Source of the DNA: Pseudidiomarina sp.
GTDB taxonomy: Bacteria > Pseudomonadota > Gammaproteobacteria > Enterobacterales > Alteromonadaceae
NCBI GenBank assembly: GCA_023260975.1
Contig: JALQTK010000008.1
Span: 1-64,000 of the forward strand
Direction: 5' to 3'
DNA: 64,000 bases
The position numbers and the translations under genes were made by a program. Below, one piece after another: positions 1-64,000 of this stretch (the stretch's first letter is position 1; each line of letters starts with the position of its first letter). The notes beneath the pieces were generated by a model. That model was not told where the DNA came from, did no database searches, and saw only the letters and a list, made by a program, of their open reading frames with translations.

Positions 1-1
1 A

Positions 2-205
2 TTGGGCATTAGCCTGATTGTGGTCGGTCATATCGTCTTGATTTACACCTTTGCTAGCAGTTCGAGTGACTATCGTGGCTTCATCATTGGCGCGGCCTGC
101 AGCGCTATTGGCGTGGTGCTATCGCTACCCACCAAGATTTATTTAACGCTGGTACTGATGGAACACGAACATAAAGTAAATAAACATGCCAAGTGGTCAG
201 ACTAA
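2..205 (+). CDS. C-terminal part of a small membrane protein (cut by window edge)
   Basis: This reading frame is open at the first bases of the window and ends at TAA 203-205. The apparent first codon is TTG with no visible ribosome binding site, so the real start is probably upstream of the window. The visible 67 residues hold two hydrophobic stretches, roughly residues 2-18 and 25-52, followed by a hydrophilic tail rich in His and Lys. This fits a small inner-membrane protein with a cytoplasmic tail. I do not recognise the family and assign no function. No terminator was seen after it; the next gene starts 110 bp downstream. Confidence 0.45.
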   Translation: MGISLIVVGHIVLIYTFASSSSDYRGFIIGAACSAIGVVLSLPTKIYLTLVLMEHEHKVNKHAKWSD

Positions 206-314
206 AATTTATTGATCAACCGCAAGAACTAATCATCTAATTTAGATAAATGCGAAATACTCATGTACCCTTACTCTAGTTGTTAATCCAAGTGACTAGT
301 GTGAGTATTCTGCT

Positions 315-1310
315 ATGAAAAAATCATTCGCTATTGTATTACTCTCTGCAGCTCTACTGCCGAGTGCTTTCGCCGAAAAAGTCCGTAATGAACCGGTTGA
401 CCCGATTCCTGCGGCTGTTGTAACTAATCCTGCTAAAGTCGAATTGGGTAAACAGTTGTTCTTTGACCCGCGACTGTCGATGTCAGGCATTATCTCCTGC
501 AATACCTGCCATAACTTGTCGTTTGGCGGTACCGATAATCTAAAAACATCGATCGGTCACAAATGGCAAGCGGGCCCAGTTAACTCGCCAACAGTTTTCA
601 ATTCGACTTTGTCAATCGCCCAATTTTGGGATGGTCGCGCTGCTGACCTAGCAGAGCAAGCTGCTGGCCCGATTGCAGCAAACGTTGAAATGGCCATGCC
701 GCATACCCTGGCAGTCGATGTTATTCAGTCAATTCCTGGCTATGTCAGCCAGTTTGAACAAGTCTATAACACCAATACTGTGACCCTAGATGATATTACC
801 GATGCGATTGCGGTGTTCGAGGAAACCTTAGTCACGCCAAATGATCGCTTTGACCAATGGTTGAAAGGCGACGATAACGCCTTAACGGCACTTGAGCTTG
901 AAGGCTATCAAATCTTTAAAGTGTCAGGTTGTCTGGCTTGCCATTATGGCGAAGCATTGGGTGGTAAGTCATTCCAAAAAATGGGCTTAGTTGAGGCTTA
1001 TCTATCTGATTCGCCAGCACAAGGTCGTTTTGATGTGACCGGTGAAGAAATGGATCGGTTTGTCTTCAAGGTACCGACCTTACGTAATGTCGAATTAACC
1101 TATCCCTACTTCCATGACGGTGCTGCTGAAACACTCGAAGAGGCGACATTGATTATGGGCCGCTTGCAGTTAGGTCGAAACTTTACCGACCACGAAGTGG
1201 ATGCGTTGGTTGCTTTCATGCTATCGCTTACCGGCGAACGTCCAGAAATGACTTTGCCGCTGCTGCCAGCATCAGTGAACTCAACTCCACGGCCACAGCC
1301 GTTTAATTAA
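315..1310 (+). CDS. Periplasmic di-haem cytochrome c peroxidase (CcpA/MauG family)
   Basis: The 331-residue protein has a clear signal peptide (about residues 1-20, ending SAFA) and two CxxCH c-haem motifs, CNTCH (Cys62, Cys65, His66) and CLACH (Cys206, Cys209, His210). This spacing and length are typical of bacterial di-haem peroxidases, which reduce hydrogen peroxide in the periplasm using electrons from small cytochromes. The conserved FWDGRA stretch and a Glu near residue 114 match the active-site region of the family. The gene stands alone and is followed directly by a strong hairpin terminator, so it is probably monocistronic. MauG-type maturases share the fold, so the exact substrate is inferred. 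Confidence 0.9.
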   Translation: MKKSFAIVLLSAALLPSAFAEKVRNEPVDPIPAAVVTNPAKVELGKQLFFDPRLSMSGIISCNTCHNLSFGGTDNLKTSIGHKWQAGPVNSPTVFNSTLSIAQFWDGRAADLAEQAAGPIAANVEMAMPHTLAVDVIQSIPGYVSQFEQVYNTNTVTLDDITDAIAVFEETLVTPNDRFDQWLKGDDNALTALELEGYQIFKVSGCLACHYGEALGGKSFQKMGLVEAYLSDSPAQGRFDVTGEEMDRFVFKVPTLRNVELTYPYFHDGAAETLEEATLIMGRLQLGRNFTDHEVDALVAFMLSLTGERPEMTLPLLPASVNSTPRPQPFN

Positions 1311-1319
1311 AGAGGCATA

Positions 1320-1348
1320 GCAGCGCACCAAAGTGCGCTGCTTTTTTT
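1320..1348 (+). terminator. Rho-independent terminator after the cytochrome c peroxidase gene
   Basis: A perfect 9-bp stem (GCAGCGCAC / GTGCGCTGC) with a CAAA loop is followed by seven T residues. It lies 10 bp after the stop codon at 1310 and just before the convergent gene ending at 1352. Confidence 0.9.
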
Positions 1349-1351
1349 CAG

Positions 1352-1843
1352 TTAGGCAAAACGTGCTTCAATAGCAGCATGTAATTGCTTCTTCAGACCG
1401 AGCATAAAGACCACTTCGGCAACCACAAACAACGGTCCAATCGCTAAGCCCATCAGATCATCGACGAACGCCGGTTTGCGGCCTTCAAAGTAATGACCGA
1501 TAAACTGAAATATCCAACCGACCACGAACAGACCAACCCCCCAGCTTAACCAGCTTGCGGTCGGCATGACTGCCAGCTGCTGGCCGAGATAAACGCACGC
1601 CGCTAGTAAAATCGCCATAACCAATCCAAGGGCGCGGTCTAACTTCAGATAAAATAACGTAGCGACTATAGCAACTAACACTGCCGGCGACAGCACCAAC
1701 TCAGCAATGATGATGCTGGGTCGCGATAACAATATCATTAGCGCAACAACAATCATTGGAATGCCGATTAAATGGGTAGCAATATTGCGTCGGTCACGGT
1801 GATAAGCAGCGTATTGAGCGAGATGGTCAGTAATTGTTTTCAT
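1352..1843 (-). CDS. DUF962 / Mpo1-like membrane protein
   Basis: The 163-residue protein belongs to the DUF962/YGL010w family, whose yeast member Mpo1 is an iron-dependent dioxygenase of 2-hydroxy fatty acids. The family signature near the N-terminus is visible: a YH pair, then RRN, then THLIGIP. At least four hydrophobic segments and a GHYFEGRKPA stretch follow, as in other members. The reading frame can extend ten codons upstream, but the start chosen here is preceded by AGGAG at 7 bp, whereas the upstream ATG has no such site. The bacterial function is not established. It is convergent to the peroxidase gene and divergent from the next transporter gene. Confidence 0.8.
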   Translation of the reverse strand: MKTITDHLAQYAAYHRDRRNIATHLIGIPMIVVALMILLSRPSIIIAELVLSPAVLVAIVATLFYLKLDRALGLVMAILLAACVYLGQQLAVMPTASWLSWGVGLFVVGWIFQFIGHYFEGRKPAFVDDLMGLAIGPLFVVAEVVFMLGLKKQLHAAIEARFA

Positions 1844-1911
1844 AGCCAGGCTCCTGTGGTTGAATGTAGTCATTATTTATCAGGTTATTTGAATCAGCAC
1901 AAGGATAGACC

Positions 1912-2967
1912 ATGACAGCGCACCGTGAACAATTCGAGCGACGTGCATTTTTACTCTTTTTGGTGCTCGTCAGTTTGGCGTTCGGCGCTATTTTGTGGCC
2001 CTTTTGGGGAGCAATTTTTTGGGCTTGCGCTATCGTGGTGATTTTTGCTCCACTGCAACAACGCTTGCAGCAGCGGTGGCCACATCATCCCAACAGCACA
2101 GCGTTGCTGACCCTGATATTGTGTATGCTGGTAGTCATTGTACCGCTTGGTTTTATCAGTTCGGCGTTTATTCAAGAGGGGATGCAATTTTACCAACAGC
2201 TTGATTCGGGTGAGTTTGATCCGCGGCAAATAGTTCAACAATTGCGTGAGGCGTTCCCGATTATTGACCAAGCAATGGTCGAATTCGGTATCAGTGGTGA
2301 ATCGGTACGGCAAAATTTGACCGCCGTGGTGAAATCAGTGAGTACCTTTATGGCTCGCGAAACCTGGGTTATCGGGCAGAGCACCTTTGGTTTTGTAATT
2401 AGCCTGGCGTTAATGTTGTACTTAGCATTTTTTCTCCTGCGTGATGGCGAGAAATTACAACAGTTGGTTATTCAGGCGCTGCCGCTCGGTGATGCGCGGG
2501 AACATGCGTTATTACAAAAGTTCTCCGAAGTAACCCGGGCTACGGTCAAAGGAAATCTGGTTGTCGCCCTGGTGCAGGGTGCTTTGGGCGGGATTATTTT
2601 TTGGTTGTTAGCTATTCCCGGACCATTTTTGTGGGGTGTGGTGATGGCTTTGTTATCACTTATTCCGGCAGTTGGCGCTGCCTTGATTTGGTTACCCGTG
2701 AGCCTTTATTTATATGCCACCGGAGCGTGGATTAGCGCCACCATTTTGATTGCTTACGGCACTCTGGTGATTGGCTTAGCTGACAATGTGTTGCGGCCGT
2801 TGCTGGTTGGCCGCGATACCAAGTTGCCTGACTATGTGGTGCTATTTTCAACCATTGGCGGAATCGCGCTATTCGGTATTCATGGCTTTGTTATTGGGCC
2901 GTTGGTGGCAGCCTTATTTATGGCCAGTTGGCAAATTTTTATGGCCGATTTCAACCAGCACCAGTGA
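1912..2967 (+). CDS. AI-2E family transporter (YdiK/PerM-like permease)
   Basis: A 351-residue polytopic inner-membrane protein of the AI-2E exporter/PerM superfamily, with about eight hydrophobic segments. Two lie near the N-terminus (residues about 12-50), and a central soluble stretch around residues 90-140 is followed by a cluster of helices to the C-terminus. The conserved LIPAVGAALIW region and the DNVLRPLLVG motif are typical. Members transport autoinducer-2, act as cation antiporters or have no known substrate, so the cargo here is unknown. The ATG is preceded by AAGGATAGACC. The stop codon lies inside a long hairpin shared with the convergent amtB gene. Confidence 0.85.
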   Translation: MTAHREQFERRAFLLFLVLVSLAFGAILWPFWGAIFWACAIVVIFAPLQQRLQQRWPHHPNSTALLTLILCMLVVIVPLGFISSAFIQEGMQFYQQLDSGEFDPRQIVQQLREAFPIIDQAMVEFGISGESVRQNLTAVVKSVSTFMARETWVIGQSTFGFVISLALMLYLAFFLLRDGEKLQQLVIQALPLGDAREHALLQKFSEVTRATVKGNLVVALVQGALGGIIFWLLAIPGPFLWGVVMALLSLIPAVGAALIWLPVSLYLYATGAWISATILIAYGTLVIGLADNVLRPLLVGRDTKLPDYVVLFSTIGGIALFGIHGFVIGPLVAALFMASWQIFMADFNQHQ

Positions 2968-2984
2968 TCTGCACTGGTGCTGGT
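2954..2984. terminator. Long hairpin between convergent transporter and amtB genes
   Basis: A perfect 13-bp stem (ACCAGCACCAGTG / CACTGGTGCTGGT) with a 5-base loop overlaps the stop codon of the AI-2E gene and ends 8 bp before the amtB stop codon. Neither side has a U-tract, so this is at best an atypical bidirectional terminator or an mRNA 3'-end stabiliser. Confidence 0.5.
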
Positions 2985-2991
2985 ATGCGTG

Positions 2992-4179
2992 CTAAGGTTG
3001 CCGCCCGCGCACAAACTCTGGGTAGGCTTCTAAACCGCATTCGCTGATATCGGCACCGACATATTCAGCTTCAGCATCGATACGAATACCGATTGTTCGT
3101 TTCATCAGCCACCAGATCACTAGGCTCACGGTAAAACCCCAGCCAGCAATCACTGCAATTCCTAGTAGCTGCGCGAGTAATTGTGCCTCAGGATCACTCC
3201 AAACCACAGCTAACAGGCCGTAGATACCGACTACGCCATGTACCGAGAGGGCGCCGACCGGATCATCGATTCGCAGCCGATCAAGCAGGTAAATGCTGAC
3301 AATAACTAAAACCCCAGCACCCGCACCAATAGCACTGGCAAGATAAGGTGATGGCGTAACTGGGGCGGCAGTAATCGCTACTAAACCGGCCAACGCACCG
3401 TTTAAAATCATGGTCAGATCAGCTTTACCCCAGCGTAATTGAGTCACTAAGTATGCGGCGATGGCAGCGCTTGCTGCCGCTGCATTGGTATTTACAAACG
3501 CCGCGGCGACGGCATCGGTATTGTCGATACCGGTCAGTTGTAACTGAGAGCCGGCATTAAAGCCAAACCAGCCAAACCACAGGATAAACGTTCCTAAGCT
3601 CGCAAGCGGCATATTGGCGCCAGGAATCGGGTAGATAGATCCACTAAAACCATATTTACCTTTGCGTGGACCAAGTAATAACACCCCGGCAAGTGCTGCC
3701 GCGGCGCCGACTAAATGAACGATTCCTGAGCCTGCAAAATCGCGGAACCCTGCCGTCGCAAGAAAACCGCCACCCCAACTCCACGCCCCTTGTATCGGAT
3801 AGATAAGCGTGCACATAACAATACTAAACAGTAGAAAACTGGTGAGCTTCATGCGCTCAGCTACTGCGCCCGATATGATTGACATAGCGGTCGCTACAAA
3901 CACCGCTTGGAAGAAAAAATTAGCCGCCGGTGCATGCGAGCTGGTCACCACATCACCGTACATTAAACTGTAGCCGAACAATAAATAACAGACACAAGCA
4001 ATGGCATACAGCAGCATATTTTTGACCAAGATCTCTGCGGTATTCTTACTCCGCACCAGACCGGCTTCGAGCATGGCAAAACCTGCGGCCATCCACATCA
4101 CTAAGGCTGCGCTGATGAGTAGATAAAAACTGTTGAGCGCATAGCTTAAGCTGTCAACGGAAATTGATTCAATCGGCAT
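2992..4179 (-). CDS. amtB: Ammonium transporter
   Basis: The 395-residue protein has about eleven membrane helices and the hallmarks of the Amt/Mep/Rh family. The two pore-lining histidines are at His155 (in GIVHLVGA) and His314 (in SVHGVVGIYG). The early stretch around GFAMLEAGLVRSKN is the classical Amt signature. It imports ammonium across the inner membrane and is blocked by direct binding of the trimeric P-II protein encoded just upstream. The ATG follows the glnK stop by 11 bp and is preceded by GGAT, indicating a glnK-amtB operon. There is no cleavable signal peptide of the E. coli AmtB type; the N-terminus is short. Confidence 0.95.
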   Translation of the reverse strand: MPIESISVDSLSYALNSFYLLISAALVMWMAAGFAMLEAGLVRSKNTAEILVKNMLLYAIACVCYLLFGYSLMYGDVVTSSHAPAANFFFQAVFVATAMSIISGAVAERMKLTSFLLFSIVMCTLIYPIQGAWSWGGGFLATAGFRDFAGSGIVHLVGAAAALAGVLLLGPRKGKYGFSGSIYPIPGANMPLASLGTFILWFGWFGFNAGSQLQLTGIDNTDAVAAAFVNTNAAAASAAIAAYLVTQLRWGKADLTMILNGALAGLVAITAAPVTPSPYLASAIGAGAGVLVIVSIYLLDRLRIDDPVGALSVHGVVGIYGLLAVVWSDPEAQLLAQLLGIAVIAGWGFTVSLVIWWLMKRTIGIRIDAEAEYVGADISECGLEAYPEFVRGRQP

Positions 4180-4190
4180 AATATAAATCC

Positions 4191-4529
4191 TTATAAGGCG
4201 TTGGCATCGGTTTCGCCGGTTCGAATACGAATGGCTTGCTGTAGTGGCAATACAAAGACCTTGCCGTCACCGGTTTGGCCGCTATGTGCTGCTTCGACAA
4301 TGGCATCAAGCACGCGCTCTAGCTGCTGCGCGGTAACCGCAATGTCGAGCCGCAGCTTGGGTAATAGGTCAATGCGATATTCGGCGCCACGATACAGTTC
4401 GGTGTGACCTTGTTGACGACCAAAACCACGTACTTCGGTGACCGTCATGCCACTGCAGCCAACCGCGGCGAGGGCATCACGAACATCAGTTAACTTCGAA
4501 GGTTTTATAATTGCGATGACGAGTTGCAT
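4191..4529 (-). CDS. glnK: Nitrogen regulatory P-II protein
   Basis: The 112-residue protein matches P-II signal transducers throughout. It has the N-terminal IIKPSK strand, the T-loop with the uridylylatable Tyr51 (in YRGAEY), and the GDGKVFVLPL segment that helps bind ATP/ADP and 2-oxoglutarate. It senses nitrogen and energy status and gates the AmtB channel encoded next to it. The genetic linkage to amtB and the sigma-54/NtrC-like upstream region favour GlnK over GlnB. AGGAG precedes the ATG. The C-terminus is slightly divergent (ends DANAL), which is common among GlnK proteins. Confidence 0.95.
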   Translation of the reverse strand: MQLVIAIIKPSKLTDVRDALAAVGCSGMTVTEVRGFGRQQGHTELYRGAEYRIDLLPKLRLDIAVTAQQLERVLDAIVEAAHSGQTGDGKVFVLPLQQAIRIRTGETDANAL

Positions 4530-4577
4530 AATTGCTCCTAGTGACGATAACCATCGGCTATCTCTCTATGATCAGCA

Positions 4578-4593
4578 AGCAACAACCATGCCA
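4578..4593 (-). promoter_or_regulatory. Sigma-54 promoter of glnK-amtB
   Basis: Read on the minus strand, the sequence is TGGCAT-N5-TTGCT, one mismatch from the sigma-54 consensus TGGCAC-N5-TTGCW. It keeps the invariant GG (-24) and GC (-12) at the correct spacing. It ends about 48 bp before the glnK start codon, leaving room for a short leader. Confidence 0.8.
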
Positions 4594-4644
4594 TTTTTTA
4601 AGTTATTGATTTGTAATGGCAATAGCTTAGTTAATTAGTGTTCG

Positions 4645-4692
4645 TGCGTGACCATGGTGCAACGGAAGGGGTAACTGAACCATGTTGGTGCG
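4645..4692 (-). promoter_or_regulatory. Pair of NtrC enhancer sites upstream of glnK
   Basis: Two 17-bp elements resemble the NtrC dyad TGCACC-N5-GGTGCA. One at 4645-4661 reads TGCGTG-N5-GGTGCA; one at 4676-4692 reads TGAACC-N5-GGTGCG. Their centres are 31 bp apart, close to three helical turns, as in known NtrC enhancers. They lie roughly 55-115 bp upstream of the sigma-54 promoter. The arrangement predicts nitrogen-limitation control. Confidence 0.75.
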
Positions 4693-4763
4693 CGTAATGT
4701 CGCTGGACAACGGCGCTATCAACTCGCTAAGGTGAAGCAAGTAACACAGCCAAGGAGTGTCTT

Positions 4764-5138
4764 ATGGGTTTTATTCAGGCGCTAATACTGTGCGGGCTAA
4801 TGCTTGCTGTCACTGCTTGCACTCATTCTGGTACTGCAGGTTTTAGTGCAGCGGAACAGCAACAACTGGCGCAGGTTGAGTTTATCCGGCCTTATGAATT
4901 ATCGCGCGCTGATGTCAGCTACACCGAGCGCGGTGAGGTCAGTGGTAGCTCCTGTCAAGCGGCGGCGAGCCAGCCCGCAGCGACCCAAGCCGAGGCGCTA
5001 TTACGGCTAAAGCTGGCGGCGGCCGCGGTCGGGGCTAATCGGGTAATTTTACGCCAGTGCCGTCAAGTCACCACGCCGGCCTGCACAGCCAGTTGGATTT
5101 GCATTGGTGATGCGCATCAACAGCAACCACTGCGTTAA
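4764..5138 (+). CDS. RcsF-like outer-membrane lipoprotein
   Basis: The 124-residue protein has a lipoprotein signal peptide with lipid-attached Cys19 (LAVTAC). The mature part matches E. coli RcsF: a GEVSGSSCQ motif and a WICIGDA motif are shared, and four cysteines (Cys64, Cys99, Cys107, Cys113) are spaced 35-8-6, nearly the same as the four disulphide-forming cysteines of RcsF. RcsF senses envelope stress and feeds the Rcs phosphorelay through IgaA. No other Rcs gene is in this window, so whether it signals through Rcs here is unknown. A strong AAGGAG lies before the ATG. Confidence 0.8.
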   Translation: MGFIQALILCGLMLAVTACTHSGTAGFSAAEQQQLAQVEFIRPYELSRADVSYTERGEVSGSSCQAAASQPAATQAEALLRLKLAAAAVGANRVILRQCRQVTTPACTASWICIGDAHQQQPLR

Positions 5139-5163
5139 TTGCAGCAGCTAAGGCGGTTCTAGG

Positions 5164-5631
5164 TCAAAGCGATCGACGCATACGATAACCGTCACTGTGC
5201 TGGTCATCGTCATAGTAGTTCAAGAGTAGGTCCACCACAGCAAAATCAAGCGATTGATACAGCGCAATAGCTGCTTTGTTGTCGCTTTTGACTTCTAAAC
5301 TAAGCGCGCTCGCACCGGCTTCTCGGGCATAACTCAGTGCGTGTTCGAGCAGCGCTCGGCCGAGCCCCACGCCGCGCGCTTCGGCACTGGTGGCAAGCGA
5401 ATATAAACGCCAGCGTGAACTGTTACTGCGCGTCAGTAATAAGTAATAGCCAAGCAGTGTGCCATCGACGGCTGTGGCAACATGAAAATGCGCGGTCGGC
5501 GACAGCAGCAGCCGACGAAAGCTGGCTCGACCCATGCGACTATAGGCAAAGGTTCTTGCTTCGAGGGCGACGAGGGCGTCGAGATCAGCCAGCAGTGCTG
5601 GGCGAATTTGTACATTGAGCTTATTTTTCAT
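5164..5631 (-). CDS. GNAT N-acetyltransferase coupled to an ATP-grasp ligase
   Basis: This 155-residue protein is a single GNAT domain. The acetyl-CoA pyrophosphate loop is seen as ARGVGLGRALL, and the C-terminal NKAAIALYQSLDF stretch is the usual motif B. The start chosen is the ATG that overlaps the last 11 bases of the upstream ATP-grasp gene, so translation is probably coupled; the frame extends 17 codons further up into that gene but this is unlikely to be used. It is most similar in style to RimI-like enzymes, yet linkage to an RLAN/RimK-type ligase suggests it acetylates the same small peptide or metabolite. The substrate is unknown. Confidence 0.8.
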   Translation of the reverse strand: MKNKLNVQIRPALLADLDALVALEARTFAYSRMGRASFRRLLLSPTAHFHVATAVDGTLLGYYLLLTRSNSSRWRLYSLATSAEARGVGLGRALLEHALSYAREAGASALSLEVKSDNKAAIALYQSLDFAVVDLLLNYYDDDQHSDGYRMRRSL

Positions 5632-7090
5632 CAAGGCGTCGGGCAAAGTCGCGCATAATAATGTGGTAAAGCTCGTCACCAATCAGTAAATCTTCTACTC
5701 CCGATTCAATGGATGGATTGTCGTTGATCTCAATGATCACTGGGCCCTTATGCGTTAATTTTAAGTCAACGCCATAAAGCCCATCACCGATTAAGCGGGT
5801 TGCTTGCAGTGCGGTTTTTACCACTTCTTTGGGCACATGGTGAATACCGACTGTTTCAAAACCACCGGTTTTGCCGCGGCTACTGGCGCTGGCATGGTTA
5901 TAAATTTGCCAATGATTACGCGCCATCAGGTACTTACAAGCATAAATTGGACGGTTGTTGATAACCCCAATACGCCAGTCAAAATCAGTCTTAACAAATT
6001 CTTGCGCCAATAAAATAGTGGATTTGCTAAACAGCTCGGTGGCTATTTTGCGCAGTTCCGCTTCGTTTTCAGCCTTTTCGACACCAATCGAGAACGATCC
6101 ATCAGGAATTTTTAACACAACTGGATAGCCGAGCCGCTGACCAATCTTGGCAAAATCAATCGTTTGCTGATTAAGCAGTAATTCAGTGCGTGGGGTAGGA
6201 ATATTGTGTTTATCGAGAAGTTCTTTCAAAAACACTTTGTTAGCGCACTGTAAAATCGAACCCGGTGCATCAATAACGACCATGCCATTGGCTTCGGCCT
6301 TTTTGGCAAAGTGATAGGTATAATGATTGATACGGGTGGTTTCACGAATAAACAATGCATCAAATTCCAATAGCCGATTGTAGTCGGCTGAGGTGATTAA
6401 TTCGGCATCAATATCGGCATCGCGAGCGGCTTTAATAAAGCGCTGCAAAGCCTTTTTATCACTGGTTGGAATGGCTTCATTTGGATCGTGCAGAATGGCC
6501 AAATCATAACGATACTCTTTGGGTGTTCGGGCTTTGCGCCAGACCCGTTTACTGAAGTTATCTAATGAGTTACCAAAGAAGGTTTGCTGAGCATCATTCA
6601 AGTCGCTCATGTTGCCGGCGTACAAACGGTTAATAAACCAGCGCCCTTGATAGTGAAACTCGACCCAAATCAGTGGGCATGGATAACGGTCAAAAATTTG
6701 TCGCGCAAAATGAGTGAGCTGCGGGTGCTCGCTATGGCCAAAGCAAATCAGTACCTGCAATGGTTGGGCCTGGTCAGCCGCAGCTAAAAAGCGATTCAGT
6801 TGCTTATCGGTGTTGGCCAGTAACAGCTGGTAATGGCTGAAATTGGCGAGATCATTAATGGTCGATACCGATGGCATCACCCGCTGGCCTCGTGCTTCGG
6901 CCAGTAGACTGACGTAATAGCCAGTCGATAAATAGCTTAAATCGCCACACAGGTTCAATATCTGCGTACGCGGACCGTCAGATTGTTGTTGCTGTTGCAA
7001 GTACTCGCTGGCGGTAACAGTCGCCTGACTGGGATAATAGGGCTGCCAATCGGTAATATCTTCGAGAATAATTAGTGCAGAGTTTTGCAT
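5621..7090 (-). CDS. RimK-like ATP-grasp ligase with N-terminal RLAN domain
   Basis: The 489-residue protein has two parts. Residues 1 to about 200 resemble the RLAN domain (RimK-like ATP-grasp N-terminal). The rest is a RimK-type ATP-grasp fold: PTPRTELLL, the nucleotide-binding GYPVVLKIPDGSFSIGV segment, the LLAQEFV region and the Mg-binding IIEINDNPSIESGVED. Such enzymes join an amine to a carboxylate through an acyl-phosphate. The ATG at 7090 is preceded by GGAG at 5 bp; an in-frame GTG two codons upstream is less well placed. A GNAT gene is translationally coupled downstream. The pair is found together in many proteobacteria, but its product is not known to me. Confidence 0.85.
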   Translation of the reverse strand: MQNSALIILEDITDWQPYYPSQATVTASEYLQQQQQSDGPRTQILNLCGDLSYLSTGYYVSLLAEARGQRVMPSVSTINDLANFSHYQLLLANTDKQLNRFLAAADQAQPLQVLICFGHSEHPQLTHFARQIFDRYPCPLIWVEFHYQGRWFINRLYAGNMSDLNDAQQTFFGNSLDNFSKRVWRKARTPKEYRYDLAILHDPNEAIPTSDKKALQRFIKAARDADIDAELITSADYNRLLEFDALFIRETTRINHYTYHFAKKAEANGMVVIDAPGSILQCANKVFLKELLDKHNIPTPRTELLLNQQTIDFAKIGQRLGYPVVLKIPDGSFSIGVEKAENEAELRKIATELFSKSTILLAQEFVKTDFDWRIGVINNRPIYACKYLMARNHWQIYNHASASSRGKTGGFETVGIHHVPKEVVKTALQATRLIGDGLYGVDLKLTHKGPVIIEINDNPSIESGVEDLLIGDELYHIIMRDFARRLDEK

Positions 7091-7174
7091 GGCCACTCCG
7101 TTGCGTAGAGGTGTTCATTGTCAACTGCGGTGGCCCTGCAATACAAGTATCCGTGAATAATAAATTAGTAAAAT

Positions 7175-8353
7175 TTAGGGCGTATTCAAGAATTCTGCAA
7201 TGGTATCCGCTTTGCTTGCGATGCTAAAAATACCATCTAAATGCCCCCAAATACCCTGTATTTCCTCATACTGAGGGTTTTTTCCCTGTTGTTCTAACAA
7301 TGCGACCGTTTGTTTGGCTAAGTAAGGTTGCAATAGCAAGTCATTACTCGCTGGTAAAAACAGTGTTTTCGCTTTAATAGCGCTAAGCCCGGTGGCTAAG
7401 TCCTGGTTGTGGCCAGCAACGAACAGCTGATTGGCACGCACCAAATAGAGGATATGGTTGGCGTCGGCAAGTGGTGCTCGCAGAGCGGCTGACCCGAATA
7501 AGTAATCTAGCGCCGGTAAGCTATTGGTTACACTGGCTAAACCTGCTTCTGGTAGCACCGCTTGGCTAGGTGAACGCATATTCATGCTCACTGGATGCAT
7601 AGCATTTTGGGTGATCATTGCCAGCGCATTAGTAACCCCAGCAAGTGGCGCTTGTGCTTGATAGTAGTTGCCATTATTCCAGTTTGGGTCAGCCTTGATG
7701 GCCCGCGCCCAGTGCTCCAGCGCCATAATAGACCAGGCATCCATAGCGCCAGCACCAATCACCGAAATCATTCGTTCGACTTGGTCAGGATAACGCGCTG
7801 CCCACTCGATCGCCTGCAATGAGCCCATTGATGGGCCGATGACGGCATGCAGTTTATCAATACCCAAGCTACTCAGCAGGGCATGTTGTACTTGTACAAA
7901 ATCGGCAATAGTCACCACTGGAAAATCAAGTCCATAGGGCTTACCAGTGGCTGGATTAATCGACGCTGGGCCGGTGGTAATTACATTTGGATCATGTGGA
8001 AACGCGTTGACTAGCGTGTCGGAACTAATGACAAAATATTTATTGGTATCGATTGCTTTGCCGGGGCCAATAATTGCATCCCAGTAACCGGGTAGTGGAT
8101 CAGTGCTATTATATTTTCCGGCAGCATGGCTGTTCCCCGAAAAGAAATGGGTGATCAGAATGACGTTATCTTTGGCATCATTCAAAGCCCCATAACTCTC
8201 CCAACCAATAGTCACTTCAGCAATGGTTTGGCCACCGATGGTGGTGTAGTTTTGCATACTGAATGACTTTTTTTCTACCAACAAGTCAGCCTGACTAGCA
8301 GCGCTACTTAAGCTGACAACGAGCAATAAAAGGTAAGCAATTGACCGCATCAT
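7175..8353 (-). CDS. Exported MetX-like alpha/beta hydrolase
   Basis: The 392-residue protein has an N-terminal signal peptide (about residues 1-22) and an alpha/beta hydrolase fold of the homoserine O-acetyltransferase family. The nucleophile elbow is GPSMGSLQ, the acid is likely in ASNDLLL, and the catalytic His is in WGHLDG. A genuine MetX is cytoplasmic, so a secreted member is more likely a periplasmic esterase or acyltransferase. Its start codon overlaps the stop of the acyl-CoA synthetase gene by ATGA, so the two are co-translated; the hydrolase may release an acid that is imported and activated to the CoA ester. Substrate unknown. Confidence 0.8.
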   Translation of the reverse strand: MMRSIAYLLLLVVSLSSAASQADLLVEKKSFSMQNYTTIGGQTIAEVTIGWESYGALNDAKDNVILITHFFSGNSHAAGKYNSTDPLPGYWDAIIGPGKAIDTNKYFVISSDTLVNAFPHDPNVITTGPASINPATGKPYGLDFPVVTIADFVQVQHALLSSLGIDKLHAVIGPSMGSLQAIEWAARYPDQVERMISVIGAGAMDAWSIMALEHWARAIKADPNWNNGNYYQAQAPLAGVTNALAMITQNAMHPVSMNMRSPSQAVLPEAGLASVTNSLPALDYLFGSAALRAPLADANHILYLVRANQLFVAGHNQDLATGLSAIKAKTLFLPASNDLLLQPYLAKQTVALLEQQGKNPQYEEIQGIWGHLDGIFSIASKADTIAEFLNTP

Positions 8354-10023
8354 GATTGGTTCTCCAGTAGATAATTTTGGTACTGTTTGCGTAGCTCGTT
8401 CTTGACCAGCTTGCCAGTTCCAGTATGCGGCAGCTCATCAACCACGATAATGGCATCAGGCATCCACCATTTGGCAATTTTGTCGGACAAAAACTCTTCA
8501 ATGACAGCTTTTTCGATAGTTTTATCTGATTTAGCCACTAGTAAAAGAATCGGTCGCTCGTCCCATTTCGGATGTTTTGCACCAATCACACAACTTTCGT
8601 GAACATCAGCATGCTGGCTGCAAATATTTTCAATCTCTAATGAACTAATCCATTCACCGCCACTTTTAATAACATCTTTCTTGCGGTCGACCACTTTCAT
8701 ATAACCGTGTTGATCGATTACCGCAATATCACCGGTGGCTAACCAGCCGTCAATAAAGGTATCGGGGTCGGTTCGCTGGTAATAACTGCTGGCTATCCAG
8801 GGGCCGCGAACGCGCAGTTCACCGCTGGTCGCACCGTCGTGTGGCAGCGCTTGGCCATTGGCGTCGACAATTTGCATGTCGACACCAAAGCAGGCCCGTC
8901 CTGCGGTTGTTTGAATAGCGTAACGTTGCTCTGCAGGTAAGGCGAGCAGCCATGGTTCCGGCGGCGCCGAACAAGCGAGTGGGCCGGTCTCAGTCATTCC
9001 CCAAATCGGTTGCCAGTAGATGTTATAGAGTTCCGCATAGCTTTTTACCAAGCCCAAAGGTGAGGCGGCGCCACCCACACAAACCCGCTGTAACGGTGCC
9101 AATGAACAGTGTTGCTGTTGCGCATAGGTATGCAGGCTCAGCCAAATCGTTGGCACGGCTAAGCCAACCGTAACGCCCTCGTCAACGATCAGTTGCTGCA
9201 ATGCTTCAGCGGACATACCAGCGCCCGGCAACACCAGTTTACAGCCTGCTAATGGCGCCGCGTAGGGGGCTCCCCAGGCACCGGCATGATACATCGCAAC
9301 CACCGGCAACAACACGGTATCGGCATCGAGTGCTAACAGTTCTTTACTGGCGGTCGCTTGGGCGTGCAATACCATTGCTCGTTGCGAGCTGAGAACCCCT
9401 TTGGGGTTGCCGGTAGTGCCCGAGGTATAACACAGCAGCGCAGCGCTATCTTCGGCAATGATGGGCCATTGGTAGTCACAGGGTTGATCAAGCAATAGCT
9501 GCTCATAGCTCATAATCGGCAGTTGAATCGAGGCCAATTGGTGTTTAGCCAGCTGTTCACTATCACATAGCATGATAATGCCTTTGACACTCTGCAGCTG
9601 TTCGGCGAACTCGGTTAACAGGCCAGCAAAACTGCTATCGACAAACAACCACTGCGCTTCTGCGTCATCGATGATCCAGCGGATTTGCTCGGTAAATAGG
9701 CGTGGATTGACGGTATGCAATACCGCACCAATACCCGCTACTGCATAGTACAGCTCAAGGTGGCGATAGGTATTCCAGGCCAGTGTGGCAACCCGATCAC
9801 CCGGCTGAACTCCGAGGCTTTTTAGCGCGTGGGCTAGTTGGCAACTGCGGGCATAGCAATCGGCATAGCTATAGCGGTGGATATCACCCTCAATGCGGCG
9901 ACTCACAATCTGTTGTTGCGGATGGCGGCGCACCGCATGGCGCAGCAAATCAATAATTAATAGCTGACTGTTTTGCATAGCGCCGGCAAGCGCCGGCTGT
10001 GTTTGTTGGGTTACTTCGAACAT
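8350..10023 (-). CDS. Acyl-CoA synthetase (AMP-forming, fatty-acid type)
   Basis: The 557-residue protein is an adenylate-forming ligase that activates a carboxylic acid to acyl-AMP and then acyl-CoA. The P-loop-like YTSGTTGNPKGV, the GMTETGP motif, the TGDIA motif and the C-terminal hinge DRKKDVIKSGGEW with the late catalytic lysine in GTGKLVKNELR are all intact. The start chosen is the ATG 7 bp after the permease stop; an in-frame TTG ten codons upstream lies inside that gene. The domain order resembles medium- or long-chain fatty acid ligases, but the short GntP-linked operon suggests a small acid. Chain length cannot be told from sequence alone. Confidence 0.88.
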   Translation of the reverse strand: MFEVTQQTQPALAGAMQNSQLLIIDLLRHAVRRHPQQQIVSRRIEGDIHRYSYADCYARSCQLAHALKSLGVQPGDRVATLAWNTYRHLELYYAVAGIGAVLHTVNPRLFTEQIRWIIDDAEAQWLFVDSSFAGLLTEFAEQLQSVKGIIMLCDSEQLAKHQLASIQLPIMSYEQLLLDQPCDYQWPIIAEDSAALLCYTSGTTGNPKGVLSSQRAMVLHAQATASKELLALDADTVLLPVVAMYHAGAWGAPYAAPLAGCKLVLPGAGMSAEALQQLIVDEGVTVGLAVPTIWLSLHTYAQQQHCSLAPLQRVCVGGAASPLGLVKSYAELYNIYWQPIWGMTETGPLACSAPPEPWLLALPAEQRYAIQTTAGRACFGVDMQIVDANGQALPHDGATSGELRVRGPWIASSYYQRTDPDTFIDGWLATGDIAVIDQHGYMKVVDRKKDVIKSGGEWISSLEIENICSQHADVHESCVIGAKHPKWDERPILLLVAKSDKTIEKAVIEEFLSDKIAKWWMPDAIIVVDELPHTGTGKLVKNELRKQYQNYLLENQS

Positions 10024-10030
10024 GCTTAGG

Positions 10031-11326
10031 TTACCACCAAATAAACAAACCAATAGCCGCTATCAAGCCTAATAACGGTACTACCACGGTTACCGCAGCA
10101 ACCGCCCAATAGGCGTCTTTGTGTGACTCGTTACAGATACCGCGAATAGTCGTCACGACATAACCGTTATGTGGTAATGAATCGAGCGCGCCCGATGAAA
10201 TGGCGACAATTCGATGCAGCTGATCGGGGTTCACTCCAGCATCCAAATAATGCGGGCCAAGCAGCGGTAGCGCGATAGCTTGTCCACCTGAGGCGGAACC
10301 AGTTAGACCTGCAATCACACTGACTGCCACGGCGGCGCCGACCAATTCATTACCCGGTAAGCTAGTCATCACTGCGACCGCTTGATTAAAGGCGGGGGTG
10401 ATTTTTGCTACGCTACCAAAGCCCACTACAGCGGCAGTATTACCAATAGCAACGAGGGCTCCGGTTGAGGCTTCCGAGATCGCTTTACTGACATTGTGAA
10501 AGAATTTGTAGTTGATTATTGCCAGTGCTAGAACGCCACCGCTAAGCGCCACAATGAGTGCGTTTTGTTTTAGCGTGTCGTGGAAAATAAAACTTAATGT
10601 CAGTACTACCAACAACGGAATCAGACCGGTAATTGGTGCTGGCAGGGTGCGTTCAAGTAGCTCTGGGTCACCACTACGGCTTTGAAAACGCTCGCCATTA
10701 GCAACCGCCTTGGTAATCAATTTTTTCAACCACCAGTAGCCAAACAGCGCCATCAGAATAGCGACGAATAAGCTCACTTCCCAGGCTGCGTATGGCGAAG
10801 TACCTAAGTATTGAATCGGAATCCAGTTTTGAATTTCTGGTGAGCCAGCCGAGGTCATGGTGAAGGTTACTGAGCCAAAGGCTAGGGCAGCTGGAATAAA
10901 GCGCCGTGGTAAATCGGCATCTTTAAATAATGACAGTGCCATCGGGTAGACCGAAAACGCCACGACAAATACGCTGACTCCGCCATAGGTGAGAATGGCA
11001 CAGGCCATGACCACGGCGAGTACCGCTTGTTTACGGCCGAGCCGCTGAATAATAAATTTGGCGACGCTATCGGCGGCACCGGTATCCTCCATGAACTTAC
11101 CAAACAGCGAGCCGAGTAAAAACATAAAAAACCATGCTGCGACAAAGCCGGCAAAACCGTTCATATAGGCACTGACAAAATTCACCTCACCCTGAAATAA
11201 CGCGACATTACTGGATAATGCCACCAGCACGGCACACAGTGGTGCGCTAATAAATAGGTTCATACCACGCAGGGTGAGAACAATCAGTAGGGTTAATCCG
11301 CCGATCAGTCCAATCATGCTTAACAT
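10031..11326 (-). CDS. GntP family carboxylate permease
   Basis: The 431-residue protein has about twelve hydrophobic segments and resembles the GntP (gluconate:proton symporter) family, notably members transporting beta-hydroxybutyrate or similar acids. The internal SGSASGGQAIALPLL segment and the C-terminal SSGALDSLPHNGYVVTT stretch are characteristic. It is the first gene of a tight operon (7 bp to the acyl-CoA synthetase gene, which in turn overlaps the hydrolase gene), which favours import of a carboxylic acid for activation to a CoA thioester. AGAGG precedes the ATG. Gluconate is less likely because no kinase is present. Confidence 0.85.
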   Translation of the reverse strand: MLSMIGLIGGLTLLIVLTLRGMNLFISAPLCAVLVALSSNVALFQGEVNFVSAYMNGFAGFVAAWFFMFLLGSLFGKFMEDTGAADSVAKFIIQRLGRKQAVLAVVMACAILTYGGVSVFVVAFSVYPMALSLFKDADLPRRFIPAALAFGSVTFTMTSAGSPEIQNWIPIQYLGTSPYAAWEVSLFVAILMALFGYWWLKKLITKAVANGERFQSRSGDPELLERTLPAPITGLIPLLVVLTLSFIFHDTLKQNALIVALSGGVLALAIINYKFFHNVSKAISEASTGALVAIGNTAAVVGFGSVAKITPAFNQAVAVMTSLPGNELVGAAVAVSVIAGLTGSASGGQAIALPLLGPHYLDAGVNPDQLHRIVAISSGALDSLPHNGYVVTTIRGICNESHKDAYWAVAAVTVVVPLLGLIAAIGLFIWW

Positions 11327-11433
11327 GCAATACCTCTAAGATTGGTTGAGTTTCAGGTATGCCATGACCTGTAACGCCAGCGTTGATTCGCTGAAGATGC
11401 CGAACACTATGCGACAGAGCTGGGGCTTTTTAC

Positions 11434-11448
11434 ATAGTACTAAGGTAC
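11434..11448. promoter_or_regulatory. Candidate operator between the permease operon and a TonB receptor
   Basis: The stretch ATAGTACTAAGGTAC contains the perfect inverted repeat GTAC-TAAG-GTAC except for its centre. It lies in the 198-bp divergent region between the GntP gene (start 11326) and the receptor gene (start 11525). A similar ATAGTGCTA core occurs upstream of the crbS-like gene (17965-17973). It could be a binding site for the linked LuxR-type regulator; this is inference. Confidence 0.3.
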
Positions 11449-11524
11449 AGAATACAAACCGGCAAGATTGGGCTAGGGTAACTGTGCCATGACAACCTAA
11501 TCTAATAACCGGGAGCAAGACATC

Positions 11525-13771
11525 ATGAGTCAACCCAATTTTCGCCACTCACTTGTGGCACTGGCAATCGCCGCTGTGGTTAGCATACCGAACCTAGCCC
11601 ATGCGCAACAAGCCCAGAGCAATGACCAGGAATTTGCAGGCCTTGAACGTATCGAGGTGACTGCGCGTCGTAAAACGGAAAACCTCCAAGAAGTTCCAGT
11701 TGCAGTAAGTTCGTTCAGCGCCCAAGATTTGGAAGAAGTTGGCGTTGAGGATATTACTGAATTGCAACAACGCATTCCCAATACCACCTTGCAAGTCAGT
11801 CGTGGTACCAACTCAACCTTGACCGCCTACATTCGTGGTGTTGGTCAACAAGATCCGTTATGGGGTTTCGAGCCGGGTGTTGGTATCTACATTGATGATG
11901 TATATGTAGCGCGTCCGCAAGGTGCGGTACTGGAAGTTTTCGATGTGCAGCGTATTGAAGTTTTGCGCGGCCCACAAGGCACACTCTATGGTAAAAATAC
12001 CATTGGTGGCGCGATGAAATATGTCACCAAAGAACTCACCGGTGACGACGAGCTTTACCTGCAAGGCACCATCGGCAGCTACAATCAGCGCGACTTGAAA
12101 TTGTCAGGACAAACGGCGGTCACGGATAATTTCTTCGTTGGCGCTGCTATTGCAACGTTGAATCGCGATGGTTTTGGTGAATTTATTAATGTCGGCGAAG
12201 AGAACTACAATAAAGAGCTAATGACTGGTCGCTTAAGCGCGAAATGGTTACCAAGCGCTGATGTTGCAGTGAAATTTTCATATGACAAAACTACCGACGA
12301 CTCGAATTCAAAAGGTGGTTATCGCCTTACTACGAGTTTGTTAACCGGCGCCGAGCCGCTTGATAGCGTATACGACTCAAATACTGCCATGTCGACCGAT
12401 AACTTGGTTGAAACCGAAGGTATGTCGATGGTGGTTGATTGGGATATCAATGCGAATTGGTCGTTCAAGTCAGTCACGGCGCAACGTGAAGGTTTTACCG
12501 ATACCAACATTGACTTTGATTCAACCGGTGCTGGTGCGTTGTTAATTCCGGCAATTTATGAAGATGAACAGTTTAGCCAAGAGTTTCAGTTCAGCTACAG
12601 CGGCGATGATGTTGATTTCGTTGGTGGTTACTACTATTACGATGGCGAAGCGTGTGGTGTTTTCGGTACCTTGTTACCGCGCCTGTTTGGCGGTTTTACC
12701 GTTGAAAACGGCGGCTGTGTTGATACCAAGAGCACCGCGTTATTTGGTCAAGGTACATATCAGATCGATGATCAATGGTCGGTCACGGTTGGTGGTCGTT
12801 ACACCAATGATGATAAGAAAGCCAATGTTTCACGCTTGAGCTATCTCGGTTTACGTTATCCAAATACCAATGATGGCGTGTTATTTGCCACCAACTCTGA
12901 TTTTGCTACCGAGGCGGATTGGAGCAAGTTCTCACCACATGCTAGCCTGCGTTACAAAGCCAGCAGTGACACCATGTACTACGCCAGCTTTAGTAATGGT
13001 TTTAAATCAGGCGGCGTTGATATGCGTGCGGACGTGTCGTTAAACCCGAATGGTTCTAATCCATATGATCCGGAGCAAGTCGATACCCTCGAAGTGGGTG
13101 TTAAAACCGAATTAATGGATGGCCGTATGCGCTTAAATGCGGCGTTCTTTAGCTCTGATTACACCGACATGCAAGTGACTGTGCAACGCGCTGTTCCAGC
13201 CGGTGTCGCGTCGCAAGTGTTGAACGCAGCAGAAGCGACGGTGAGTGGTTTTGAAATTGAGGCCAAAGCAGCGTTGACTGATAGTTTAAATGTCACGGCC
13301 TCGATCGGTAACGTCAATGCTGATTTTGACCAGGTGGTGTTTTTCGACCCAGTCACTCAGCAAAATACCGATGTGTCTAATCTGTGGTCTTTTGCTAATA
13401 CACCAGAATGGTCAACCAACCTTGGTTTTAATCAAACCTTTATGACTGAGATGGGACAAGTGGTGTGGTCGGGTAATATGGCCTATCGCAGCGCGACACA
13501 AATCTTTGAAGTGCCATCTATGCTTGATATGGGCGGTTACAGCCTAGTTAACACTAGCGTGACTTGGTATTCCAACGATGGTAAGTGGAATGTTGGTCTG
13601 CACGCCAAAAACCTCGGTGATAAAGTCTATCGTTTAGCCGGTTATAACTTTGCCGCCGCCCGCGATGCCAGTGGTAATGTCACGGCGCCTGGTTTAGGTG
13701 GTGAAGACACCATCGTCGGTTATTACGGTGATCCACGTACTATCTCCCTGTCTGTGGGGTATCGTTTCTAA
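11525..13771 (+). CDS. TonB-dependent outer-membrane receptor
   Basis: The 748-residue protein has a signal peptide ending AHAQ, a TonB-box-like ERIEVTARR segment at about residues 41-49, a plug domain (TAYIRGVGQQDP, then the conserved VLRGPQGTLYGKNTIGG), and a beta-barrel ending in a terminal aromatic (SLSVGYRF). Such proteins take up large or scarce solutes across the outer membrane using TonB energy. The style is of the 'iron complex outermembrane receptor' group common in alteromonads and sphingomonads, many of which import carbohydrates, lipids or aromatic compounds. It is divergent from the permease operon, so it may import a precursor of that pathway. The ligand is unknown. Confidence 0.88.
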   Translation: MSQPNFRHSLVALAIAAVVSIPNLAHAQQAQSNDQEFAGLERIEVTARRKTENLQEVPVAVSSFSAQDLEEVGVEDITELQQRIPNTTLQVSRGTNSTLTAYIRGVGQQDPLWGFEPGVGIYIDDVYVARPQGAVLEVFDVQRIEVLRGPQGTLYGKNTIGGAMKYVTKELTGDDELYLQGTIGSYNQRDLKLSGQTAVTDNFFVGAAIATLNRDGFGEFINVGEENYNKELMTGRLSAKWLPSADVAVKFSYDKTTDDSNSKGGYRLTTSLLTGAEPLDSVYDSNTAMSTDNLVETEGMSMVVDWDINANWSFKSVTAQREGFTDTNIDFDSTGAGALLIPAIYEDEQFSQEFQFSYSGDDVDFVGGYYYYDGEACGVFGTLLPRLFGGFTVENGGCVDTKSTALFGQGTYQIDDQWSVTVGGRYTNDDKKANVSRLSYLGLRYPNTNDGVLFATNSDFATEADWSKFSPHASLRYKASSDTMYYASFSNGFKSGGVDMRADVSLNPNGSNPYDPEQVDTLEVGVKTELMDGRMRLNAAFFSSDYTDMQVTVQRAVPAGVASQVLNAAEATVSGFEIEAKAALTDSLNVTASIGNVNADFDQVVFFDPVTQQNTDVSNLWSFANTPEWSTNLGFNQTFMTEMGQVVWSGNMAYRSATQIFEVPSMLDMGGYSLVNTSVTWYSNDGKWNVGLHAKNLGDKVYRLAGYNFAAARDASGNVTAPGLGGEDTIVGYYGDPRTISLSVGYRF

Positions 13772-13780
13772 ACCTCACCC

Positions 13781-13820
13781 AGTGCCTACCGATAACGGTG
13801 TCGGTAGGCACTGACTTTTT
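13781..13820 (+). terminator. Rho-independent terminator after the TonB receptor gene
   Basis: A perfect 12-bp stem (AGTGCCTACCGA / TCGGTAGGCACT) with an 8-base loop is followed, after GAC, by five T residues. It starts 10 bp after the stop codon and separates the receptor gene from the response regulator gene. Confidence 0.85.
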
Positions 13821-13837
13821 ACTCTGGACGCGTTAGC

Positions 13838-14536
13838 ATGGCTACAACTTCTCCTCAGCTGATGCAAGATACTATGGCGCGTGCAATTATTGCAGATGAT
13901 CATCCATTGTTTCGGGCGGCTTTAAAACAGGCTCTCGAACAGACCTTGTCGACCGATATTGAAGAGGCAGCAAGTTTTGAGCAGCTATTAGCGTTGCTGA
14001 AACAGCAAGCGCAGGTTGAATTAGTGCTGCTCGACTTATCGATGCCGGGCAATAAGGGTCTTGCTGGCTTGACGTCACTGCGCAGTCGTTACCCTGATAT
14101 TTTAGTGGTAATTGTATCGGCTAATGAGCAGATCAGTGTGATCCAACAAGCAATGGCGTATGGTGCCAGCGCTTATATCCCCAAATCCATGCCACTGGCA
14201 GAATTGCAGCGCGCAGTGCATGCCGTGCTTGCCGGTGATACCTGGCTGCCTGAACATCTTATTGATACCCTATATCAATTACCGCCAAGCACTGCACATG
14301 AGTTTGCTAATCGCTTGGAACAATTAACGCCGCAGCAATATCGGGTTTTAGAATGTTTAGCGGATGGCTTGCTGAACAAGCAAATAGCCTATGAGTTGAG
14401 CGTGCAAGAGACCACCATTAAGCAGCATGTTTCGGCTATTTTGCGCAAACTTGACGTGCTCAATCGCACCCAGGCTGGGGTGTTGTTTAAGCAAATGCTC
14501 AGCGCCGGCCATGAGGCTAGCGCAGCAGACGTTTGA
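13838..14536 (+). CDS. LuxR/NarL-type response regulator, CrbR-like
   Basis: The 232-residue protein has an N-terminal receiver domain, with acidic Asp20-Asp21, the phosphorylatable Asp66 (in LLDLSMPG) and a Lys in YIPKSM, followed by a C-terminal LuxR helix-turn-helix (LTPQQYRVLECLADGL to the KQHVSAIL recognition helix). It is convergent with, and overlaps by 20 bp, a gene for an SSS-domain hybrid kinase, the arrangement expected for CrbR (ErdR), which activates acetyl-CoA synthetase genes in Vibrio and Pseudomonas. The linked CoA-ligase operon supports a role in carboxylate use. An in-frame ATG at 13874 is an alternative start. Confidence 0.8.
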   Translation: MATTSPQLMQDTMARAIIADDHPLFRAALKQALEQTLSTDIEEAASFEQLLALLKQQAQVELVLLDLSMPGNKGLAGLTSLRSRYPDILVVIVSANEQISVIQQAMAYGASAYIPKSMPLAELQRAVHAVLAGDTWLPEHLIDTLYQLPPSTAHEFANRLEQLTPQQYRVLECLADGLLNKQIAYELSVQETTIKQHVSAILRKLDVLNRTQAGVLFKQMLSAGHEASAADV

Positions 14537-17500
14537 GTGAGCGTTTTAAGGCTGCTGTTTTTAAGGGTTTCGGTATAAACAACGCTTGCTCGGCAATTGC
14601 CTGTTCGCGCAATTGTTCGTCTGGGTCAGCGGAATTAATAATGGCTGGAATCAGCCTGCCGCATTGCTGACGGACCTGTTGCAATAGGTCGATACCGGTA
14701 TCACCATGATCCAAATGATAATCTAAAATAAGTAGATCGGGGCAGCGCTCTGGTTGGCTTGGCAGTTGCGCACGGTCGGTGGCGCTAACTACCTCAGCGC
14801 CCCAATCCATTAGTAGTTGTGATACCGCCGTTAATAAGCGGCGATCATTATCAACCACCCACAATAACTTGCCCTGTAAGAAGCGCTCGAAGCCTTGTTG
14901 ATTGGGTGTTGCTGGACGTTTTTGTGGCGATCGCCAGTGCTGTACCGGTAAGGTTAAGCTAAAGCGGGTGCCGCGCCCCAGCTCGGAGTGTAAATCGAGC
15001 GGGATACTCAACAGTCGACACATACGTTCGACAATGGCGAGCCCCAGACCCAGACCTGGGTTATCACCGGCTTGTTCGAGTTGGTGAAACTCGCGGAAAA
15101 TATTGTCGCGTTGGTCGACTGGAATACCCCGTCCAGTATCAATGATATTCAGCTGCAGCCGGTCAGCTTGACGTCGACCACCAATAATAATGCGACCGCT
15201 ATCGGTGTAGCGCACCGCATTCGAAAGCAAGTTCTGGACTATGCGACTGAGTAATTTACGGTCAGTATAAAGCACTGCGCTACTAGGAATATAATGAATT
15301 TCTAGGCGTTTTTCGGCGGCGATAATTTGTTGGCTGTCAATTAATGGTTGCAGCACATCATGTAATGCGACCTGTTGGCGATGGACCGGCAAATTGCCGG
15401 CCTCAAGCCGTGTCATATCCAATAACATGGTGAGCAATTCTTCCGCATTTTGCAGTGATTGTTGCACTTGCATCACCAACTGTCGCTGCTCAGCGTCAAT
15501 ACGCTGGCGCAGAATGTCACAAAATAGCGTGGCCGCATTAAACGGCTGCATCAGGTCATGACTCACTGCAGCGAAGAATTTGGTTTTACTTATATGCGCG
15601 CGCTCCTCCGCCTGTTTCGCCGCCAATAGCTCTTGAGTTCGCTCATCAACGCGGTGCTCTAGCTCAGCATTGGTTCGTTCTAATTCACGCTGAGTTGCCA
15701 CCAACTCGGTGATATCCGTATAGGTCGTTACAAAGCCACCGCCCGGCATGGGGGCGCCTTGCAGTTCAATAACTAGTTGACCTTGCTCGCGTTGATAGCG
15801 ATAAGCGCTACCTTCACGTAAATAAGTGAGGCGCTTATCGACCTCGGCTTGCAAGGTAGCCTCGTTACCGGCGCCGAGTAAACCACGTTGGGCGTTGTAG
15901 CGTAAAATATCTGCCACCGCCATACCGGCATGAACGAAGCCTGTGGGGTACTGAAATAACTCCAGATAGCGCCGATTCCAAGCAACCAGGCGCAGATCAG
16001 CATCGATGACTGAGATGCCTTGGGGAATATTTTCTACCGAGGCTTGCAGCAGCTCACGGTTAAATTTATACAGTTGTGATGCCTGGGTAGCCCACGTCAC
16101 CACTTGGGCCAGCGGTACACTCGGTTGTTGGGTAATGGCCTCGAGCAAGATACGACTAGCAGCGCTACCAATAACCGCCGCGAGTTCGCGCTCTATCCGC
16201 GTCACGATGGGGCTGGCGACCAACTCATCATGATGCGCTGCGCCCAAATCAATTTGCATGCGGGTATTCATGCGATCCAGTTCAACACTATCGAAAAAGC
16301 GGGCGAGCACTTGGCGTAAGCGCCCCCAAGTGATTGATTGGGGATGTAACGGTTCAGTTGAAATGGCAAATGGGTCGAGAAATTGTCGCCGTTGTTGTTG
16401 CTCTAACCACGACGGTCGTAACCACCACGAAGCAGCTATATAGAGCAGGGTATTCGCCAGCAAACTAAGCAGCACGCCATCGCTCAGAGCGCTGTCGCTG
16501 AGCGCTTGGTCAACCCGGATACTGGGTATCAGCAATAACCACAGCCATAGCAAGGTACCGACAAAAATGCCGCTAATAGCACCAAATTTATTCCCCCGTT
16601 GCCACAGTATTCCGCCTAAAAGGGCTGGCGCTAATTGCGCTAGCAGTGCCAACGACAGCAAGCCAGCATTGACCAACGGCAAGTTCGCTTCGGTTAATTT
16701 ATGAAAGCCGTATGCGAGCAGAACAATGACTACGATGGTGCTGCGTCGAATTAGTAAAATCTTGCTGGGAGTGAAGCTGAATTTTCGCAGTCGTTGTTCA
16801 GTTAAGCGCAGCCACAGCGGCATAATCACATCGTTAGACATCATGATACTGAGCGCCAGGGTGGCGATAATCACCATGCTGGTAGCTGATGCTAAACCAC
16901 CAATAAACGCTACTGCGGTCATCAGCGGTTGGTCCGCTTGCAGCAATAAAGTTAGCATAAAGGTATCGCTGCGCGCGGCTTCAGGCACCAACAACAGACC
17001 GGCCAGTGCGATGGGCAGAATAAATAGGTTAATGGCAAATAGGTAGAGCGGAAATGCCCAGCGCGCGGCGCGTAGCTCTTCCGGATCAGTATTTTCAATG
17101 TAACTGACATGAAATTGCCGCGGTAAACAAAACATCGAAATAGCCCCGAGTAAGATATGCGTGGCGTACACATACAAGCCCTGTGGCTGACCACTCAGAA
17201 TCTGACTGACCTGCGGGCTTTGCGCTGCTTGAACCAGCAGATCACTGAGACCATCGAATAGTTGATAACTGACATAAGCGCCAACTGCCATAAAGGCCAA
17301 GAGCTTCACCACTGATTCAAAGGCAACAGCATCCATTAGTCCAGAATGTTGCTCAGCCAAACTGAGGCGGCGGGTCCCAAATAGAATAGCAAAGCCGATC
17401 ATACCCAGCGCAACCAGCGTAGCTATATCGCCAAACCAGGGCAACGGTCGGTCAGCAAGCCCAGTCACCGCGGCAAAACTGCCTGTTACGGCGCGAAGTT

Positions 17501-17891
17501 GCAGGGCGATGTAAGGCACCACACCAATCAGCGCAATGCCAGCCACCAGCATACCGAGGCCAGAAGCCTTACCATAACGGTTACTAATGACATCGGCTAT
17601 TGAGGTCAGATTTTGTTGCTTACAGACATTCAGAAGCCGCATTTGTAGCCGATGAGCAAATAAAAATACCGCAATCGCACCAACATAGGTGGGGGCCATT
17701 GACCAACCGTAATAGGCTGACTGGGTTACCGTGCCATAAAATGCCCAGGTGGTGCAGTGAATGCCCTGTGCGAGGGCATAGCGATAGGGCTTGATTTGAT
17801 TGGCGGGCTTACGTTCACCACGATAGGCAATACTATAGAGTACGGCAATGTAGCCAATAGCTAAAACGATGGTGAGCGAGACACTGAGCAT
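14517..17891 (-). CDS. Hybrid histidine kinase with sodium/solute symporter sensor domain, CrbS-like
   Basis: The protein of about 1124 residues begins with an SSS-family transporter-like domain of some twelve helices (to about residue 500). A PAS-like region around residues 640-740 follows, then a coiled coil, HisKA with phospho-acceptor His778 (AVSHDLMQP), HATPase (N box SNAVRYT, DTGRGIP, GLGLGLAIV) and a C-terminal receiver with Asp1057. This order is that of CrbS/MxtR, which tunes acetate metabolism. The start was placed at the ATG directly before the first helix, with AGAGGA 12 bp upstream; in-frame ATGs at 17918 and 18041 would add 9 or 50 residues of unlikely sequence. Whether the SSS domain transports or only senses is unknown. 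Confidence 0.82.
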   Translation of the reverse strand: MLSVSLTIVLAIGYIAVLYSIAYRGERKPANQIKPYRYALAQGIHCTTWAFYGTVTQSAYYGWSMAPTYVGAIAVFLFAHRLQMRLLNVCKQQNLTSIADVISNRYGKASGLGMLVAGIALIGVVPYIALQLRAVTGSFAAVTGLADRPLPWFGDIATLVALGMIGFAILFGTRRLSLAEQHSGLMDAVAFESVVKLLAFMAVGAYVSYQLFDGLSDLLVQAAQSPQVSQILSGQPQGLYVYATHILLGAISMFCLPRQFHVSYIENTDPEELRAARWAFPLYLFAINLFILPIALAGLLLVPEAARSDTFMLTLLLQADQPLMTAVAFIGGLASATSMVIIATLALSIMMSNDVIMPLWLRLTEQRLRKFSFTPSKILLIRRSTIVVIVLLAYGFHKLTEANLPLVNAGLLSLALLAQLAPALLGGILWQRGNKFGAISGIFVGTLLWLWLLLIPSIRVDQALSDSALSDGVLLSLLANTLLYIAASWWLRPSWLEQQQRRQFLDPFAISTEPLHPQSITWGRLRQVLARFFDSVELDRMNTRMQIDLGAAHHDELVASPIVTRIERELAAVIGSAASRILLEAITQQPSVPLAQVVTWATQASQLYKFNRELLQASVENIPQGISVIDADLRLVAWNRRYLELFQYPTGFVHAGMAVADILRYNAQRGLLGAGNEATLQAEVDKRLTYLREGSAYRYQREQGQLVIELQGAPMPGGGFVTTYTDITELVATQRELERTNAELEHRVDERTQELLAAKQAEERAHISKTKFFAAVSHDLMQPFNAATLFCDILRQRIDAEQRQLVMQVQQSLQNAEELLTMLLDMTRLEAGNLPVHRQQVALHDVLQPLIDSQQIIAAEKRLEIHYIPSSAVLYTDRKLLSRIVQNLLSNAVRYTDSGRIIIGGRRQADRLQLNIIDTGRGIPVDQRDNIFREFHQLEQAGDNPGLGLGLAIVERMCRLLSIPLDLHSELGRGTRFSLTLPVQHWRSPQKRPATPNQQGFERFLQGKLLWVVDNDRRLLTAVSQLLMDWGAEVVSATDRAQLPSQPERCPDLLILDYHLDHGDTGIDLLQQVRQQCGRLIPAIINSADPDEQLREQAIAEQALFIPKPLKTAALKRSLKRLLR

Positions 17892-17958
17892 GGTTGGCGA
17901 TGGTCCTCTAGTGGTCATACCCGCTGCAGTTTGGCATGCTTTTATGGCGCTGCCTAGC

Positions 17959-17980
17959 GCTACTATAGTGCTACTATGGT
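17959..17980. repeat. Tandem 11-bp repeat upstream of the crbS-like gene
   Basis: GCTACTATAGT is followed immediately by GCTACTATGGT, two 11-bp direct copies with one mismatch, each containing a partly palindromic core. It lies between the divergent crbS-like and yajC genes and may be an operator for either. No regulator can be assigned from sequence alone. Confidence 0.4.
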
Positions 17981-18078
17981 AGAGTATCGGCGCCGGAAAA
18001 AACTGGAGTATAGGGCTTGATTCCTTTAAAGTTAGCCCCATCTTTTGCCTTAACCAATAAAACTTTTAGGGGAATACT

Positions 18079-18414
18079 ATGGATTTGTTTATTGCACCCG
18101 CTTATGCCCAAGCCGGCGCTGCGCCGCAGGGTGGTGGTATGGAATTGATTTTCATGTTGTTAATGTTCGGTTTGATCTTCTATTTCATGATCTACCGGCC
18201 GCAAGCTAAGCGCGTTAAACAGCACCGTGAACTGATTGCTAGTGTTGCTAAAGGTGATGAAGTATTGATGAACGGCGGCATGGTTGGTCGTATCAGTAAA
18301 ATCAGTGATGACAAAGACTTCATGGTATTGAGCTTAGCCGATAGCGTTGAAGTGATGGTACAAAAATCAGCTGTAACAGCCGTACTTCCGAAAGGAACGA
18401 TGAAATCTCTGTAA
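18079..18414 (+). CDS. yajC: Sec translocon accessory protein YajC
   Basis: The 111-residue protein has one membrane segment (about residues 22-40) followed by the family signature YFMIYRPQAKRVKQHRE and a small cytoplasmic domain with GDEVLMNGGMVGRI. YajC associates with SecDF in the inner membrane and supports export through SecYEG. AGGGG precedes the ATG. The gene is the first of a yajC-secD-secF cluster. In many gammaproteobacteria queA-tgt lie directly upstream; here the upstream neighbour is the divergent hybrid kinase gene instead. Confidence 0.97.
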   Translation: MDLFIAPAYAQAGAAPQGGGMELIFMLLMFGLIFYFMIYRPQAKRVKQHRELIASVAKGDEVLMNGGMVGRISKISDDKDFMVLSLADSVEVMVQKSAVTAVLPKGTMKSL

Positions 18415-18434
18415 TCAAGAGATAAGGACCGCTC

Positions 18435-20282
18435 GTGTTAAATAAGTTTCCATTGTGGAAAAACTTACTGGTTATCGTCGTCATTGCAGTAGCGGCTCTG
18501 TACGCTTTACCGAACCTGTATGGCGAAGATTATGCAGTGCAGGTCTCCGCAACCCGCACTACCAGTATTGATAACACCACACTAGGTCAAGTCGAACAGG
18601 CCTTGCAAGCGGCGCAAATTGTGCCGAAATCGGTGGTCATTGAAGGCGACCAAGTATTGGTACGGGTCGCCAACGACACGGATCAATTGCAAGCCCGCGA
18701 TACGCTGATGAAGGCACTTGGTAACCAATATGTGGTGGCGCTAAATTTAGCTGCAGCGACACCCGATTGGTTAGCTAGTATTGGTGCGGAACCACTGAAA
18801 CTGGGGCTTGATTTGCGCGGTGGTGTGCACTTTCTGATGGAAGTGGATATGGCCGAAGCGGTCCGTAAAATCCAAGATCAATTGCGCGACAGTGTACGCA
18901 GTGAATTGCGTGAACAACGCATTCGCTACACTGCAGTCAACCGTGATGGCAATGATGTGATTATTAGCTTGCGCAGTGCCGATGATTTCAGTGCTGCGGA
19001 GAGCTTTTTAAATAATCGCTATCCAGGTTACGACGAGATTAACGATAGCGATGCGAACACCATTCGCTTGCGCATGACTGAGACCAAGTTGCGCGAAACG
19101 CAAGATTATGCAATTTCACAAAACGTCACTATTTTACGTAATCGGGTCAATGAATTAGGCGTAGCTGAGCCACTAGTGCAACGGCAAGGCGCCGAACGCA
19201 TTGTGGTGCAATTGCCTGGTGTTCAAGATACCGCTCGTGCCAAAGAAATTCTTGGCGCGACAGCCACCCTCGAGTTTCGCCTACTTGATTCAGATAACAG
19301 CGTCATAGAAGCTGAACGCGGTCGCGTGCCATTTGGCTCGGAATTGTTTCCGAACCGTAACGGTGGTAATGCCCTGTTGAAAGAAGATGTTATTTTAACC
19401 GGTGACCATATTGTCAACGCCACTGCCGGATTTGATGAGTATCAGCGGCCGCAGGTGAGTATTTCGCTTGATGGTGCCGGTGGCGACAAAATGTCATTAG
19501 CCACCCGCGATAATGTCGGCAAACCAATGGCAACGCTGTTTATCGAGTATAAAGCGACCGGTGAACGTGATGCCAATGGCAAACTGGTTTTTGAGCCATT
19601 ATCCGAAGTTATCAACGTGGCGACGATTAATTCGCGCTTAGGTAGTAACTTCCGTATCACCGGTATTAGCTCGCAACAAGAAGCCCAAAATTTGGCCTTA
19701 CTGCTGCGAGCGGGAGCGTTAATTGCGCCGATTCAAATTGTCGAAGAACGCACCATTGGCCCGAGTTTAGGGCAAGAGAATATTGACATGGGAATGCAAG
19801 CCATTGTCTGGGGTTTTGTATTGGTGTTGGTATTTATGGTGGTGTATTACCGCAAGTTTGGGTTGGTAGCAAACGCTGCATTAGCAGCCAATTTGGTCCT
19901 GATCATCGGCATCATGTCAATGATCCCGGGGGCTACCTTAACGCTACCCGGTATGGCTGGTATTGTTTTGACAGTGGGTATGGCGGTGGATGCCAACGTG
20001 CTAATTTTCGAGCGTATCCGCGAAGAAATTAAAGCGAAACGCAGTCCACAACAGGCCATTCATCATGGCTATGATAGTGCGTTATCGACCATTGCGGATG
20101 CCAACATTACCACCTTAATTGCAGCGATTATTTTGTTTGCGGTGGGAACTGGCCCAATTAAGGGCTTCGCGGTCACCTTGGCGATTGGTATTATTACCTC
20201 AATGTTCACTGCTATTGTTGGCACCCGTGCGATTATTAACGCAATTTGGGGTGGTAAACGCATTGATAAGCTGTCGGTGTAG
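18435..20282 (+). CDS. secD: Protein translocase subunit SecD
   Basis: The 615-residue protein has an N-terminal membrane segment, a large periplasmic P1 region opening with the conserved [16 protein letters not shown], and a C-terminal block of five helices with [17 protein letters not shown], the SecD/SecF-RND signature with the proton-relay Asp. SecD and SecF form one RND-like complex that uses the proton gradient to pull exported proteins into the periplasm. The start is a GTG preceded by AAGGACCGCTC. The gene lies 20 bp after yajC and 9 bp before secF, consistent with one operon. Confidence 0.97.
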
Positions 20283-20291
20283 GAGGCCAAC

Positions 20292-21239
20292 ATGAATGAA
20301 TTAATTAGTACCGATAGAAGTATCCCGTTTATGCGCTATCGCCTACCGGCGATGGTGCTGAGTATTATTTTGGTGCTGGCATCAATTACCTCGCTAGCGG
20401 TCAATAAACTGAATTGGGGCCTCGATTTTACTGGTGGTACGGTGATTGAATTGGGCTATCAGCAAAATGCTGATTTAGGCCAAATTCGTTCGGTACTCGA
20501 GCAAAATGGTTTCAACTCTGCCGTGGTGCAAAATTTCGGCAGTCAACGCGATGTGTTGATTCGTCTTGATTCTATCGAAGGTGTTAAAGCACAAGAGCTC
20601 GGTGATCAAGTTGTGGCGATGATGCGTGCCAACAGCAGCGAAACTATTGATCTGCGCCGCAGTGAATTTGTCAGTGCTAGTGTTGGCGCTGAACTGGCGG
20701 AACAAGGTGGCTTGGCGTTATTAACCGCACTGATCTGTATTCTTATCTATATTGCCATTCGCTTTGAGTGGCGCTTAGCATTAGGTGCAGTGGGTGCCTT
20801 GGCCCACGATGTGATTATCACCTTGGGGTTATTCTCGGTGTTACAGTTGGAATTTGATTTAACCGTATTAGCTGCATTATTAGCAGTGATTGGTTACTCC
20901 ATTAACGACACCGTGGTGGTCTGTGACCGCATTCGTGAGAATTTTTTGAAGTTCCGCAAGTATAGCAGTGAAGAAGTCATTGATGGCGCCATCACTAATA
21001 CCATGAGCCGAACGGTTATTACTTCATTAACGACCATACTGGTGTTACTGGCATTGTTTTTCATGGGTGGGCAATTAATCCACGGCTTTGCCACAGCACT
21101 GTTATTCGGTGTCTTTATCGGTACCTATTCATCGATCTTTGTCGCAAGTTCGCTCGCCTTTATGTTGGGTATTAGTCGGGAAGACTTATTACCACCAGAA
21201 ATCGATAAAGAAGGCGAAGATCTCGAGCCATTACCATAA
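20292..21239 (+). CDS. secF: Protein translocase subunit SecF
   Basis: The 315-residue protein is the partner of SecD. It has a first helix, a periplasmic domain with the conserved NWGLDFTGGTVIEL, and five C-terminal helices carrying YSINDTVVVCDRIREN, the SecF counterpart of the SecD proton-relay motif. A perfect AGGAGG lies before the ATG. A short acidic tail after the last helix (EDLLPPEIDKEGED) is cytoplasmic. The gene is separated by 18 bp from the following yaaA. Confidence 0.97.
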   Translation: MNELISTDRSIPFMRYRLPAMVLSIILVLASITSLAVNKLNWGLDFTGGTVIELGYQQNADLGQIRSVLEQNGFNSAVVQNFGSQRDVLIRLDSIEGVKAQELGDQVVAMMRANSSETIDLRRSEFVSASVGAELAEQGGLALLTALICILIYIAIRFEWRLALGAVGALAHDVIITLGLFSVLQLEFDLTVLAALLAVIGYSINDTVVVCDRIRENFLKFRKYSSEEVIDGAITNTMSRTVITSLTTILVLLALFFMGGQLIHGFATALLFGVFIGTYSSIFVASSLAFMLGISREDLLPPEIDKEGEDLEPLP

Positions 21240-21257
21240 CGATCAAGGGGGCATGAC

Positions 21258-22037
21258 ATGCTCGTCGTTTTATCTCCCGCGAAAAATTTAGACTATGAAA
21301 GTCCGCTGCCAACGGCCGATTTTTCGCAACCGCGAATGTTAGCGCAGGCGCAGCAGTTAGTTGATGTTGCCAAGCAGCTGAGCCCGCAGCAACTCAGTGC
21401 GTTAATGCATATTAGCGATAAACTTGCTGGGTTGAATGCAGCGCGCTTTCATAGCTGGCAGCAACCCTTTACTGCGGCCAATGCACGGCCCGCCATGTAC
21501 GCGTTTGCCGGTGATGTGTATAGCGGTTTAGCGGCGGAAAAATTTTCTAACAAAGCTATTTCGTATGCACAGGAACATTTACGCATATTGTCTGGTCTAT
21601 ATGGTGTATTAAGGCCACTTGATTTGATGCAGCCATACCGTTTAGAGATGGGCACTAGCCTGGCAACAGAGCGCGGTAAGAATCTTTATGAATTCTGGGG
21701 CCAGCAAATTACTGAAATGCTCAACCAAGATCTTGCTGCTAGTGGCAGTGAACTGTTGGTTAATTTAGCGTCCAATGAGTATTTTAGCAGCGTGAAAACG
21801 CGTCAGTTAAATGCCAAGGTTATTACCCCGGTGTTTAAAGATGAGAAGAATGGTCAGTATAAGGTAATTAGTTTTTGGGCGAAAAAGGCCCGTGGTGCCA
21901 TGGCGCGTTTTATTATGAATGAACAAGTCAGCTCAGTGGCAGGCATACAAAACTTTACCGGTTCTGGGTACCGCTTTGAGCCAAGCCAATCGTCGGCCAC
22001 TGAAATCGTGTTTTGTCGAGCTGAACAAGACCAATAA
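21258..22037 (+). CDS. yaaA: Peroxide stress protein YaaA (DUF328/UPF0246)
   Basis: The 259-residue protein matches the YaaA family from end to end: N-terminal [11 protein letters not shown], central [20 protein letters not shown]-type block (seen here as [19 protein letters not shown]), and the NLASNEYF segment. In E. coli YaaA is induced by OxyR and limits unincorporated iron during peroxide stress; it binds DNA in vitro. AGGGGG lies upstream of the ATG. Its position after secF, rather than near thr genes as in E. coli, suggests it may be read from the sec operon. It is about the usual length. Confidence 0.93.
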
Positions 22038-22055
22038 ATTCGATAGGAGTAGTGC

Positions 22056-22898
22056 ATGACTGACCTGTACCGTGATGAGCCACCGGCCGCTGCCGGCAAG
22101 GGTAAGCTCATCGTCACAGTTATTCTGGTGTTGCTGCTCGCTGCAGCGATCATCAGTTGGTTATGGGTCAATCAACACGCGGCAAAACCGCAATTACTTG
22201 AAGCGCCTCAGGTGGAGCAGGTGACGGAACCTGAATTACCCGCACAACCGTCAGCAGAGAGCGAGGTAGTGCCGCTAGACGTTGCGCCTACGGTCGAACT
22301 TGAGGTGGTCGAAGAGCAGCCAGCATTGCCTGAACTTGGCAATAGCACTGCCGCAGTGTTGCAGCAATTACAACAGGCCGAACAAGACATCACACCGTTG
22401 ACTAGCGACCAGCTGATTCGTGATGCGGTGGTGTTTATCGATAACCTTCGTAATGGGGTGGTGGTGCGCGATAAGGCCCCTATTGAAGGTCCGCGTAACG
22501 CCTTTCGGGTACTTGAGCAAAATGACAAAATTTATATCGATCCACGCAGTTATGACCGCTACAACACCTTAGTAGATTGGTTTGTCAGTCTCGACACCGA
22601 TGTGATGATTAGCTTGTTGAATAGCTATCGACCACTGATCGAGGCGGCGTTAGCCGAAATTGGTTACCCCGATACCACGGCTGAGCAAGTATTACTTGAT
22701 GCGATTGAGGTGCTAAACGCGACTCCAGCAGTCGGCACTGTCGTTGAATTAACCGATAATAGTGTTATGTATCGCTTTGCCGATCCTGCGCTGGAAAGCC
22801 TGCCGGCAGCGCAAAAGCAAATGTTACGTCTCGGCCCAGATAATATTCGCCGAGTGAAGTTAAAATTAGCAGCGCTTGAAGCTGCCATCGCGCCGTAG
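22056..22898 (+). CDS. DUF3014 membrane-anchored protein
   Basis: The 280-residue protein has a short cytoplasmic N-terminus, one membrane segment (about residues 19-37), a Pro/Glu-rich linker to about residue 100, and a conserved C-terminal domain with RDAVVFIDNLRNG, RSYDRYNTLVDWF and a final helix ending in KLAALEAAIA. It fits the DUF3014 family, which is widespread in gammaproteobacteria and has no known function. It probably sits in the inner membrane with the main domain in the periplasm. AGGAG precedes the ATG, and it lies 18 bp after yaaA. Confidence 0.75.
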   Translation: MTDLYRDEPPAAAGKGKLIVTVILVLLLAAAIISWLWVNQHAAKPQLLEAPQVEQVTEPELPAQPSAESEVVPLDVAPTVELEVVEEQPALPELGNSTAAVLQQLQQAEQDITPLTSDQLIRDAVVFIDNLRNGVVVRDKAPIEGPRNAFRVLEQNDKIYIDPRSYDRYNTLVDWFVSLDTDVMISLLNSYRPLIEAALAEIGYPDTTAEQVLLDAIEVLNATPAVGTVVELTDNSVMYRFADPALESLPAAQKQMLRLGPDNIRRVKLKLAALEAAIAP

Positions 22899-22910
22899 AG
22901 TAGACCCACC

Positions 22911-23516
22911 ATGACCGATATCAATGCCTTGATTCCTGCGCATTTGCGTGGGCCATCCCCGACCCGTGGTAATCGTTTTAGTCGTTGGGTAGGGCGTGTC
23001 GGTATGCGCGTGCTCGGCGGCTGGCGAGTGGAAGGGGAATTGCCACAAACTCGCCAAGCAATTATTCCAGTTGCGCCGCACACCTCAAATTGGGATTTCT
23101 TTGTCGGCGTGTTTATTAAATTAGCGCTGGGTATGAAGTTATCATTCTTGGGTAAACATACCATCTTTCGCTTCCCCGTCCGTGGTTTGCTGATTTGGCT
23201 CGGTGGCATTCCATTAAACCGAGGTTCAGCGCAAGGTGTGGTAGCGCAGATGGTGGAAGAATTTAAACAACGCGATGAACTCATGTTAGCGTTATCACCG
23301 GAAGGCACGCGGACGAAAGTCGATGAATGGCGCAAGGGCTTTCTGCATATTGCCAAAGCAACTGGGGTGCCGGTGGTGCCTATTGCCCTTGATTTTTCTC
23401 GCAAAGTATTGGAAATACGCCCGCCACTGCTGATCACCGGCGATATCGATGAGGAATTGCTACGGGTCAAAGCCGAAGTGGCTCACGCCGTAGGTAAGAA
23501 ACCGCAGAATGCCTGA
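22911..23516 (+). CDS. Lysophospholipid acyltransferase family protein (PlsC-like)
   Basis: The 201-residue protein is a short PlsC-like acyltransferase. The catalytic HxxxxD box is HTSNWD (near residue 57), the substrate-binding GIPLNRGSAQG stretch follows, and PEGTRTK is motif III. These enzymes transfer acyl chains from acyl-ACP or acyl-CoA to lysophosphatidic acid or related acceptors at the inner-membrane surface. It lacks the obvious N-terminal helices of PlsC, so it may be a peripheral paralogue rather than the essential enzyme. It follows the DUF3014 gene by 12 bp. The acceptor is unknown. Confidence 0.8.
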   Translation: MTDINALIPAHLRGPSPTRGNRFSRWVGRVGMRVLGGWRVEGELPQTRQAIIPVAPHTSNWDFFVGVFIKLALGMKLSFLGKHTIFRFPVRGLLIWLGGIPLNRGSAQGVVAQMVEEFKQRDELMLALSPEGTRTKVDEWRKGFLHIAKATGVPVVPIALDFSRKVLEIRPPLLITGDIDEELLRVKAEVAHAVGKKPQNA

Positions 23517-23528
23517 TCGATAAATGTA

Positions 23529-23537
23529 TGCTATTAT
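23529..23537 (+). promoter_or_regulatory. Extended -10 promoter element upstream of ribH
   Basis: TGC followed by TATTAT is an extended -10 element about 42 bp before the ribH start codon, in the 62-bp gap after the acyltransferase gene. No clear -35 hexamer was found, which is usual for extended -10 promoters. Confidence 0.4.
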
Positions 23538-23578
23538 CGCGCGAAATTTAGCGTGGCTCGAATTAGAGGAAAGCTTCC

Positions 23579-24049
23579 ATGAAAATTATTGAAGGCGGTA
23601 TTGCCGCACCGGGTAAAAAATTTGCGTTAGTGGTCTCGCGTTTTAACCACTTTGTGGTAGATAGCTTGCAAGCCGGTGCAGTTCAAACCTTACAGCAATA
23701 CGGCCAAGTAAAAGCCGATGATATTACTGTGGTAAAAGTTCCTGGTGCTTATGAGATCCCATTGGCGGTACAAGCCCTTGCTGAGCGCGGTGAGCATCAT
23801 GCCATTATCGCCCTCGGTGCGGTCATTCGGGGTGCTACCCCACATTTTGATTTTGTCGCCGGTGAGTGCAACAGTGGTTTGAGCCGGGTCGGTCATCAAT
23901 ATGGCGTGCCAGTCGCTAATGGCGTAATTACCACCGATACCATTGAGCAAGCGATCGAACGCAGTGGTACCAAAGCCGGTAATAAAGGCTCAGAAGCAGC
24001 CCTTACAGCGCTTGAAATGGTGAATTTACTTGCCCAGCTAAAAGGTTAA
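23579..24049 (+). CDS. ribH: 6,7-dimethyl-8-ribityllumazine synthase
   Basis: The 156-residue protein catalyses the next-to-last step of riboflavin synthesis, joining the ribityl-diaminouracil to dihydroxybutanone phosphate. The signature [13 protein letters not shown], the [15 protein letters not shown] loop with the catalytic His, and the late [12 protein letters not shown] helix are all present. AGAGGA lies before the ATG. ribD, ribE and ribBA, which usually precede it in gammaproteobacteria, are absent upstream; the gene starts a ribH-nusB-thiL-pgpA group. No FMN riboswitch was seen in the leader. Confidence 0.97.
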
Positions 24050-24053
24050 TGGC

Positions 24054-24473
24054 ATGAAACCAGCAGCCCGTCGTAAGGCCCGCAAACTAGCGGTACAGGC
24101 CATTTATTCGTGGCAATTATCGCATAACAGCATGACTGATATCGAAGCGCAATTTTTGACTGATAACGATACCAGTAAGATTGACGTCGACTACTTTTTG
24201 GCTTTAGTTCGCGGCGTGGCTGAGCAGTCTGACTCGCTTGATAGTGCCTTCGAACCATTTCTTGACCGCCCGCTCAACGACCTCGACCATATTGAGCATG
24301 CGGTATTGCGCCTTGCTGCGTTTGAATTGCGTGAGCGCTTAGACGTACCCTACAAAGTCGCCATCAACGAGGCAATTGAATTAGCCAAGGCATTTGGTGC
24401 TGACGATAGCCATCGCTTCGTCAACGGCGTTCTTGATAAAGCCATCGATAGCTTGCGGCCATCACGCAAGTAA
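24054..24473 (+). CDS. nusB: Transcription antitermination factor NusB
   Basis: The 139-residue, mostly helical protein begins with the NusB-type [17 protein letters not shown] and carries the C-terminal signature [18 protein letters not shown] and FVNGVLDKA. NusB binds boxA RNA with NusE (ribosomal protein S10) and promotes antitermination in rRNA operons. It starts 4 bp after the ribH stop and has only a weak ribosome binding site, which suggests coupling to ribH translation. Length and content are normal. Confidence 0.96.
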
Positions 24474-24491
24474 ACCAACACGAGGCCAGCT

Positions 24492-25490
24492 ATGGCATTC
24501 GGTGAATTTGATCTGATTGATAGTTACTTCAAGCACCGTCAGCGTCAGCGCAGCGACGTGGTGCTCGGCATTGGTGATGATGGTGCGGTTTTGCGCTGTC
24601 CTGAGCGCAGCGAGTTGGTGGTTGTGACCGATACCATGGTAGCCGGGGTGCACTTCGATCAGCATATGCCCGCTCGCGCTATTGGCCACAAAATTGTTGC
24701 CGTGAATCTTAGCGACCTTGCCGCCATGGGTGCCGAGCCGGCGTGGATTAGTCTTGCTCTTACACTTCCGCAACTTGATCACGATTGGCTTGGCAGCTTT
24801 GCCCAAGGCTTACGTGATATTTGTGACTACTATGGCTGTCAACTGATTGGTGGTGATACCACCCAAGGGCCACTTACCATCACCGTAACTGCGCATGGCT
24901 GGGTGCCGCAAGGTAGTGCTATTCGGCGTGACGGCGCTAAGCCCGGCGACTGGCTGTTTGTTAGCGGTACGCTCGGAGACGCCGGGTTGGCATTAGCAGC
25001 CCAACAAAAGCAAGTAAAAATTACCGATGAACACTATGTTCGTGCTTGCGATCGACTATTTATGCCAGCACCACGAGTTGCTTTAGGGCAGTCATTACGA
25101 GCCATTGCCAGCAGTGCCATTGATATCTCTGATGGCTTACTGGCCGATCTCCAGCATATCCTCAATGCATCGCAGGTTGGAGCTCGCCTCAGTTTGCAAG
25201 AATTACCGTTATCCTTGGCGATGACTGAAAGTGTCGATCAACAGCAAGCGATTGCACTGGCGCTCAGTAGTGGTGACGATTATGAACTCTGTTTTACCGT
25301 GCCAGAGTCGCGCCGCGGTGTTTTAGATACGCTGCTGGCACGCGATGCCAGCAAGCCGACTTGTATTGGCCGCATCACCAGTGAGCCAGGTAAAGTTAAA
25401 TTGGAGCTCGATGGCGAACCGTGGCAGTTTAGCCAAGCCGCCGGTTATCAGCATTTTGCCACCGATAGTGGCGACGAGCAGCAGCCATGA
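24492..25490 (+). CDS. thiL: Thiamine-monophosphate kinase
   Basis: The 332-residue protein phosphorylates thiamine monophosphate to the active cofactor thiamine diphosphate. The N-terminal GEFDLID, the Mg-binding GIGDDGAVL loop and VVTDTMVAGVHF, the GGDTTQGPLTITVT strand, and the C-terminal SSAIDISDGLLADL and SSGDDYELCF motifs are those of ThiL in the PurM-like superfamily. The stop codon overlaps the pgpA start (ATGA), so both are likely co-translated. The nusB-thiL-pgpA order is conserved in gammaproteobacteria. Confidence 0.96.
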   Translation: MAFGEFDLIDSYFKHRQRQRSDVVLGIGDDGAVLRCPERSELVVVTDTMVAGVHFDQHMPARAIGHKIVAVNLSDLAAMGAEPAWISLALTLPQLDHDWLGSFAQGLRDICDYYGCQLIGGDTTQGPLTITVTAHGWVPQGSAIRRDGAKPGDWLFVSGTLGDAGLALAAQQKQVKITDEHYVRACDRLFMPAPRVALGQSLRAIASSAIDISDGLLADLQHILNASQVGARLSLQELPLSLAMTESVDQQQAIALALSSGDDYELCFTVPESRRGVLDTLLARDASKPTCIGRITSEPGKVKLELDGEPWQFSQAAGYQHFATDSGDEQQP

Positions 25491-25966
25491 AGCCAGCGCA
25501 GTTAATCCGCAATCCAATTCATTTTCTGGCGTTTGGTTTTGCTTCAGGCTTAGCGCCGAAAGCGCCCGGAACCGCTGGCACTTTAGTGGCTATTCCGTTG
25601 GTGTGGCTGGCGCAACAAGCCGGCAGTTGGGGCTATCTAGCGTTAACCTTGTTGGTGGTGATCGCTGGCATCGGCATTTGTAGTTATAGTGCCAAGGCGA
25701 TGGGCGAGCACGATAGTCCAGCCATTGTATGGGATGAAATTGCTGGCTATATGGTGGCTTTTATTGGCTTATCCTGGAGTTGGCAAAATATACTCGTCGC
25801 CTTTGTGTTATTTCGCCTATTCGACATTAGCAAACCCGGCCCCATTGGTTGGTGTGACCGCAACCTGCAGGGTGGTTTGGGTATTATGGCCGATGATGTG
25901 CTGGCCGGCGTAGCGACTGGGCTAACTATTCAGCTTGGCTATGTAGCGCTGAACTTGTTTTACTAA
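25487..25966 (+). CDS. pgpA: Phosphatidylglycerophosphatase A
   Basis: The 159-residue inner-membrane enzyme removes phosphate from phosphatidylglycerophosphate to form phosphatidylglycerol. The motif [17 protein letters not shown] (seen as [19 protein letters not shown]), the central [10 protein letters not shown] and the [12 protein letters not shown] stretch are diagnostic, and four hydrophobic segments are visible. The start ATG overlaps the thiL stop by 4 bases. Its 3' end overlaps the 3' end of the convergent dxs gene by 45 bp, so both C-termini are encoded on opposite strands of the same DNA. Confidence 0.96.
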
Positions 25967-27796
25967 GCCGTCGCTATCAAGCTGCAGTTCGGCGCGAATT
26001 TCTTCTTGTGAACCATGCTTAATAAATTCATCAGGTAGACCTATCATCAGCACTGCTTTGTTGATTCCCTGCGCCGCTAAGTACTCCTGTACAGCACTAC
26101 CAGCGCCGCCAGCGACGACATTCTCTTCAACACTAACCAGCACGCTATGGCGCGCGGCTAAGTCAGTAATCATGTTGCCATCGAGCGGTTTAACGAAGCG
26201 CATATCAACCACCGTGGCATTGAGTTGCTCGGCGGCTTTTTCAACCTCGGTTAATAAGGTTCCGAAGTTGAGTAGAGCAATATCGTTGCCGCTGCGAATG
26301 CTTCGCGCTTTGCCGATCGGATAAACCTGCATTGCACTATCGAACGCTACGCCGGTGCCGTTCCCACGCGGGTAACGCACCGCCGCTGGTTGTTGTAGCT
26401 GATAACCGGTAAAGAGCATATTACGGCATTCATTTTCATCGCTTGGGGTCATTACTACCAGGTTCGGAATGCAGCGCAAATAGCTCAAATCAAAACTACC
26501 CTGGTGGGTCGGTCCATCGGCACCAACAATACCAGCTCGGTCAATAGCAAATAATACCGGCAGATTTTGCAATGCCACATCATGAATTAATTGATCGTAG
26601 CCGCGTTGTAAGAAGGTCGAATAAATTGCCAGCACCGGCTTAAAGCCACCAATCGCTAGCCCCGCGGCAAAAGTCACTGCATGCTGCTCGGCAATGGCAA
26701 CGTCAAAGTATTGCTGCGGATAACGCTGCGAGAATTCCACCATACCGGAACCTTCGCGCATAGCTGGGGTTACCGCCATCAACTTTGGATCATGCGCAGC
26801 CATGTCGCACAACCAATCACCGAACACTTGCGAATACGACGGTGTCGCTGCCACTTTGTGCGGTAATGAGGTTGATTTAGGGTCAAATTTGGGTACCCCA
26901 TGATAGCCGATAGGGTCGTTTTCGGCAGGCGCATAGCCTTTCCCTTTGCGGGTCACGATATGCAGAAACTGCGGCCCTTTCAGGCTACGCATGTTGCGCA
27001 ATGTTTCCACGAGCAAATTCACATCATGGCCATCTATCGGGCCAATGTAATTGAACCCTAGCTCTTCAAAAATAGTGCCTGGGGCGACCATGCCTTTCAT
27101 ATGCTCTTCAGCACGGCTAGCCAAATGCTGAATACCTGGCATGCCTTGTAGCAAGCGTTTACCGCCTTCGCGAATAGAGGTATACACTTTGCCCGACAGC
27201 ACCCGGGCTAAATGATTATTAAGAGCACCAACATTTTCCGATATCGACATATCGTTGTCGTTGAGGATCACCAGCATGTTGGGCTTGATATCGCCGGCAT
27301 GATTGAGTGCTTCAAAGGCCATTCCGGCGGTTAATGCGCCATCGCCAATCACCGCAACAATTTTCTGTTGGCGGTGCTCGCGCTCAGCCGCAATAGCCAT
27401 ACCCAAGGCGGCACTAATTGAGGTGCTCGAATGGCCGACACTGAGGGTATCGAACTCACTTTCTGGACGCCACGGGAATGGGTGCAAGCCATCTTTTTGC
27501 CGAATGGTATGTAAACGTTGCTTACGGCCAGTTAAGATTTTGTGCGGATAAGCCTGGTGACCAACATCCCACACTATTTGGTCGTGTGGGGTGGCATAGA
27601 CATAATGGAGTGCGACGGTTAGCTCGACGGTACCGAGACCAGAGGCCAGGTGACCACTACTACGACTGACTGAATTGAGCAGGAATTCACGCACTTCGGC
27701 ACATAATTGTGGCAGTTGTCGCTCGTTGAGCAAACGCAATTCGGCTGGCGTATCGATCAGGTCTAGCAATGGATAAGTGGTTTTCGCATGTGCCAT
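25922..27796 (-). CDS. dxs: 1-deoxy-D-xylulose-5-phosphate synthase
   Basis: The 624-residue enzyme joins pyruvate and glyceraldehyde 3-phosphate with thiamine diphosphate, the first step of the non-mevalonate isoprenoid pathway. The cofactor-binding [18 protein letters not shown]-type motif runs into the conserved NDNDMSIS, and the central transketolase part has the catalytic-base region [18 protein letters not shown] and [15 protein letters not shown]. The start is 4 bp after the ispA stop. The thiamine kinase gene thiL lies next door on the other strand. Length is typical (about 620). Confidence 0.97.
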
Positions 27797-27800
27797 GATG

Positions 27801-28688
27801 TTAGTGATCCCGTGTCAGCAGATAGTCTGCAAATTGCTCCAATATCTCGGTATTGTATGGGATTGTTGCCAGCGCATGAAGTGCTTTCTGATGTAATTCA
27901 CTGACTTTGGCTTGGGCGCCGGCTAAGCCTAATAGTTGCACATAGGTGGCTTTTGCTGCAGCAGCGTCGCTACCTTGGGTTTTACCGAGTGTCTCAGTGT
28001 TGCCGATGACATCAAGAATGTCATCTTGCACTTGAAATGCCAAGCCGAGGGCAGCAGCGAATTGGTCAAATTGTTGGAAATAAGGCTGCGCTGATTGGCT
28101 TCCGGCAAGCACCCCGAGTTGCGCTGCGGCGCGAATGAGGGCACCGGTTTTATGCTGATGGACTTGTTGTAATTGCTGTTCATTGAGCTGCTGACCAGTC
28201 GCCGCTAAATCGAGTGCTTGACCACCGCACATACCTTGATCACCAGACGCTACGGCTAAACACTGAATCATGGCTAATTGCTGATTCGCAGCTACCGCTG
28301 CGTCGGCTTTGCTGAGTAACTCAAAGGCCAAGGCTTGCAGGGCGTCACCAGCAAGTATTGCGGTGGCTTCATCAAAGGCAATGTGACAGGTGGGTTGACC
28401 GCGCCGTAGCACATCGTTGTCCATAGCGGGTAAATCGTCATGAACCAATGAATAGGCATGAATACACTCTAATGCCGCTGCTGCGCGCCACAATAGCTCC
28501 TCTGGTGCACCACATAAACGACCAATTTGTAGGGTCAAAAACGGCCGAATACGCTTACCACCGAGCACCAAAGCATAGTGCATGGCGCGGTTCAAATGGG
28601 CTGCTTCGGCATCGCGTTGGTCTAGCAGGGTAGCCAAATACGCGTTGCAATCAGCACGTGTTTGCTGCAGCACAACCTCAATAGTCAC
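27801..28688 (-). CDS. ispA: Farnesyl diphosphate synthase (geranyltranstransferase)
   Basis: The 295-residue enzyme condenses isopentenyl diphosphate with dimethylallyl and geranyl diphosphate. The first Asp-rich motif is [10 protein letters not shown] and the second is [16 protein letters not shown] binds the diphosphate. The DDxxxxD form of the first motif is typical of bacterial farnesyl diphosphate synthases. The start is GTG and overlaps the xseB stop (GTGA), so the genes are co-translated in the order xseB-ispA-dxs, the conserved enterobacterial arrangement. Confidence 0.96.
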
Positions 28689-28918
28689 TGCTCATCCTCT
28701 TGCGGTTGAAACGCGACCAGTGATTCTTGCCCTTGCTGTTGCAACAATTTGCTAATTTTTTGCTCGGCCTGTTGCAGCTTTTGTTGACTGACCCGGGCGA
28801 GACTGACAGCCTGCTCATACTGCTCAAGAGCCTGCTCTAATGGCAGTTCACCTTGCTCGAGTTTTACTACAATAAGTTCGAGCCGTTGTAATGCTTGTTC
28901 GAATGAAATGTCGCTCAT
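28685..28918 (-). CDS. xseB: Exodeoxyribonuclease VII small subunit
   Basis: The 77-residue acidic protein begins with the family pattern [20 protein letters not shown] and continues [22 protein letters not shown], forming a helical hairpin. XseB binds XseA in exonuclease VII, which degrades single-stranded DNA from both ends into oligonucleotides. The large subunit gene xseA is also in this window, at 44264-45592. It is the first gene of xseB-ispA-dxs. Confidence 0.95.
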
Positions 28919-29042
28919 AAAGTCACCATCACGTGAAATAGGCGCTCACGTTAGCGCGATTCCGAGAACCGGTCAAATGGGTTACACTAGTCATGGTCAG
29001 CACTGATTGTGGCTGTTTCGCAATGTATTAAAGGACGCGTGA

Positions 29043-29405
29043 ATGACTCCCAAGAACATGGCTCGGATGGTTTTTTTATTAGTACTGGTCGGTTTATCCG
29101 CGGCCTTTCTAATGCAAGTATCGAGCAACAGCCTACCACGCTTTCAACACCTTGATAAAGTGGTCCATTTTGGTGCCTTTTTTATCTTGGCGTTGACCTT
29201 TCATCGGGCTTTCCCGTTGCCGTTTTGGCTCGCATTGATGATTCTCATCGGCTATGGCCTAGCGATTGAATATATCCAGGGGCTGTTGCCCTATCGTTCC
29301 TCTAGCTGGGGCGATTTGCTTGCCGATGCGGCCGGTGCGGCGAGTTATTATGGCTTAATTTGGTGGCGTTATCGGCGCGCAGCGCGCCGATGCAACAGCA
29401 ATTAA
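29043..29405 (+). CDS. VanZ-like family membrane protein
   Basis: The 120-residue protein has four hydrophobic segments and the VanZ-like pattern: an early LDKVVHFGAFFILALTF, then EYIQGLLPYRSSSWGDLLADAAG. VanZ confers slight teicoplanin resistance in enterococci, but most chromosomal homologues in proteobacteria are of unknown function. AAGGA lies before the ATG. The last codons contain a near-perfect palindrome, and the gene ends 7 bp before the convergent srmB stop. Confidence 0.85.
   Translation: MTPKNMARMVFLLVLVGLSAAFLMQVSSNSLPRFQHLDKVVHFGAFFILALTFHRAFPLPFWLALMILIGYGLAIEYIQGLLPYRSSSWGDLLADAAGAASYYGLIWWRYRRAARRCNSN
29371..29391. repeat. GC-rich palindrome at the 3' end of the VanZ-like gene
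   Basis: A 21-bp inverted repeat with arms ATCGGCGCGC and GCGCGCCGAT around a single central base. It lies within the last codons of the VanZ-like gene, close to the convergent srmB end. There is no U-tract on either side, so it is at best a weak or factor-assisted transcription end. Confidence 0.45.
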
Positions 29406-29411
29406 CCACAC

Positions 29412-30647
29412 TCAGCTACTTTTCTTGGCTGCTTTTGAACTTTTGGCCTTCTTGGTGGTTTTGCTTTTCGCCTTTTTCTTCTTTTTTACCGCGTCAGGGA
29501 ATTTATACTGCGGACGCAAATCGTCAATAACGCGACGCTCCAGTTTAATTTTTTGATAGCGTTCAATGCGCCGCAAGTTCTCCGCATCATGCGCTTCAAC
29601 CAAGCTTATTGCCAAGCCAGATTTACCCGCTCGGCCGGTTCGGCCAATGCGGTGTAAGTAGACATCGGCTTGTTTTGGTAAGTCAAAGTTCACCACCAAG
29701 GCGATATCGTCAATATCCAAACCACGCGCAGCGACATCGGTTGCAATCATGGTGCTATCGGCAGAATTCTCCATCCGAGCAATAATTTGTTGGCGTTCAT
29801 TTTGCGGCATATCGCCACGTAAAGTCAGATTGCGAATACCTGCCTGTTGCAGTTTGCTGGATAACTCATCGACCTTTTCACGCGTCCGTACGAATACAAT
29901 ACGGCGGCCTGGATGCTGCTGCAGTAAACGCAGTAATAACTTTAATTTGTGATCGATCGTGTCGGCTTGATACCAGCGTTGTAAGATTTTACCTTTTTCA
30001 CGTTTAGACGGGTCAATCACTAAATCTTGCGGTTCGCGCTGAATTTCACTGGAAAACTTACGTACCCCACTGCTATCAAGAGTTGCTGAAAACAGCAGAC
30101 TTTGCTGCAAGGCGCGGGTTTCGGCGACGATTTGCTTCACGGTAGTGGCAAAGCCCATGTCGAGCATACGATCGGCTTCGTCAATAATCAGCCATTCAAC
30201 CTGTTCTAGTTGCACCCGGTCAGCACCGAGTAAATCAACTAAACGCCCTGGAGTAGCGACTAAAATATCGAATGGTTGATCGAGCTGGTCGTGCTGACTG
30301 CCGTAGTTGACTCCGCCGGTTATTAGCACGGTTTTGAGCTGGGTAGTTGGCTCAAAGGCATCAGCCTGTTCAGCAATTTGTTGCGCTAATTCACGGGTCG
30401 GGGCTAAGATCAGCACCCGCGCAGAGCCCGGATGACGGCGCGGAAAATCCAGCATGTGTTGCAATGCTGGCAACAAAAACGCTAAGGTCTTACCGGTGCC
30501 AGTTGGTGATGTTACCAATAGGTCAGCACCGCCTAAAGCCAATGGAATAACCGCTTGCTGTACTCGAGCAGGCTTATTTAGCTCAGCGCCTAACAGCACT
30601 TCAATGAGCGAGTCATCAAGATCCAGTTGTTCCCAATCTGGCGTCAT
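29412..30647 (-). CDS. srmB: DEAD-box RNA helicase SrmB
   Basis: The 411-residue helicase has the full motif set: TSPTGTGKT (I), PTRELA (Ia), IDEADRMLDMGF (II), SAT (III), ATDVAARGLDI (V) and HRIGRTGRAG (VI). The IDEADRMLDMGFA form and length fit SrmB, which helps assemble the 50S subunit at an early step. The C-terminus is a Lys-rich tail (KKKKKAKSKTTKK and beyond) likely to bind RNA. The start has AGGA at 7 bp. It is divergent from trmN6, as srmB and yfiC are in E. coli. Confidence 0.9.
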   Translation of the reverse strand: MTPDWEQLDLDDSLIEVLLGAELNKPARVQQAVIPLALGGADLLVTSPTGTGKTLAFLLPALQHMLDFPRRHPGSARVLILAPTRELAQQIAEQADAFEPTTQLKTVLITGGVNYGSQHDQLDQPFDILVATPGRLVDLLGADRVQLEQVEWLIIDEADRMLDMGFATTVKQIVAETRALQQSLLFSATLDSSGVRKFSSEIQREPQDLVIDPSKREKGKILQRWYQADTIDHKLKLLLRLLQQHPGRRIVFVRTREKVDELSSKLQQAGIRNLTLRGDMPQNERQQIIARMENSADSTMIATDVAARGLDIDDIALVVNFDLPKQADVYLHRIGRTGRAGKSGLAISLVEAHDAENLRRIERYQKIKLERRVIDDLRPQYKFPDAVKKKKKAKSKTTKKAKSSKAAKKSS

Positions 30648-30689
30648 TTTATAGTCCTGTGGTTAAGAACCGCTCAGTTGAGGCAGTCC

Positions 30690-31421
30690 GTGGGTTTTCA
30701 ATGTCAGCAATTTTATCTTAAAGACGACCGCTGTGCGATGAAAGTTAGCACCGATAGTCTGTTGTTAGGTGCTTGGGTCGAATTATCGGCTGTCGCCAGG
30801 GTCGCTGACTTTGGTTGTGGCTGTGGTATTTTGGCGCTGATGATAGCGCAACGCACGTCAGCCAACGTTACCATTTATGCGATTGAGCGCGATCAGCAAG
30901 CAGCCCAGCAAGCGGCTGACAATGTGGCGGCATCGCCGTGGCCCCAAAAAGTGCGGGTGGTGCATCAGGATATTCGCCACCGCACCGCCGAGTTGTTTGA
31001 TTTGGTCATTAGTAATCCGCCGTATTTTTCCGGTTCATTGGCGAGCGGCGATAACCAACGCGCGCTGGCGCGGCAGGGTGATGATTTAGACCTCAACGAC
31101 TGGTTTGCCTGTGCGGCGGCGGCAACTTCTGCCAATGGCCAGATCGCCATGGTAGTGCCAGCCTCACAATGGCAGCGATTACATCAGTATAGTCAGCAAC
31201 AAGGCTGGAGTGTGGCCCGCTGTTGCGCGGTCTCTACGGTGGCACATAAAGCACCCAAATTGATGTTAGCGCAATGGCAACGCGACACTATTGCGACCAC
31301 CTATGAGCAGTTGCTGATACAGAACAACGGCCGCTACACCGATCAATTTCGCCAATTGACCGGTGCTTTTTATTTGGCCGGAACGACTAGCGTAGACCCA
31401 GTACCTGTTTGCCCTGACTAA
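30690..31421 (+). CDS. trmN6: tRNA1(Val) (adenine-37-N6)-methyltransferase
   Basis: The 243-residue protein (E. coli YfiC) methylates N6 of A37 in tRNA1(Val). The N-terminal QQFYLKDDRCAMKVSTDSLLLGAW pattern, the SAM-binding DFGCGCGIL and the catalytic NPPYF are present. The start chosen is the GTG at 30690 with GAGG 6 bp upstream; it gives the usual N-terminus. A frame opening at TTG 30627 would add 21 residues and overlap the srmB start. The 3' end overlaps the convergent lipoprotein peptidase gene by 35 bp. Confidence 0.9.
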   Translation: MGFQCQQFYLKDDRCAMKVSTDSLLLGAWVELSAVARVADFGCGCGILALMIAQRTSANVTIYAIERDQQAAQQAADNVAASPWPQKVRVVHQDIRHRTAELFDLVISNPPYFSGSLASGDNQRALARQGDDLDLNDWFACAAAATSANGQIAMVVPASQWQRLHQYSQQQGWSVARCCAVSTVAHKAPKLMLAQWQRDTIATTYEQLLIQNNGRYTDQFRQLTGAFYLAGTTSVDPVPVCPD

Positions 31422-33051
31422 ACGTAATATCGACTGGAATGTTGGCGGCAGCGAGGCGATCGAGATCGGCTTGTAATTGCGCATCGATACTGCCGAGCTG
31501 ATCAAATAAAGCCACCACGCCGGCATAATCGCCATTACCCTGCAAGGTCAAAATTTTCTCTGACAAGCTATTCATGGCGTTGCGCATATTCACCATATCG
31601 ACTGCATACTGTCCTTGTTCATTGCGGCTAAAGGCGCCAGCAGCGGCAAAGTAGTTAAAGCGGATCATATTGGCTTTACCATGTGCGCTCGATGCGCCAA
31701 AACGCACCGAGCGAAAAATACCGGCTAGGAAGGTGGTGTAGTAATCGTCTAATTGCCCCTCGGTGATTACGCCTTGCTCGAGCAATTGAGTCACCATGTA
31801 CAATCCAAGAATATCGGCTTTACCCTCTTCTAGCGCCGATGCGGTCTCTTTCAGTGCTTCACGCACAGTACCCTGCTGTCCGACTAAGTTTTTGATCCCT
31901 AAACCATGCGCCACCTCGTGGAACATGGTATTGGCAAAAAATGCATCAAAGGTTACATGCTGGCGCTGTTCTGGAACGATTAACTCGGCGGCAATCGGCA
32001 GCATGATGGCATCGAATTTCGCTCGCATCGCATTTTTTAACTGCAACCGGCGGGTGCCTTTTTCCAACTGCACTTGCTCGTCGTTGGGTAGGTTAATGGC
32101 AATCGTCTTGCTACCGGCATTTGAATGCCCGGCATAGTACACTACATCGTAAGCGTTCAGCTGTGCGCCAGCACCCGGTACTTCGGCCTTATAAGCTTCG
32201 GCAACCGGCAGGCCTTGTTGCAGGGCGGGCAAGTAGTGTGCGTAATGTGCTAACTTCTCGCTCCAGACCAAGTCTTTGACTAACACATAGGCTTCAAAAC
32301 CGGCGCGATAGCCATAGAGTTGATCTTCATAGGTTTCAATCGGACCAATCACCACATCAACCTTGTTATTGGTCATCTCCATCCAAGCCATGTCTGAGGG
32401 CTGATAATCATTATTGCTAAAGGCTTCAGCACGCATCAGCAAATACTGTTTAAAGTCGGGGTCCTCGGCATATTCTGCTGCTTCACGCAGTAACTCCGCT
32501 GCCCGTGTAAGCAGTGGAGCGAATATAATATGGTACGGAATAGCTTCCAGTTGGCCGTCAGCATTGCGCCGTACCATGCTGTAGAGATCGATTTTATTGG
32601 CAAATTCGGCTTGCTCGAATTCCGCCTTGCTCATATCGGTCGGGTAATAGTTCGCCCCAGCAGGTTTGGCCTCAAAGCCTTGCAAGAACGGCTGATTACC
32701 GTTGAGGCGATCCCATGGACCGTAATTAATCTCAGCAAATTTTCGCGCCGCTGGGTCGACAATCGCTGCCAGTAGCTGATCTTTGTCACCCGGGTAGGCT
32801 TGCAGCCAAAATAGCTCATCCATAATTTCAGCGGCTTCAATCAATAGCTCAATCATGTGCCGTTGCCGATCGCTCAAGTGACTTAAATCAGCTGTTAATG
32901 CCATGGGGTGATAGATACCAAGCCGTTGTTGCGCCTCTGCGCGCAGTTCAATATGCGGTGCAATGGTTGGCTGGGGATCTACTGCTGGTTGACAGCCACT
33001 GATAGTGACCAACAAGCCGGCAGCGATCAACTGAGATAATTTAGCATTCAT
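31387..33051 (-). CDS. Lipoprotein zinc peptidase related to dipeptidyl peptidase III (M49)
   Basis: The 554-residue protein has a lipoprotein signal (VTISGC, lipid on Cys20). The zinc site is HEVAHG, with His378, Glu379 and His382, and the second motif is EEGKAD with Glu408-Glu409, 26 residues after His382. This pair of motifs and the fold-length fit peptidase family M49. Most M49 enzymes carry a six-residue HExxGH; here it is a five-residue HExxH. The protein is probably anchored in the outer membrane facing the periplasm and trims peptides. It follows rdgC by 34 bp on the same strand. Peptidase specificity is inferred. Confidence 0.75.
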   Translation of the reverse strand: MNAKLSQLIAAGLLVTISGCQPAVDPQPTIAPHIELRAEAQQRLGIYHPMALTADLSHLSDRQRHMIELLIEAAEIMDELFWLQAYPGDKDQLLAAIVDPAARKFAEINYGPWDRLNGNQPFLQGFEAKPAGANYYPTDMSKAEFEQAEFANKIDLYSMVRRNADGQLEAIPYHIIFAPLLTRAAELLREAAEYAEDPDFKQYLLMRAEAFSNNDYQPSDMAWMEMTNNKVDVVIGPIETYEDQLYGYRAGFEAYVLVKDLVWSEKLAHYAHYLPALQQGLPVAEAYKAEVPGAGAQLNAYDVVYYAGHSNAGSKTIAINLPNDEQVQLEKGTRRLQLKNAMRAKFDAIMLPIAAELIVPEQRQHVTFDAFFANTMFHEVAHGLGIKNLVGQQGTVREALKETASALEEGKADILGLYMVTQLLEQGVITEGQLDDYYTTFLAGIFRSVRFGASSAHGKANMIRFNYFAAAGAFSRNEQGQYAVDMVNMRNAMNSLSEKILTLQGNGDYAGVVALFDQLGSIDAQLQADLDRLAAANIPVDITFSQGKQVLGLR

Positions 33052-33085
33052 GATGAAGTCCTTGCTGAGAGTCAGTTTGTTGTCT

Positions 33086-33994
33086 CTAATCTACGCTCAA
33101 TTCCGTTTGAAATAAACTCACTAACTGCGGGTATAGCTGGCTAAATTCGCCGCTGAACAGAGCAAAATCAGCATCAATGCGTTGTTCTGGGGTGGCATCG
33201 ACCAATTTATCCTGTTGCTCCAGCAACACATCGGTGGGCTTGAAACGTTTTATCGCTAGGTCCTGCTCGATGACAAATTGCAGTCGTTGCTGCCATATCA
33301 GTGCGATCTTGGTCACCTGTTTATTATGGGCTAAGTGCGTGGCGATTTCGGTGCCACTGAGATCGTGCTGGCGACAGCGAACCACGCTACCACTATCATG
33401 ACTGTCGCGTAATTCAACTTCATCACCAAACTCAAAGCCTGCCGGTAAGTTTTGCCGCTTTAATAGGTCGGTGAAATATAATTCGCTGGGGTGTTCGGCA
33501 AACCATGGTTTTACCGGCAGTGAGCCAAAACAGCTGCGCAGTAATGCCAGCAAATCTTCCGCTGCACTGGCACTGCTGGCATCAACCACAACAATGCCGA
33601 GTTTGGTATCGATCATCACGCCGAGTTGCTTGAATTTGCTAAAAGCCTGCGGCAATAACTGATGAATCAGGTCTTCCTTCATGGCTTGTTTTTCTTTACT
33701 CGGCAATTTCCACGCTAATTCGGCTTCGCGTTTTGCCACCAACTCATCTAGCTGTGCAGTTATCACGCTGCTGGGTAGCACTTTCTCTTCTTTACGCGCG
33801 GTCATTAAATAACAGTGACCAATTTTATGCACCAGCACCTCACTATCGCGACCAAAAGGTGAGGCCCAACCAAAGCTCACTCGGTCGCTGCGACCACAGG
33901 GTTTGAAAGGCTGCGCTTGCAGCGCTAGCTCAAGCTGTTCGGGCATAGAAAAATCTGACCCAAGCGTGTAAACACGGAGGTTTTTAAACCACAT
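33086..33994 (-). CDS. rdgC: Recombination-associated protein RdgC
   Basis: The 302-residue protein matches RdgC along its length: N-terminal MWFKNLRVYTL, LVHKIGHCYLMTARKEEKVLPSSVI-type core, and a helical C-terminus. RdgC forms a ring dimer on DNA and restrains RecA-mediated recombination. AAGGA lies before the ATG. The gene sits between a histidine kinase gene (24 bp upstream) and a peptidase gene (34 bp downstream) on the same strand, so the three may be co-transcribed. Size is typical (about 300). Confidence 0.95.
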   Translation of the reverse strand: MWFKNLRVYTLGSDFSMPEQLELALQAQPFKPCGRSDRVSFGWASPFGRDSEVLVHKIGHCYLMTARKEEKVLPSSVITAQLDELVAKREAELAWKLPSKEKQAMKEDLIHQLLPQAFSKFKQLGVMIDTKLGIVVVDASSASAAEDLLALLRSCFGSLPVKPWFAEHPSELYFTDLLKRQNLPAGFEFGDEVELRDSHDSGSVVRCRQHDLSGTEIATHLAHNKQVTKIALIWQQRLQFVIEQDLAIKRFKPTDVLLEQQDKLVDATPEQRIDADFALFSGEFSQLYPQLVSLFQTELSVD

Positions 33995-34018
33995 AACGAC
34001 TTCCTTGATTAATGAGTA

Positions 34019-35752
34019 CTAGCGATAGTTTACCGGAATAACAAAACGGTAGGTGAGTCCTTTACCAACTTCACTGTTGGCAGTAATGGAACCATGCAAG
34101 GTTTGTGTCACCAAGTTACGAATAATATGCGTGCCTAAACCGCTGCCACCTTGTTGACGTTTGGTGGTGAAAAACGGGTCAAATAATTTTTCCAGTTGTT
34201 CAGTGGTGAGGCCTTTGCCATTATCACTGTAGGTGAATTCCAGTTTATTCTCATCGATTGCGCGCACGCTAATCTGAATATGTCCTGTTACTTGCGATTC
34301 AAAACCATGCAGTAATGAATTAACAATGAGGTTGGTAAAAATTTGCGCAAAAGCTCCGGCTGGGGCGCTAATGGTCAAACTATCATCGCAGTCTAATTCG
34401 ATGTTGTATTGGCTATTCTTCCAGCGCGGTCGCAGCGAGTGAATAACTTCGTGAAGATATTTTTTCAGATTAAACTCGCGAACTGATTCCGAGGTTTGAT
34501 CAACCGCAACCTGTTTGAAGCTGTTAATCAGTTCTGATGAGCGCGCTAGATTATTCTCTAACAACTGCATAGCGTCATTGCCAGTGAGTAAAAATTCCTC
34601 AAACTGGTGCTGGGTTAAAGTTCGTTCATTCAGTGCCTGATTCAAGCTTTGCATTTGTTCCCGCAGGAAACTAGCAGCAGTTATTGAGATACCCAGCGGC
34701 GTACTAACATCATGGGTGATACCGGCCACCAAACCACCCAGTGAGGCCATGCGTTCAGACTCGAATAACTGTGATTGTGCTTGCTCCAAGGCAGTGAGAG
34801 AACTTTGTAAACGACTATTGGCATCACGCAAATCAGCCTCAATGGTCTGCCGCTGACGAATTTCCCGTATTAACTTGTGTTGACGCTGCTCAAGCTCAGT
34901 CTTGCGGCGCTCTAAGTCGAGCAGTACTTGGCTCAAGCTCGAGGTTTTGTTGGCAACATCTTGTTCAAGCATGGTGTTTTGTTCATCGAGCTTACGATTG
35001 GCATGCAGCAGCTGGCGCTGCGTCGAATTTAAATCATGCTGATAGTCTTCCAGTTTATCGAGCAATTGATTGTACGCTTGTTCGACCATCAGAAACTCGG
35101 TGTTACGTTGGTCGTGTAAGCGAATGCGCGAGTGGTCTAAATCGTCTAAGCGAAAGTTATTAATTTGCTCGGTGAGATCACGCATGGGGCGATGCAATTG
35201 GCGACTAAAGGCAAAACTGAAGAGCACGATAAGAAAGGTACTTTTGATCAGCGCATTAGCGACGATGAAATACAGACTAACTTTGATCCGTTCGATGGCG
35301 ACGTCACGGTTAGAAAACAGGGTAACATCACCGACCGGCGAAGATTGCCCAGAAAATTCAAAGATTAATGGTGCGTAATAGCCAAACACACCGCTCGATT
35401 CGGGAATATTAAAAACTTCACTGCTGTTGTTTGGCAATAGAAATTGCGCTGCCGCATCACCGAGCTCAACCATAACTTTGCCGGTATCATCACGAATGAT
35501 AATACCGGTAATCGCTGGAATACTGATCAAACCCTCAGCGGTGGCATTGATCTGATCATAGTTGAATTCCCACAGTGAGCGGGCCAGTGAGTTGCTAAAC
35601 GTAGTTTGTTGGTTTTGCAGTTCTTCCACTAACATACGTTTGGTATCGTAATACTCACCGAGTATTTGCACGCAGGTAACCAGTAAAGTCAGCACAAAGT
35701 AGACTGAAAGTACGCTGGTAAGTAGTGATTTAGAAATGCTGGTTGTGGTCAT
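34019..35752 (-). CDS. Orphan sensor histidine kinase
   Basis: The 577-residue kinase has a first membrane segment (about residues 9-31), a periplasmic domain of about 130 residues, a second membrane segment near residue 170, a HAMP-like linker and a long coiled coil (to about residue 330). HisKA follows with His347 (GITHDVSTP) and HATPase with NSLLHGFE, DNGKGL and GSGLGTHII. It has no receiver domain and no response regulator gene beside it. The ATG at 35752 is preceded by GGA; an in-frame TTG six codons up is less likely. The signal and target are unknown. Confidence 0.85.
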   Translation of the reverse strand: MTTTSISKSLLTSVLSVYFVLTLLVTCVQILGEYYDTKRMLVEELQNQQTTFSNSLARSLWEFNYDQINATAEGLISIPAITGIIIRDDTGKVMVELGDAAAQFLLPNNSSEVFNIPESSGVFGYYAPLIFEFSGQSSPVGDVTLFSNRDVAIERIKVSLYFIVANALIKSTFLIVLFSFAFSRQLHRPMRDLTEQINNFRLDDLDHSRIRLHDQRNTEFLMVEQAYNQLLDKLEDYQHDLNSTQRQLLHANRKLDEQNTMLEQDVANKTSSLSQVLLDLERRKTELEQRQHKLIREIRQRQTIEADLRDANSRLQSSLTALEQAQSQLFESERMASLGGLVAGITHDVSTPLGISITAASFLREQMQSLNQALNERTLTQHQFEEFLLTGNDAMQLLENNLARSSELINSFKQVAVDQTSESVREFNLKKYLHEVIHSLRPRWKNSQYNIELDCDDSLTISAPAGAFAQIFTNLIVNSLLHGFESQVTGHIQISVRAIDENKLEFTYSDNGKGLTTEQLEKLFDPFFTTKRQQGGSGLGTHIIRNLVTQTLHGSITANSEVGKGLTYRFVIPVNYR

Positions 35753-35870
35753 GAATGGTTCCAAACGCAATATCGCAACAACTTAAATGATCGATGCATG
35801 AAGCGCAAGGAACATGCCATAATGACCGTCTAGACTAGCTCATGTTTGCAGTACAAAGAGGAGCACCGAA

Positions 35871-37115
35871 GTGACCGAATTGAGTCAATTGAATGACTGG
35901 CTTAGCAACAATGCTGTGCTTGATACCGCGGTGAAAATTTCGCTGTTATTGGTGGCAGCGTTGCTCGCCAATTTTATTGTCAAGCGGGTGTTGTTGGCCG
36001 GAGTGGTGCGCTTACTTGCTTTAACCACAGCCAGTAACATCGTGCGCTTGCTTGAAACCCATGTGGTTGCTCGCCTTGCCAATGTCGTACCGGCGCTCGT
36101 TATCGCTTTCGGTATAAGGCTGGTTCCGTATCTTCCTGAGGCGGTTCCGGTCATCGTATTAAATGTCTGCCATGCCTTTATTGTGATAACTATAGCGCGG
36201 GCATTGAGTGGTCTATTGACGGTCGCTAATCAGCTCTATGAATTACAGGATAATGCCCGCGAACGGCCGATCAAAGGGTTTATTCAAGTCGCTAAAATTG
36301 CCATCTATGTGATCGCCAGCATTCTGATGGTAGCGATTCTGATTGACCGCTCGCCAGTGATTTTATTATCCGGTTTGGGTGCCATGGCAGCGGTTTTGTT
36401 ATTGGTATTTCAAGATACCTTGTTGTCGTTAGTTGCGAGTGTGCAAATCAGTTCGAATGACATTATTCGCGTTGGCGATTGGATCGAAATGCCTAATTTG
36501 AGTGCCGATGGTGATGTCATTGATATCGCTTTGCATACGGTTCAAGTGCAGAACTGGGATAAAACCATTACCTTCATACCGACTAAGAACTTTATTAGTG
36601 ATTCGTTCAAAAATTGGCGTGGAATGCAGCAATCAGGCGGCCGTCGCATCAAGCGCAGTCTGCTTATAGATCAACAAAGCATCCATTTTCTAAGCGCGGA
36701 CGAACGGCAAAAACTGTATCGCTTTCATTTACTTAGTGATTACCTCGACAGCAAGCAGGCGGAAATTGATGCTTGGAATCAGCAGCTGCTCGATGCGGGT
36801 AAAGAGCCGGTCAATACCCGTAGAATCTCTAATATTGGTACGTTTCGAGCGTATGTGCATCAGTATCTAAAGAATCATCCGAAAGTACATCAGCAGATGA
36901 CCTTGATGGTGCGGCAATTACAACCGACTTCGGATGGCTTGCCGCTCGAAGTCTACTGTTTCACCAATACGACAGTTTGGGCAGATTATGAGAGCGTTCA
37001 AGCCGATATCTTCGACCATTTATTATCGATTGCCGGAGAATTTGGTTTACGGGTATTCCAGCACCCAAGTGGCAGCGATATGCGCGGCTTGTTTCAACAA
37101 CTTCGGTCGCACTGA
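35871..37115 (+). CDS. Mechanosensitive channel of the MscS family (YbdG-like)
   Basis: The 414-residue protein has about five hydrophobic segments in the N-terminal half. The pore-lining and beta-domain region is recognisable as LLVFQDTLLSLVASVQIS, followed by IRVGDWIEMP and WDKTITFIPT. Length and the extra insertion in the C-terminal domain (about residues 270-340) match the YbdG/MscM subgroup rather than the shorter MscS. Such channels open under membrane tension and release solutes during osmotic downshock. The start is GTG with a good GAGGAG. It ends just before the Pho-box region of the TonB operon. Confidence 0.88.
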   Translation: MTELSQLNDWLSNNAVLDTAVKISLLLVAALLANFIVKRVLLAGVVRLLALTTASNIVRLLETHVVARLANVVPALVIAFGIRLVPYLPEAVPVIVLNVCHAFIVITIARALSGLLTVANQLYELQDNARERPIKGFIQVAKIAIYVIASILMVAILIDRSPVILLSGLGAMAAVLLLVFQDTLLSLVASVQISSNDIIRVGDWIEMPNLSADGDVIDIALHTVQVQNWDKTITFIPTKNFISDSFKNWRGMQQSGGRRIKRSLLIDQQSIHFLSADERQKLYRFHLLSDYLDSKQAEIDAWNQQLLDAGKEPVNTRRISNIGTFRAYVHQYLKNHPKVHQQMTLMVRQLQPTSDGLPLEVYCFTNTTVWADYESVQADIFDHLLSIAGEFGLRVFQHPSGSDMRGLFQQLRSH

Positions 37116-37124
37116 AATTAAAAT

Positions 37125-37187
37125 GTCATAATTGTAATAAATGTGACATCTAGCGGTCACTAAGCTGTCACACAACTGCAGTATCTT
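37125..37187 (+). promoter_or_regulatory. Pho box array and -10 upstream of the TonB operon
   Basis: GTCAT-like half-sites lie at 37125 (GTCAT), 37134 (GTAAT), 37145 (GACAT), 37156 (GTCAC) and 37167 (GTCAC); the last four are exactly 11 bp apart, as PhoB subunits require. A TATCTT hexamer at 37182-37187 begins 15 bp after the start of the last half-site, the same distance as at the pstS and phoB promoters in this window. Confidence 0.7.
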
Positions 37188-37224
37188 GCGCTCATCTTCC
37201 AAAAACGACGTGCAAGGTACGGTC

Positions 37225-37992
37225 ATGAGAATAGTCTTCATTCCTTCCATGCTGGTACTTGCGCTTAGTGCGAATATCGCCACAGCGCAAGATGCCACGC
37301 TAGAGCCGGTGGTTAACGCCGCCAACGCCATTACCCAATCGGCCCGCAGTTCGCAAGTGACGGTCGATACCATTGCCGATACCACCCAAGAGCGTATTCA
37401 ACAGTACAAGCAAATCATGCGCCAAATTGAAGGCCTTGAGGTGTATACCCAGCAACTACAAAAGCAAATTGATAACCAGAACAGCGAGAAAGCTGAGCTG
37501 AACGTATCGATTGACGAAGTGAGCGTGGTGGAGCGACAAATTAGCCCACTTATGTTGCGTATGATTGCTGCTTTAGATGCCTTTATAAGCTTGGATGTGC
37601 CGTTCTTAGGTAACGAGCGTAGCGAGCGTATTGCTAACCTTGAAGACTTAATGGAACGCGCCGATGTCGACGTTTCAGAGAAGTTTCGTCGGGTTATGGA
37701 AGCCTATCAAATAGAAGCTGATTATGGCCGCAATATTGAAGCCTATAACGGTGTGATGGATATCAATGGACAAGCGCAAGATGTCGAATTCCTGCGTATT
37801 GGCCGCTTGGTTCTAATTTATAAAACCCGTGACGGCAGCCAAATGGGCGTCTGGGACCAGCAGCAAAAAACTTGGCAAGCGCTGGACAGCAGCTACAGCA
37901 GTGGTGTGCAAGAAGCTATCCGTATTGCCCGTAAGCAGCTAGCCCCTGATCTGCTGATGTTACCTGTCACTTCTTCAGGCCGCGGAGAGTAA
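37225..37992 (+). CDS. DUF3450 periplasmic protein of the TonB system
   Basis: The 255-residue protein has a signal peptide ending ANIATAQ and then a long coiled coil (about residues 40-100), followed by a helical and mixed domain with LGNERSERIANL and LRIGRLVLIYKTRDGSQMG. This is the DUF3450 family, which is regularly encoded just before TtpC, ExbB, ExbD and TonB genes. It probably acts in the periplasm with TtpC, but its precise role is not known. The start ATG at 37225 has AAGG upstream; an earlier TTG at 37186 overlaps the promoter. It is the first gene after a Pho-box array and ends 3 bp before the next gene. Confidence 0.82.
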   Translation: MRIVFIPSMLVLALSANIATAQDATLEPVVNAANAITQSARSSQVTVDTIADTTQERIQQYKQIMRQIEGLEVYTQQLQKQIDNQNSEKAELNVSIDEVSVVERQISPLMLRMIAALDAFISLDVPFLGNERSERIANLEDLMERADVDVSEKFRRVMEAYQIEADYGRNIEAYNGVMDINGQAQDVEFLRIGRLVLIYKTRDGSQMGVWDQQQKTWQALDSSYSSGVQEAIRIARKQLAPDLLMLPVTSSGRGE

Positions 37993-37995
37993 GTC

Positions 37996-39357
37996 ATGAA
38001 ATTCATTAAATCAATCGCTCTGATCGTCGGTTTGTTAGCAACTACTGCACAGGCTGCCCCGCAACAACCAGTTGACCTTGACCAGCTGTTAAAGCAATTA
38101 CAGCAAGGTCAATATGCGCAATCTGAAGAAAATAAACTACGTGAAGCGCGTTTTCGCGCTGAAGCAGCGCAACAACAGCAATTGTTGCGTGAGGCGATTG
38201 CCCAGCGTGACCGCTTAGAGCGTTTAAGCGAACGTTTAGAAACGCAATTTGAAAAAAATGAAATTGAATTAGCTGCGATTGCCGAAACCTTGAATCAGCG
38301 CTTAGGTTCATTGCGCGAATTGTTTGGTGTTTTACAGCAAGTGTCTGGCGACACCGCGAGTAAATTGCAAAACTCGTATGTATCAGTTGAGTTTCCTGGC
38401 CGTAGCGAGCAATTAAGTGCGTTAGCGAAAAAAATGGGCAGCAGCTCCAAGCTCGCCTCAATTAACGAAATTGAGTCGGTATGGCTAGCATTACTGCAGG
38501 AAATGACTGAATCCGGCAAAGTGAGCCGCTTCAACACCCAAGTCACCTTGGCAAATGGTGAGAAAGTCGCTAGCGATGTGGTGCGGGTTGGTACCTTTAA
38601 CATGGTTGCTAATGGCCAATATCTGGAATTAGTACCTGGCACTGATAGCGTGGCTGAACTGATTCGTCAGCCATCATCGCGTTATCTAACTACCGCGGAT
38701 GATTTGCAGTCGGCACAACCGGGTGAGCAAGTGAAATTTGCCCTCGACCCGACCGCTGGCGCTATTCTTGGTTTGTTAGTACAAGCACCGAGTTTAGGCG
38801 AGCGCATTGACCAAGGCGGCACGGTTGGTTATGTAATTCTTGCCCTGGGTGCGATTGGCTTATTGATTGCCCTCGAGCGCTTTGTCAGCCTTACCCTGAT
38901 GAGTGGTAAAGTTTCGCGTCAGCTGAAACAAACTGAAACCCGCACCGACAACCCACTGGGTCGTGTGATGGCGGTGCAAGACAAGTATCCACAAGTCGAT
39001 ACTGAAACCCTGGAGCTGAAACTGAGTGAAGCGATTTTGCGTGAGATCCCAAGTATCACTCGCAACCTAACCTTCATTAAGATTATTTCAGTGGTCGCGC
39101 CATTAATGGGCTTACTCGGAACCGTAACCGGTATGATCAACACCTTCCAGGCGATTACCCTGTTTGGTACCGGCGATCCGAAACTAATGGCCGGTGGTAT
39201 CTCACAAGCCTTGGTCACTACCGTATTAGGTTTGGTCGTGGCGATTCCGATGACCTTGCTGTTCGCCTCGCTGAATACCCGCAGCCGGGCCATTGTGCAT
39301 GTGTTGCAGGAACAAGCATCAGGCATTATTGCGGAGCGGTCTGAGCGGAGGCACTAA
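37996..39357 (+). CDS. TtpC-like MotA/TolQ/ExbB family protein with periplasmic domain
   Basis: The 453-residue protein has a signal peptide (to about residue 20), a coiled-coil periplasmic part (about residues 25-110), a further periplasmic domain, and a C-terminal MotA/TolQ/ExbB proton-channel domain with three membrane helices (from about residue 270) carrying APLMGLLGTVTGMINTF. This is the architecture of TtpC, an extra ExbB-like subunit needed by TonB2-type systems of Vibrio and relatives. It is likely to extend the energy-transducing complex across the periplasm. The gene is 3 bp after DUF3450 and 2 bp before exbB. Confidence 0.88.
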   Translation: MKFIKSIALIVGLLATTAQAAPQQPVDLDQLLKQLQQGQYAQSEENKLREARFRAEAAQQQQLLREAIAQRDRLERLSERLETQFEKNEIELAAIAETLNQRLGSLRELFGVLQQVSGDTASKLQNSYVSVEFPGRSEQLSALAKKMGSSSKLASINEIESVWLALLQEMTESGKVSRFNTQVTLANGEKVASDVVRVGTFNMVANGQYLELVPGTDSVAELIRQPSSRYLTTADDLQSAQPGEQVKFALDPTAGAILGLLVQAPSLGERIDQGGTVGYVILALGAIGLLIALERFVSLTLMSGKVSRQLKQTETRTDNPLGRVMAVQDKYPQVDTETLELKLSEAILREIPSITRNLTFIKIISVVAPLMGLLGTVTGMINTFQAITLFGTGDPKLMAGGISQALVTTVLGLVVAIPMTLLFASLNTRSRAIVHVLQEQASGIIAERSERRH

Positions 39358-39359
39358 CA

Positions 39360-39884
39360 GTGATTCTGAGCGAATTCTACGGCGCTATCCAAGACTTCGT
39401 CGAAACTGGCGGCAATGTATTGGTAGTCATTGGCGTGCTGATTTTTCTCATGTGGCTGATGATCCTAGAGCGTATTTTTTACTACCTCAAGGGTCATCAA
39501 CAGGCCAAACAGGCTGCACTCTCGAGCTGGCAGCAGCGCGCTGATAAGTCATCCTGGCACGCGGAGCAAATTCGTCAGGCGACAATTTCTCGAGTGAGTC
39601 TGGCGCTTGGTGGCAACTTGCCCATATTGCAGGCATTAGTCGCCTTATGTCCGTTGCTCGGCCTGATGGGTACGGTCACCGGTATGATTGAAGTATTTGA
39701 CGTAATGGCTGTAGCCGGCACCGGTAATGCGCGCTCTATGGCGGCAGGGGTGTCGAAAGCCACTATTCCCACCATGGCTGGCATGGTCGGGGCATTGTCA
39801 GGAGTATTTGCTGCCACCTGGTTACAGCGTACCGCCAAGCGTGAACGGTTGAAATTAGAAGACCGCTTATTGCTTGAACATTAA
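39360..39884 (+). CDS. exbB: ExbB-type biopolymer transport protein
   Basis: The 174-residue inner-membrane protein has three helices and the ExbB/TolQ signature LCPLLGLMGTVTGMIEVFDVMA. With ExbD it forms the proton channel that energises TonB. It is short (E. coli ExbB has 244 residues), typical of the second-type ExbB found beside TtpC. The start is GTG, only 2 bp after the TtpC stop, so translation is likely coupled. Its proton-path residues in the last helix (GMVGALSGVFAATW) are in place. Confidence 0.9.
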   Translation: MILSEFYGAIQDFVETGGNVLVVIGVLIFLMWLMILERIFYYLKGHQQAKQAALSSWQQRADKSSWHAEQIRQATISRVSLALGGNLPILQALVALCPLLGLMGTVTGMIEVFDVMAVAGTGNARSMAAGVSKATIPTMAGMVGALSGVFAATWLQRTAKRERLKLEDRLLLEH

Positions 39885-39915
39885 TTGCGCCACCACAGAT
39901 TAAAGCGAGTTCGAT

Positions 39916-40323
39916 ATGAAACAGCATTTTGCTAATTTGATTGATGAAGAAGATACCCAAATTGATATGACGCCCATGCTTGATGTGGTGTTCATCATGT
40001 TGATCTTCTTTATTGTTACCGCATCGTTTGTAAAAGAGGCCGGTATTGATGTGAACCGCCCTGATGCCGCCACTGCGGTGCAAAAAGACCGCGCTAATAT
40101 CCTGATTGCCATTAGCGATAAGGGTGAAATTTGGATTAACAAACGGCAAGTTGATGCACGCGCCGTACAAGCCAACATTGAACGGTTGTATGCAGAAAAC
40201 CCACAGGGTTCGGTGGTTATCCAGGCCGATAAACTCGCTACGACCGAACGCTTAATTCAAGTGATGGATGCTGCCCGCGCCGCTGGGGTGTTTGACGTGT
40301 CCATTGCCACACAAGAAGACTAA
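39916..40323 (+). CDS. exbD: ExbD-type biopolymer transport protein
   Basis: The 135-residue protein has a short cytoplasmic N-terminus, one membrane helix and a periplasmic domain. The start of the helix, DMTPMLDVVFIMLIFFIV, carries the conserved Asp that relays protons in ExbD/TolR. The periplasmic part contains KGEIWINKR and the VVIQADKLA strand. With ExbB it powers TonB. It lies 31 bp after exbB and 2 bp before tonB. Confidence 0.93.
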   Translation: MKQHFANLIDEEDTQIDMTPMLDVVFIMLIFFIVTASFVKEAGIDVNRPDAATAVQKDRANILIAISDKGEIWINKRQVDARAVQANIERLYAENPQGSVVIQADKLATTERLIQVMDAARAAGVFDVSIATQED

Positions 40324-40325
40324 CT

Positions 40326-40934
40326 ATGATGCGTGTTCTGGCAGCATTTGCATTAGCCTTAGCAGTCACCTTGGGGTTGTTCTATTTAATGCAATCCCTT
40401 ATTACCGGTGGTGAAGGCGCAATGAGCGAACCACCGAAAGGATCGATGCTGGACTTTGTTCGGGTCAAGCCAGAAGAAGTGGTGCAACAAAAAGATCGTA
40501 AGCCTAAGCGTCCACCAGAGCCAGAGCAGGCGCCACCTGATTTACCGCAACCGCAATTTGATCCAGCGGTTGCTAATGTTGAGGGTGAAGGGTTTGATTT
40601 TAGCACCCAAGTGTCGGCTGATACTGCTTTGACCGGTGGTTTGGGTCTAGATACTAGTGACGGCGAGTATTTGCCGATTGTGAAGGTGCAAGCGGTGTAT
40701 CCGCGTCGCGCCTTGCAGCGCGGTATTGAAGGTTATGTGGTGGTTGAATTTACCGTGACTAAACTTGGCACTGTCCGTGATCCGCGGGTGGTTGAAGCAC
40801 AGCCTCAAGATATTTTTGACCAAGCGGCCATGGATGCAGTGCTGAAGTTTAAGTACAAACCACGCGTGGTTAATGGTGAAACGGTTGAAGTGGAAGGCGT
40901 GCAAAATCGCCTTACTTTTGAGTTGGGAGGATAA
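40326..40934 (+). CDS. tonB: TonB energy transducer
   Basis: The 202-residue protein has an N-terminal membrane helix (about residues 4-21), a short Pro/Glu/Lys-rich stretch (PKRPPEPEQAPPDLPQPQ) that spans part of the periplasm, and the TonB C-terminal domain with YPRRALQRGIEGYVVVEFTV and FKYKPRVVNG. The linker is much shorter than in E. coli TonB, as in TonB2-type proteins, and could be compensated by TtpC or DUF3450. It contacts TonB boxes of outer-membrane receptors. It lies 2 bp after exbD and 1 bp before the TPR gene. Confidence 0.92.
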   Translation: MMRVLAAFALALAVTLGLFYLMQSLITGGEGAMSEPPKGSMLDFVRVKPEEVVQQKDRKPKRPPEPEQAPPDLPQPQFDPAVANVEGEGFDFSTQVSADTALTGGLGLDTSDGEYLPIVKVQAVYPRRALQRGIEGYVVVEFTVTKLGTVRDPRVVEAQPQDIFDQAAMDAVLKFKYKPRVVNGETVEVEGVQNRLTFELGG

Positions 40935-40935
40935 T

Positions 40936-42198
40936 ATGCGCCACGGTTTACTCGTTATTTTAACGCTGAGTATTTTAGCGATTTTCCCGGCCGAGTTACT
41001 AAGCCAAGAACGTAAGCGCACGCCGGCGCTGCGGGAACAAGTTTATAGCCAGTTATCGCGCGCTCAGCAGTTAGCTGACGGTGGTGATATTCAGGCCGGT
41101 TTAGCCGTGTTGGCTGCGGTCGAAAGTAAACTCAAAAGTATGAATAGCTATGAACGAGCGATGCTATGGAACTTCTATGGCTTCATGCATTATGGCCAAG
41201 ACGATATCACCACGGCCATCAGCTATTTCAGTAAAGTAGTTGAAGAAGACCCCATTCCTGATGCGCTATTGCAAGGTACACTGTTCAGTTTGGCGCAATT
41301 AGCGCTAGGCCAAGAGCGCTATCAAGATAGCTTGGATTACTTAGCCAAATGGCAACAAGTTGTTGGTGGCGAGCCACAAGCAAAAGCTTTGGTTTTGCGT
41401 GCACAAGCGCTGTATCAAATGAAGCGCTATGATGAAGCCCTGCCACCTATTGTGGCGGCTATTGAGGCCAGTGATAAAGCCGGTCAACGACCAGATGAAA
41501 ATTGGTATGTGTTAGCCCGTGCTATTTATTTTGAACTTGACCAAATTGATCGCGTCGCTGAGGTTTTGGTGCAAATGATCAAGCACTATAACAAAGCCGA
41601 ATACTGGGTTCAGTTGGCCGGTGTATGCGCGCAGTTAGGTGAAGACAAGAAGCAATTAGCGGTATTAGAGGCGGCGCAGGTGCAAGGTTATCTGACCAAA
41701 GGCCAAGATATTCTTAACTTGGCGCAGGCTTATTTTGTTAACGATGTGCCGTATAAAGCCGCAGTGACCCTGGCGCAAGCGATTGCTGATGGAAAAGTCG
41801 AAGCTAATTTACGTAACCTCAAATTATTGGCGCAGAGCTGGGTCGCGGCGCGAGAAACCGACAAAGCTGTTGCGGCGTTAAGTCAAGCTGCAGCGCTCAG
41901 TGATGATGGCGAACTTGATGCCCAACGTGCCCAAGTGTTGTTGAATGCAGAGCGTAATGACGAAGCTATGCTGGCTGCAGAACAAGCCCTTGAGAAAGGT
42001 GGTTTGAAGCAACCCGGTAACATGCACTTGGTGATTGGTATGGCGGCATTGAACAAAGCGGACTTTAATGTCGCTTTAAAAGCCTTCGCTGCTGCTAAAC
42101 AATTTGATGAAGTGCGTCGTACTGCCACCCAATGGGAGCGTTATGCCGGTGCAGAAAAAGAGCAAGCCGAACGCATTGAGGCATTGAAGCAGTCATAA
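40936..42198 (+). CDS. Periplasmic tetratricopeptide-repeat protein of the TonB system
   Basis: The 420-residue protein has a signal peptide (to about residue 24) and several TPR-like helical pairs, such as MLWNFYGFMHYGQDDITTAI and RAQALYQMKRYDEALPPIVA. The start ATG at 40936 has GGAGG 6 bp upstream; an in-frame ATG 21 codons earlier lies inside tonB. TPR proteins at the end of DUF3450-TtpC-ExbBD-TonB operons are common in alteromonads and are thought to be scaffolds for the complex. It ends in a CAGTCATAA that doubles as the first Pho-like half-site of the porin promoter. Confidence 0.85.
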   Translation: MRHGLLVILTLSILAIFPAELLSQERKRTPALREQVYSQLSRAQQLADGGDIQAGLAVLAAVESKLKSMNSYERAMLWNFYGFMHYGQDDITTAISYFSKVVEEDPIPDALLQGTLFSLAQLALGQERYQDSLDYLAKWQQVVGGEPQAKALVLRAQALYQMKRYDEALPPIVAAIEASDKAGQRPDENWYVLARAIYFELDQIDRVAEVLVQMIKHYNKAEYWVQLAGVCAQLGEDKKQLAVLEAAQVQGYLTKGQDILNLAQAYFVNDVPYKAAVTLAQAIADGKVEANLRNLKLLAQSWVAARETDKAVAALSQAAALSDDGELDAQRAQVLLNAERNDEAMLAAEQALEKGGLKQPGNMHLVIGMAALNKADFNVALKAFAAAKQFDEVRRTATQWERYAGAEKEQAERIEALKQS

Positions 42199-42286
42199 AA
42201 ACGACATGCTAGCGTCACAAATAAGTCAAAAAAATGCCATAAAGTCATAAAACTGTCATAAATGTGCCATATCCTTAGCGCATACG
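42192..42286 (+). promoter_or_regulatory. Multiple Pho boxes and -10 upstream of the porin gene
   Basis: Half-sites at 42192 (GTCAT), 42203 (GACAT), 42214 (GTCAC), 42225 (GTCAA) and 42236 (GCCAT) are 11 bp apart. After an 8-bp step a second set follows at 42244 (GTCAT), 42255 (GTCAT) and 42266 (GCCAT). A CATACG -10 candidate at 42281 lies 15 bp after the last half-site. This is the richest Pho region in the window. Confidence 0.8.
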
Positions 42287-42341
42287 GCAGAAGTTTGCTA
42301 TGACTTCTGTGTCGATTTTCTTATGACTTGGTGGCAATTTT

Positions 42342-43277
42342 ATGAAAAATACTCGACTTTCAGTACTTGCTGCGGCCTTAACTGCCGTGTTTCAGCCGGC
42401 GTTTGCTGCTGACGAAACCGTGAGCTTTGATTTCTATGGCCAAGCTAATGTGGCATTGCGTTATGCCGACCTAACCAGCGCGAATGAAACCGAACTGGTC
42501 AGTTATGCCTCTCGCATTGGCGTTAAAGGTGGTAGCAAACTTGAAAACGGTGTTGAGGTAATTTACCAGCTCGAGTGGGAAGTTGACTTAACCGACTTAG
42601 GTGGTGATGACAATTTAAAGTCACGTAATCAATTCGTTGGTTTGAAGGGTAACTTTGGCGAATTAACGGTTGGTCGCCGCGATACTGCGGTGAAATATTT
42701 GCAGAGTGGTTTTGACCCGTTTGCCGATTATGAAGGCGATATCAAAAATATTTTTGCTGGTAAAAACCGCACCAGTGACACCATTTCTTATTTTACCCCG
42801 TTATTTGATGAGTGGCAGTTTGCCGCCAGTTATGTGCTTAGTGAAGATGCCCTGGTAGACGATGGCAAATCACTCACCGTCACCTATGGTGATAAAAAAT
42901 TAAAACGGACCGATTTTTATGTTGGTGCTGGCATCGACCGTGATGTCAATGGTCGTGACATTGAGCGTGTTGTGGCGCTCACTAAACTAGCGACGACGAC
43001 AGTCGGTTTTATGTATCAAGATCAGCAGCGCGTTGATGGTACGGCGCAAGCCGATGGTTTTGTCATCAATGCCGTGCATCCGCTGGGTGATTTTAGCTTA
43101 AAAGCGCAATACCAGTTGCTCGACAGCGGTAATGGCGATCGCTCGTCAATTGCCGCGGGTATCGATTATAAACTGGGCGCCAAGACGACACTATATGGCT
43201 GGTACACCGGTCAAGATTTCGACAATCTTGATGCTGAACAGCGCTTTTTCGCGGTCGGATTATTGCATAAGTTTTAA
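42342..43277 (+). CDS. Gram-negative porin, predicted phosphate-starvation inducible
   Basis: The 311-residue protein has a signal peptide ending FAADE and a 16-strand-porin pattern: FDFYGQANVALRYAD at the start, RNQFVGLKGNFGELTVGR, the constriction-loop-like FAGKNRTSDTISYF, and a C-terminal strand ending in Phe (VGLLHKF). It forms a diffusion pore in the outer membrane. The multiple Pho boxes upstream indicate a PhoE-like role in phosphate or anion uptake when phosphate is scarce; substrate preference itself cannot be read from sequence. It follows the TPR gene by 143 bp and appears monocistronic. Confidence 0.88.
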   Translation: MKNTRLSVLAAALTAVFQPAFAADETVSFDFYGQANVALRYADLTSANETELVSYASRIGVKGGSKLENGVEVIYQLEWEVDLTDLGGDDNLKSRNQFVGLKGNFGELTVGRRDTAVKYLQSGFDPFADYEGDIKNIFAGKNRTSDTISYFTPLFDEWQFAASYVLSEDALVDDGKSLTVTYGDKKLKRTDFYVGAGIDRDVNGRDIERVVALTKLATTTVGFMYQDQQRVDGTAQADGFVINAVHPLGDFSLKAQYQLLDSGNGDRSSIAAGIDYKLGAKTTLYGWYTGQDFDNLDAEQRFFAVGLLHKF

Positions 43278-43337
43278 GTTTGCACTGCTGTGCGCGCAGG
43301 TTAAACTAAACCACTTTGGTATCGTTTAGCTGGGCTT

Positions 43338-44267
43338 ATGGGCAACTTCATTTTAATTGCCGGTTATCTGCTGATTGGTTTGTTACTGCAGCGGAGCCGG
43401 CAATTTCCACAAAACACCGGGCAAATTCTTAACGCTTACGTCATCTATGTAGCATTACCGGCGTTGGTGTTACAAAAAATCCCATTTTTACACATCAGTC
43501 CTCAGTTGTTGATTCCAGCCCTCACCCCGTGGTTGCTGCTAGCACTTACAGTGCCTTTAATACTGTGGTTAAGCCGCCGTCTGCAGTGGTCTCGCGGCAC
43601 CACCGGTGCGATGCTGATTATTGTGCCGTTAGGCAACACCTCATTTGTTGGTTTTCCGATTGTCGAGGCGTTTTTTGGTAGCGCCGGTATTCCGTATGCG
43701 CTGCTCTATGACCAAGTCGGCACGTTTTTGATTTTGTCGATTTATGCTACCAGTATTGCTGCCTGGTATAGTCATCCGCTCGGCCATGGCGGTAGTGGCC
43801 CCAGCGCCGCCAAGGTGCTGCTGCGAATTGCGCGGTTTCCACCCTTTATCGCCTTAGTCATCGCCTTGCTACTGCGTCAGGTGAGCTACCCCGTCATTGC
43901 CCAACAATTTATTGATTCACTGGCCGCCACCTTGGTGCCAGTGATTATGGTAGCGGTTGGCTTGCAATTGAAGTTTCGATTGGCGGCAGAAGATCGTCAG
44001 CCATTGGGCTTGGCTTTGCTGATAAAGTTAGTACTCACTCCAGCAGCCACATTAGCCGCGCTGTATGGTTTCGGCCTGCATGATTTAGTCATTCAAGTGA
44101 CCATTATAGAAGCCGCGATGCCGGCTATGATTTCCGCCGGTGCGCTGGCTATTATGTCAGGTTTAGCACCCACTTTAGCGGCGGCTATTGTCGGCTATGG
44201 CGTGCTATTGTGCCTGTTGACGCTGCCGTTGTGGTTTTATCTGTTGCAGTTTCTCAGCGGTTCTTAG
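43338..44267 (+). CDS. AEC family transporter
   Basis: The 309-residue inner-membrane protein has about ten hydrophobic segments of the auxin efflux carrier family. The early GQILNAYVIYVALPALVLQK, the central PLGNTSFVGFPIVEAFFG (the hallmark NTxFxGxP motif) and the late EAAMPAMISAGALA segment are characteristic. Bacterial members are linked to malonate or other dicarboxylate transport. No RBS stands out. The stop codon overlaps by 4 bp the stop region of the convergent xseA gene. Substrate unknown. Confidence 0.87.
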   Translation: MGNFILIAGYLLIGLLLQRSRQFPQNTGQILNAYVIYVALPALVLQKIPFLHISPQLLIPALTPWLLLALTVPLILWLSRRLQWSRGTTGAMLIIVPLGNTSFVGFPIVEAFFGSAGIPYALLYDQVGTFLILSIYATSIAAWYSHPLGHGGSGPSAAKVLLRIARFPPFIALVIALLLRQVSYPVIAQQFIDSLAATLVPVIMVAVGLQLKFRLAAEDRQPLGLALLIKLVLTPAATLAALYGFGLHDLVIQVTIIEAAMPAMISAGALAIMSGLAPTLAAAIVGYGVLLCLLTLPLWFYLLQFLSGS

Positions 44268-45592
44268 TCATCGAGTTTTTTTGCCGAAAACTCACCGCCA
44301 GCCACGCGCACTTGAAATACCTCGTTTGCGGCGAGCTGCTGGGGCTGTCGAATAACCTGCTGCTGGGCATTGCTCACTACCGCGTAACCACGCGCTATGG
44401 TCTGTAACGGGCTGACCAAATGCAATTGCTGTAACTGCGCCTGCAGGTGCTGTTGGCGCTGCTTGGTTTGCTCGGTCATCACCCGCGTTAAGCGTTGCTG
44501 TAACTGGGTAAATCGTTGCATGGCCGGCTCCAGCAGGCGCTCGGGATGCACCCGTTGTATGCGCTGCTGATACTGGACCAGTTGCCGCTGTTGTAGCTGC
44601 AGAGCACGTCGCATAGCCTGCTGAATTCGACCGCTGAGTTCATCGAGGCGTTGACTATTGAGTTGCATCCGGCGCTGCGGGTCTTGCACCTGCAGACGCT
44701 GCTGGAGTACCTGCAACTGCTGTTGCTGGTTGCGCTGGTAGCGTTGCCAACTGGCGCTGAGGCGCTGCCGTTGTTGCTGCAATTGCTGCAGCCATTGGCG
44801 ACGATCGTGGCTGACTAGCTCAGCCGCGGCTGATGGGGTCGCTGCACGCACATCGGCAACAAAGTCACAAATGGTAAAATCGACTTCATGGCCAATCGCA
44901 CTGATGGTCGGAATAGGGCAACTATGCAGCGCATAGGCCAGTTGTTCGTCGTTAAAACACCATAAATCTTCCAGCGAACCGCCGCCACGCGCGATAATCA
45001 GTACATCGACTTCGTTACGTACTACCGCTCGTTGCAACATGCTTAATAGCTCGGCGGTAGCGGTCTGACCTTGCACCGCGCTGGGGTAAATGATCGCCTC
45101 AATACTGGGGTCACGGCGCTTGAGCACAGCTAAAATATCGCGAATTGCCGCACCAGTTGGTGAGGTAATGATACCGACGCGACGAATCGCTGGCGGCAGC
45201 GGTTGTTTAGCGTCACTGCTGAACAAACCTGCAGCAGCAAGTCGCTGCTTGAGCTGTTCATAGCGCTGTTGCAACAGGCCAGCACCAGCATCTTCCATGT
45301 GCTCAATAATCAGTTGGTAATCGCCGCGTGGTTCGTACACCGTCAGCTTGGCGCGCACCAGCACCTGCATACCGTTTTGTGGGCGCATGCTGACGCGCTG
45401 ATTACTCGTGCGAAACATCGCCGCCTTGATTTGGGCTTGTTCATCCTTCAGGGTTAAATACCAATGCCCAGAGCTAGGCGCGGAAAAATTCGAAATTTCC
45501 CCAACCAGCCAAACCGCGCCAAAGCCACGCTCGAGCATTTGCCGTACTTCGGCATTCAGGCGGGCAACACTAAAAATTTCTGCTTTAGACAT
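44264..45592 (-). CDS. xseA: Exodeoxyribonuclease VII large subunit
   Basis: The 442-residue subunit has an N-terminal OB-fold (LVGEISNFSAPSSGHWYLTLKDE, RTSNQRV), the catalytic domain with RVGIITSPTGAAIRDIL and ARGGGSLEDLWCFNDE, followed by DFVADVRAATPSAAAE, and a long Gln-rich coiled coil (about residues 270-400) that binds several XseB subunits. It degrades single-stranded DNA. It lies divergent from guaB with 100 bp between, the usual order in gammaproteobacteria. Length is normal. Confidence 0.96.
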   Translation of the reverse strand: MSKAEIFSVARLNAEVRQMLERGFGAVWLVGEISNFSAPSSGHWYLTLKDEQAQIKAAMFRTSNQRVSMRPQNGMQVLVRAKLTVYEPRGDYQLIIEHMEDAGAGLLQQRYEQLKQRLAAAGLFSSDAKQPLPPAIRRVGIITSPTGAAIRDILAVLKRRDPSIEAIIYPSAVQGQTATAELLSMLQRAVVRNEVDVLIIARGGGSLEDLWCFNDEQLAYALHSCPIPTISAIGHEVDFTICDFVADVRAATPSAAAELVSHDRRQWLQQLQQQRQRLSASWQRYQRNQQQQLQVLQQRLQVQDPQRRMQLNSQRLDELSGRIQQAMRRALQLQQRQLVQYQQRIQRVHPERLLEPAMQRFTQLQQRLTRVMTEQTKQRQQHLQAQLQQLHLVSPLQTIARGYAVVSNAQQQVIRQPQQLAANEVFQVRVAGGEFSAKKLDD

Positions 45593-45642
45593 TCAGGTTG
45601 GCGCCTTTTGAATTGTAAAATATCAGTTTACTGAAAAGCTCT

Positions 45643-45671
45643 TTGCGAGTAAAATCTGCTCGCAACATAAA
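45643..45671 (+). promoter_or_regulatory. Candidate guaB promoter overlapping an inverted repeat
   Basis: A -35-like TTGCGA at 45643 and a -10-like CATAAA at 45666 are 17 bp apart. The perfect inverted repeat TTGCGAG-N9-CTCGCAA (45643-45649 and 45659-45665) overlaps the -35 and spacer. It could be a purine-responsive operator, but it does not match the PurR consensus closely; regulator unknown. Confidence 0.35.
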
Positions 45672-45692
45672 GCCAGTCAGTGAGATGTTGCC

Positions 45693-47162
45693 ATGCTACG
45701 AATTGCCCAAGAAGCACTTACCTTTGACGATGTACTTCTCGTCCCCGGTCACTCCACCGTATTACCCCATACGGCCGACCTGAAAACCCAGTTAACACGT
45801 ACCATCAGCTTGAATATTCCGCTGGTATCTGCCGCTATGGATACGGTCACTGAAGCGTCGCTCGCTATTGCCTTAGCGCAAGAAGGTGGCATGGGCTTTA
45901 TTCACAAGAATATGACCATTGCTGACCAAGCGGCTCATGTTCGTAAGGTAAAAAAATACGAAAGTGGCGTCGTTACCGATGCCGTAACGGTGACTCCTGA
46001 TACCACTCTAGGGCAAATTCGAGCGCTGGCAGTGGAGCATGGCTTTCATGGTTTCCCAGTGGTACAGCAAAATGGCGAGCTGGTTGGCATTATCACTGGT
46101 CGTGATACCCGCGCTGAAAAAGACGATAGCAAGTTAGTTACCTCGATTATGACCCCCAAGCAGCGCCTGATTACCGTTAAAGCCAACGCCGACAGCGAAG
46201 AAATCTTGGGCTTAATGCACCAGCATCGTATTGAAAAGATCCTGGTGGTCGATGATCAGTTCCATTTGCGTGGCATGATCACCCTGAAAGACTTCACTAA
46301 GGCGGAAAATAAACCGAACGCCTGTAAGGATGAGCTCGGTCGCTTGCGCGTAGGCGCTGCGGTTGGCGTCGGTCCAGGCACCGATGAGCGTATTGCGGCA
46401 TTGGTTGAAGCCGGTGTTGATGTGTTGTTGATCGACACCTCACATGGTCACTCGCAAGGGGTTATTGACCGCGTCACCAGCACCCGCAAAGCCTATCCTG
46501 ATTTAGCCATTATTGCCGGTAACGTAGCCACTGCTGAAGGCGCCAAAGCCTTAGCCAGTGCTGGGGTTGATGCGGTCAAGGTCGGTATTGGTCCAGGCTC
46601 AATTTGTACCACCCGAATTGTTACCGGTTGTGGCGTTCCGCAAATCACTGCGATCAGCGATGCGGTAGAAGCACTCAAAGGCACCGGCATTCCAGTCATT
46701 GCCGACGGTGGCATTCGTTTCTCTGGCGATATCGCCAAAGCGATTGCGGCTGGTGCAGCCTGTGTGATGGTCGGCAGTATGTTGGCCGGTACCGAAGAGG
46801 CTCCGGGCGAAGTGGAGCTGTATCAAGGCCGTTACTACAAATCCTACCGTGGCATGGGCAGTATTGGTGCCATGAATCAACGCCATGGCTCGTCAGACCG
46901 TTATTTTCAAGCCAGTAACGAAGCTGAGAAGTTAGTGCCAGAGGGCATTGAAGGGCGAGTCGCCTACAAAGGTCCAATTGCTACTATTATCCATCAACAA
47001 ATGGGTGGTATTCGCTCAGCGATGGGCTTAACCGGCTGTGCCACTATTGCTGAAATGCAAACCAAGCCAATGTTTGTCAAAGTGACTGCTGCTGGTATGG
47101 GCGAGTCACACGTGCACGATGTGCAAATTACCAAAGAAGCACCAAATTACCGGATGGGCTAA
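45693..47162 (+). CDS. guaB: Inosine-5'-monophosphate dehydrogenase
   Basis: The 489-residue enzyme oxidises IMP to XMP with NAD, the committed step to GMP. The catalytic loop is [11 protein letters not shown] with Cys305, and the mobile flap is seen near [10 protein letters not shown]. Two CBS domains lie between about residues 93 and 205, inserted in the barrel as usual. It is followed after 6-30 bp by guaA, giving the conserved guaBA operon. Length is standard (488 in E. coli). Confidence 0.97.
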
Positions 47163-47168
47163 CTCACC

Positions 47169-47201
47169 ATGCAAGAAACCATGCAAGAAACCATGCAAGA
47201 T
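47169..47201 (+). repeat. Tandem 12-bp duplication at the guaA start
   Basis: ATGCAAGAAACC occurs twice in a row (47169-47180 and 47181-47192) and is followed by the related ATGCAAGAT (47193-47201). Each copy begins with an in-frame ATG, so guaA has three possible start codons, encoding a [11 protein letters not shown] series. Confidence 0.9.
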
Positions 47202-48767
47202 ATTCATGCACAGAAGATTCTAATTCTTGATTTCGGCTCTCAGTACACCCAGCTGATCGCCCGCCGGGTGCGTGAGCTGGGCGTATATTGCGAGTTATGG
47301 GCGTGGGATGTTGACGCCGCTGATATTAAAAACTTTGCCCCCAACGGTATTATCCTCTCCGGTGGCCCGGAATCAGTCACTGCTGCTGCTTCACCGCGCG
47401 CCCCAGCGTACGTGTTTGAGGCCGGCGTGCCAGTACTAGGCGTGTGCTATGGCATGCAAACCATGGCAGCGCAGCTCGGTGGCCAGGTGCAAGGTTCAAC
47501 CGAGCGCGAATTTGGCTATGCCCAAGTTGAAGTGTTGCAAGCTACTGAACTGTTTAAAAATATTGAAGACAGCCTGCACAGCAATGGCAACGCACAGTTA
47601 GATGTATGGATGAGCCATGGTGATAAAGTCGTGGTCGCGCCCGACAGCTTCAAAGTGATTGCACAAACACCAACCTGCCCAATTGCTGCTATGGCGGACC
47701 TCGAGCGACGTTTTTACGGCGTACAATTCCACCCCGAAGTCACCCATACCCGCCAAGGCATGCGCATGCTCGAGCAGTTTGTGATTGGAATATGTGGCTG
47801 TGAAACCAATTGGACACCAAGCCAAATTATTGAAGACGCAGTACAACGTATTCGTAACCAAGTCGGCGACGGCAAAGTGGTATTAGGTTTATCAGGCGGG
47901 GTCGATAGTTCGGTTACCGCCATGTTGTTGCACCGCGCTATTGGTTCACAGTTGACGTGTGTATTCGTCGATAACGGCCTGTTGCGCTTAAACGAAGCCG
48001 AGCAGGTGATGGAGATGTTCGGTGATCATTATGGTCTCAACATTGTTCACGTTGAGGCCGAGCAGCGTTTCTTATCCGCCTTAGCCGGTGAGCACGACCC
48101 GGAAGCAAAACGTAAAATCATTGGCCGCGTATTCATTGAAATTTTTGACGAGCAAGCCAGCAGTATTCAAGGCGTCGAATTCTTAGCGCAAGGTACGATT
48201 TATCCTGACGTAATCGAATCAGCTGGCTCGAAAACCGGCAAAGCGCATGTGATCAAATCGCACCACAACGTCGGCGGCTTGCCCAAAGACATGGCACTGA
48301 AACTGGTTGAGCCATTGCGTGAATTATTCAAAGACGAAGTACGCAAAATTGGTTTAGAGCTTGGTTTGCCCTACGAAATGCTCTATCGCCACCCATTCCC
48401 GGGCCCAGGCCTTGGCGTGCGGGTGCTGGCCGAAGTGAAGAAAGAATATTGCGACATTTTGCGTCGCGCTGATCATATCTTCATTTCCGAATTACGCAAT
48501 GCCGGGCTCTACCACGAAGTCAGCCAAGCCTTTGCGGTGTTCTTACCAGTGCGCTCAGTCGGCGTAATGGGCGATGCCCGCAAATACGATTGGGTGGTGG
48601 CGTTACGTGCCGTAGAAACGATTGATTTCATGACTGCACGTTGGGCGCATTTACCGTACGATTTATTAGGTAAAGTCTCCAATCGCATCATCAACGAGAT
48701 CGATGGCATTTCGCGGGTAGTCTATGATATCTCAGGAAAACCACCCGCTACTATCGAGTGGGAATAG
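47193..48767 (+). CDS. guaA: GMP synthase (glutamine-hydrolysing)
   Basis: The 524-residue enzyme converts XMP to GMP with glutamine and ATP. The N-terminal class-I amidotransferase domain has [13 protein letters not shown] and the nucleophile loop VLGVCYGMQ; the synthetase domain has the P-loop [11 protein letters not shown], and the C-terminal dimer domain ends KPPATIEWE. The start shown is the third of three in-frame ATGs created by a tandem repeat; it best matches the E. coli N-terminus (525 residues). Starts at 47169 or 47181 would add 8 or 4 residues. No strong ribosome binding site is visible, so coupling to guaB is likely. Confidence 0.95.
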
Positions 48768-48774
48768 TGGCATT

Positions 48775-50550
48775 ATGACAGTGCTTAGGCTGCTAGTTAG
48801 TTTAACAGCCTTATTGCTGTCATCCTGCGGCGGTGGTGGCTCTGATAGCGGTAGTCAAAGCACGGCTATGCCGACACCGCCCCCTGCAGTGGCCTCGCCC
48901 CCAGCACCGGCGCCGCCAGCGTCGGTCGATAACAGAATCCCATTTACCGCATTCGCCTATGACTATGCGTTGCCAAGTGGACCGCTGACCGTGCGTTATC
49001 AGCTAGCGCCTTACCAAGCGTCGAGCGAGTTTCCAAGTATTTCACCCTATCGCATAGACGACTTCGGTTTTTTCCAAGTTGTCACTGAAGGGCTTAATCC
49101 AGGCTGTCCACGCGAGCAGTGCTTCGAGGAATATGCTGCGCCTGGGCCGTGGAATCATCGCGCTTACCAAATTCTTCCCAGTGATATCAATGGTGATGGG
49201 GTAGAGGACTTCTACCTATTTGAGTGGATTCATGGTACCCGCGAGCCAGCTCCTGACGATTTAGCTCATGCGTTCATTAATGACGGTCATGGACATTTCA
49301 AGTTAGCGAACCAAGACATATTTGCTAGCGGCAAAGCTTGTTTGCATCAAGGCGGTGAGTTTCCGACAGACTCAAGCTCCAAATCAAAACTGAGCGAATG
49401 CGGTTACACGGCAGGTGTGCCAAGACACATTCTGGTTGCCGACTTCAATGGCGATGGCATGGACGATATTTTTGCTGGCATGGCCTTGCATTTAAGTGAC
49501 GCAGGAAAACTTTACAACAGAACGCTAACCCACCTTCCAGAGTATTTTCGCAGTGCCCACATGAGCTTTTTGTTTGCCCATGACCAAATTGCTGGGGATG
49601 TTGACGGCGATGGCGATTTAGATATTTTTATTCCGTCTATTCAGCACACCGAAAAGGGTTTGTGGGGCGATGGTACACCGATATCTGGCTGTGCTGAGTG
49701 TATCGCCACAGTACCATGGTCAGTGCTCATTAATGATGGCACGGGTAGTTTTACGCTCAACCAGAATTTACCGATTTTGGGAGTGGGTGCGGATCATCCA
49801 CTGTTGGTAGATTATTTGTCTTATAGCACACCAACGCGCGGCATATTATGGGCTGGTGGGCCGCCTGATAACCTGTGGGTGACAACTACCGCGATTGCCG
49901 ATTTTGATGGTGATGGCTTTGGCGATATTGCGGTGGGCTGGTTTAATCCAAGTCTAACCGACCAATGGGGATTTCCAGCAAATTCTCTTGGTATGGTTTA
50001 CTTCAATGATGGACAAAATAATTGGACCACCCGCACGCCGATTGCTCTGCCGGCTAATTGGTACGATGCGAATGGTAATGCCAACGATATGATTACCATA
50101 GATTTTGATAGTGACGGCTGGGTGGATATCGTGGTGGCATCGACGAAGCAGAATCCCTACTATGAAGGCCGCGTAATACAGTTTTTTCGTAATCAGCAAG
50201 ACGGCACATTTGTCGATGTGACTGAGCAAGTTCACCCAACCGTTGGGCGTTATGAAAATGGTACTGGCACGCCGCTATGGAACGGTGAAGGACAATTATT
50301 TGCCCGTGACTTTGATGGTGATGGTGATTTGGACATCATTGACACAGTCAGTGAAACCTATGTTCTCATAAATGATGGTACTGGCGTATTTGAACTCAAA
50401 CAGCACAGTTCATTTCCAGCAGTTGACCGCAACGCGAGCGGGCTTTGGCCGATCAATATTAATAACCATGGCTCGCTCGATTTTATAGGTTATCGAACGC
50501 AATGTGATACAGTATCATGCACAACGAACTACTATCAGGTGGTTGACTGA
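48775..50550 (+). CDS. FG-GAP/VCBS-repeat lipoprotein
   Basis: The 591-residue protein has a lipoprotein signal (LLLSSC, lipid on Cys18), a Gly/Ser/Pro-rich linker (to about residue 55), and at least six Ca-binding FG-GAP motifs of the type DxDGDGxxDI: DINGDGVEDF, DFNGDGMDDI, DVDGDGDLDI, DFDGDGFGDI, DFDSDGWVDI and DFDGDGDLDI. This predicts a calcium-binding beta-propeller on the cell surface, of the kind used for adhesion or ligand binding. The start ATG is 7 bp after the guaA stop; an upstream ATG inside guaA is unlikely. No enzymatic domain is seen and the function is unknown. Confidence 0.82.
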   Translation: MTVLRLLVSLTALLLSSCGGGGSDSGSQSTAMPTPPPAVASPPAPAPPASVDNRIPFTAFAYDYALPSGPLTVRYQLAPYQASSEFPSISPYRIDDFGFFQVVTEGLNPGCPREQCFEEYAAPGPWNHRAYQILPSDINGDGVEDFYLFEWIHGTREPAPDDLAHAFINDGHGHFKLANQDIFASGKACLHQGGEFPTDSSSKSKLSECGYTAGVPRHILVADFNGDGMDDIFAGMALHLSDAGKLYNRTLTHLPEYFRSAHMSFLFAHDQIAGDVDGDGDLDIFIPSIQHTEKGLWGDGTPISGCAECIATVPWSVLINDGTGSFTLNQNLPILGVGADHPLLVDYLSYSTPTRGILWAGGPPDNLWVTTTAIADFDGDGFGDIAVGWFNPSLTDQWGFPANSLGMVYFNDGQNNWTTRTPIALPANWYDANGNANDMITIDFDSDGWVDIVVASTKQNPYYEGRVIQFFRNQQDGTFVDVTEQVHPTVGRYENGTGTPLWNGEGQLFARDFDGDGDLDIIDTVSETYVLINDGTGVFELKQHSSFPAVDRNASGLWPININNHGSLDFIGYRTQCDTVSCTTNYYQVVD

Positions 50551-50555
50551 GCGTT

Positions 50556-51962
50556 ATGCCGCTGCGCTGTATTTGTTTTCTTATTATAGTATCAACTAGT
50601 GTTTTGCTGAGTTGCACTCCGGCACCTGCGCCTAACCAACTTGAACAAATTCGCGAGCGCGGGGTACTGCGCGTCGGCACCACCTTATCGCCCACCACCT
50701 ATTATCTGCAGCAACAGCGTCCAGCTGGTCTTGAATATGCGCTAGCGCAACGTTTCGCCAGCGAAATTGGGGTCAGCCTAGAGATGCTGCCACGCTATAA
50801 TTCCAGCGACTTATTTGCCTTGTTAGAGCAGGGAAAGGTCGATTTCATTGCCGCCAGTATTGATCGTACTGCACAGCGTGCACGCAACTATCGGTTTACT
50901 CCGCCTTATCAACAAATTTCGCACTATGTGGTATACCGCCAAGGATCGCGTCTTAAACCACGTGATTTAAGCGCGCTTGATGCCGAGCTGGTGGTGGTTG
51001 CTGATAGTAGCCATGCCGAGTGGCTGCAGCAACAGCAGTTGCCAGAGCTGCAATGGCGCGTTAGCGATGAACATGATGCAGTCGAGCTATTAGGTTTAGT
51101 GATGGCCGGCGATATTGCCTATACCATTGCTGATTCCAATATCTTGGCATTTCAGCGCCAATTATATCCAGATTTGAGTATCGCCTTTGCTATTCGCGAT
51201 AACCTTGATGTCGGTTGGGTTCTCAAGCAGCAGCTTGATGCCTCGTTGTATGACCCGTTGATCAAATTTTTTGGGCAGCTTCGCGATAGTGGCGAATTAG
51301 AACAAATTGTCGACCAACATTTTGGTCATGTTAGTCAGTTTAACTATGCTGACACGACGCAATTTATCGGCGCCGTGGAGACTACCCTACCGTCTTACCG
51401 CCAGCTGTTTCAAACCCATGCTGGTAGCTTAGATTGGCGTTTATTGGCCGCCATTAGTTACCAAGAAAGCTTGTGGAAGCCACGTGCAGAGGCCAGCAAC
51501 GGGCGCCGCGGTATGATGATGTTAAGCTTACCGGCAGCGCAGCAGGTGGGCGTGCGCAGTCGGCTTAATCCAGAGCAAAGCATTCGTGGTGGAGCGCGCT
51601 ATTTTGAGCAAATGCTACAACGTATTCCGGCTCGCATAGCCGAGCCTGACCGCGTGTGGTTTGCCTTGGCTGCTTACAACATCGGCTTGGGTCATCTAGA
51701 AGATGCGCGTATTCTCACCCAGCAACAAGGCGCTGATCCGGATCGCTGGATTGACGTCAGAAAACGGCTACCGTTATTACGCCAGAAAAAATTCTATCGG
51801 CAAAGTAAATATGGTTTTGCCCGAGGCGACGAGCCGGTGCGATATGTCGGGAATATTCGTCGCTATTACGATACTCTAATCTGGTTGGATGAACGGGGAC
51901 TTATTCCAGCTGACCCACTGACAATCGAACTGCCAAGCGGCAGTGGCGATGAGGAGCCATAA
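50556..51962 (+). CDS. mltF: Membrane-bound lytic murein transglycosylase F
   Basis: The 468-residue lipoprotein (LLSC, lipid on about Cys20) has an N-terminal ABC-type solute-binding-like domain (from GVLRVGTTLSPTTYY to about residue 265) and a C-terminal SLT domain with catalytic Glu304 (SYQESLWKP) and the AAYNIGLGHLEDAR motif. MltF cleaves peptidoglycan with formation of anhydromuropeptides and senses cell-wall peptides through its first domain. It begins 5 bp after the FG-GAP gene. In E. coli mltF lies beside purL and tadA, as here. Confidence 0.93.
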   Translation: MPLRCICFLIIVSTSVLLSCTPAPAPNQLEQIRERGVLRVGTTLSPTTYYLQQQRPAGLEYALAQRFASEIGVSLEMLPRYNSSDLFALLEQGKVDFIAASIDRTAQRARNYRFTPPYQQISHYVVYRQGSRLKPRDLSALDAELVVVADSSHAEWLQQQQLPELQWRVSDEHDAVELLGLVMAGDIAYTIADSNILAFQRQLYPDLSIAFAIRDNLDVGWVLKQQLDASLYDPLIKFFGQLRDSGELEQIVDQHFGHVSQFNYADTTQFIGAVETTLPSYRQLFQTHAGSLDWRLLAAISYQESLWKPRAEASNGRRGMMMLSLPAAQQVGVRSRLNPEQSIRGGARYFEQMLQRIPARIAEPDRVWFALAAYNIGLGHLEDARILTQQQGADPDRWIDVRKRLPLLRQKKFYRQSKYGFARGDEPVRYVGNIRRYYDTLIWLDERGLIPADPLTIELPSGSGDEEP

Positions 51963-51965
51963 ATT

Positions 51966-52085
51966 ATGCGTCGAATGAAACGTCTTATCTCAAAAGAACG
52001 CCGGCGGGCGTGGTTGCGCAAACAACGCAGCCTGCAATGTGAACGGCGACAAAAATGGTTCCGTTTGAGTGAGCAAACGGACTGA
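51966..52085 (+). CDS. Small, highly basic protein between mltF and purL
   Basis: A 39-residue frame runs from ATG 51966 to TGA 52083-52085. It is very rich in Arg and Lys (MRRMKRLISKERRRAW at the N-terminus), with three Trp/Phe residues and one Cys, and has no signal peptide. A good GAGGAG sits 9 bp before the ATG, inside the last codons of mltF, so coupling to mltF translation is plausible. The purL promoter overlaps its stop codon. I do not recognise a family; the composition suggests RNA or DNA binding. It may also be chance, as the frame is short. Confidence 0.5.
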   Translation: MRRMKRLISKERRRAWLRKQRSLQCERRQKWFRLSEQTD

Positions 52086-52111
52086 CAGCTGCCACCATTT
52101 AAGACTATAAT
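52082..52111 (+). promoter_or_regulatory. purL promoter
   Basis: A -35 hexamer CTGACA (52082-52087) and a perfect -10 TATAAT (52106-52111) are separated by 18 bp. The -10 ends 39 bp before the purL GTG start codon. No PurR operator was recognised around it. Confidence 0.6.
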
Positions 52112-52150
52112 ACTGACCTAATTTTTGCTCCCAACTCTGGAGACTTTTCT

Positions 52151-55100
52151 GTGGATATTTTACGCGGCGCCCCGGCCTTATCTGAGTTCAGAACTGAGAA
52201 ATTACTGCAGCGTTTGCAGCAAGCCGAATTGCCTATCACAGCGGTCTATGCAGAGTTCATCCATTTTGCCGATGTCAGCGGCAAGCTCGAAAATCACCAT
52301 CACCAGGTGCTGAAAAAGCTGCTTACCTATGGCCCAGCTATGGCTCAACATATCCCTGAAGGTGAGTTATTGGTGGTGGTACCGCGTCAAGGCACTATTT
52401 CGCCTTGGTCGTCAAAAGCCACCGATATAGCCCACAATTGTGGTTTACAGCAAATTCGTCGCATTGAACGTGGTATCGCCTATTATCTGAGTGGCAACGT
52501 GAGCAGCAGCCAAAAAGCTCACGCCGCGGCATTATTGCATGATCGAATGACTGAAATGGTGCTGCATGATATGCATGAGGCACAGCAGTTGTTCGACAGC
52601 AGCGAACCGCGGGTAATGCAGCATGTCGATATTCTGAGCGGTGGACGGGAGGCGTTAACCGCCGCCAACCAGAGCATGGGATTAGCGTTGGCCGATGACG
52701 AAATTGATTATTTATTTGAGAATTTTAGTGCGTTAAAACGAAACCCGAACGATATCGAACTGTATATGTTTGCGCAGGCTAACTCAGAGCACTGCCGTCA
52801 TAAAATATTTAATGCCGATTGGACGATTGACGGCACTGCACAGCTGAAGTCGCTGTTCAAAATGATCAAAAATACCTATGAAGTTACTCCTGACCATGTA
52901 CTTTCGGCTTATAAAGATAACGCTGCGGTTATGGTGGGCTCGGAAGCGGGGCGCTTCTATCCGCATCCAGGTGGCACCGCGGCGGCCGGTGAATATAGTT
53001 ATTTTCATGAGCCTATTCATATTTTGATGAAGGTCGAAACCCACAATCACCCAACCGCTATTTCGCCGTTCCCAGGTGCGGCGACTGGCAGTGGTGGTGA
53101 GATTCGTGATGAAGGCGCCACTGGACGCGGTGCTAAGCCGAAGGCTGGGTTGGTTGGCTTTAGCGTTTCCAACCTGCGTATTCCCGGTTTTGAACAGCCG
53201 TGGGAAGAAGATTTTGGTAAGCCTGATCGAATCGTCACCGCGTTAGACATTATGTTAGAAGGGCCACTCGGTGGTGCAGCCTTTAATAATGAATTCGGTC
53301 GCCCGGCATTAACTGGTTATTTCCGCAGTTATGAAGAGCAAGTAGATAGCCATAATGGCGTTGAAGTACGCGGTTACCATAAGCCGATCATGTTAGCCGG
53401 CGGCCTTGGCAACATTCGCGAAAGTCATGTTGAAAAAGGCGAGATTAGTGTTGGCGCGAAGCTGGTGGTGCTCGGTGGCCCGGCTATGAACATCGGTTTA
53501 GGCGGCGGTGCAGCATCATCGATGGCCTCGGGTAGCTCCAGCGAAGATCTTGATTTTGCTTCGGTGCAACGCGATAACCCAGAAATGGAACGGCGTTGCC
53601 AAGAGGTGATTGACCGCTGTTGGCAGTTGGGTGATAAGAACCCGATTCTATTCATCCATGACGTTGGTGCTGGTGGTTTATCGAATGCCATGCCAGAACT
53701 GGTCAACGATGGTGGCCGTGGCGGTAATTTTGAATTACGTAAAGTACCAAACGACGAGCCCGGCATGGCGCCGCATGAGATTTGGTGTAACGAGTCACAA
53801 GAACGCTATGTGCTGGCTATTGCGCCCGATCGTATGGCGCTGTTCGAGCAATTGTGTGAGCGCGAGCGCGCGCCATTTGCGGTGATTGGTGAAGCCACCG
53901 AAGCCCAGCATTTAACGCTTAATGACAGCCATTTTGGTAATCAACCAATTGATTTACCGCTCAGCGTGTTACTGGGCAAACCACCGAAGATGCATCGTGA
54001 TGTGCAGTCGCTGCAAGCGCAGGGTCAGCCGCTCGTGCGCGATGGTATTAAGCTTAACGAAGCAGCCAAGCGGTTACTGCGATTGCCGGCCATTGCCGAA
54101 AAAACCTTCTTAATTACTATTGGTGACCGCAGCGTCACCGGCCTCGTGGCGCGTGATCAAATGGTTGGCCCGTGGCAAATACCGGTGGCTGATGTAGCAG
54201 TCACGGCGGCGAGTTACGATACCTATGCCGGTGAAGCGATGGCGATGGGTGAGCGCACGCCAGTAGCGCTATTAAATTTTGCCGCGTCGGCGCGGTTGGC
54301 GGTTGCCGAGGCAATTACCAATATCGCTGCGGCCGACATTGGCAGTATGAAACACATCAAATTATCGGCGAACTGGATGTCGGCCGCCGGTCACCCCGGT
54401 GAGGATGCTGGCTTGTATGCTGCTGTTAAGGCTGTGGGTGAAGAGCTATGTCCAGCGCTGGGTATTACTATTCCAGTGGGTAAAGATTCAATGTCAATGA
54501 AGACCCGCTGGCAGCATAACGGCGAAGATAAAGCCGTCACTGCGCCCATGAGCTTGGTCATTACGGCTTTTGGTCGGGTCAATGACGTGCGCCGTACCGT
54601 CACTCCCCAAATTCGCCTCGATAAGGGTGACAGCAAATTAGTTCTGATCGATTTAGGCCAGGGTAAAAACCGCTTGGGTGGTTCAGCATTAGCGCAGGTC
54701 TATCGTCAATTAGGTGATGTGACGCCTGATTTAGACCAACCTGAATTACTCGCGGGCTTCTTCAATGCAACGCAAAAGTTGATCCGCAATAAACAGATTA
54801 TTGCCTATCATGACCGCTCGGACGGTGGTTTGTTTGTGACCGCTGCAGAAATGGCTTTTGCCGGTTATTGTGGCGTTGAAATTGAACTTGATAGCGTCGG
54901 TAGCGATGATTTAGCGGCGTTATACAGCGAAGAGCTAGGTGCCTTAGTGCAAGTGGCTAATGATGACCTCGATGCAGTGCAAGCAGCTTATGCCGAAGTG
55001 GGTTTAGCTGATTGTGTGCATGTGATTGGCCGCCCCGTGCGTGAAGACGTGATTCGTTTTAGTCGCGGCGGTAGCGAGGTGTTGTCCCATTTGCGCAGTC

Positions 55101-56047
55101 ATTATCGCAGCATTTGGGCGGAAACCACCCATCAAATGCAGCGCTTACGTGATAACCCTGCTTGCGCCGATGAGGAATTTAGCGCCAAACAGGATCTGAA
55201 TGATCCGGGCCTATCAGCCAGCTTAAGCTTTGATGTAGAAGAAGATGTGGCAGCGCCATATATCAATACCGGGCGTGATCCGAGTATTGCGATTTTGCGC
55301 GAGCAAGGCGTCAACTCCCATGTTGAAATGGCTGCAGCGTTTGATCGCGCTGGCTTCGCTGCGATTGATGTACACATGAGCGATATTCTCAGTGGTCGTG
55401 TCAGCCTTGAGCGCTTTGATGGGCTAGTCGCCTGCGGCGGTTTTTCTTACGGCGATGTGCTCGGTGCTGGTGAGGGGTGGGCGAAATCCATACTGTTTAA
55501 TAGCCGTGCACGCGATCAATTCGCTGAATTTTTTGCTCGCCAACGTACTTTTGCTCTCGGTGTCTGTAATGGCTGTCAAATGCTGTCGAATCTGAAGGAA
55601 CTGATTCCTGGCGCTGAGCTATGGCCACATTTTGTCACCAATCGCTCTGAGCGTTTTGAAGCGCGCTTTAGTCTAGTCGAAGTACAGCCGAGTGATTCGT
55701 TGTTCTTTGCCGGAATGGCTGGCTCGCGGATGCCAATTGCGGTATCGCATGGTGAGGGGCGGGCGGAATTTGCTCCAGGCGCACTTGAGGAAGCTACCAA
55801 GCAAGGTCTGGTAACCATGCGGTTTGTCGATAACCGTGGTGCTATTGCGCAGCAGTATCCAGCCAACCCGAACGGCTCGCCACAGGGCATCACCGGTCTC
55901 ACTACCAGTGATGGCCGGGTCAGCATCATGATGCCGCACCCAGAGCGGGTATTCCGTACCGTCGCCAATAGCTGGCACCCGGATAGCTGGGGTGAAGATA
56001 GCCCATGGATGCGCATGTTCCGCAATGCGCGGGTATTTCTCGGCTAA
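52151..56047 (+). CDS. purL: Phosphoribosylformylglycinamidine synthase
   Basis: The 1298-residue enzyme catalyses the fourth step of purine synthesis (FGAR plus glutamine to FGAM). It is the large single-chain form of gammaproteobacteria: an N-terminal PurS-like part, two PurM-like synthetase halves ([52 protein letters not shown]) and a C-terminal glutaminase with Cys1139 (GVCNGCQM) and [10 protein letters not shown]. The start is GTG with GGAG upstream. The stop codon overlaps the tadA stop region by 4 bp on the opposite strand. Confidence 0.97.
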
Positions 56048-56496
56048 CGCCGGCGCCGAAAAAATTGTCGCAATAGGTCGCCGCACTCGGCGGCCATCAC
56101 CCCACCGATCACCTCAACCTGATGATTCATACTCGGGTGATTGATCACGCAAATAGCACTACCTGTTGCACCGGTGCGTGGATCAGCAGCGCCATAGACC
56201 AAGGTTTTAATGCGTGCATGGGTAATCAATCCAGCACACATGGCACAAGGCTCTAAGGTTACGTAGAGGGTGGTATCAACTAAACGATAGTTCTGCAGCG
56301 CTTGGCCAGCGGCTCGAATTGCTACCGCTTCGGCATGCGCCGATGGGTCATTGCAACTGATCACTTGATTGTAGCCTTCACCGATAATGCGGCCTTGATG
56401 CACCAATACGGCACCAACCGGTACTTCGTCCTGTTGTTCTGCGGCGGCAGCAAGTGCTAAAGCACGCTGCATAAATTGCTGATGTTGCATGGTCAT
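56044..56496 (-). CDS. tadA: tRNA-specific adenosine deaminase
   Basis: The 150-residue enzyme deaminates adenosine 34 of tRNA-Arg(ACG) to inosine. The zinc ligands and proton shuttle are in [11 protein letters not shown] and [14 protein letters not shown], the standard deaminase pair. The beginning [16 protein letters not shown] and the [10 protein letters not shown] strand fit TadA. Length is typical (about 160). A second in-frame ATG two codons downstream is an alternative start. It is convergent to purL and ends 4 bp inside it. Confidence 0.95.
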
Positions 56497-56561
56497 TCAA
56501 TTACTCGTGGCACGATAGTGCTTAGTGTAACGCAAAACCCCATTAAACAAGCATTAGACAT

Positions 56562-56589
56562 AAAAAAAGCCCCCGCAATAGCGAGGGCT
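56562..56589 (-). terminator. Rho-independent terminator after the Oar-like receptor gene
   Basis: On the minus strand a 9-bp stem (AGCCCTCGC / GCGGGGGCT, one G-T pair) with a TATT loop is followed by a run of T residues (the A run at 56562-56568 on the plus strand). It lies 26 bp after the receptor stop codon. Confidence 0.85.
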
Positions 56590-56614
56590 TTATCAGAGCT
56601 AAGCGTTGTTCAGC

Positions 56615-59600
56615 TTAGAACTTGTAGTTGATACCTACACGCATTTCCCACAGTGATGGACCGACTACACGGCCCTGGCCTGGATCACCCAAGAAACTCT
56701 CAAATACAAGTTTGTTGTTATCATCTAACCTAGCGTTAACAACGCGTTGAATTTGCGGGAAGCCTGGTTGATACAATACGCCCCAATCGCTGTTCAGCAA
56801 GTTACCGACGTTTTCGATGACGAAGAACGCGCTGGCTTTATGGCCATCAGCAAATGCTGGTAAATCTTGAGTAATTTTAAGGTCGAACTTGCTCCACCAG
56901 CTGCCGTAGAAGCTGTTACGTGGAGCGATACCGCCGGCATACTTATCAAGACCTGATGCGTTAACAAAGGCAAAGAATGCATCGGTATCGAAACCGTCAG
57001 CGAAAGTTACCTTCGAGTCAGATACGCCAGTTGGTACGTACAGCAATTGACGACCAAATGCTGGGTCACCGAATAAGTCTGATCGGTTGCTGTTGGTCCC
57101 GTTAAAGGCATAGCTGTATGGGCGACCTTTGTTAGCTTGACCGAACAAGCTGAAGCGAGTTTCGTAACCATCAAAGAACTCAGTGCCGTAGGCTACACGT
57201 AAGGTGAAGCGATGCGGGATCTCATAGTTACCTGGTGCAGAGGCATAGTAGCCCATGTCCGAGGTAGCAGTTTGAGTAAAGTTCGAGCCGGCTACTGATG
57301 ATGCCATGCTTTGGCTATCTTCAGACTCAGTGTAAGCATAAGCAAGTGACCAGTTTAAGCCGAAGTCATATGAGTGACTTAAGGCCATTGACAGGTTCAG
57401 CTGGCTACCTGCATCTGGTGCGTTGGTTAACATATAGTCACCTTCACGGCCAGTTGGGGTATCGTACACTGGGCGACCATCAGAAGCAGTACCTACTTTA
57501 ACAAACGCTAGGTCAACCAATGATGCAGTGTTTTCACGCTTGGTGTAAAGAATGTCACCGGTTAATACCATTTCGTTAGCGAACTGGTAGGTTGCACCGA
57601 GTGAATATTTCCACTCACTTGGGATCTCAAAGTTTGGATCCAAAGCGTTTACAGGGCTGTTTCCACTGGCGTTAGTCACTTGGTCATACAATGACGAAGG
57701 TACGTTGTACAGTGGGCGACCTTCGCCGCTCAACGCTGCAGTATTTAAGTTAACGTTACGCTGGTTAACCTGAATCTGGGTAATACCGTCGTTTTGGAAG
57801 TTGTTAGCAATCCAGACGTTCGGGTTACCACCTGAGTACAGACCGAAACCACCACGTACTTCTAACTCAGCAGTTGGTTTCCAGTTAAAGCCAACCCGTG
57901 GTTGCAACAAATCAGCACCATCGAAGTTAGTACGGTTACTGAAACCGTAGTCGTTTAGGAAACGTGAGTTTGCACGTGGTAAATCGTCACTGCTGTACCA
58001 GTCGTAACGAACACCGTAGGTCAACGTCAAGTCATGCTCAAACATGTAGTATTCATCTTGCAAATACAACGTATTGATAGCGTACGAGAAGTCACCGGCA
58101 GCTTCGCGAGCATTGTGTGTACCAGCTGCGTTGCCGTACCAAATACGGGCAGCGATACCGGCTTCGAAGTTGTCAATTGAGCTAAACTCATATTCACCAC
58201 CACGCGCGTGCTGCACGAACATGTTGAATACTGACAATTCTTCGCGCTCAAAACCAGCGGTCAGTACGTGGTCACCTGAGAAATAGGTACCCGCTACTTT
58301 GAAGAAGGTGGTGTCGTAGTTCAGTTCGTTGGCTTGACGTGAATCGTCAGCACCTAAGAACACTCGTGAACCGGCTGGGGTAATGATGCGGATTTCACCG
58401 ATCTCTTTCGGGCCTAAGGTCACTTGGCTGTTAACTACTTCTGAGTAACCAGCACGAACTTCAGTTGAGAAGTTGTCGGTCCAGTCTGAGTAGATTTCAG
58501 CAACAGTCGATTTCAACTCAGTACCACGGTTGTAATAGTGGTTAGAGAATTCATAGGTGGTGTTACCAGTGTCTGACTCACGCAGGTTACCGCCATCGTT
58601 CCAGTTATAGGTTAACGCAGCACGGTGATCAGCGTTGATCTGCCAATCTAATTTAACCAATAATTTTTCATCTTCAACCGGTGAAGAGGCAATTGGTGTA
58701 CCTGGCTCATAGCCGTATACATCACGCGCGATTTGCGCGATACGGTCGATTTGTGCTTGAGTCACGCCACGTACTGGAATACCAGCGGTTGCATCATCTT
58801 CAGCACCACGGTCAAATTTCACCGCACCTTCGTATTTTTCATAGGCGGTAAAGAAGAACAATTTATCTTCTAAAATTGCGCCACCGACGTTGAAGCCGTA
58901 ACGTTTTTCTTTGTACTCACCGTTATCAAGGTCAGTATCTTCGATTTTGTCGCCACGCATGTCTTGGTTGGTGAAGTCATAGAATAAACCACCAAACAGC
59001 TCGTTTTCGCCTGATTTAGTAACGGCGTTGATGTTACAGGCAGTGAAACCGCCGTATTTGACATCAAACGGTGCCAATTCGACGTTAACTTGCTCAATCG
59101 CATCGTAAGCAAACGGCATACGCTCAGTTGGGTAACCGTTAGCGTTCAGACCGAAGTTATCGTTTAAGCGCACACCATCAACAGTTAAGCTGTTGAAACG
59201 TGGGTTTGCGCCACCACACTGTACGCCATCACCGAAGCTTTCATCGATGTAGATACGTGGGTCGATACGAATGATATCTTTGATATCACGGTTGATTGCT
59301 GGTGATTCTTCTAAATCGCGCAGCGAGAAGTTGCTTGCTGGGCCAGTACCGCCAGAGTTGTTGTTCAGAATAGATTGGCCAGTTACCGCAATACGTTCAA
59401 CGTTGCTTTCTACCACGACGTTTACGCTTGCTGTCTCACCAAGTGTTAAGAACACTTCTTGTTGCTTGGTTGCGCCAGTTGCTGGGTCGGTAACAGTAAC
59501 GATGTATGGACCACCAACCGACAAGCCACGCGCTGAGAATGAACCTGTTTCGTTGGTTGTTAAAGTACGTGATGCACCGGTACGTGAGTCAGTGATTACT

Positions 59601-59746
59601 ACCTGAGCGTTAGCAAGGGTGTTGCCAGCGCCAGAAGTAATAACACCGCGTAACGAGGATGCAGTATCTTGAGCATACGCAGTCGCAGACAAACCGATTG
59701 CTAAGGCAACGGCAGCGGCTAAGCGGCTTGGTTTACTATTGAACAT
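56615..59746 (-). CDS. Oar-like TonB-dependent receptor with carboxypeptidase-regulatory domain, Pho-regulated
   Basis: The 1043-residue receptor has a signal peptide ending TAYAQ and an N-terminal carboxypeptidase-regulatory-like domain (SSLRGVITSGAGNTLANAQV, about residues 29-110). A TonB-box-like RIAVTGQSI segment comes next, then a plug with SLTVDGVRLNDNFGLN, and a long beta-barrel ending RVGINYKF. This is the Oar/OmpA-related architecture common in alteromonads and myxobacteria. Two GTCAT half-sites 11 bp apart precede it. It is divergent from the phosphoesterase gene, suggesting import of phosphate-rich or nucleotide compounds under phosphate starvation; the ligand is not known. Confidence 0.88.
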   Translation of the reverse strand: MFNSKPSRLAAAVALAIGLSATAYAQDTASSLRGVITSGAGNTLANAQVVITDSRTGASRTLTTNETGSFSARGLSVGGPYIVTVTDPATGATKQQEVFLTLGETASVNVVVESNVERIAVTGQSILNNNSGGTGPASNFSLRDLEESPAINRDIKDIIRIDPRIYIDESFGDGVQCGGANPRFNSLTVDGVRLNDNFGLNANGYPTERMPFAYDAIEQVNVELAPFDVKYGGFTACNINAVTKSGENELFGGLFYDFTNQDMRGDKIEDTDLDNGEYKEKRYGFNVGGAILEDKLFFFTAYEKYEGAVKFDRGAEDDATAGIPVRGVTQAQIDRIAQIARDVYGYEPGTPIASSPVEDEKLLVKLDWQINADHRAALTYNWNDGGNLRESDTGNTTYEFSNHYYNRGTELKSTVAEIYSDWTDNFSTEVRAGYSEVVNSQVTLGPKEIGEIRIITPAGSRVFLGADDSRQANELNYDTTFFKVAGTYFSGDHVLTAGFEREELSVFNMFVQHARGGEYEFSSIDNFEAGIAARIWYGNAAGTHNAREAAGDFSYAINTLYLQDEYYMFEHDLTLTYGVRYDWYSSDDLPRANSRFLNDYGFSNRTNFDGADLLQPRVGFNWKPTAELEVRGGFGLYSGGNPNVWIANNFQNDGITQIQVNQRNVNLNTAALSGEGRPLYNVPSSLYDQVTNASGNSPVNALDPNFEIPSEWKYSLGATYQFANEMVLTGDILYTKRENTASLVDLAFVKVGTASDGRPVYDTPTGREGDYMLTNAPDAGSQLNLSMALSHSYDFGLNWSLAYAYTESEDSQSMASSVAGSNFTQTATSDMGYYASAPGNYEIPHRFTLRVAYGTEFFDGYETRFSLFGQANKGRPYSYAFNGTNSNRSDLFGDPAFGRQLLYVPTGVSDSKVTFADGFDTDAFFAFVNASGLDKYAGGIAPRNSFYGSWWSKFDLKITQDLPAFADGHKASAFFVIENVGNLLNSDWGVLYQPGFPQIQRVVNARLDDNNKLVFESFLGDPGQGRVVGPSLWEMRVGINYKF

Positions 59747-59874
59747 GATGTTGCTTTCCTAGGGTTGTTGTAAACAAACACTTAAAAGTCCTGGGTTACT
59801 GGTCGTATTCCATTACTTAAAATTATCCACGAACAAAATTTATTTTTTGTTCTATGAAACTCCTAACAGCCGCA

Positions 59875-59906
59875 ATTGTCCTATCCAATTATGACAAGGT
59901 CATGAC
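59875..59906 (-). promoter_or_regulatory. Pho box and -10 of the Oar-like receptor gene
   Basis: On the minus strand GTCAT begins at 59906 and again at 59895, exactly 11 bp apart (TGTCATGACCT-TGTCATAATT). A GACAAT -10 candidate begins at 59880, 15 bp further on. The transcript would have a leader of about 120 bp. Confidence 0.75.
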
Positions 59907-60107
59907 ACTTCAACCAATCATGTCTTGCTAACTTGATACATCATTAGAACGATTGAGATGGCGTGTACACAGGGCGTAGAGCGAAATATGCCGTTTGTGT
60001 AATTTTCGTGACAGCATTTTATACAAAAAAACCACTAATTGCCCAGAAAAGTTTCATGATTTGTAGTATTTTCTTGTCAGCGAAACATTTTATGAGCTGG
60101 AGCGATT
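59907..60107. other. Rest of the 361-bp gap between receptor and phosphoesterase genes
   Basis: The gap from 59747 to 60107 holds the receptor leader and its Pho box (59875-59906). The remaining 200 bp are AT-rich and contain single CTGTCA-like matches (minus strand at 60009-60014, plus strand GTCAG at 60076) and a TATACA at 60020-60025, but no paired half-sites at 11 bp. No gene, RNA or convincing promoter for the phosphoesterase was recognised. Confidence 0.5.
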
Positions 60108-61319
60108 GTGGCTAAAATTTTTGTTCAAGCTATTTTTTGCATGGTAATACTCAGCACCACCGTTGCATGCGAGCCTAAACCTATGTCTGAAGCTACGGCG
60201 CCAGCAGTCGCTATTCGAGTCGCTGTATACAATGTGAGTATGGATGCCAGCAATTATATCACCAACGATAAGCTCGCCAGCGAGGGTGCCAAAGCACTGT
60301 CCAATGCGCTAGCTCAGCAGCATCCGCAGATTCGTGCCATCGCTGAAATTATTCAGCATACTCGCCCCGATATCGTGGTTTTGAATGAATTTGACTATGA
60401 CCCATCGGGCCAAGCGCTTGAAAGCTTTCGCAGCGCTTACTTAGCGGTCAGCCAAGGCGGCGAATCACCGCTTGAGTTCCCCTATGCGTACACCGCTCCG
60501 GTAAATACTGGCGTGATGAGCCCGTTTGATTTGAATCGCGATGGCCGTATCAGCGCCGATGCGAATGATGCCTGGGGCTATGGCTGGTATCCCGGTCAAT
60601 ACGGTATGGTGGTGCTTTCTCGTTACCCAATCGAACACCACGCTGTGCGAACCTTTCAGCAGTTTAAATGGGCCGATATGCCCGGTGCCTTGCGACCCTT
60701 AATGCCCGGTACCGCCGAATACTGGTACGATGATACGGTATGGGCGCAGCTACCGTTGAGCTCCAAGTCGCATTGGGATGTACCTATTGATGTCAACGGC
60801 CACACGCTGCACCTGTTAGTTAGTCACCCAACCCCACCCGTGTTCGATGGCGAAGAAAATCGCAATGGTCGGCGTAATCACGACGAGGTAAGATTTTGGG
60901 CCGATTATCTGCGCCCCAGCCACGCCGATTACATTTATGATGATGCTGGCCAGCGCGGCGGTTTAGCTGAGCAAACCCGCTTTGTGGTCGCCGGTGATTT
61001 AAATGCATCGATAGAGGGTGATGAAAACGTCCCCGGCACCATTGAGCTGTTGCTCGACCATCCGCACATTAATGCCACTGTGACTCCTGCTAGCCGCGGT
61101 GGTGCAGCACATAGCCCGAATAACGACTATGGCCGCTATCACACTGCCGGTTGGCGCAAACGTGCCGATTATTTATTGCCGTCAACGTTTGGTATTGAAG
61201 TAATTAATGCTGGCGTGTTTTGGCCTACTGCCGATGAGCCAAAAGCTGAATTAGTAGCGCAACGTGGTCGTTCATCGGACCATCGCTTGGTATGGATGGA
61301 CATTTTATTGACCCCATGA
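60108..61319 (+). CDS. Lipoprotein endonuclease/exonuclease/phosphatase (EEP) family protein
   Basis: The 403-residue protein is a lipoprotein (TTVAC, lipid on Cys21) with the EEP fold: VAVYNVSMD, metal-binding PDIVVLNEFDYDP, VVAGDLNAS and the C-terminal GRSSDHRLVWMD with the catalytic His. Substrates of this superfamily include nucleic acids, phospholipids and other phosphodiesters or monoesters. Residues 141-151 form an EF-hand-like loop (DLNRDGRISAD), so calcium may be bound. The start is GTG with TGGAG upstream. Its place between a Pho-regulated receptor and phoB suggests phosphate scavenging. The exact substrate is unknown. Confidence 0.85.
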   Translation: MAKIFVQAIFCMVILSTTVACEPKPMSEATAPAVAIRVAVYNVSMDASNYITNDKLASEGAKALSNALAQQHPQIRAIAEIIQHTRPDIVVLNEFDYDPSGQALESFRSAYLAVSQGGESPLEFPYAYTAPVNTGVMSPFDLNRDGRISADANDAWGYGWYPGQYGMVVLSRYPIEHHAVRTFQQFKWADMPGALRPLMPGTAEYWYDDTVWAQLPLSSKSHWDVPIDVNGHTLHLLVSHPTPPVFDGEENRNGRRNHDEVRFWADYLRPSHADYIYDDAGQRGGLAEQTRFVVAGDLNASIEGDENVPGTIELLLDHPHINATVTPASRGGAAHSPNNDYGRYHTAGWRKRADYLLPSTFGIEVINAGVFWPTADEPKAELVAQRGRSSDHRLVWMDILLTP

Positions 61320-61368
61320 CATGTAATTGTCATAGATTCATAAAATTGTCATAAAGTATCTTGATAAT
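61318..61368 (+). promoter_or_regulatory. Pho boxes and -10 of phoB
   Basis: GACAT at 61318 and GTCAT at 61329 are 11 bp apart; after an 8-bp step TTCAT (61337) and GTCAT (61348) are again 11 bp apart. The -10 GATAAT begins at 61363, 15 bp after the last half-site. The first half-site overlaps the EEP stop codon. This implies autoregulation of phoBR. Confidence 0.8.
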
Positions 61369-61399
61369 TGGCGGTGCAAAAACACAACAGGTGATGCAT

Positions 61400-62086
61400 A
61401 TGTCGAGAAAGATACTAATTGTTGAAGACGAAGCGCCAATTCGGGAAATGTTAAGTTTCGTCATGGAACAGCACGGTTATCAAGCGTTAGAAGCCGGTGA
61501 TTACCAAGCTGCGCTCGATAAAATCGTGGAGCCGTTACCCGACATGATATTGCTTGATTGGATGTTACCGGGTGGTTCAGGTATTCAGCTAGCGAAAAAG
61601 CTCAAGGGCGAAGACTTCACCAAAAATATTCCTATCATTATGCTTACCGCCCGCAGCGAAGAAGAAGATAAAGTCCGTGGCTTAGAAGTGGGCGCGGATG
61701 ATTACATCACCAAACCATTTTCACCAAAGGAATTGATGGCGCGCATGCGTGCCGTGTTTCGTCGTGTCGCTCCAACAGCGCTAGACGAGACCCTCGAGGT
61801 GCAAGGTCTTAAGTTAGATCCGGTATCGCATCGCGTTACCGCTTTCGATGATCGCGTTGATATGGGCCCAACCGAATTTAAATTGCTGCACTTCTTTATG
61901 ACTCACCCAGAACGGGTGTATAGTCGGGAGCAATTACTCGATCACGTTTGGGGAACCAATGTCTACGTCGAAGACCGTACTGTCGATGTGCACATCCGCC
62001 GTTTACGCAAAGCCTTGGCGCTGCATGAACATGACCGCCTGGTGCAAACCGTGCGCGGTGTTGGCTACCGTTTCTCGAATCGATAA
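61400..62086 (+). CDS. phoB: Phosphate regulon response regulator PhoB
   Basis: The 228-residue regulator has a receiver domain with the acidic pair Glu9-Asp10, phospho-acceptor Asp53 (LLDWMLPG) and Lys105 ([10 protein letters not shown]), and a winged-helix OmpR-type domain with [19 protein letters not shown]. The [17 protein letters not shown] start equals that of E. coli PhoB, so the ATG at 61400 is used here rather than upstream ATGs at 61361 or 61394. AGGTG lies before it. PhoB activates Pho-box promoters, five of which appear in this window. Confidence 0.96.
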
Positions 62087-62103
62087 AGGTTAGCCGCCAC
62101 GTT

Positions 62104-63399
62104 ATGGATAAACGCTATTCAGTAGTTTTCATTGTTCGTGGCTTCTTTTGGTATGTAATTCCCTTGGCCATAGTCGGGCTATTCGTCGGCCAGTTCTGGC
62201 CGGTCATGGTACTGGGACTAATAGCAGCACTGGTCTGGCACTATTATTATCAATACAAATTGGTTGATTGGTTGTGGCATCGCCGCACTATGTTGCCACC
62301 TACCGCTGCCGGTAGCTGGAGTTACATATTTGATGGCATCTACAGTACTCAACGCCGCAGTCAGCAGCGTCGCCGTGCATTAGCGCGGTTATTGCGCCGG
62401 TTTCGTGAAGCCTCGGAAGCAATCCCCGATGCTGCTATTGTATTTCGCCGCGATGGTGGCTTGGTTTGGTGTAACAAGTTGGCACAATTCTATTTCGGTT
62501 TGAAATGGCCAGCAGATACCGGTATTCGCCTCGCTAACTTAATTCGCCATCCTGAGTTTGTAGCTTATTTGAGCAAGGGCGATTTTAGCAACGACATCGT
62601 ATTTCCATCGCCAGTCCGCGACGATATTGAGCTCGAGTTAAGAGTGATGCCGTTTAGTGATGATGAATATTTGCTGATGGCGCGTGATGTGACCCAGTTA
62701 AAACAACTTGAACAAATGCGCAAAGATTTCGTCGCGAACGTATCGCATGAGCTAAAAACGCCATTGACGGTTATGCAAGGCTACCTGGAAATGCTCGCTG
62801 ATTCGGATAGTTTGCCGCCGGCAATAATGACTAAAGCGATGCGTGATATGAGCAGTCAAACCCAGCGTATGCGTGGTCTGGTTGATCAACTGCTGGCGCT
62901 ATCGCGCATGGATGTGGTGCGTACTGATATCTTTGAGCGCACGGTTGATGTGCCGGCGCTATTACAGAATTTGCAGCGTGATGCGCAGCAGCTCAACCAA
63001 GATAAACAGCATCAATTGCAGTTTGAGATTGGCGCAGAAAAAATGCATGGCCATGAAGATGAATTGCGCAGTGTATTCGCTAATTTGATTAGTAATGCGA
63101 TTCACTATACGCCCGCCGGTGGTGCGATTACCGTGCGCTGGCAACGCATCGGCCAGCAAATGGAATTTTCGGTAACTGATAATGGCCCAGGTATTCCGGC
63201 CGAACACATTCCTCGTTTAACTGAGCGTTTCTACCGTATCGATAAAGACCGCAATAGCTCCAAAGGTGGCAGTGGGCTGGGTTTGGCGATTGTCAAACAA
63301 GCCGTTGAAAATCACCATTGTAAGTTGCTGATTGATTCTGTTGTTGGGCGTGGCAGTAAATTTAGCGTGCGCGTGCCAGAAGAATTAGTGCTGCGTTAG
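62104..63399 (+). CDS. phoR: Phosphate regulon sensor kinase PhoR
   Basis: The 431-residue kinase has two adjacent membrane helices (about residues 12-46) with almost no periplasmic part, a basic linker, a PAS domain (about residues 97-195), HisKA with His215 (NVSHELKTP) and HATPase (NLISNAIHYT, DNGPGIP, GSGLGLAIV). This matches PhoR, which controls PhoB through the Pst/PhoU phosphate signal. It follows phoB by 17 bp. No PhoU gene is in the window, but pstS starts downstream. Confidence 0.96.
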   Translation: MDKRYSVVFIVRGFFWYVIPLAIVGLFVGQFWPVMVLGLIAALVWHYYYQYKLVDWLWHRRTMLPPTAAGSWSYIFDGIYSTQRRSQQRRRALARLLRRFREASEAIPDAAIVFRRDGGLVWCNKLAQFYFGLKWPADTGIRLANLIRHPEFVAYLSKGDFSNDIVFPSPVRDDIELELRVMPFSDDEYLLMARDVTQLKQLEQMRKDFVANVSHELKTPLTVMQGYLEMLADSDSLPPAIMTKAMRDMSSQTQRMRGLVDQLLALSRMDVVRTDIFERTVDVPALLQNLQRDAQQLNQDKQHQLQFEIGAEKMHGHEDELRSVFANLISNAIHYTPAGGAITVRWQRIGQQMEFSVTDNGPGIPAEHIPRLTERFYRIDKDRNSSKGGSGLGLAIVKQAVENHHCKLLIDSVVGRGSKFSVRVPEELVLR

Positions 63400-63413
63400 G
63401 GTGCTGCTGTGGC

Positions 63414-63476
63414 ATGACAGATTTGTGACAGTTTTTTGCACTTTGTCATAATACTGTCATATTGACCTTCTACACT
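63414..63476 (+). promoter_or_regulatory. Pho boxes and -10 of pstS
   Basis: On the plus strand GTCAT at 63445 and GTCAT at 63456 are 11 bp apart, with -10 TACACT at 63471-63476, 15 bp after the start of the second. On the minus strand a second pair (ATGACAG at 63414-63420 and GTGACAG at 63425-63431) forms an oppositely oriented Pho box with the same 11-bp spacing. Both lie between phoR and pstS. Confidence 0.82.
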
Positions 63477-63529
63477 GAATTCGTTATTTGCAGCAAAGCC
63501 ACTTGGCGGTATCGACTAACGGAGTCATT

Positions 63530-64000
63530 ATGAAATTCAAATCAGCGTTCTTGTCAGCCTCACTCGTTGCGTTGTTGAGCATATCAGCCAACGCACAGAA
63601 AGTAACCGACGACCTGCCGGTATACGAAAAAGTAAGCGGCCTATCAGGCAACTTATCATCGGTCGGTTCAGACACCTTAGCCAACATGATGACCTTTTGG
63701 GCCGAAGAATTTAAGCGCCTGTACCCGAATGTGAACATGCAGATTCAAGCCGCTGGTTCATCGACTGCGCCGCCAGCTTTGACTGAAGGCACGTCAAATT
63801 TTGGGCCAATGAGCCGCGCTATGAAGTCAAAAGAAATTGAAGCGTTCGAGAAGCGTCATGGTTACAAGCCGACCGAAGTGCGTGTGGCGATTGACGCATT
63901 AGCGGTATTTGTTCATAAAGATAACCCCATCGAAGGCATGACCATTGCTCAAGTCGACGCAATTTTCTCTTCAACCCGCTTATGTGGTGCAGACCAACAA
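63530..64000 (+). CDS. pstS: Phosphate ABC transporter substrate-binding protein (cut by window edge)
   Basis: The frame opens at ATG 63530, with GGAG upstream, and remains open through the last base (157 codons visible). It begins with a signal peptide ending SANAQ. The [21 protein letters not shown] block, [21 protein letters not shown] and [15 protein letters not shown] are typical of PstS-type periplasmic phosphate-binding proteins, where the SSTAP loop and the Asp contact phosphate. The C-terminal half lies beyond the window. The Pho boxes and phoBR upstream confirm the assignment. Confidence 0.92.

Follow-up and report, generated by a model that had tools for sequence, protein, structure and literature searches.

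TonB motors have been studied mostly in iron uptake, and one motor often serves many receptors; in the response to phosphate, porins of the PhoE/OprP type constitute known phosphate-regulated, PhoB-controlled outer-membrane proteins. The TonB2 system of Vibrio vulnificus is encoded by ttpB2-ttpC2-exbB2-exbD2-tonB2-ttpD2, whose first and last genes are essential for TonB2 function, and it is reported to have a Fur box and to be induced under iron limitation; TonB3, also described there, is a six-gene motor that is not iron-regulated and whose operon starts with a receptor gene (PMC6957404). In Pseudomonas aeruginosa, the exbB2-exbD2-tonB4 genes lie in the PUMA3/sigma VreI regulon and are transcribed from the low-phosphate promoter of phdA, whose pho box PhoB binds in EMSA; they are described as a still uncharacterised putative TonB system (PMC4971064, PMC7035377). 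Two further systems concern lipoproteins and receptors. The ElpS/CC0171 pair of Caulobacter comprises a lipoprotein that is induced by phosphate starvation, with homologues noted in Shewanella, and a TonB receptor reported as constitutive, ExbB having no occurrence in the text (PMC2996285). In Flavobacterium, a member of Bacteroidetes, the outer-membrane TonB transporters and lipoproteins of PusCD and of the FI lipoprotein-TBDT cluster PUSIII are induced by phosphate depletion, the text having no occurrence of ExbB or ExbD (PMC8115612).

In this work, we analysed a stretch of 64,000 nucleotides of Pseudidiomarina sp. (the window), which harbors a TonB operon of six genes on the plus strand: ttpB (37225..37992, with the ATG at 37225 as the start of the first gene; DUF3450, PF11932, 288 bits), ttpC (37996..39357; ExbB-like by PF01618, with an N-terminal part weakly resembling DUF3450, PF11932 being sub-threshold; also placed in the TtpC tree below), exbB (39360..39884; PF01618), exbD (39916..40323; PF02472), tonB (40326..40934; PF03544, with 2k9k, a TonB2, as best solved chain) and ttpD (40936..42198; TPR families). 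A porin gene follows on the same strand (42342..43277; Porin_4, PF13609), and the order DUF3450-TtpC-ExbB-ExbD-TonB-TPR-porin that an earlier note on this DNA had read was borne out by the Pfam domains DUF3450, MotA_ExbB, MotA_ExbB, ExbD, TonB_C, TPR and Porin_4. The operon thus displays the TtpC-type arrangement, including a TtpC with an ExbB-type channel domain as well as ExbD and TonB_C domains; it is preceded by an MscS-type gene, and its order is identical in 27/27 regions of relatives.

The six genes and their order are those of V. vulnificus TonB2 as described (PMC6957404), and the window motor is predicted to work like TonB2, yet it is not classed as a Fur-controlled TonB2: that system has a Fur box, whereas the window operon has Pho boxes and, before ttpB, no Fur box above chance. 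The best Fur match before the window operon was 12/19, and 35 of 300 shuffles reached at least 12; in 27 relatives the best matches before ttpB were 10-13, and a set of 540 shuffles reached 14. An identity with Vibrio TonB3, compared by description, was considered through a proxy of eleven motors (L319-L329, from f20, f21, f25 and G226) that have an ORF of 813-884 aa just before ttpB, receptor-sized by length alone; they display no Pho box and no match to the lipoprotein or receptor family discussed below. The P. aeruginosa unit, again compared by description, resembles the window in having TonB genes at a pho-boxed promoter and a putative porin gene (PA0696) that follows. It differs in that it has three motor genes downstream of pdtB and not six of the TtpC type, in requiring sigma VreI and PhoB at a pho box upstream of the minus-35, and in that its passages name no lipoprotein-receptor partner (PMC4971064, PMC7035377). 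The earlier note had called a phosphate-starvation motor unusual, which stands, although such a motor has this published precedent. Because the PhoB-bound exbB2-exbD2-tonB4 has been described, a TonB motor under PhoB control is no novelty, and the six-gene type, taken together with its receptor locus, represents a variant; no six-gene TtpC-type motor under PhoB was found in the open-access literature searched.

Four half-sites at exact 11-bp spacing precede the operon (37134..37171, plus strand), supported by pattern, matrix and orthologous promoters: GTAAT at 37134 and GACAT at 37145, with one mismatch each to GTCAY, and the perfect GTCAC at 37156 and at 37167. The minus-10 candidate TATCTT (37182..37187, plus strand) starts 15 bp after the G of the last half-site, so that the spacing and the position proposed beforehand both held. 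The repeats end 10 bp before the minus-10, a gap to TATNNT common to the operon, pstS and the porin, and no TTGACA-like minus-35 is found, the hexamers at 16-18 bp spacing being CTAAGC, ACTAAG and CACTAA. A pattern of four in-phase half-sites (at most one mismatch each, three in total) followed, 15 bp from the final G, by TANNNT had two matches on both strands of the window, at 37167 and 42225, and none in 20 mononucleotide shuffles of it; the match at 42225 lies inside the porin array and uses a TANNNT other than the minus-10 of the porin promoter.

The porin array (42192..42259, plus strand; pattern, matrix and relatives) comprises GTCAT 42192, GACAT 42203, GTCAC 42214, GTCAA 42225 and GCCAT 42236 in 11-bp phase and, after an 8-bp step, GTCAT 42244 and GTCAT 42255, the most upstream one falling at the 3' end of the TPR gene, in its final codons. 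Up to eight half-sites had been proposed here; we counted seven, as GCCAT at 42266 overlaps the minus-10 candidate TATCCT (42270..42275, plus strand). The latter lies 15 bp after 42255, and the 15-bp rule holds at the porin if 42255 is counted as the last site and fails otherwise. The porin adjoins the operon in 19/20 genus regions, and the array is present in all 19 relatives with an adjacent porin; this Porin_4 protein would be alike to the PhoE/OprP type in its predicted PhoB control from a promoter of its own.

A PhoB weight matrix, the scan of relatives that the earlier note had proposed, was trained on the phoB and pstS promoters of relatives with the window left out. All 31 orthologous operon promoters scored 8.5-24.6 (at least 14.6 in 21 of the 24 from the genus and at least 14.2 in 7/7 from the family), the shuffle means being 2.2 (sd 3.5) and 2.8 (sd 3.3), with one of 2,400 genus shuffles reaching 20.3; 13 promoters of paralogous TonB operons scored -1.2 to 9.4. 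The weak orthologous promoters were L024 (11.7), L025 (10.9) and L026 (8.5), where the matrix chose another place, and L026 falls under the best paralogue. Among the named loci, 51 of 58 regions upstream of ttpB scored at least 12 (1.2% of shuffles) and seven scored below, and no region before ttpC (58 regions) or exbB (57 regions) reached this value. The best match was off promoter spacing in L031, L032 and L119; the orthologue region L330 scored 10.8, and for the other motors L331-L333 the gene strand gave 8.8, 0.5 and 2.4, and the opposite strand of L333 gave 13.7. Thus, weak rows excepted, the site is kept with the gene in relatives.

Within the window, the five highest of 52 gene starts by this matrix were those of the porin, pstS, phoB, the receptor at 59746 on the minus strand and the TonB operon, the high ranks of phoB and pstS being no independent proof, as they are of the trained kind. 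The Pho genes of the window lie on the plus strand: phoB (61400..62086; Response_reg, Trans_reg_C; matches in 35/35 genomes) with its Pho box at 61335..61353 (score 25.1), phoR (62104..63399; PF11808 PhoR), and pstS (63530..64000, cut by the window end and named from its position and as a homologue of the PBP_like_2 protein in L154) with its Pho box at 63443..63461 (27.2). In the 1.9-Mb genome, the exact promoter pattern occurs six times and its reversed control not once; four sites precede the TonB operon, the porin, pstS and an alkaline phosphatase, a fifth precedes a lipoprotein-receptor pair on a different contig, and the sixth a candidate small RNA with no Rfam family over threshold. Five of the six precede phosphorus genes or parts of the motor system. 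With the matrix, conservation, paralogue controls and genome-wide pattern, the PhoB control of operon and porin that had been proposed is strongly supported at the sequence level, and the absence of a Fur box above chance agrees with it.

The pair consists of a beta-helix lipoprotein and a TonB receptor of about 900 aa. In the window's own genome it lies on contig C99 behind a Pho-type promoter, which fits the exact pattern and scores only 7.0; counts of such lipoprotein promoters are low estimates, the scoring windows of L153, L184 and L185 missing promoters visible there. A match to the lipoprotein family was found upstream of the receptor in 22/22 regions, and the lipobox was read in many relatives' proteins and in the own genome. 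This arrangement, in which a TonB receptor gene directly follows that of a lipoprotein with a lipobox, resembles ElpS/CC0171 as described (PMC2996285). Neither the lipoprotein nor the receptor alignment matched a solved structure by sequence at the thresholds used, and a single-sequence search with the lipoprotein gave three weak matches (best E 0.008). Its predicted model (mean pLDDT 80, pTM 0.53) displays beta-helices like those of lyases and epimerases, with Z reaching 22 across some 270 residues, a fold that gives no function and recalls the weak resemblance of the Flavobacterium FI proteins to pectate lyases in the passages describing them (PMC8115612).

In a set of 35 genomes, 32 carried both operon and receptor family and three carried neither, with no discordant genome, the three absences among related genomes amounting to few independent events. 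Across 295 genomes of the order, 25 had both, 21 the receptor only, none the motor only and 249 neither; since the receptor exists without the motor in 21 of 46 receptor-bearing genomes, it would not need this motor everywhere. The motor lies no more than 10 kb from the receptor at 57 of the 80 named loci, and at 31 of those 57 phoB is present as well; the window's own genome, G011, G012, G014 and others have motor and receptor far from each other or split between contigs.

From these data, the six-gene operon probably encodes a TtpC-type TonB energising complex expressed from a PhoB-dependent promoter, powering a lipoprotein-receptor route of phosphorus uptake. When phosphate is scarce, PhoR would phosphorylate PhoB, which would recruit RNA polymerase by binding the 11-bp direct repeats, these standing in for a minus-35 element, so that the motor would be made together with the porin, PstS and alkaline phosphatase, and another PhoB promoter would yield a surface lipoprotein, which has two beta-helix domains, along with the TonB-dependent receptor that belongs to it. 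TtpB-TtpC-ExbB-ExbD-TonB-TtpD would then turn proton-motive force into the opening of the lipoprotein-linked receptor. This would pump into the periplasm a phosphorus compound whose size or scarcity makes porins unsuitable, and the remaining steps of uptake would fall there to phosphatases and the Pst transporter. The genes present, the layout of the promoter and its conservation, the motor clade separate from the paralogous motor, and the co-occurrence and adjacency with the pair are read in the sequence; we infer that PhoB binds and induces the operon, that motor and receptor pair physically, and what kind of cargo is carried. Alteromonas-related marine bacteria appear to have a separate TonB motor switched on by shortage of phosphate and not of iron, with its own lipoprotein and receptor, and the three together suggest an actively powered uptake route for phosphorus compounds. 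It is also rather plausible, with less assurance, that a complete pump dedicated to phosphorus exists in the outer membrane of Alteromonadaceae and their relatives, namely a PhoB-controlled TtpC-type motor that has evolved together with a single beta-helix lipoprotein-receptor pair and is in many cases encoded with it in one phoB-phoR-pstS-lipoprotein-receptor-motor locus. If true, this would exceed the exbB2-exbD2-tonB4 precedent by a matching receptor and by one motor specialised for one nutrient. The system makes testable both the cargo of phosphate-induced TonB receptors and the specialisation of multiple TonB systems per cell, and may supply a context for the P. aeruginosa unit.

The motor could instead be PhoB-induced and undedicated, raising during phosphate starvation the energy supply of every TonB receptor, whether for iron, sugars or phosphorus. 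This reading, which we regard as unlikely, agrees with the common sharing of motors, with the two receptor genes in the window, one of them Pho-boxed, and with the motor-less members of the receptor family; against it, all motor-bearing genomes of both sets have the receptor (32/32 and 25/25), the two genes are often neighbours, and one 100/100 branch in a TtpC tree of 58 rows divides the Pho motors from the paralogous motors.

The dedicated motor had earlier been paired with the Oar-like TonB-dependent receptor at 56615..59746 (minus strand; CarboxypepD_reg, OMP_b-brl_4, weak Plug). It has a Pho box (59890..59908, minus strand; score 15.8), its family has boxes scoring at least 12 at 25/30 loci, and by coordinates the gene lies near phoB in the window, which it shares with the motor, and in other genus genomes (e.g., G014, G010, G021). 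However, members of this family occur in the operon-less genomes G004 (58% identity) and G033 (37-38%), and it is the other family that follows motor presence exactly; we thus demoted this pairing, which is now improbable, and the lipoprotein-receptor pair would be the better partner.

PhoB control could also be real while a second regulator sets the physiological signal, either an unknown repressor or an extracytoplasmic sigma factor, as the phdA promoter needs VreI besides PhoB in the passages cited (PMC4971064). A conserved inverted repeat in the 5'-UTR (37188..37213, plus strand), between the minus-10 and the Shine-Dalgarno and hence before the start codon, would offer such a repressor a site. 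Against this, the shared 10-bp spacing and the missing Fur match make a second signal quite improbable, and the repeat varies in sequence among relatives with some compensating changes (modest covariation), a behaviour more in keeping with an RNA hairpin than with a fixed operator. Finally, that the operon promoter resembles Pho boxes by chance, as its two imperfect half-sites might suggest, is extremely improbable given the conservation, the controls and the genome-wide specificity.

The operon at 37225-42198 lies on one strand (+) and encodes a DUF3450 protein, an ExbB-like protein whose N-terminus weakly resembles DUF3450, ExbB, ExbD, TonB and a TPR protein, a gene order named ttpB, ttpC, exbB, exbD, tonB and ttpD in Vibrio vulnificus (PMC6957404). 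By this gene order the motor is a TtpC-type TonB system, and it is predicted to work like one. A Porin_4 porin gene (42342-43277) comes next after the TPR gene, and phoB, phoR and pstS are found at 61400-64000; the window is part of contig C175 of a 1.9 Mb assembly that is 86.6% complete.

Upstream of the operon, half-sites start at 37134, 37145, 37156 and 37167 with TATCTT 15 bp on, in agreement with the earlier note; for the porin, the multiple half-sites it described are present, but they number seven instead of eight, and a single 8-bp step interrupts their register. Promoters were scored with a 19-bp PhoB matrix built, with the window excluded, on the 27 distinct sites that 20 pstS and 25 phoB promoters from relatives supplied. 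The top three matches in the window on both strands were those of the porin (27.3), pstS (27.2) and phoB (25.1), while the TonB operon and the Oar-like receptor gene (56615-59746, minus strand) both scored 15.8. When the 250 bp before each of 52 gene starts were compared, these five ranked first and the sixth reached 9.8; phoB and pstS belong to the promoter kinds used for matrix training. Genome-wide, an exact search for GTCAY-N6-GTCAY-N10-TANNNT gave six matches and its reversed control none, the six places being the TonB operon, the porin, pstS, an alkaline phosphatase (PF00245) whose ATG lies about 30 bases beyond the pattern, a lipoprotein-receptor gene pair on contig C99, and a candidate small-RNA gene. 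On the reverse strand at 63413-63442, just 5' of the forward pstS box, there are Pho-like sites as well, scoring 16.5 and 14.1. The Exo_endo_phos-family protein encoded between the Oar-like receptor gene and phoB (60108-61319) could plausibly serve in phosphorus scavenging; the 14 highest matrix scores listed for gene starts of the window do not include the region upstream of its gene.

An orthologous operon was identified in 24 of 25 same-genus relatives and in 7 of 9 genomes from elsewhere in the family. The half-sites are conserved: the 31 orthologous promoters scored 8.5 to 24.6. Mean scores of shuffled sequences were 2.2 (sd 3.5) in the genus set and 2.8 (sd 3.3) in the family set, and the highest of 2,400 genus shuffles reached 20.3. 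The lowest values were those of regions L026 (8.5, a score belonging to another place chosen by the matrix), L025 (10.9) and L024 (11.7); in L031, L032 and L119 the top match is off the promoter spacing, L032 also having a well-placed pair by eye. Promoters of 13 paralogous DUF3450-TonB operons scored -1.2 to 9.4. The region upstream of ttpB was usable in 58 of the named loci (the best 80 of 350), and 51 of the 58 reached at least 12, versus 1.2% of shuffles; in the same loci this score was found before ttpC in 0 of 58 and before exbB in 0 of 57. The porin directly follows the operon in 19 of 20 genus regions, with a strong Pho array (at least 18.9) in 19 of 19. Regarding iron control, the best Fur-box match reached 12/19 upstream of the operon in the window, and 27 relatives gave 10-13, all within the shuffle range. 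The original observation is confirmed and extended, and Pho control of the operon is very likely.

In an unrooted TtpC tree of 58 rows, a single 100/100 branch split 48 Pho-type from 10 paralogous motors. Eleven further motors (regions L319-L329, from f20, f21, f25 and G226) carry an 813-884-aa ORF directly before ttpB, display no Pho box (gene-strand score at most 6.3) and match neither the lipoprotein nor the receptor family described below; these ttpB-ttpD motors make up a third class, possibly TonB3-like.

The Oar-like receptor, proposed in the earlier note as the partner of the motor, proved the weaker candidate. Two other genera have, ahead of the operon and near phoB and phoR, genes for a protein of ~930-950 aa without Pfam match and a TonB receptor of ~900 aa, the latter with no significant match to the 56615-59746 receptor. 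This lipoprotein-associated receptor tracks the operon, as 32 of 35 genomes contain both and the three lacking the receptor (G004, G028 and G033) are exactly those without an operon orthologue. Across 295 genomes of the order, 25 contained both, 21 the receptor alone, none the motor alone and 249 neither, with motor orthologues called at ttpB scores of at least 359 bits (a cut-off set in this analysis; next value 273) and receptors in the 25 motor genomes at E 1e-100 or better. Within the flanks of the best 80 of 350 loci, some ending early at contig ends, all six motor genes were found in 57, phoB in 37 and both in 31. The order phoB-phoR-pstS-lipoprotein-receptor-motor is frequent in Alteromonas and Glaciecola relatives, and in Pseudoalteromonas loci holding both the motor comes first. 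A lipoprotein-family match was located upstream of the receptor in 22 of 22 regions examined.

In the genome that contains the window, the pair together with its promoter occupies G000:C99:21394-25874 (minus strand), where GTCAC, GTCAT and TATTCT are spaced in the same way. A forward Pho box is present in lipoprotein promoters, frequently with a reverse box just upstream. Of 78 named loci (the best 80 of 350, less two whose best match started past residue 120), 49 reached at least 12 on the gene strand and 64 did so when a hit on either strand was counted, versus 1.0% and 2.2% of shuffles, respectively; in the 22 unnamed regions the counts were 10 and 15. The distance from the forward box to the reverse box upstream of it is often ~26 bp (e.g., L186, L193, L219), and no such second box was noticed at the motor promoter.

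Lipoprotein length varies: many named loci encode ~910-940 aa, L267 and L268 ~1360 aa, and the window's genome ~535 aa counted from the ATG. Scans of the family (L153:4111-6870, L169, L267, L268) returned no Pfam match for one member and the L154 homologue, and no NCBIfam match for two members. The 916-aa AlphaFold model (mean pLDDT 80.3, pTM 0.53) displays two strand-rich repeats, and structure comparison retrieved proteins with beta-helices, including alginate lyases, epimerases and tailspikes. This likeness agrees with PMC8115612, which states a weak similarity to pectate lyases for the FI proteins induced by phosphate depletion in Flavobacterium; no function follows from the likeness.

Taken together, the co-occurrence and adjacency of these genes make it likely that the motor is dedicated to the lipoprotein-receptor pair. 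PhoB would activate motor, porin and pair together, and the motor would power the lipoprotein-associated receptor for import of a phosphorus compound, while small anions would pass through the porin and molecules that are larger or scarcer would take the TonB route.

Compared with other TtpC-type TonB systems, this motor differs in its regulation and partner. Phosphate control of a TonB motor is not an entirely new idea: according to PMC4971064 and PMC7035377, the phdA promoter of Pseudomonas aeruginosa, which is active in low phosphate, bound by PhoB and dependent on the sigma factor VreI, transcribes exbB2, exbD2, tonB4 (a system called uncharacterised there) and a putative porin gene, and is a precedent for PhoB control of TonB genes. 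Receptors and lipoproteins induced by phosphate shortage are described in Caulobacter (PMC2996285) and Flavobacterium (PMC8115612), in texts that do not mention ExbB. In the open-access full-text literature searched, no six-gene TtpC-type motor under PhoB was found; what is new here is this motor type with a direct Pho promoter, together with a receptor that tracks it.

Additional features were noted in the leaders. An inverted repeat (37188-37213) extends from right after the minus-10 to just before the Shine-Dalgarno of the operon, and nine cells, over three pairs and 13 distinct sequences, changed on both sides; it is therefore possibly a hairpin at the mRNA 5' end. The porin leader (42276-42340) has a predicted stem-loop directly after the minus-10, and a hairpin is predicted in all five parseable leaders (window and four relatives) out of 20. 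Outside the window, the candidate PhoB-controlled small RNA (L334:1501-1610; G000:C11:43223 onward) has two GTCAY half-sites 11 bp apart with TAATAT 15 bp after the second G, and comprises ~65 nt with the core CTGAGATCTGGTTGT, a GC-rich hairpin and then a T run. No Rfam family exceeded threshold for it; it was matched in 21 of 26 genus genomes, often over just 19-21 bases, and its 15-base core is exact in 20 of those 21 loci.
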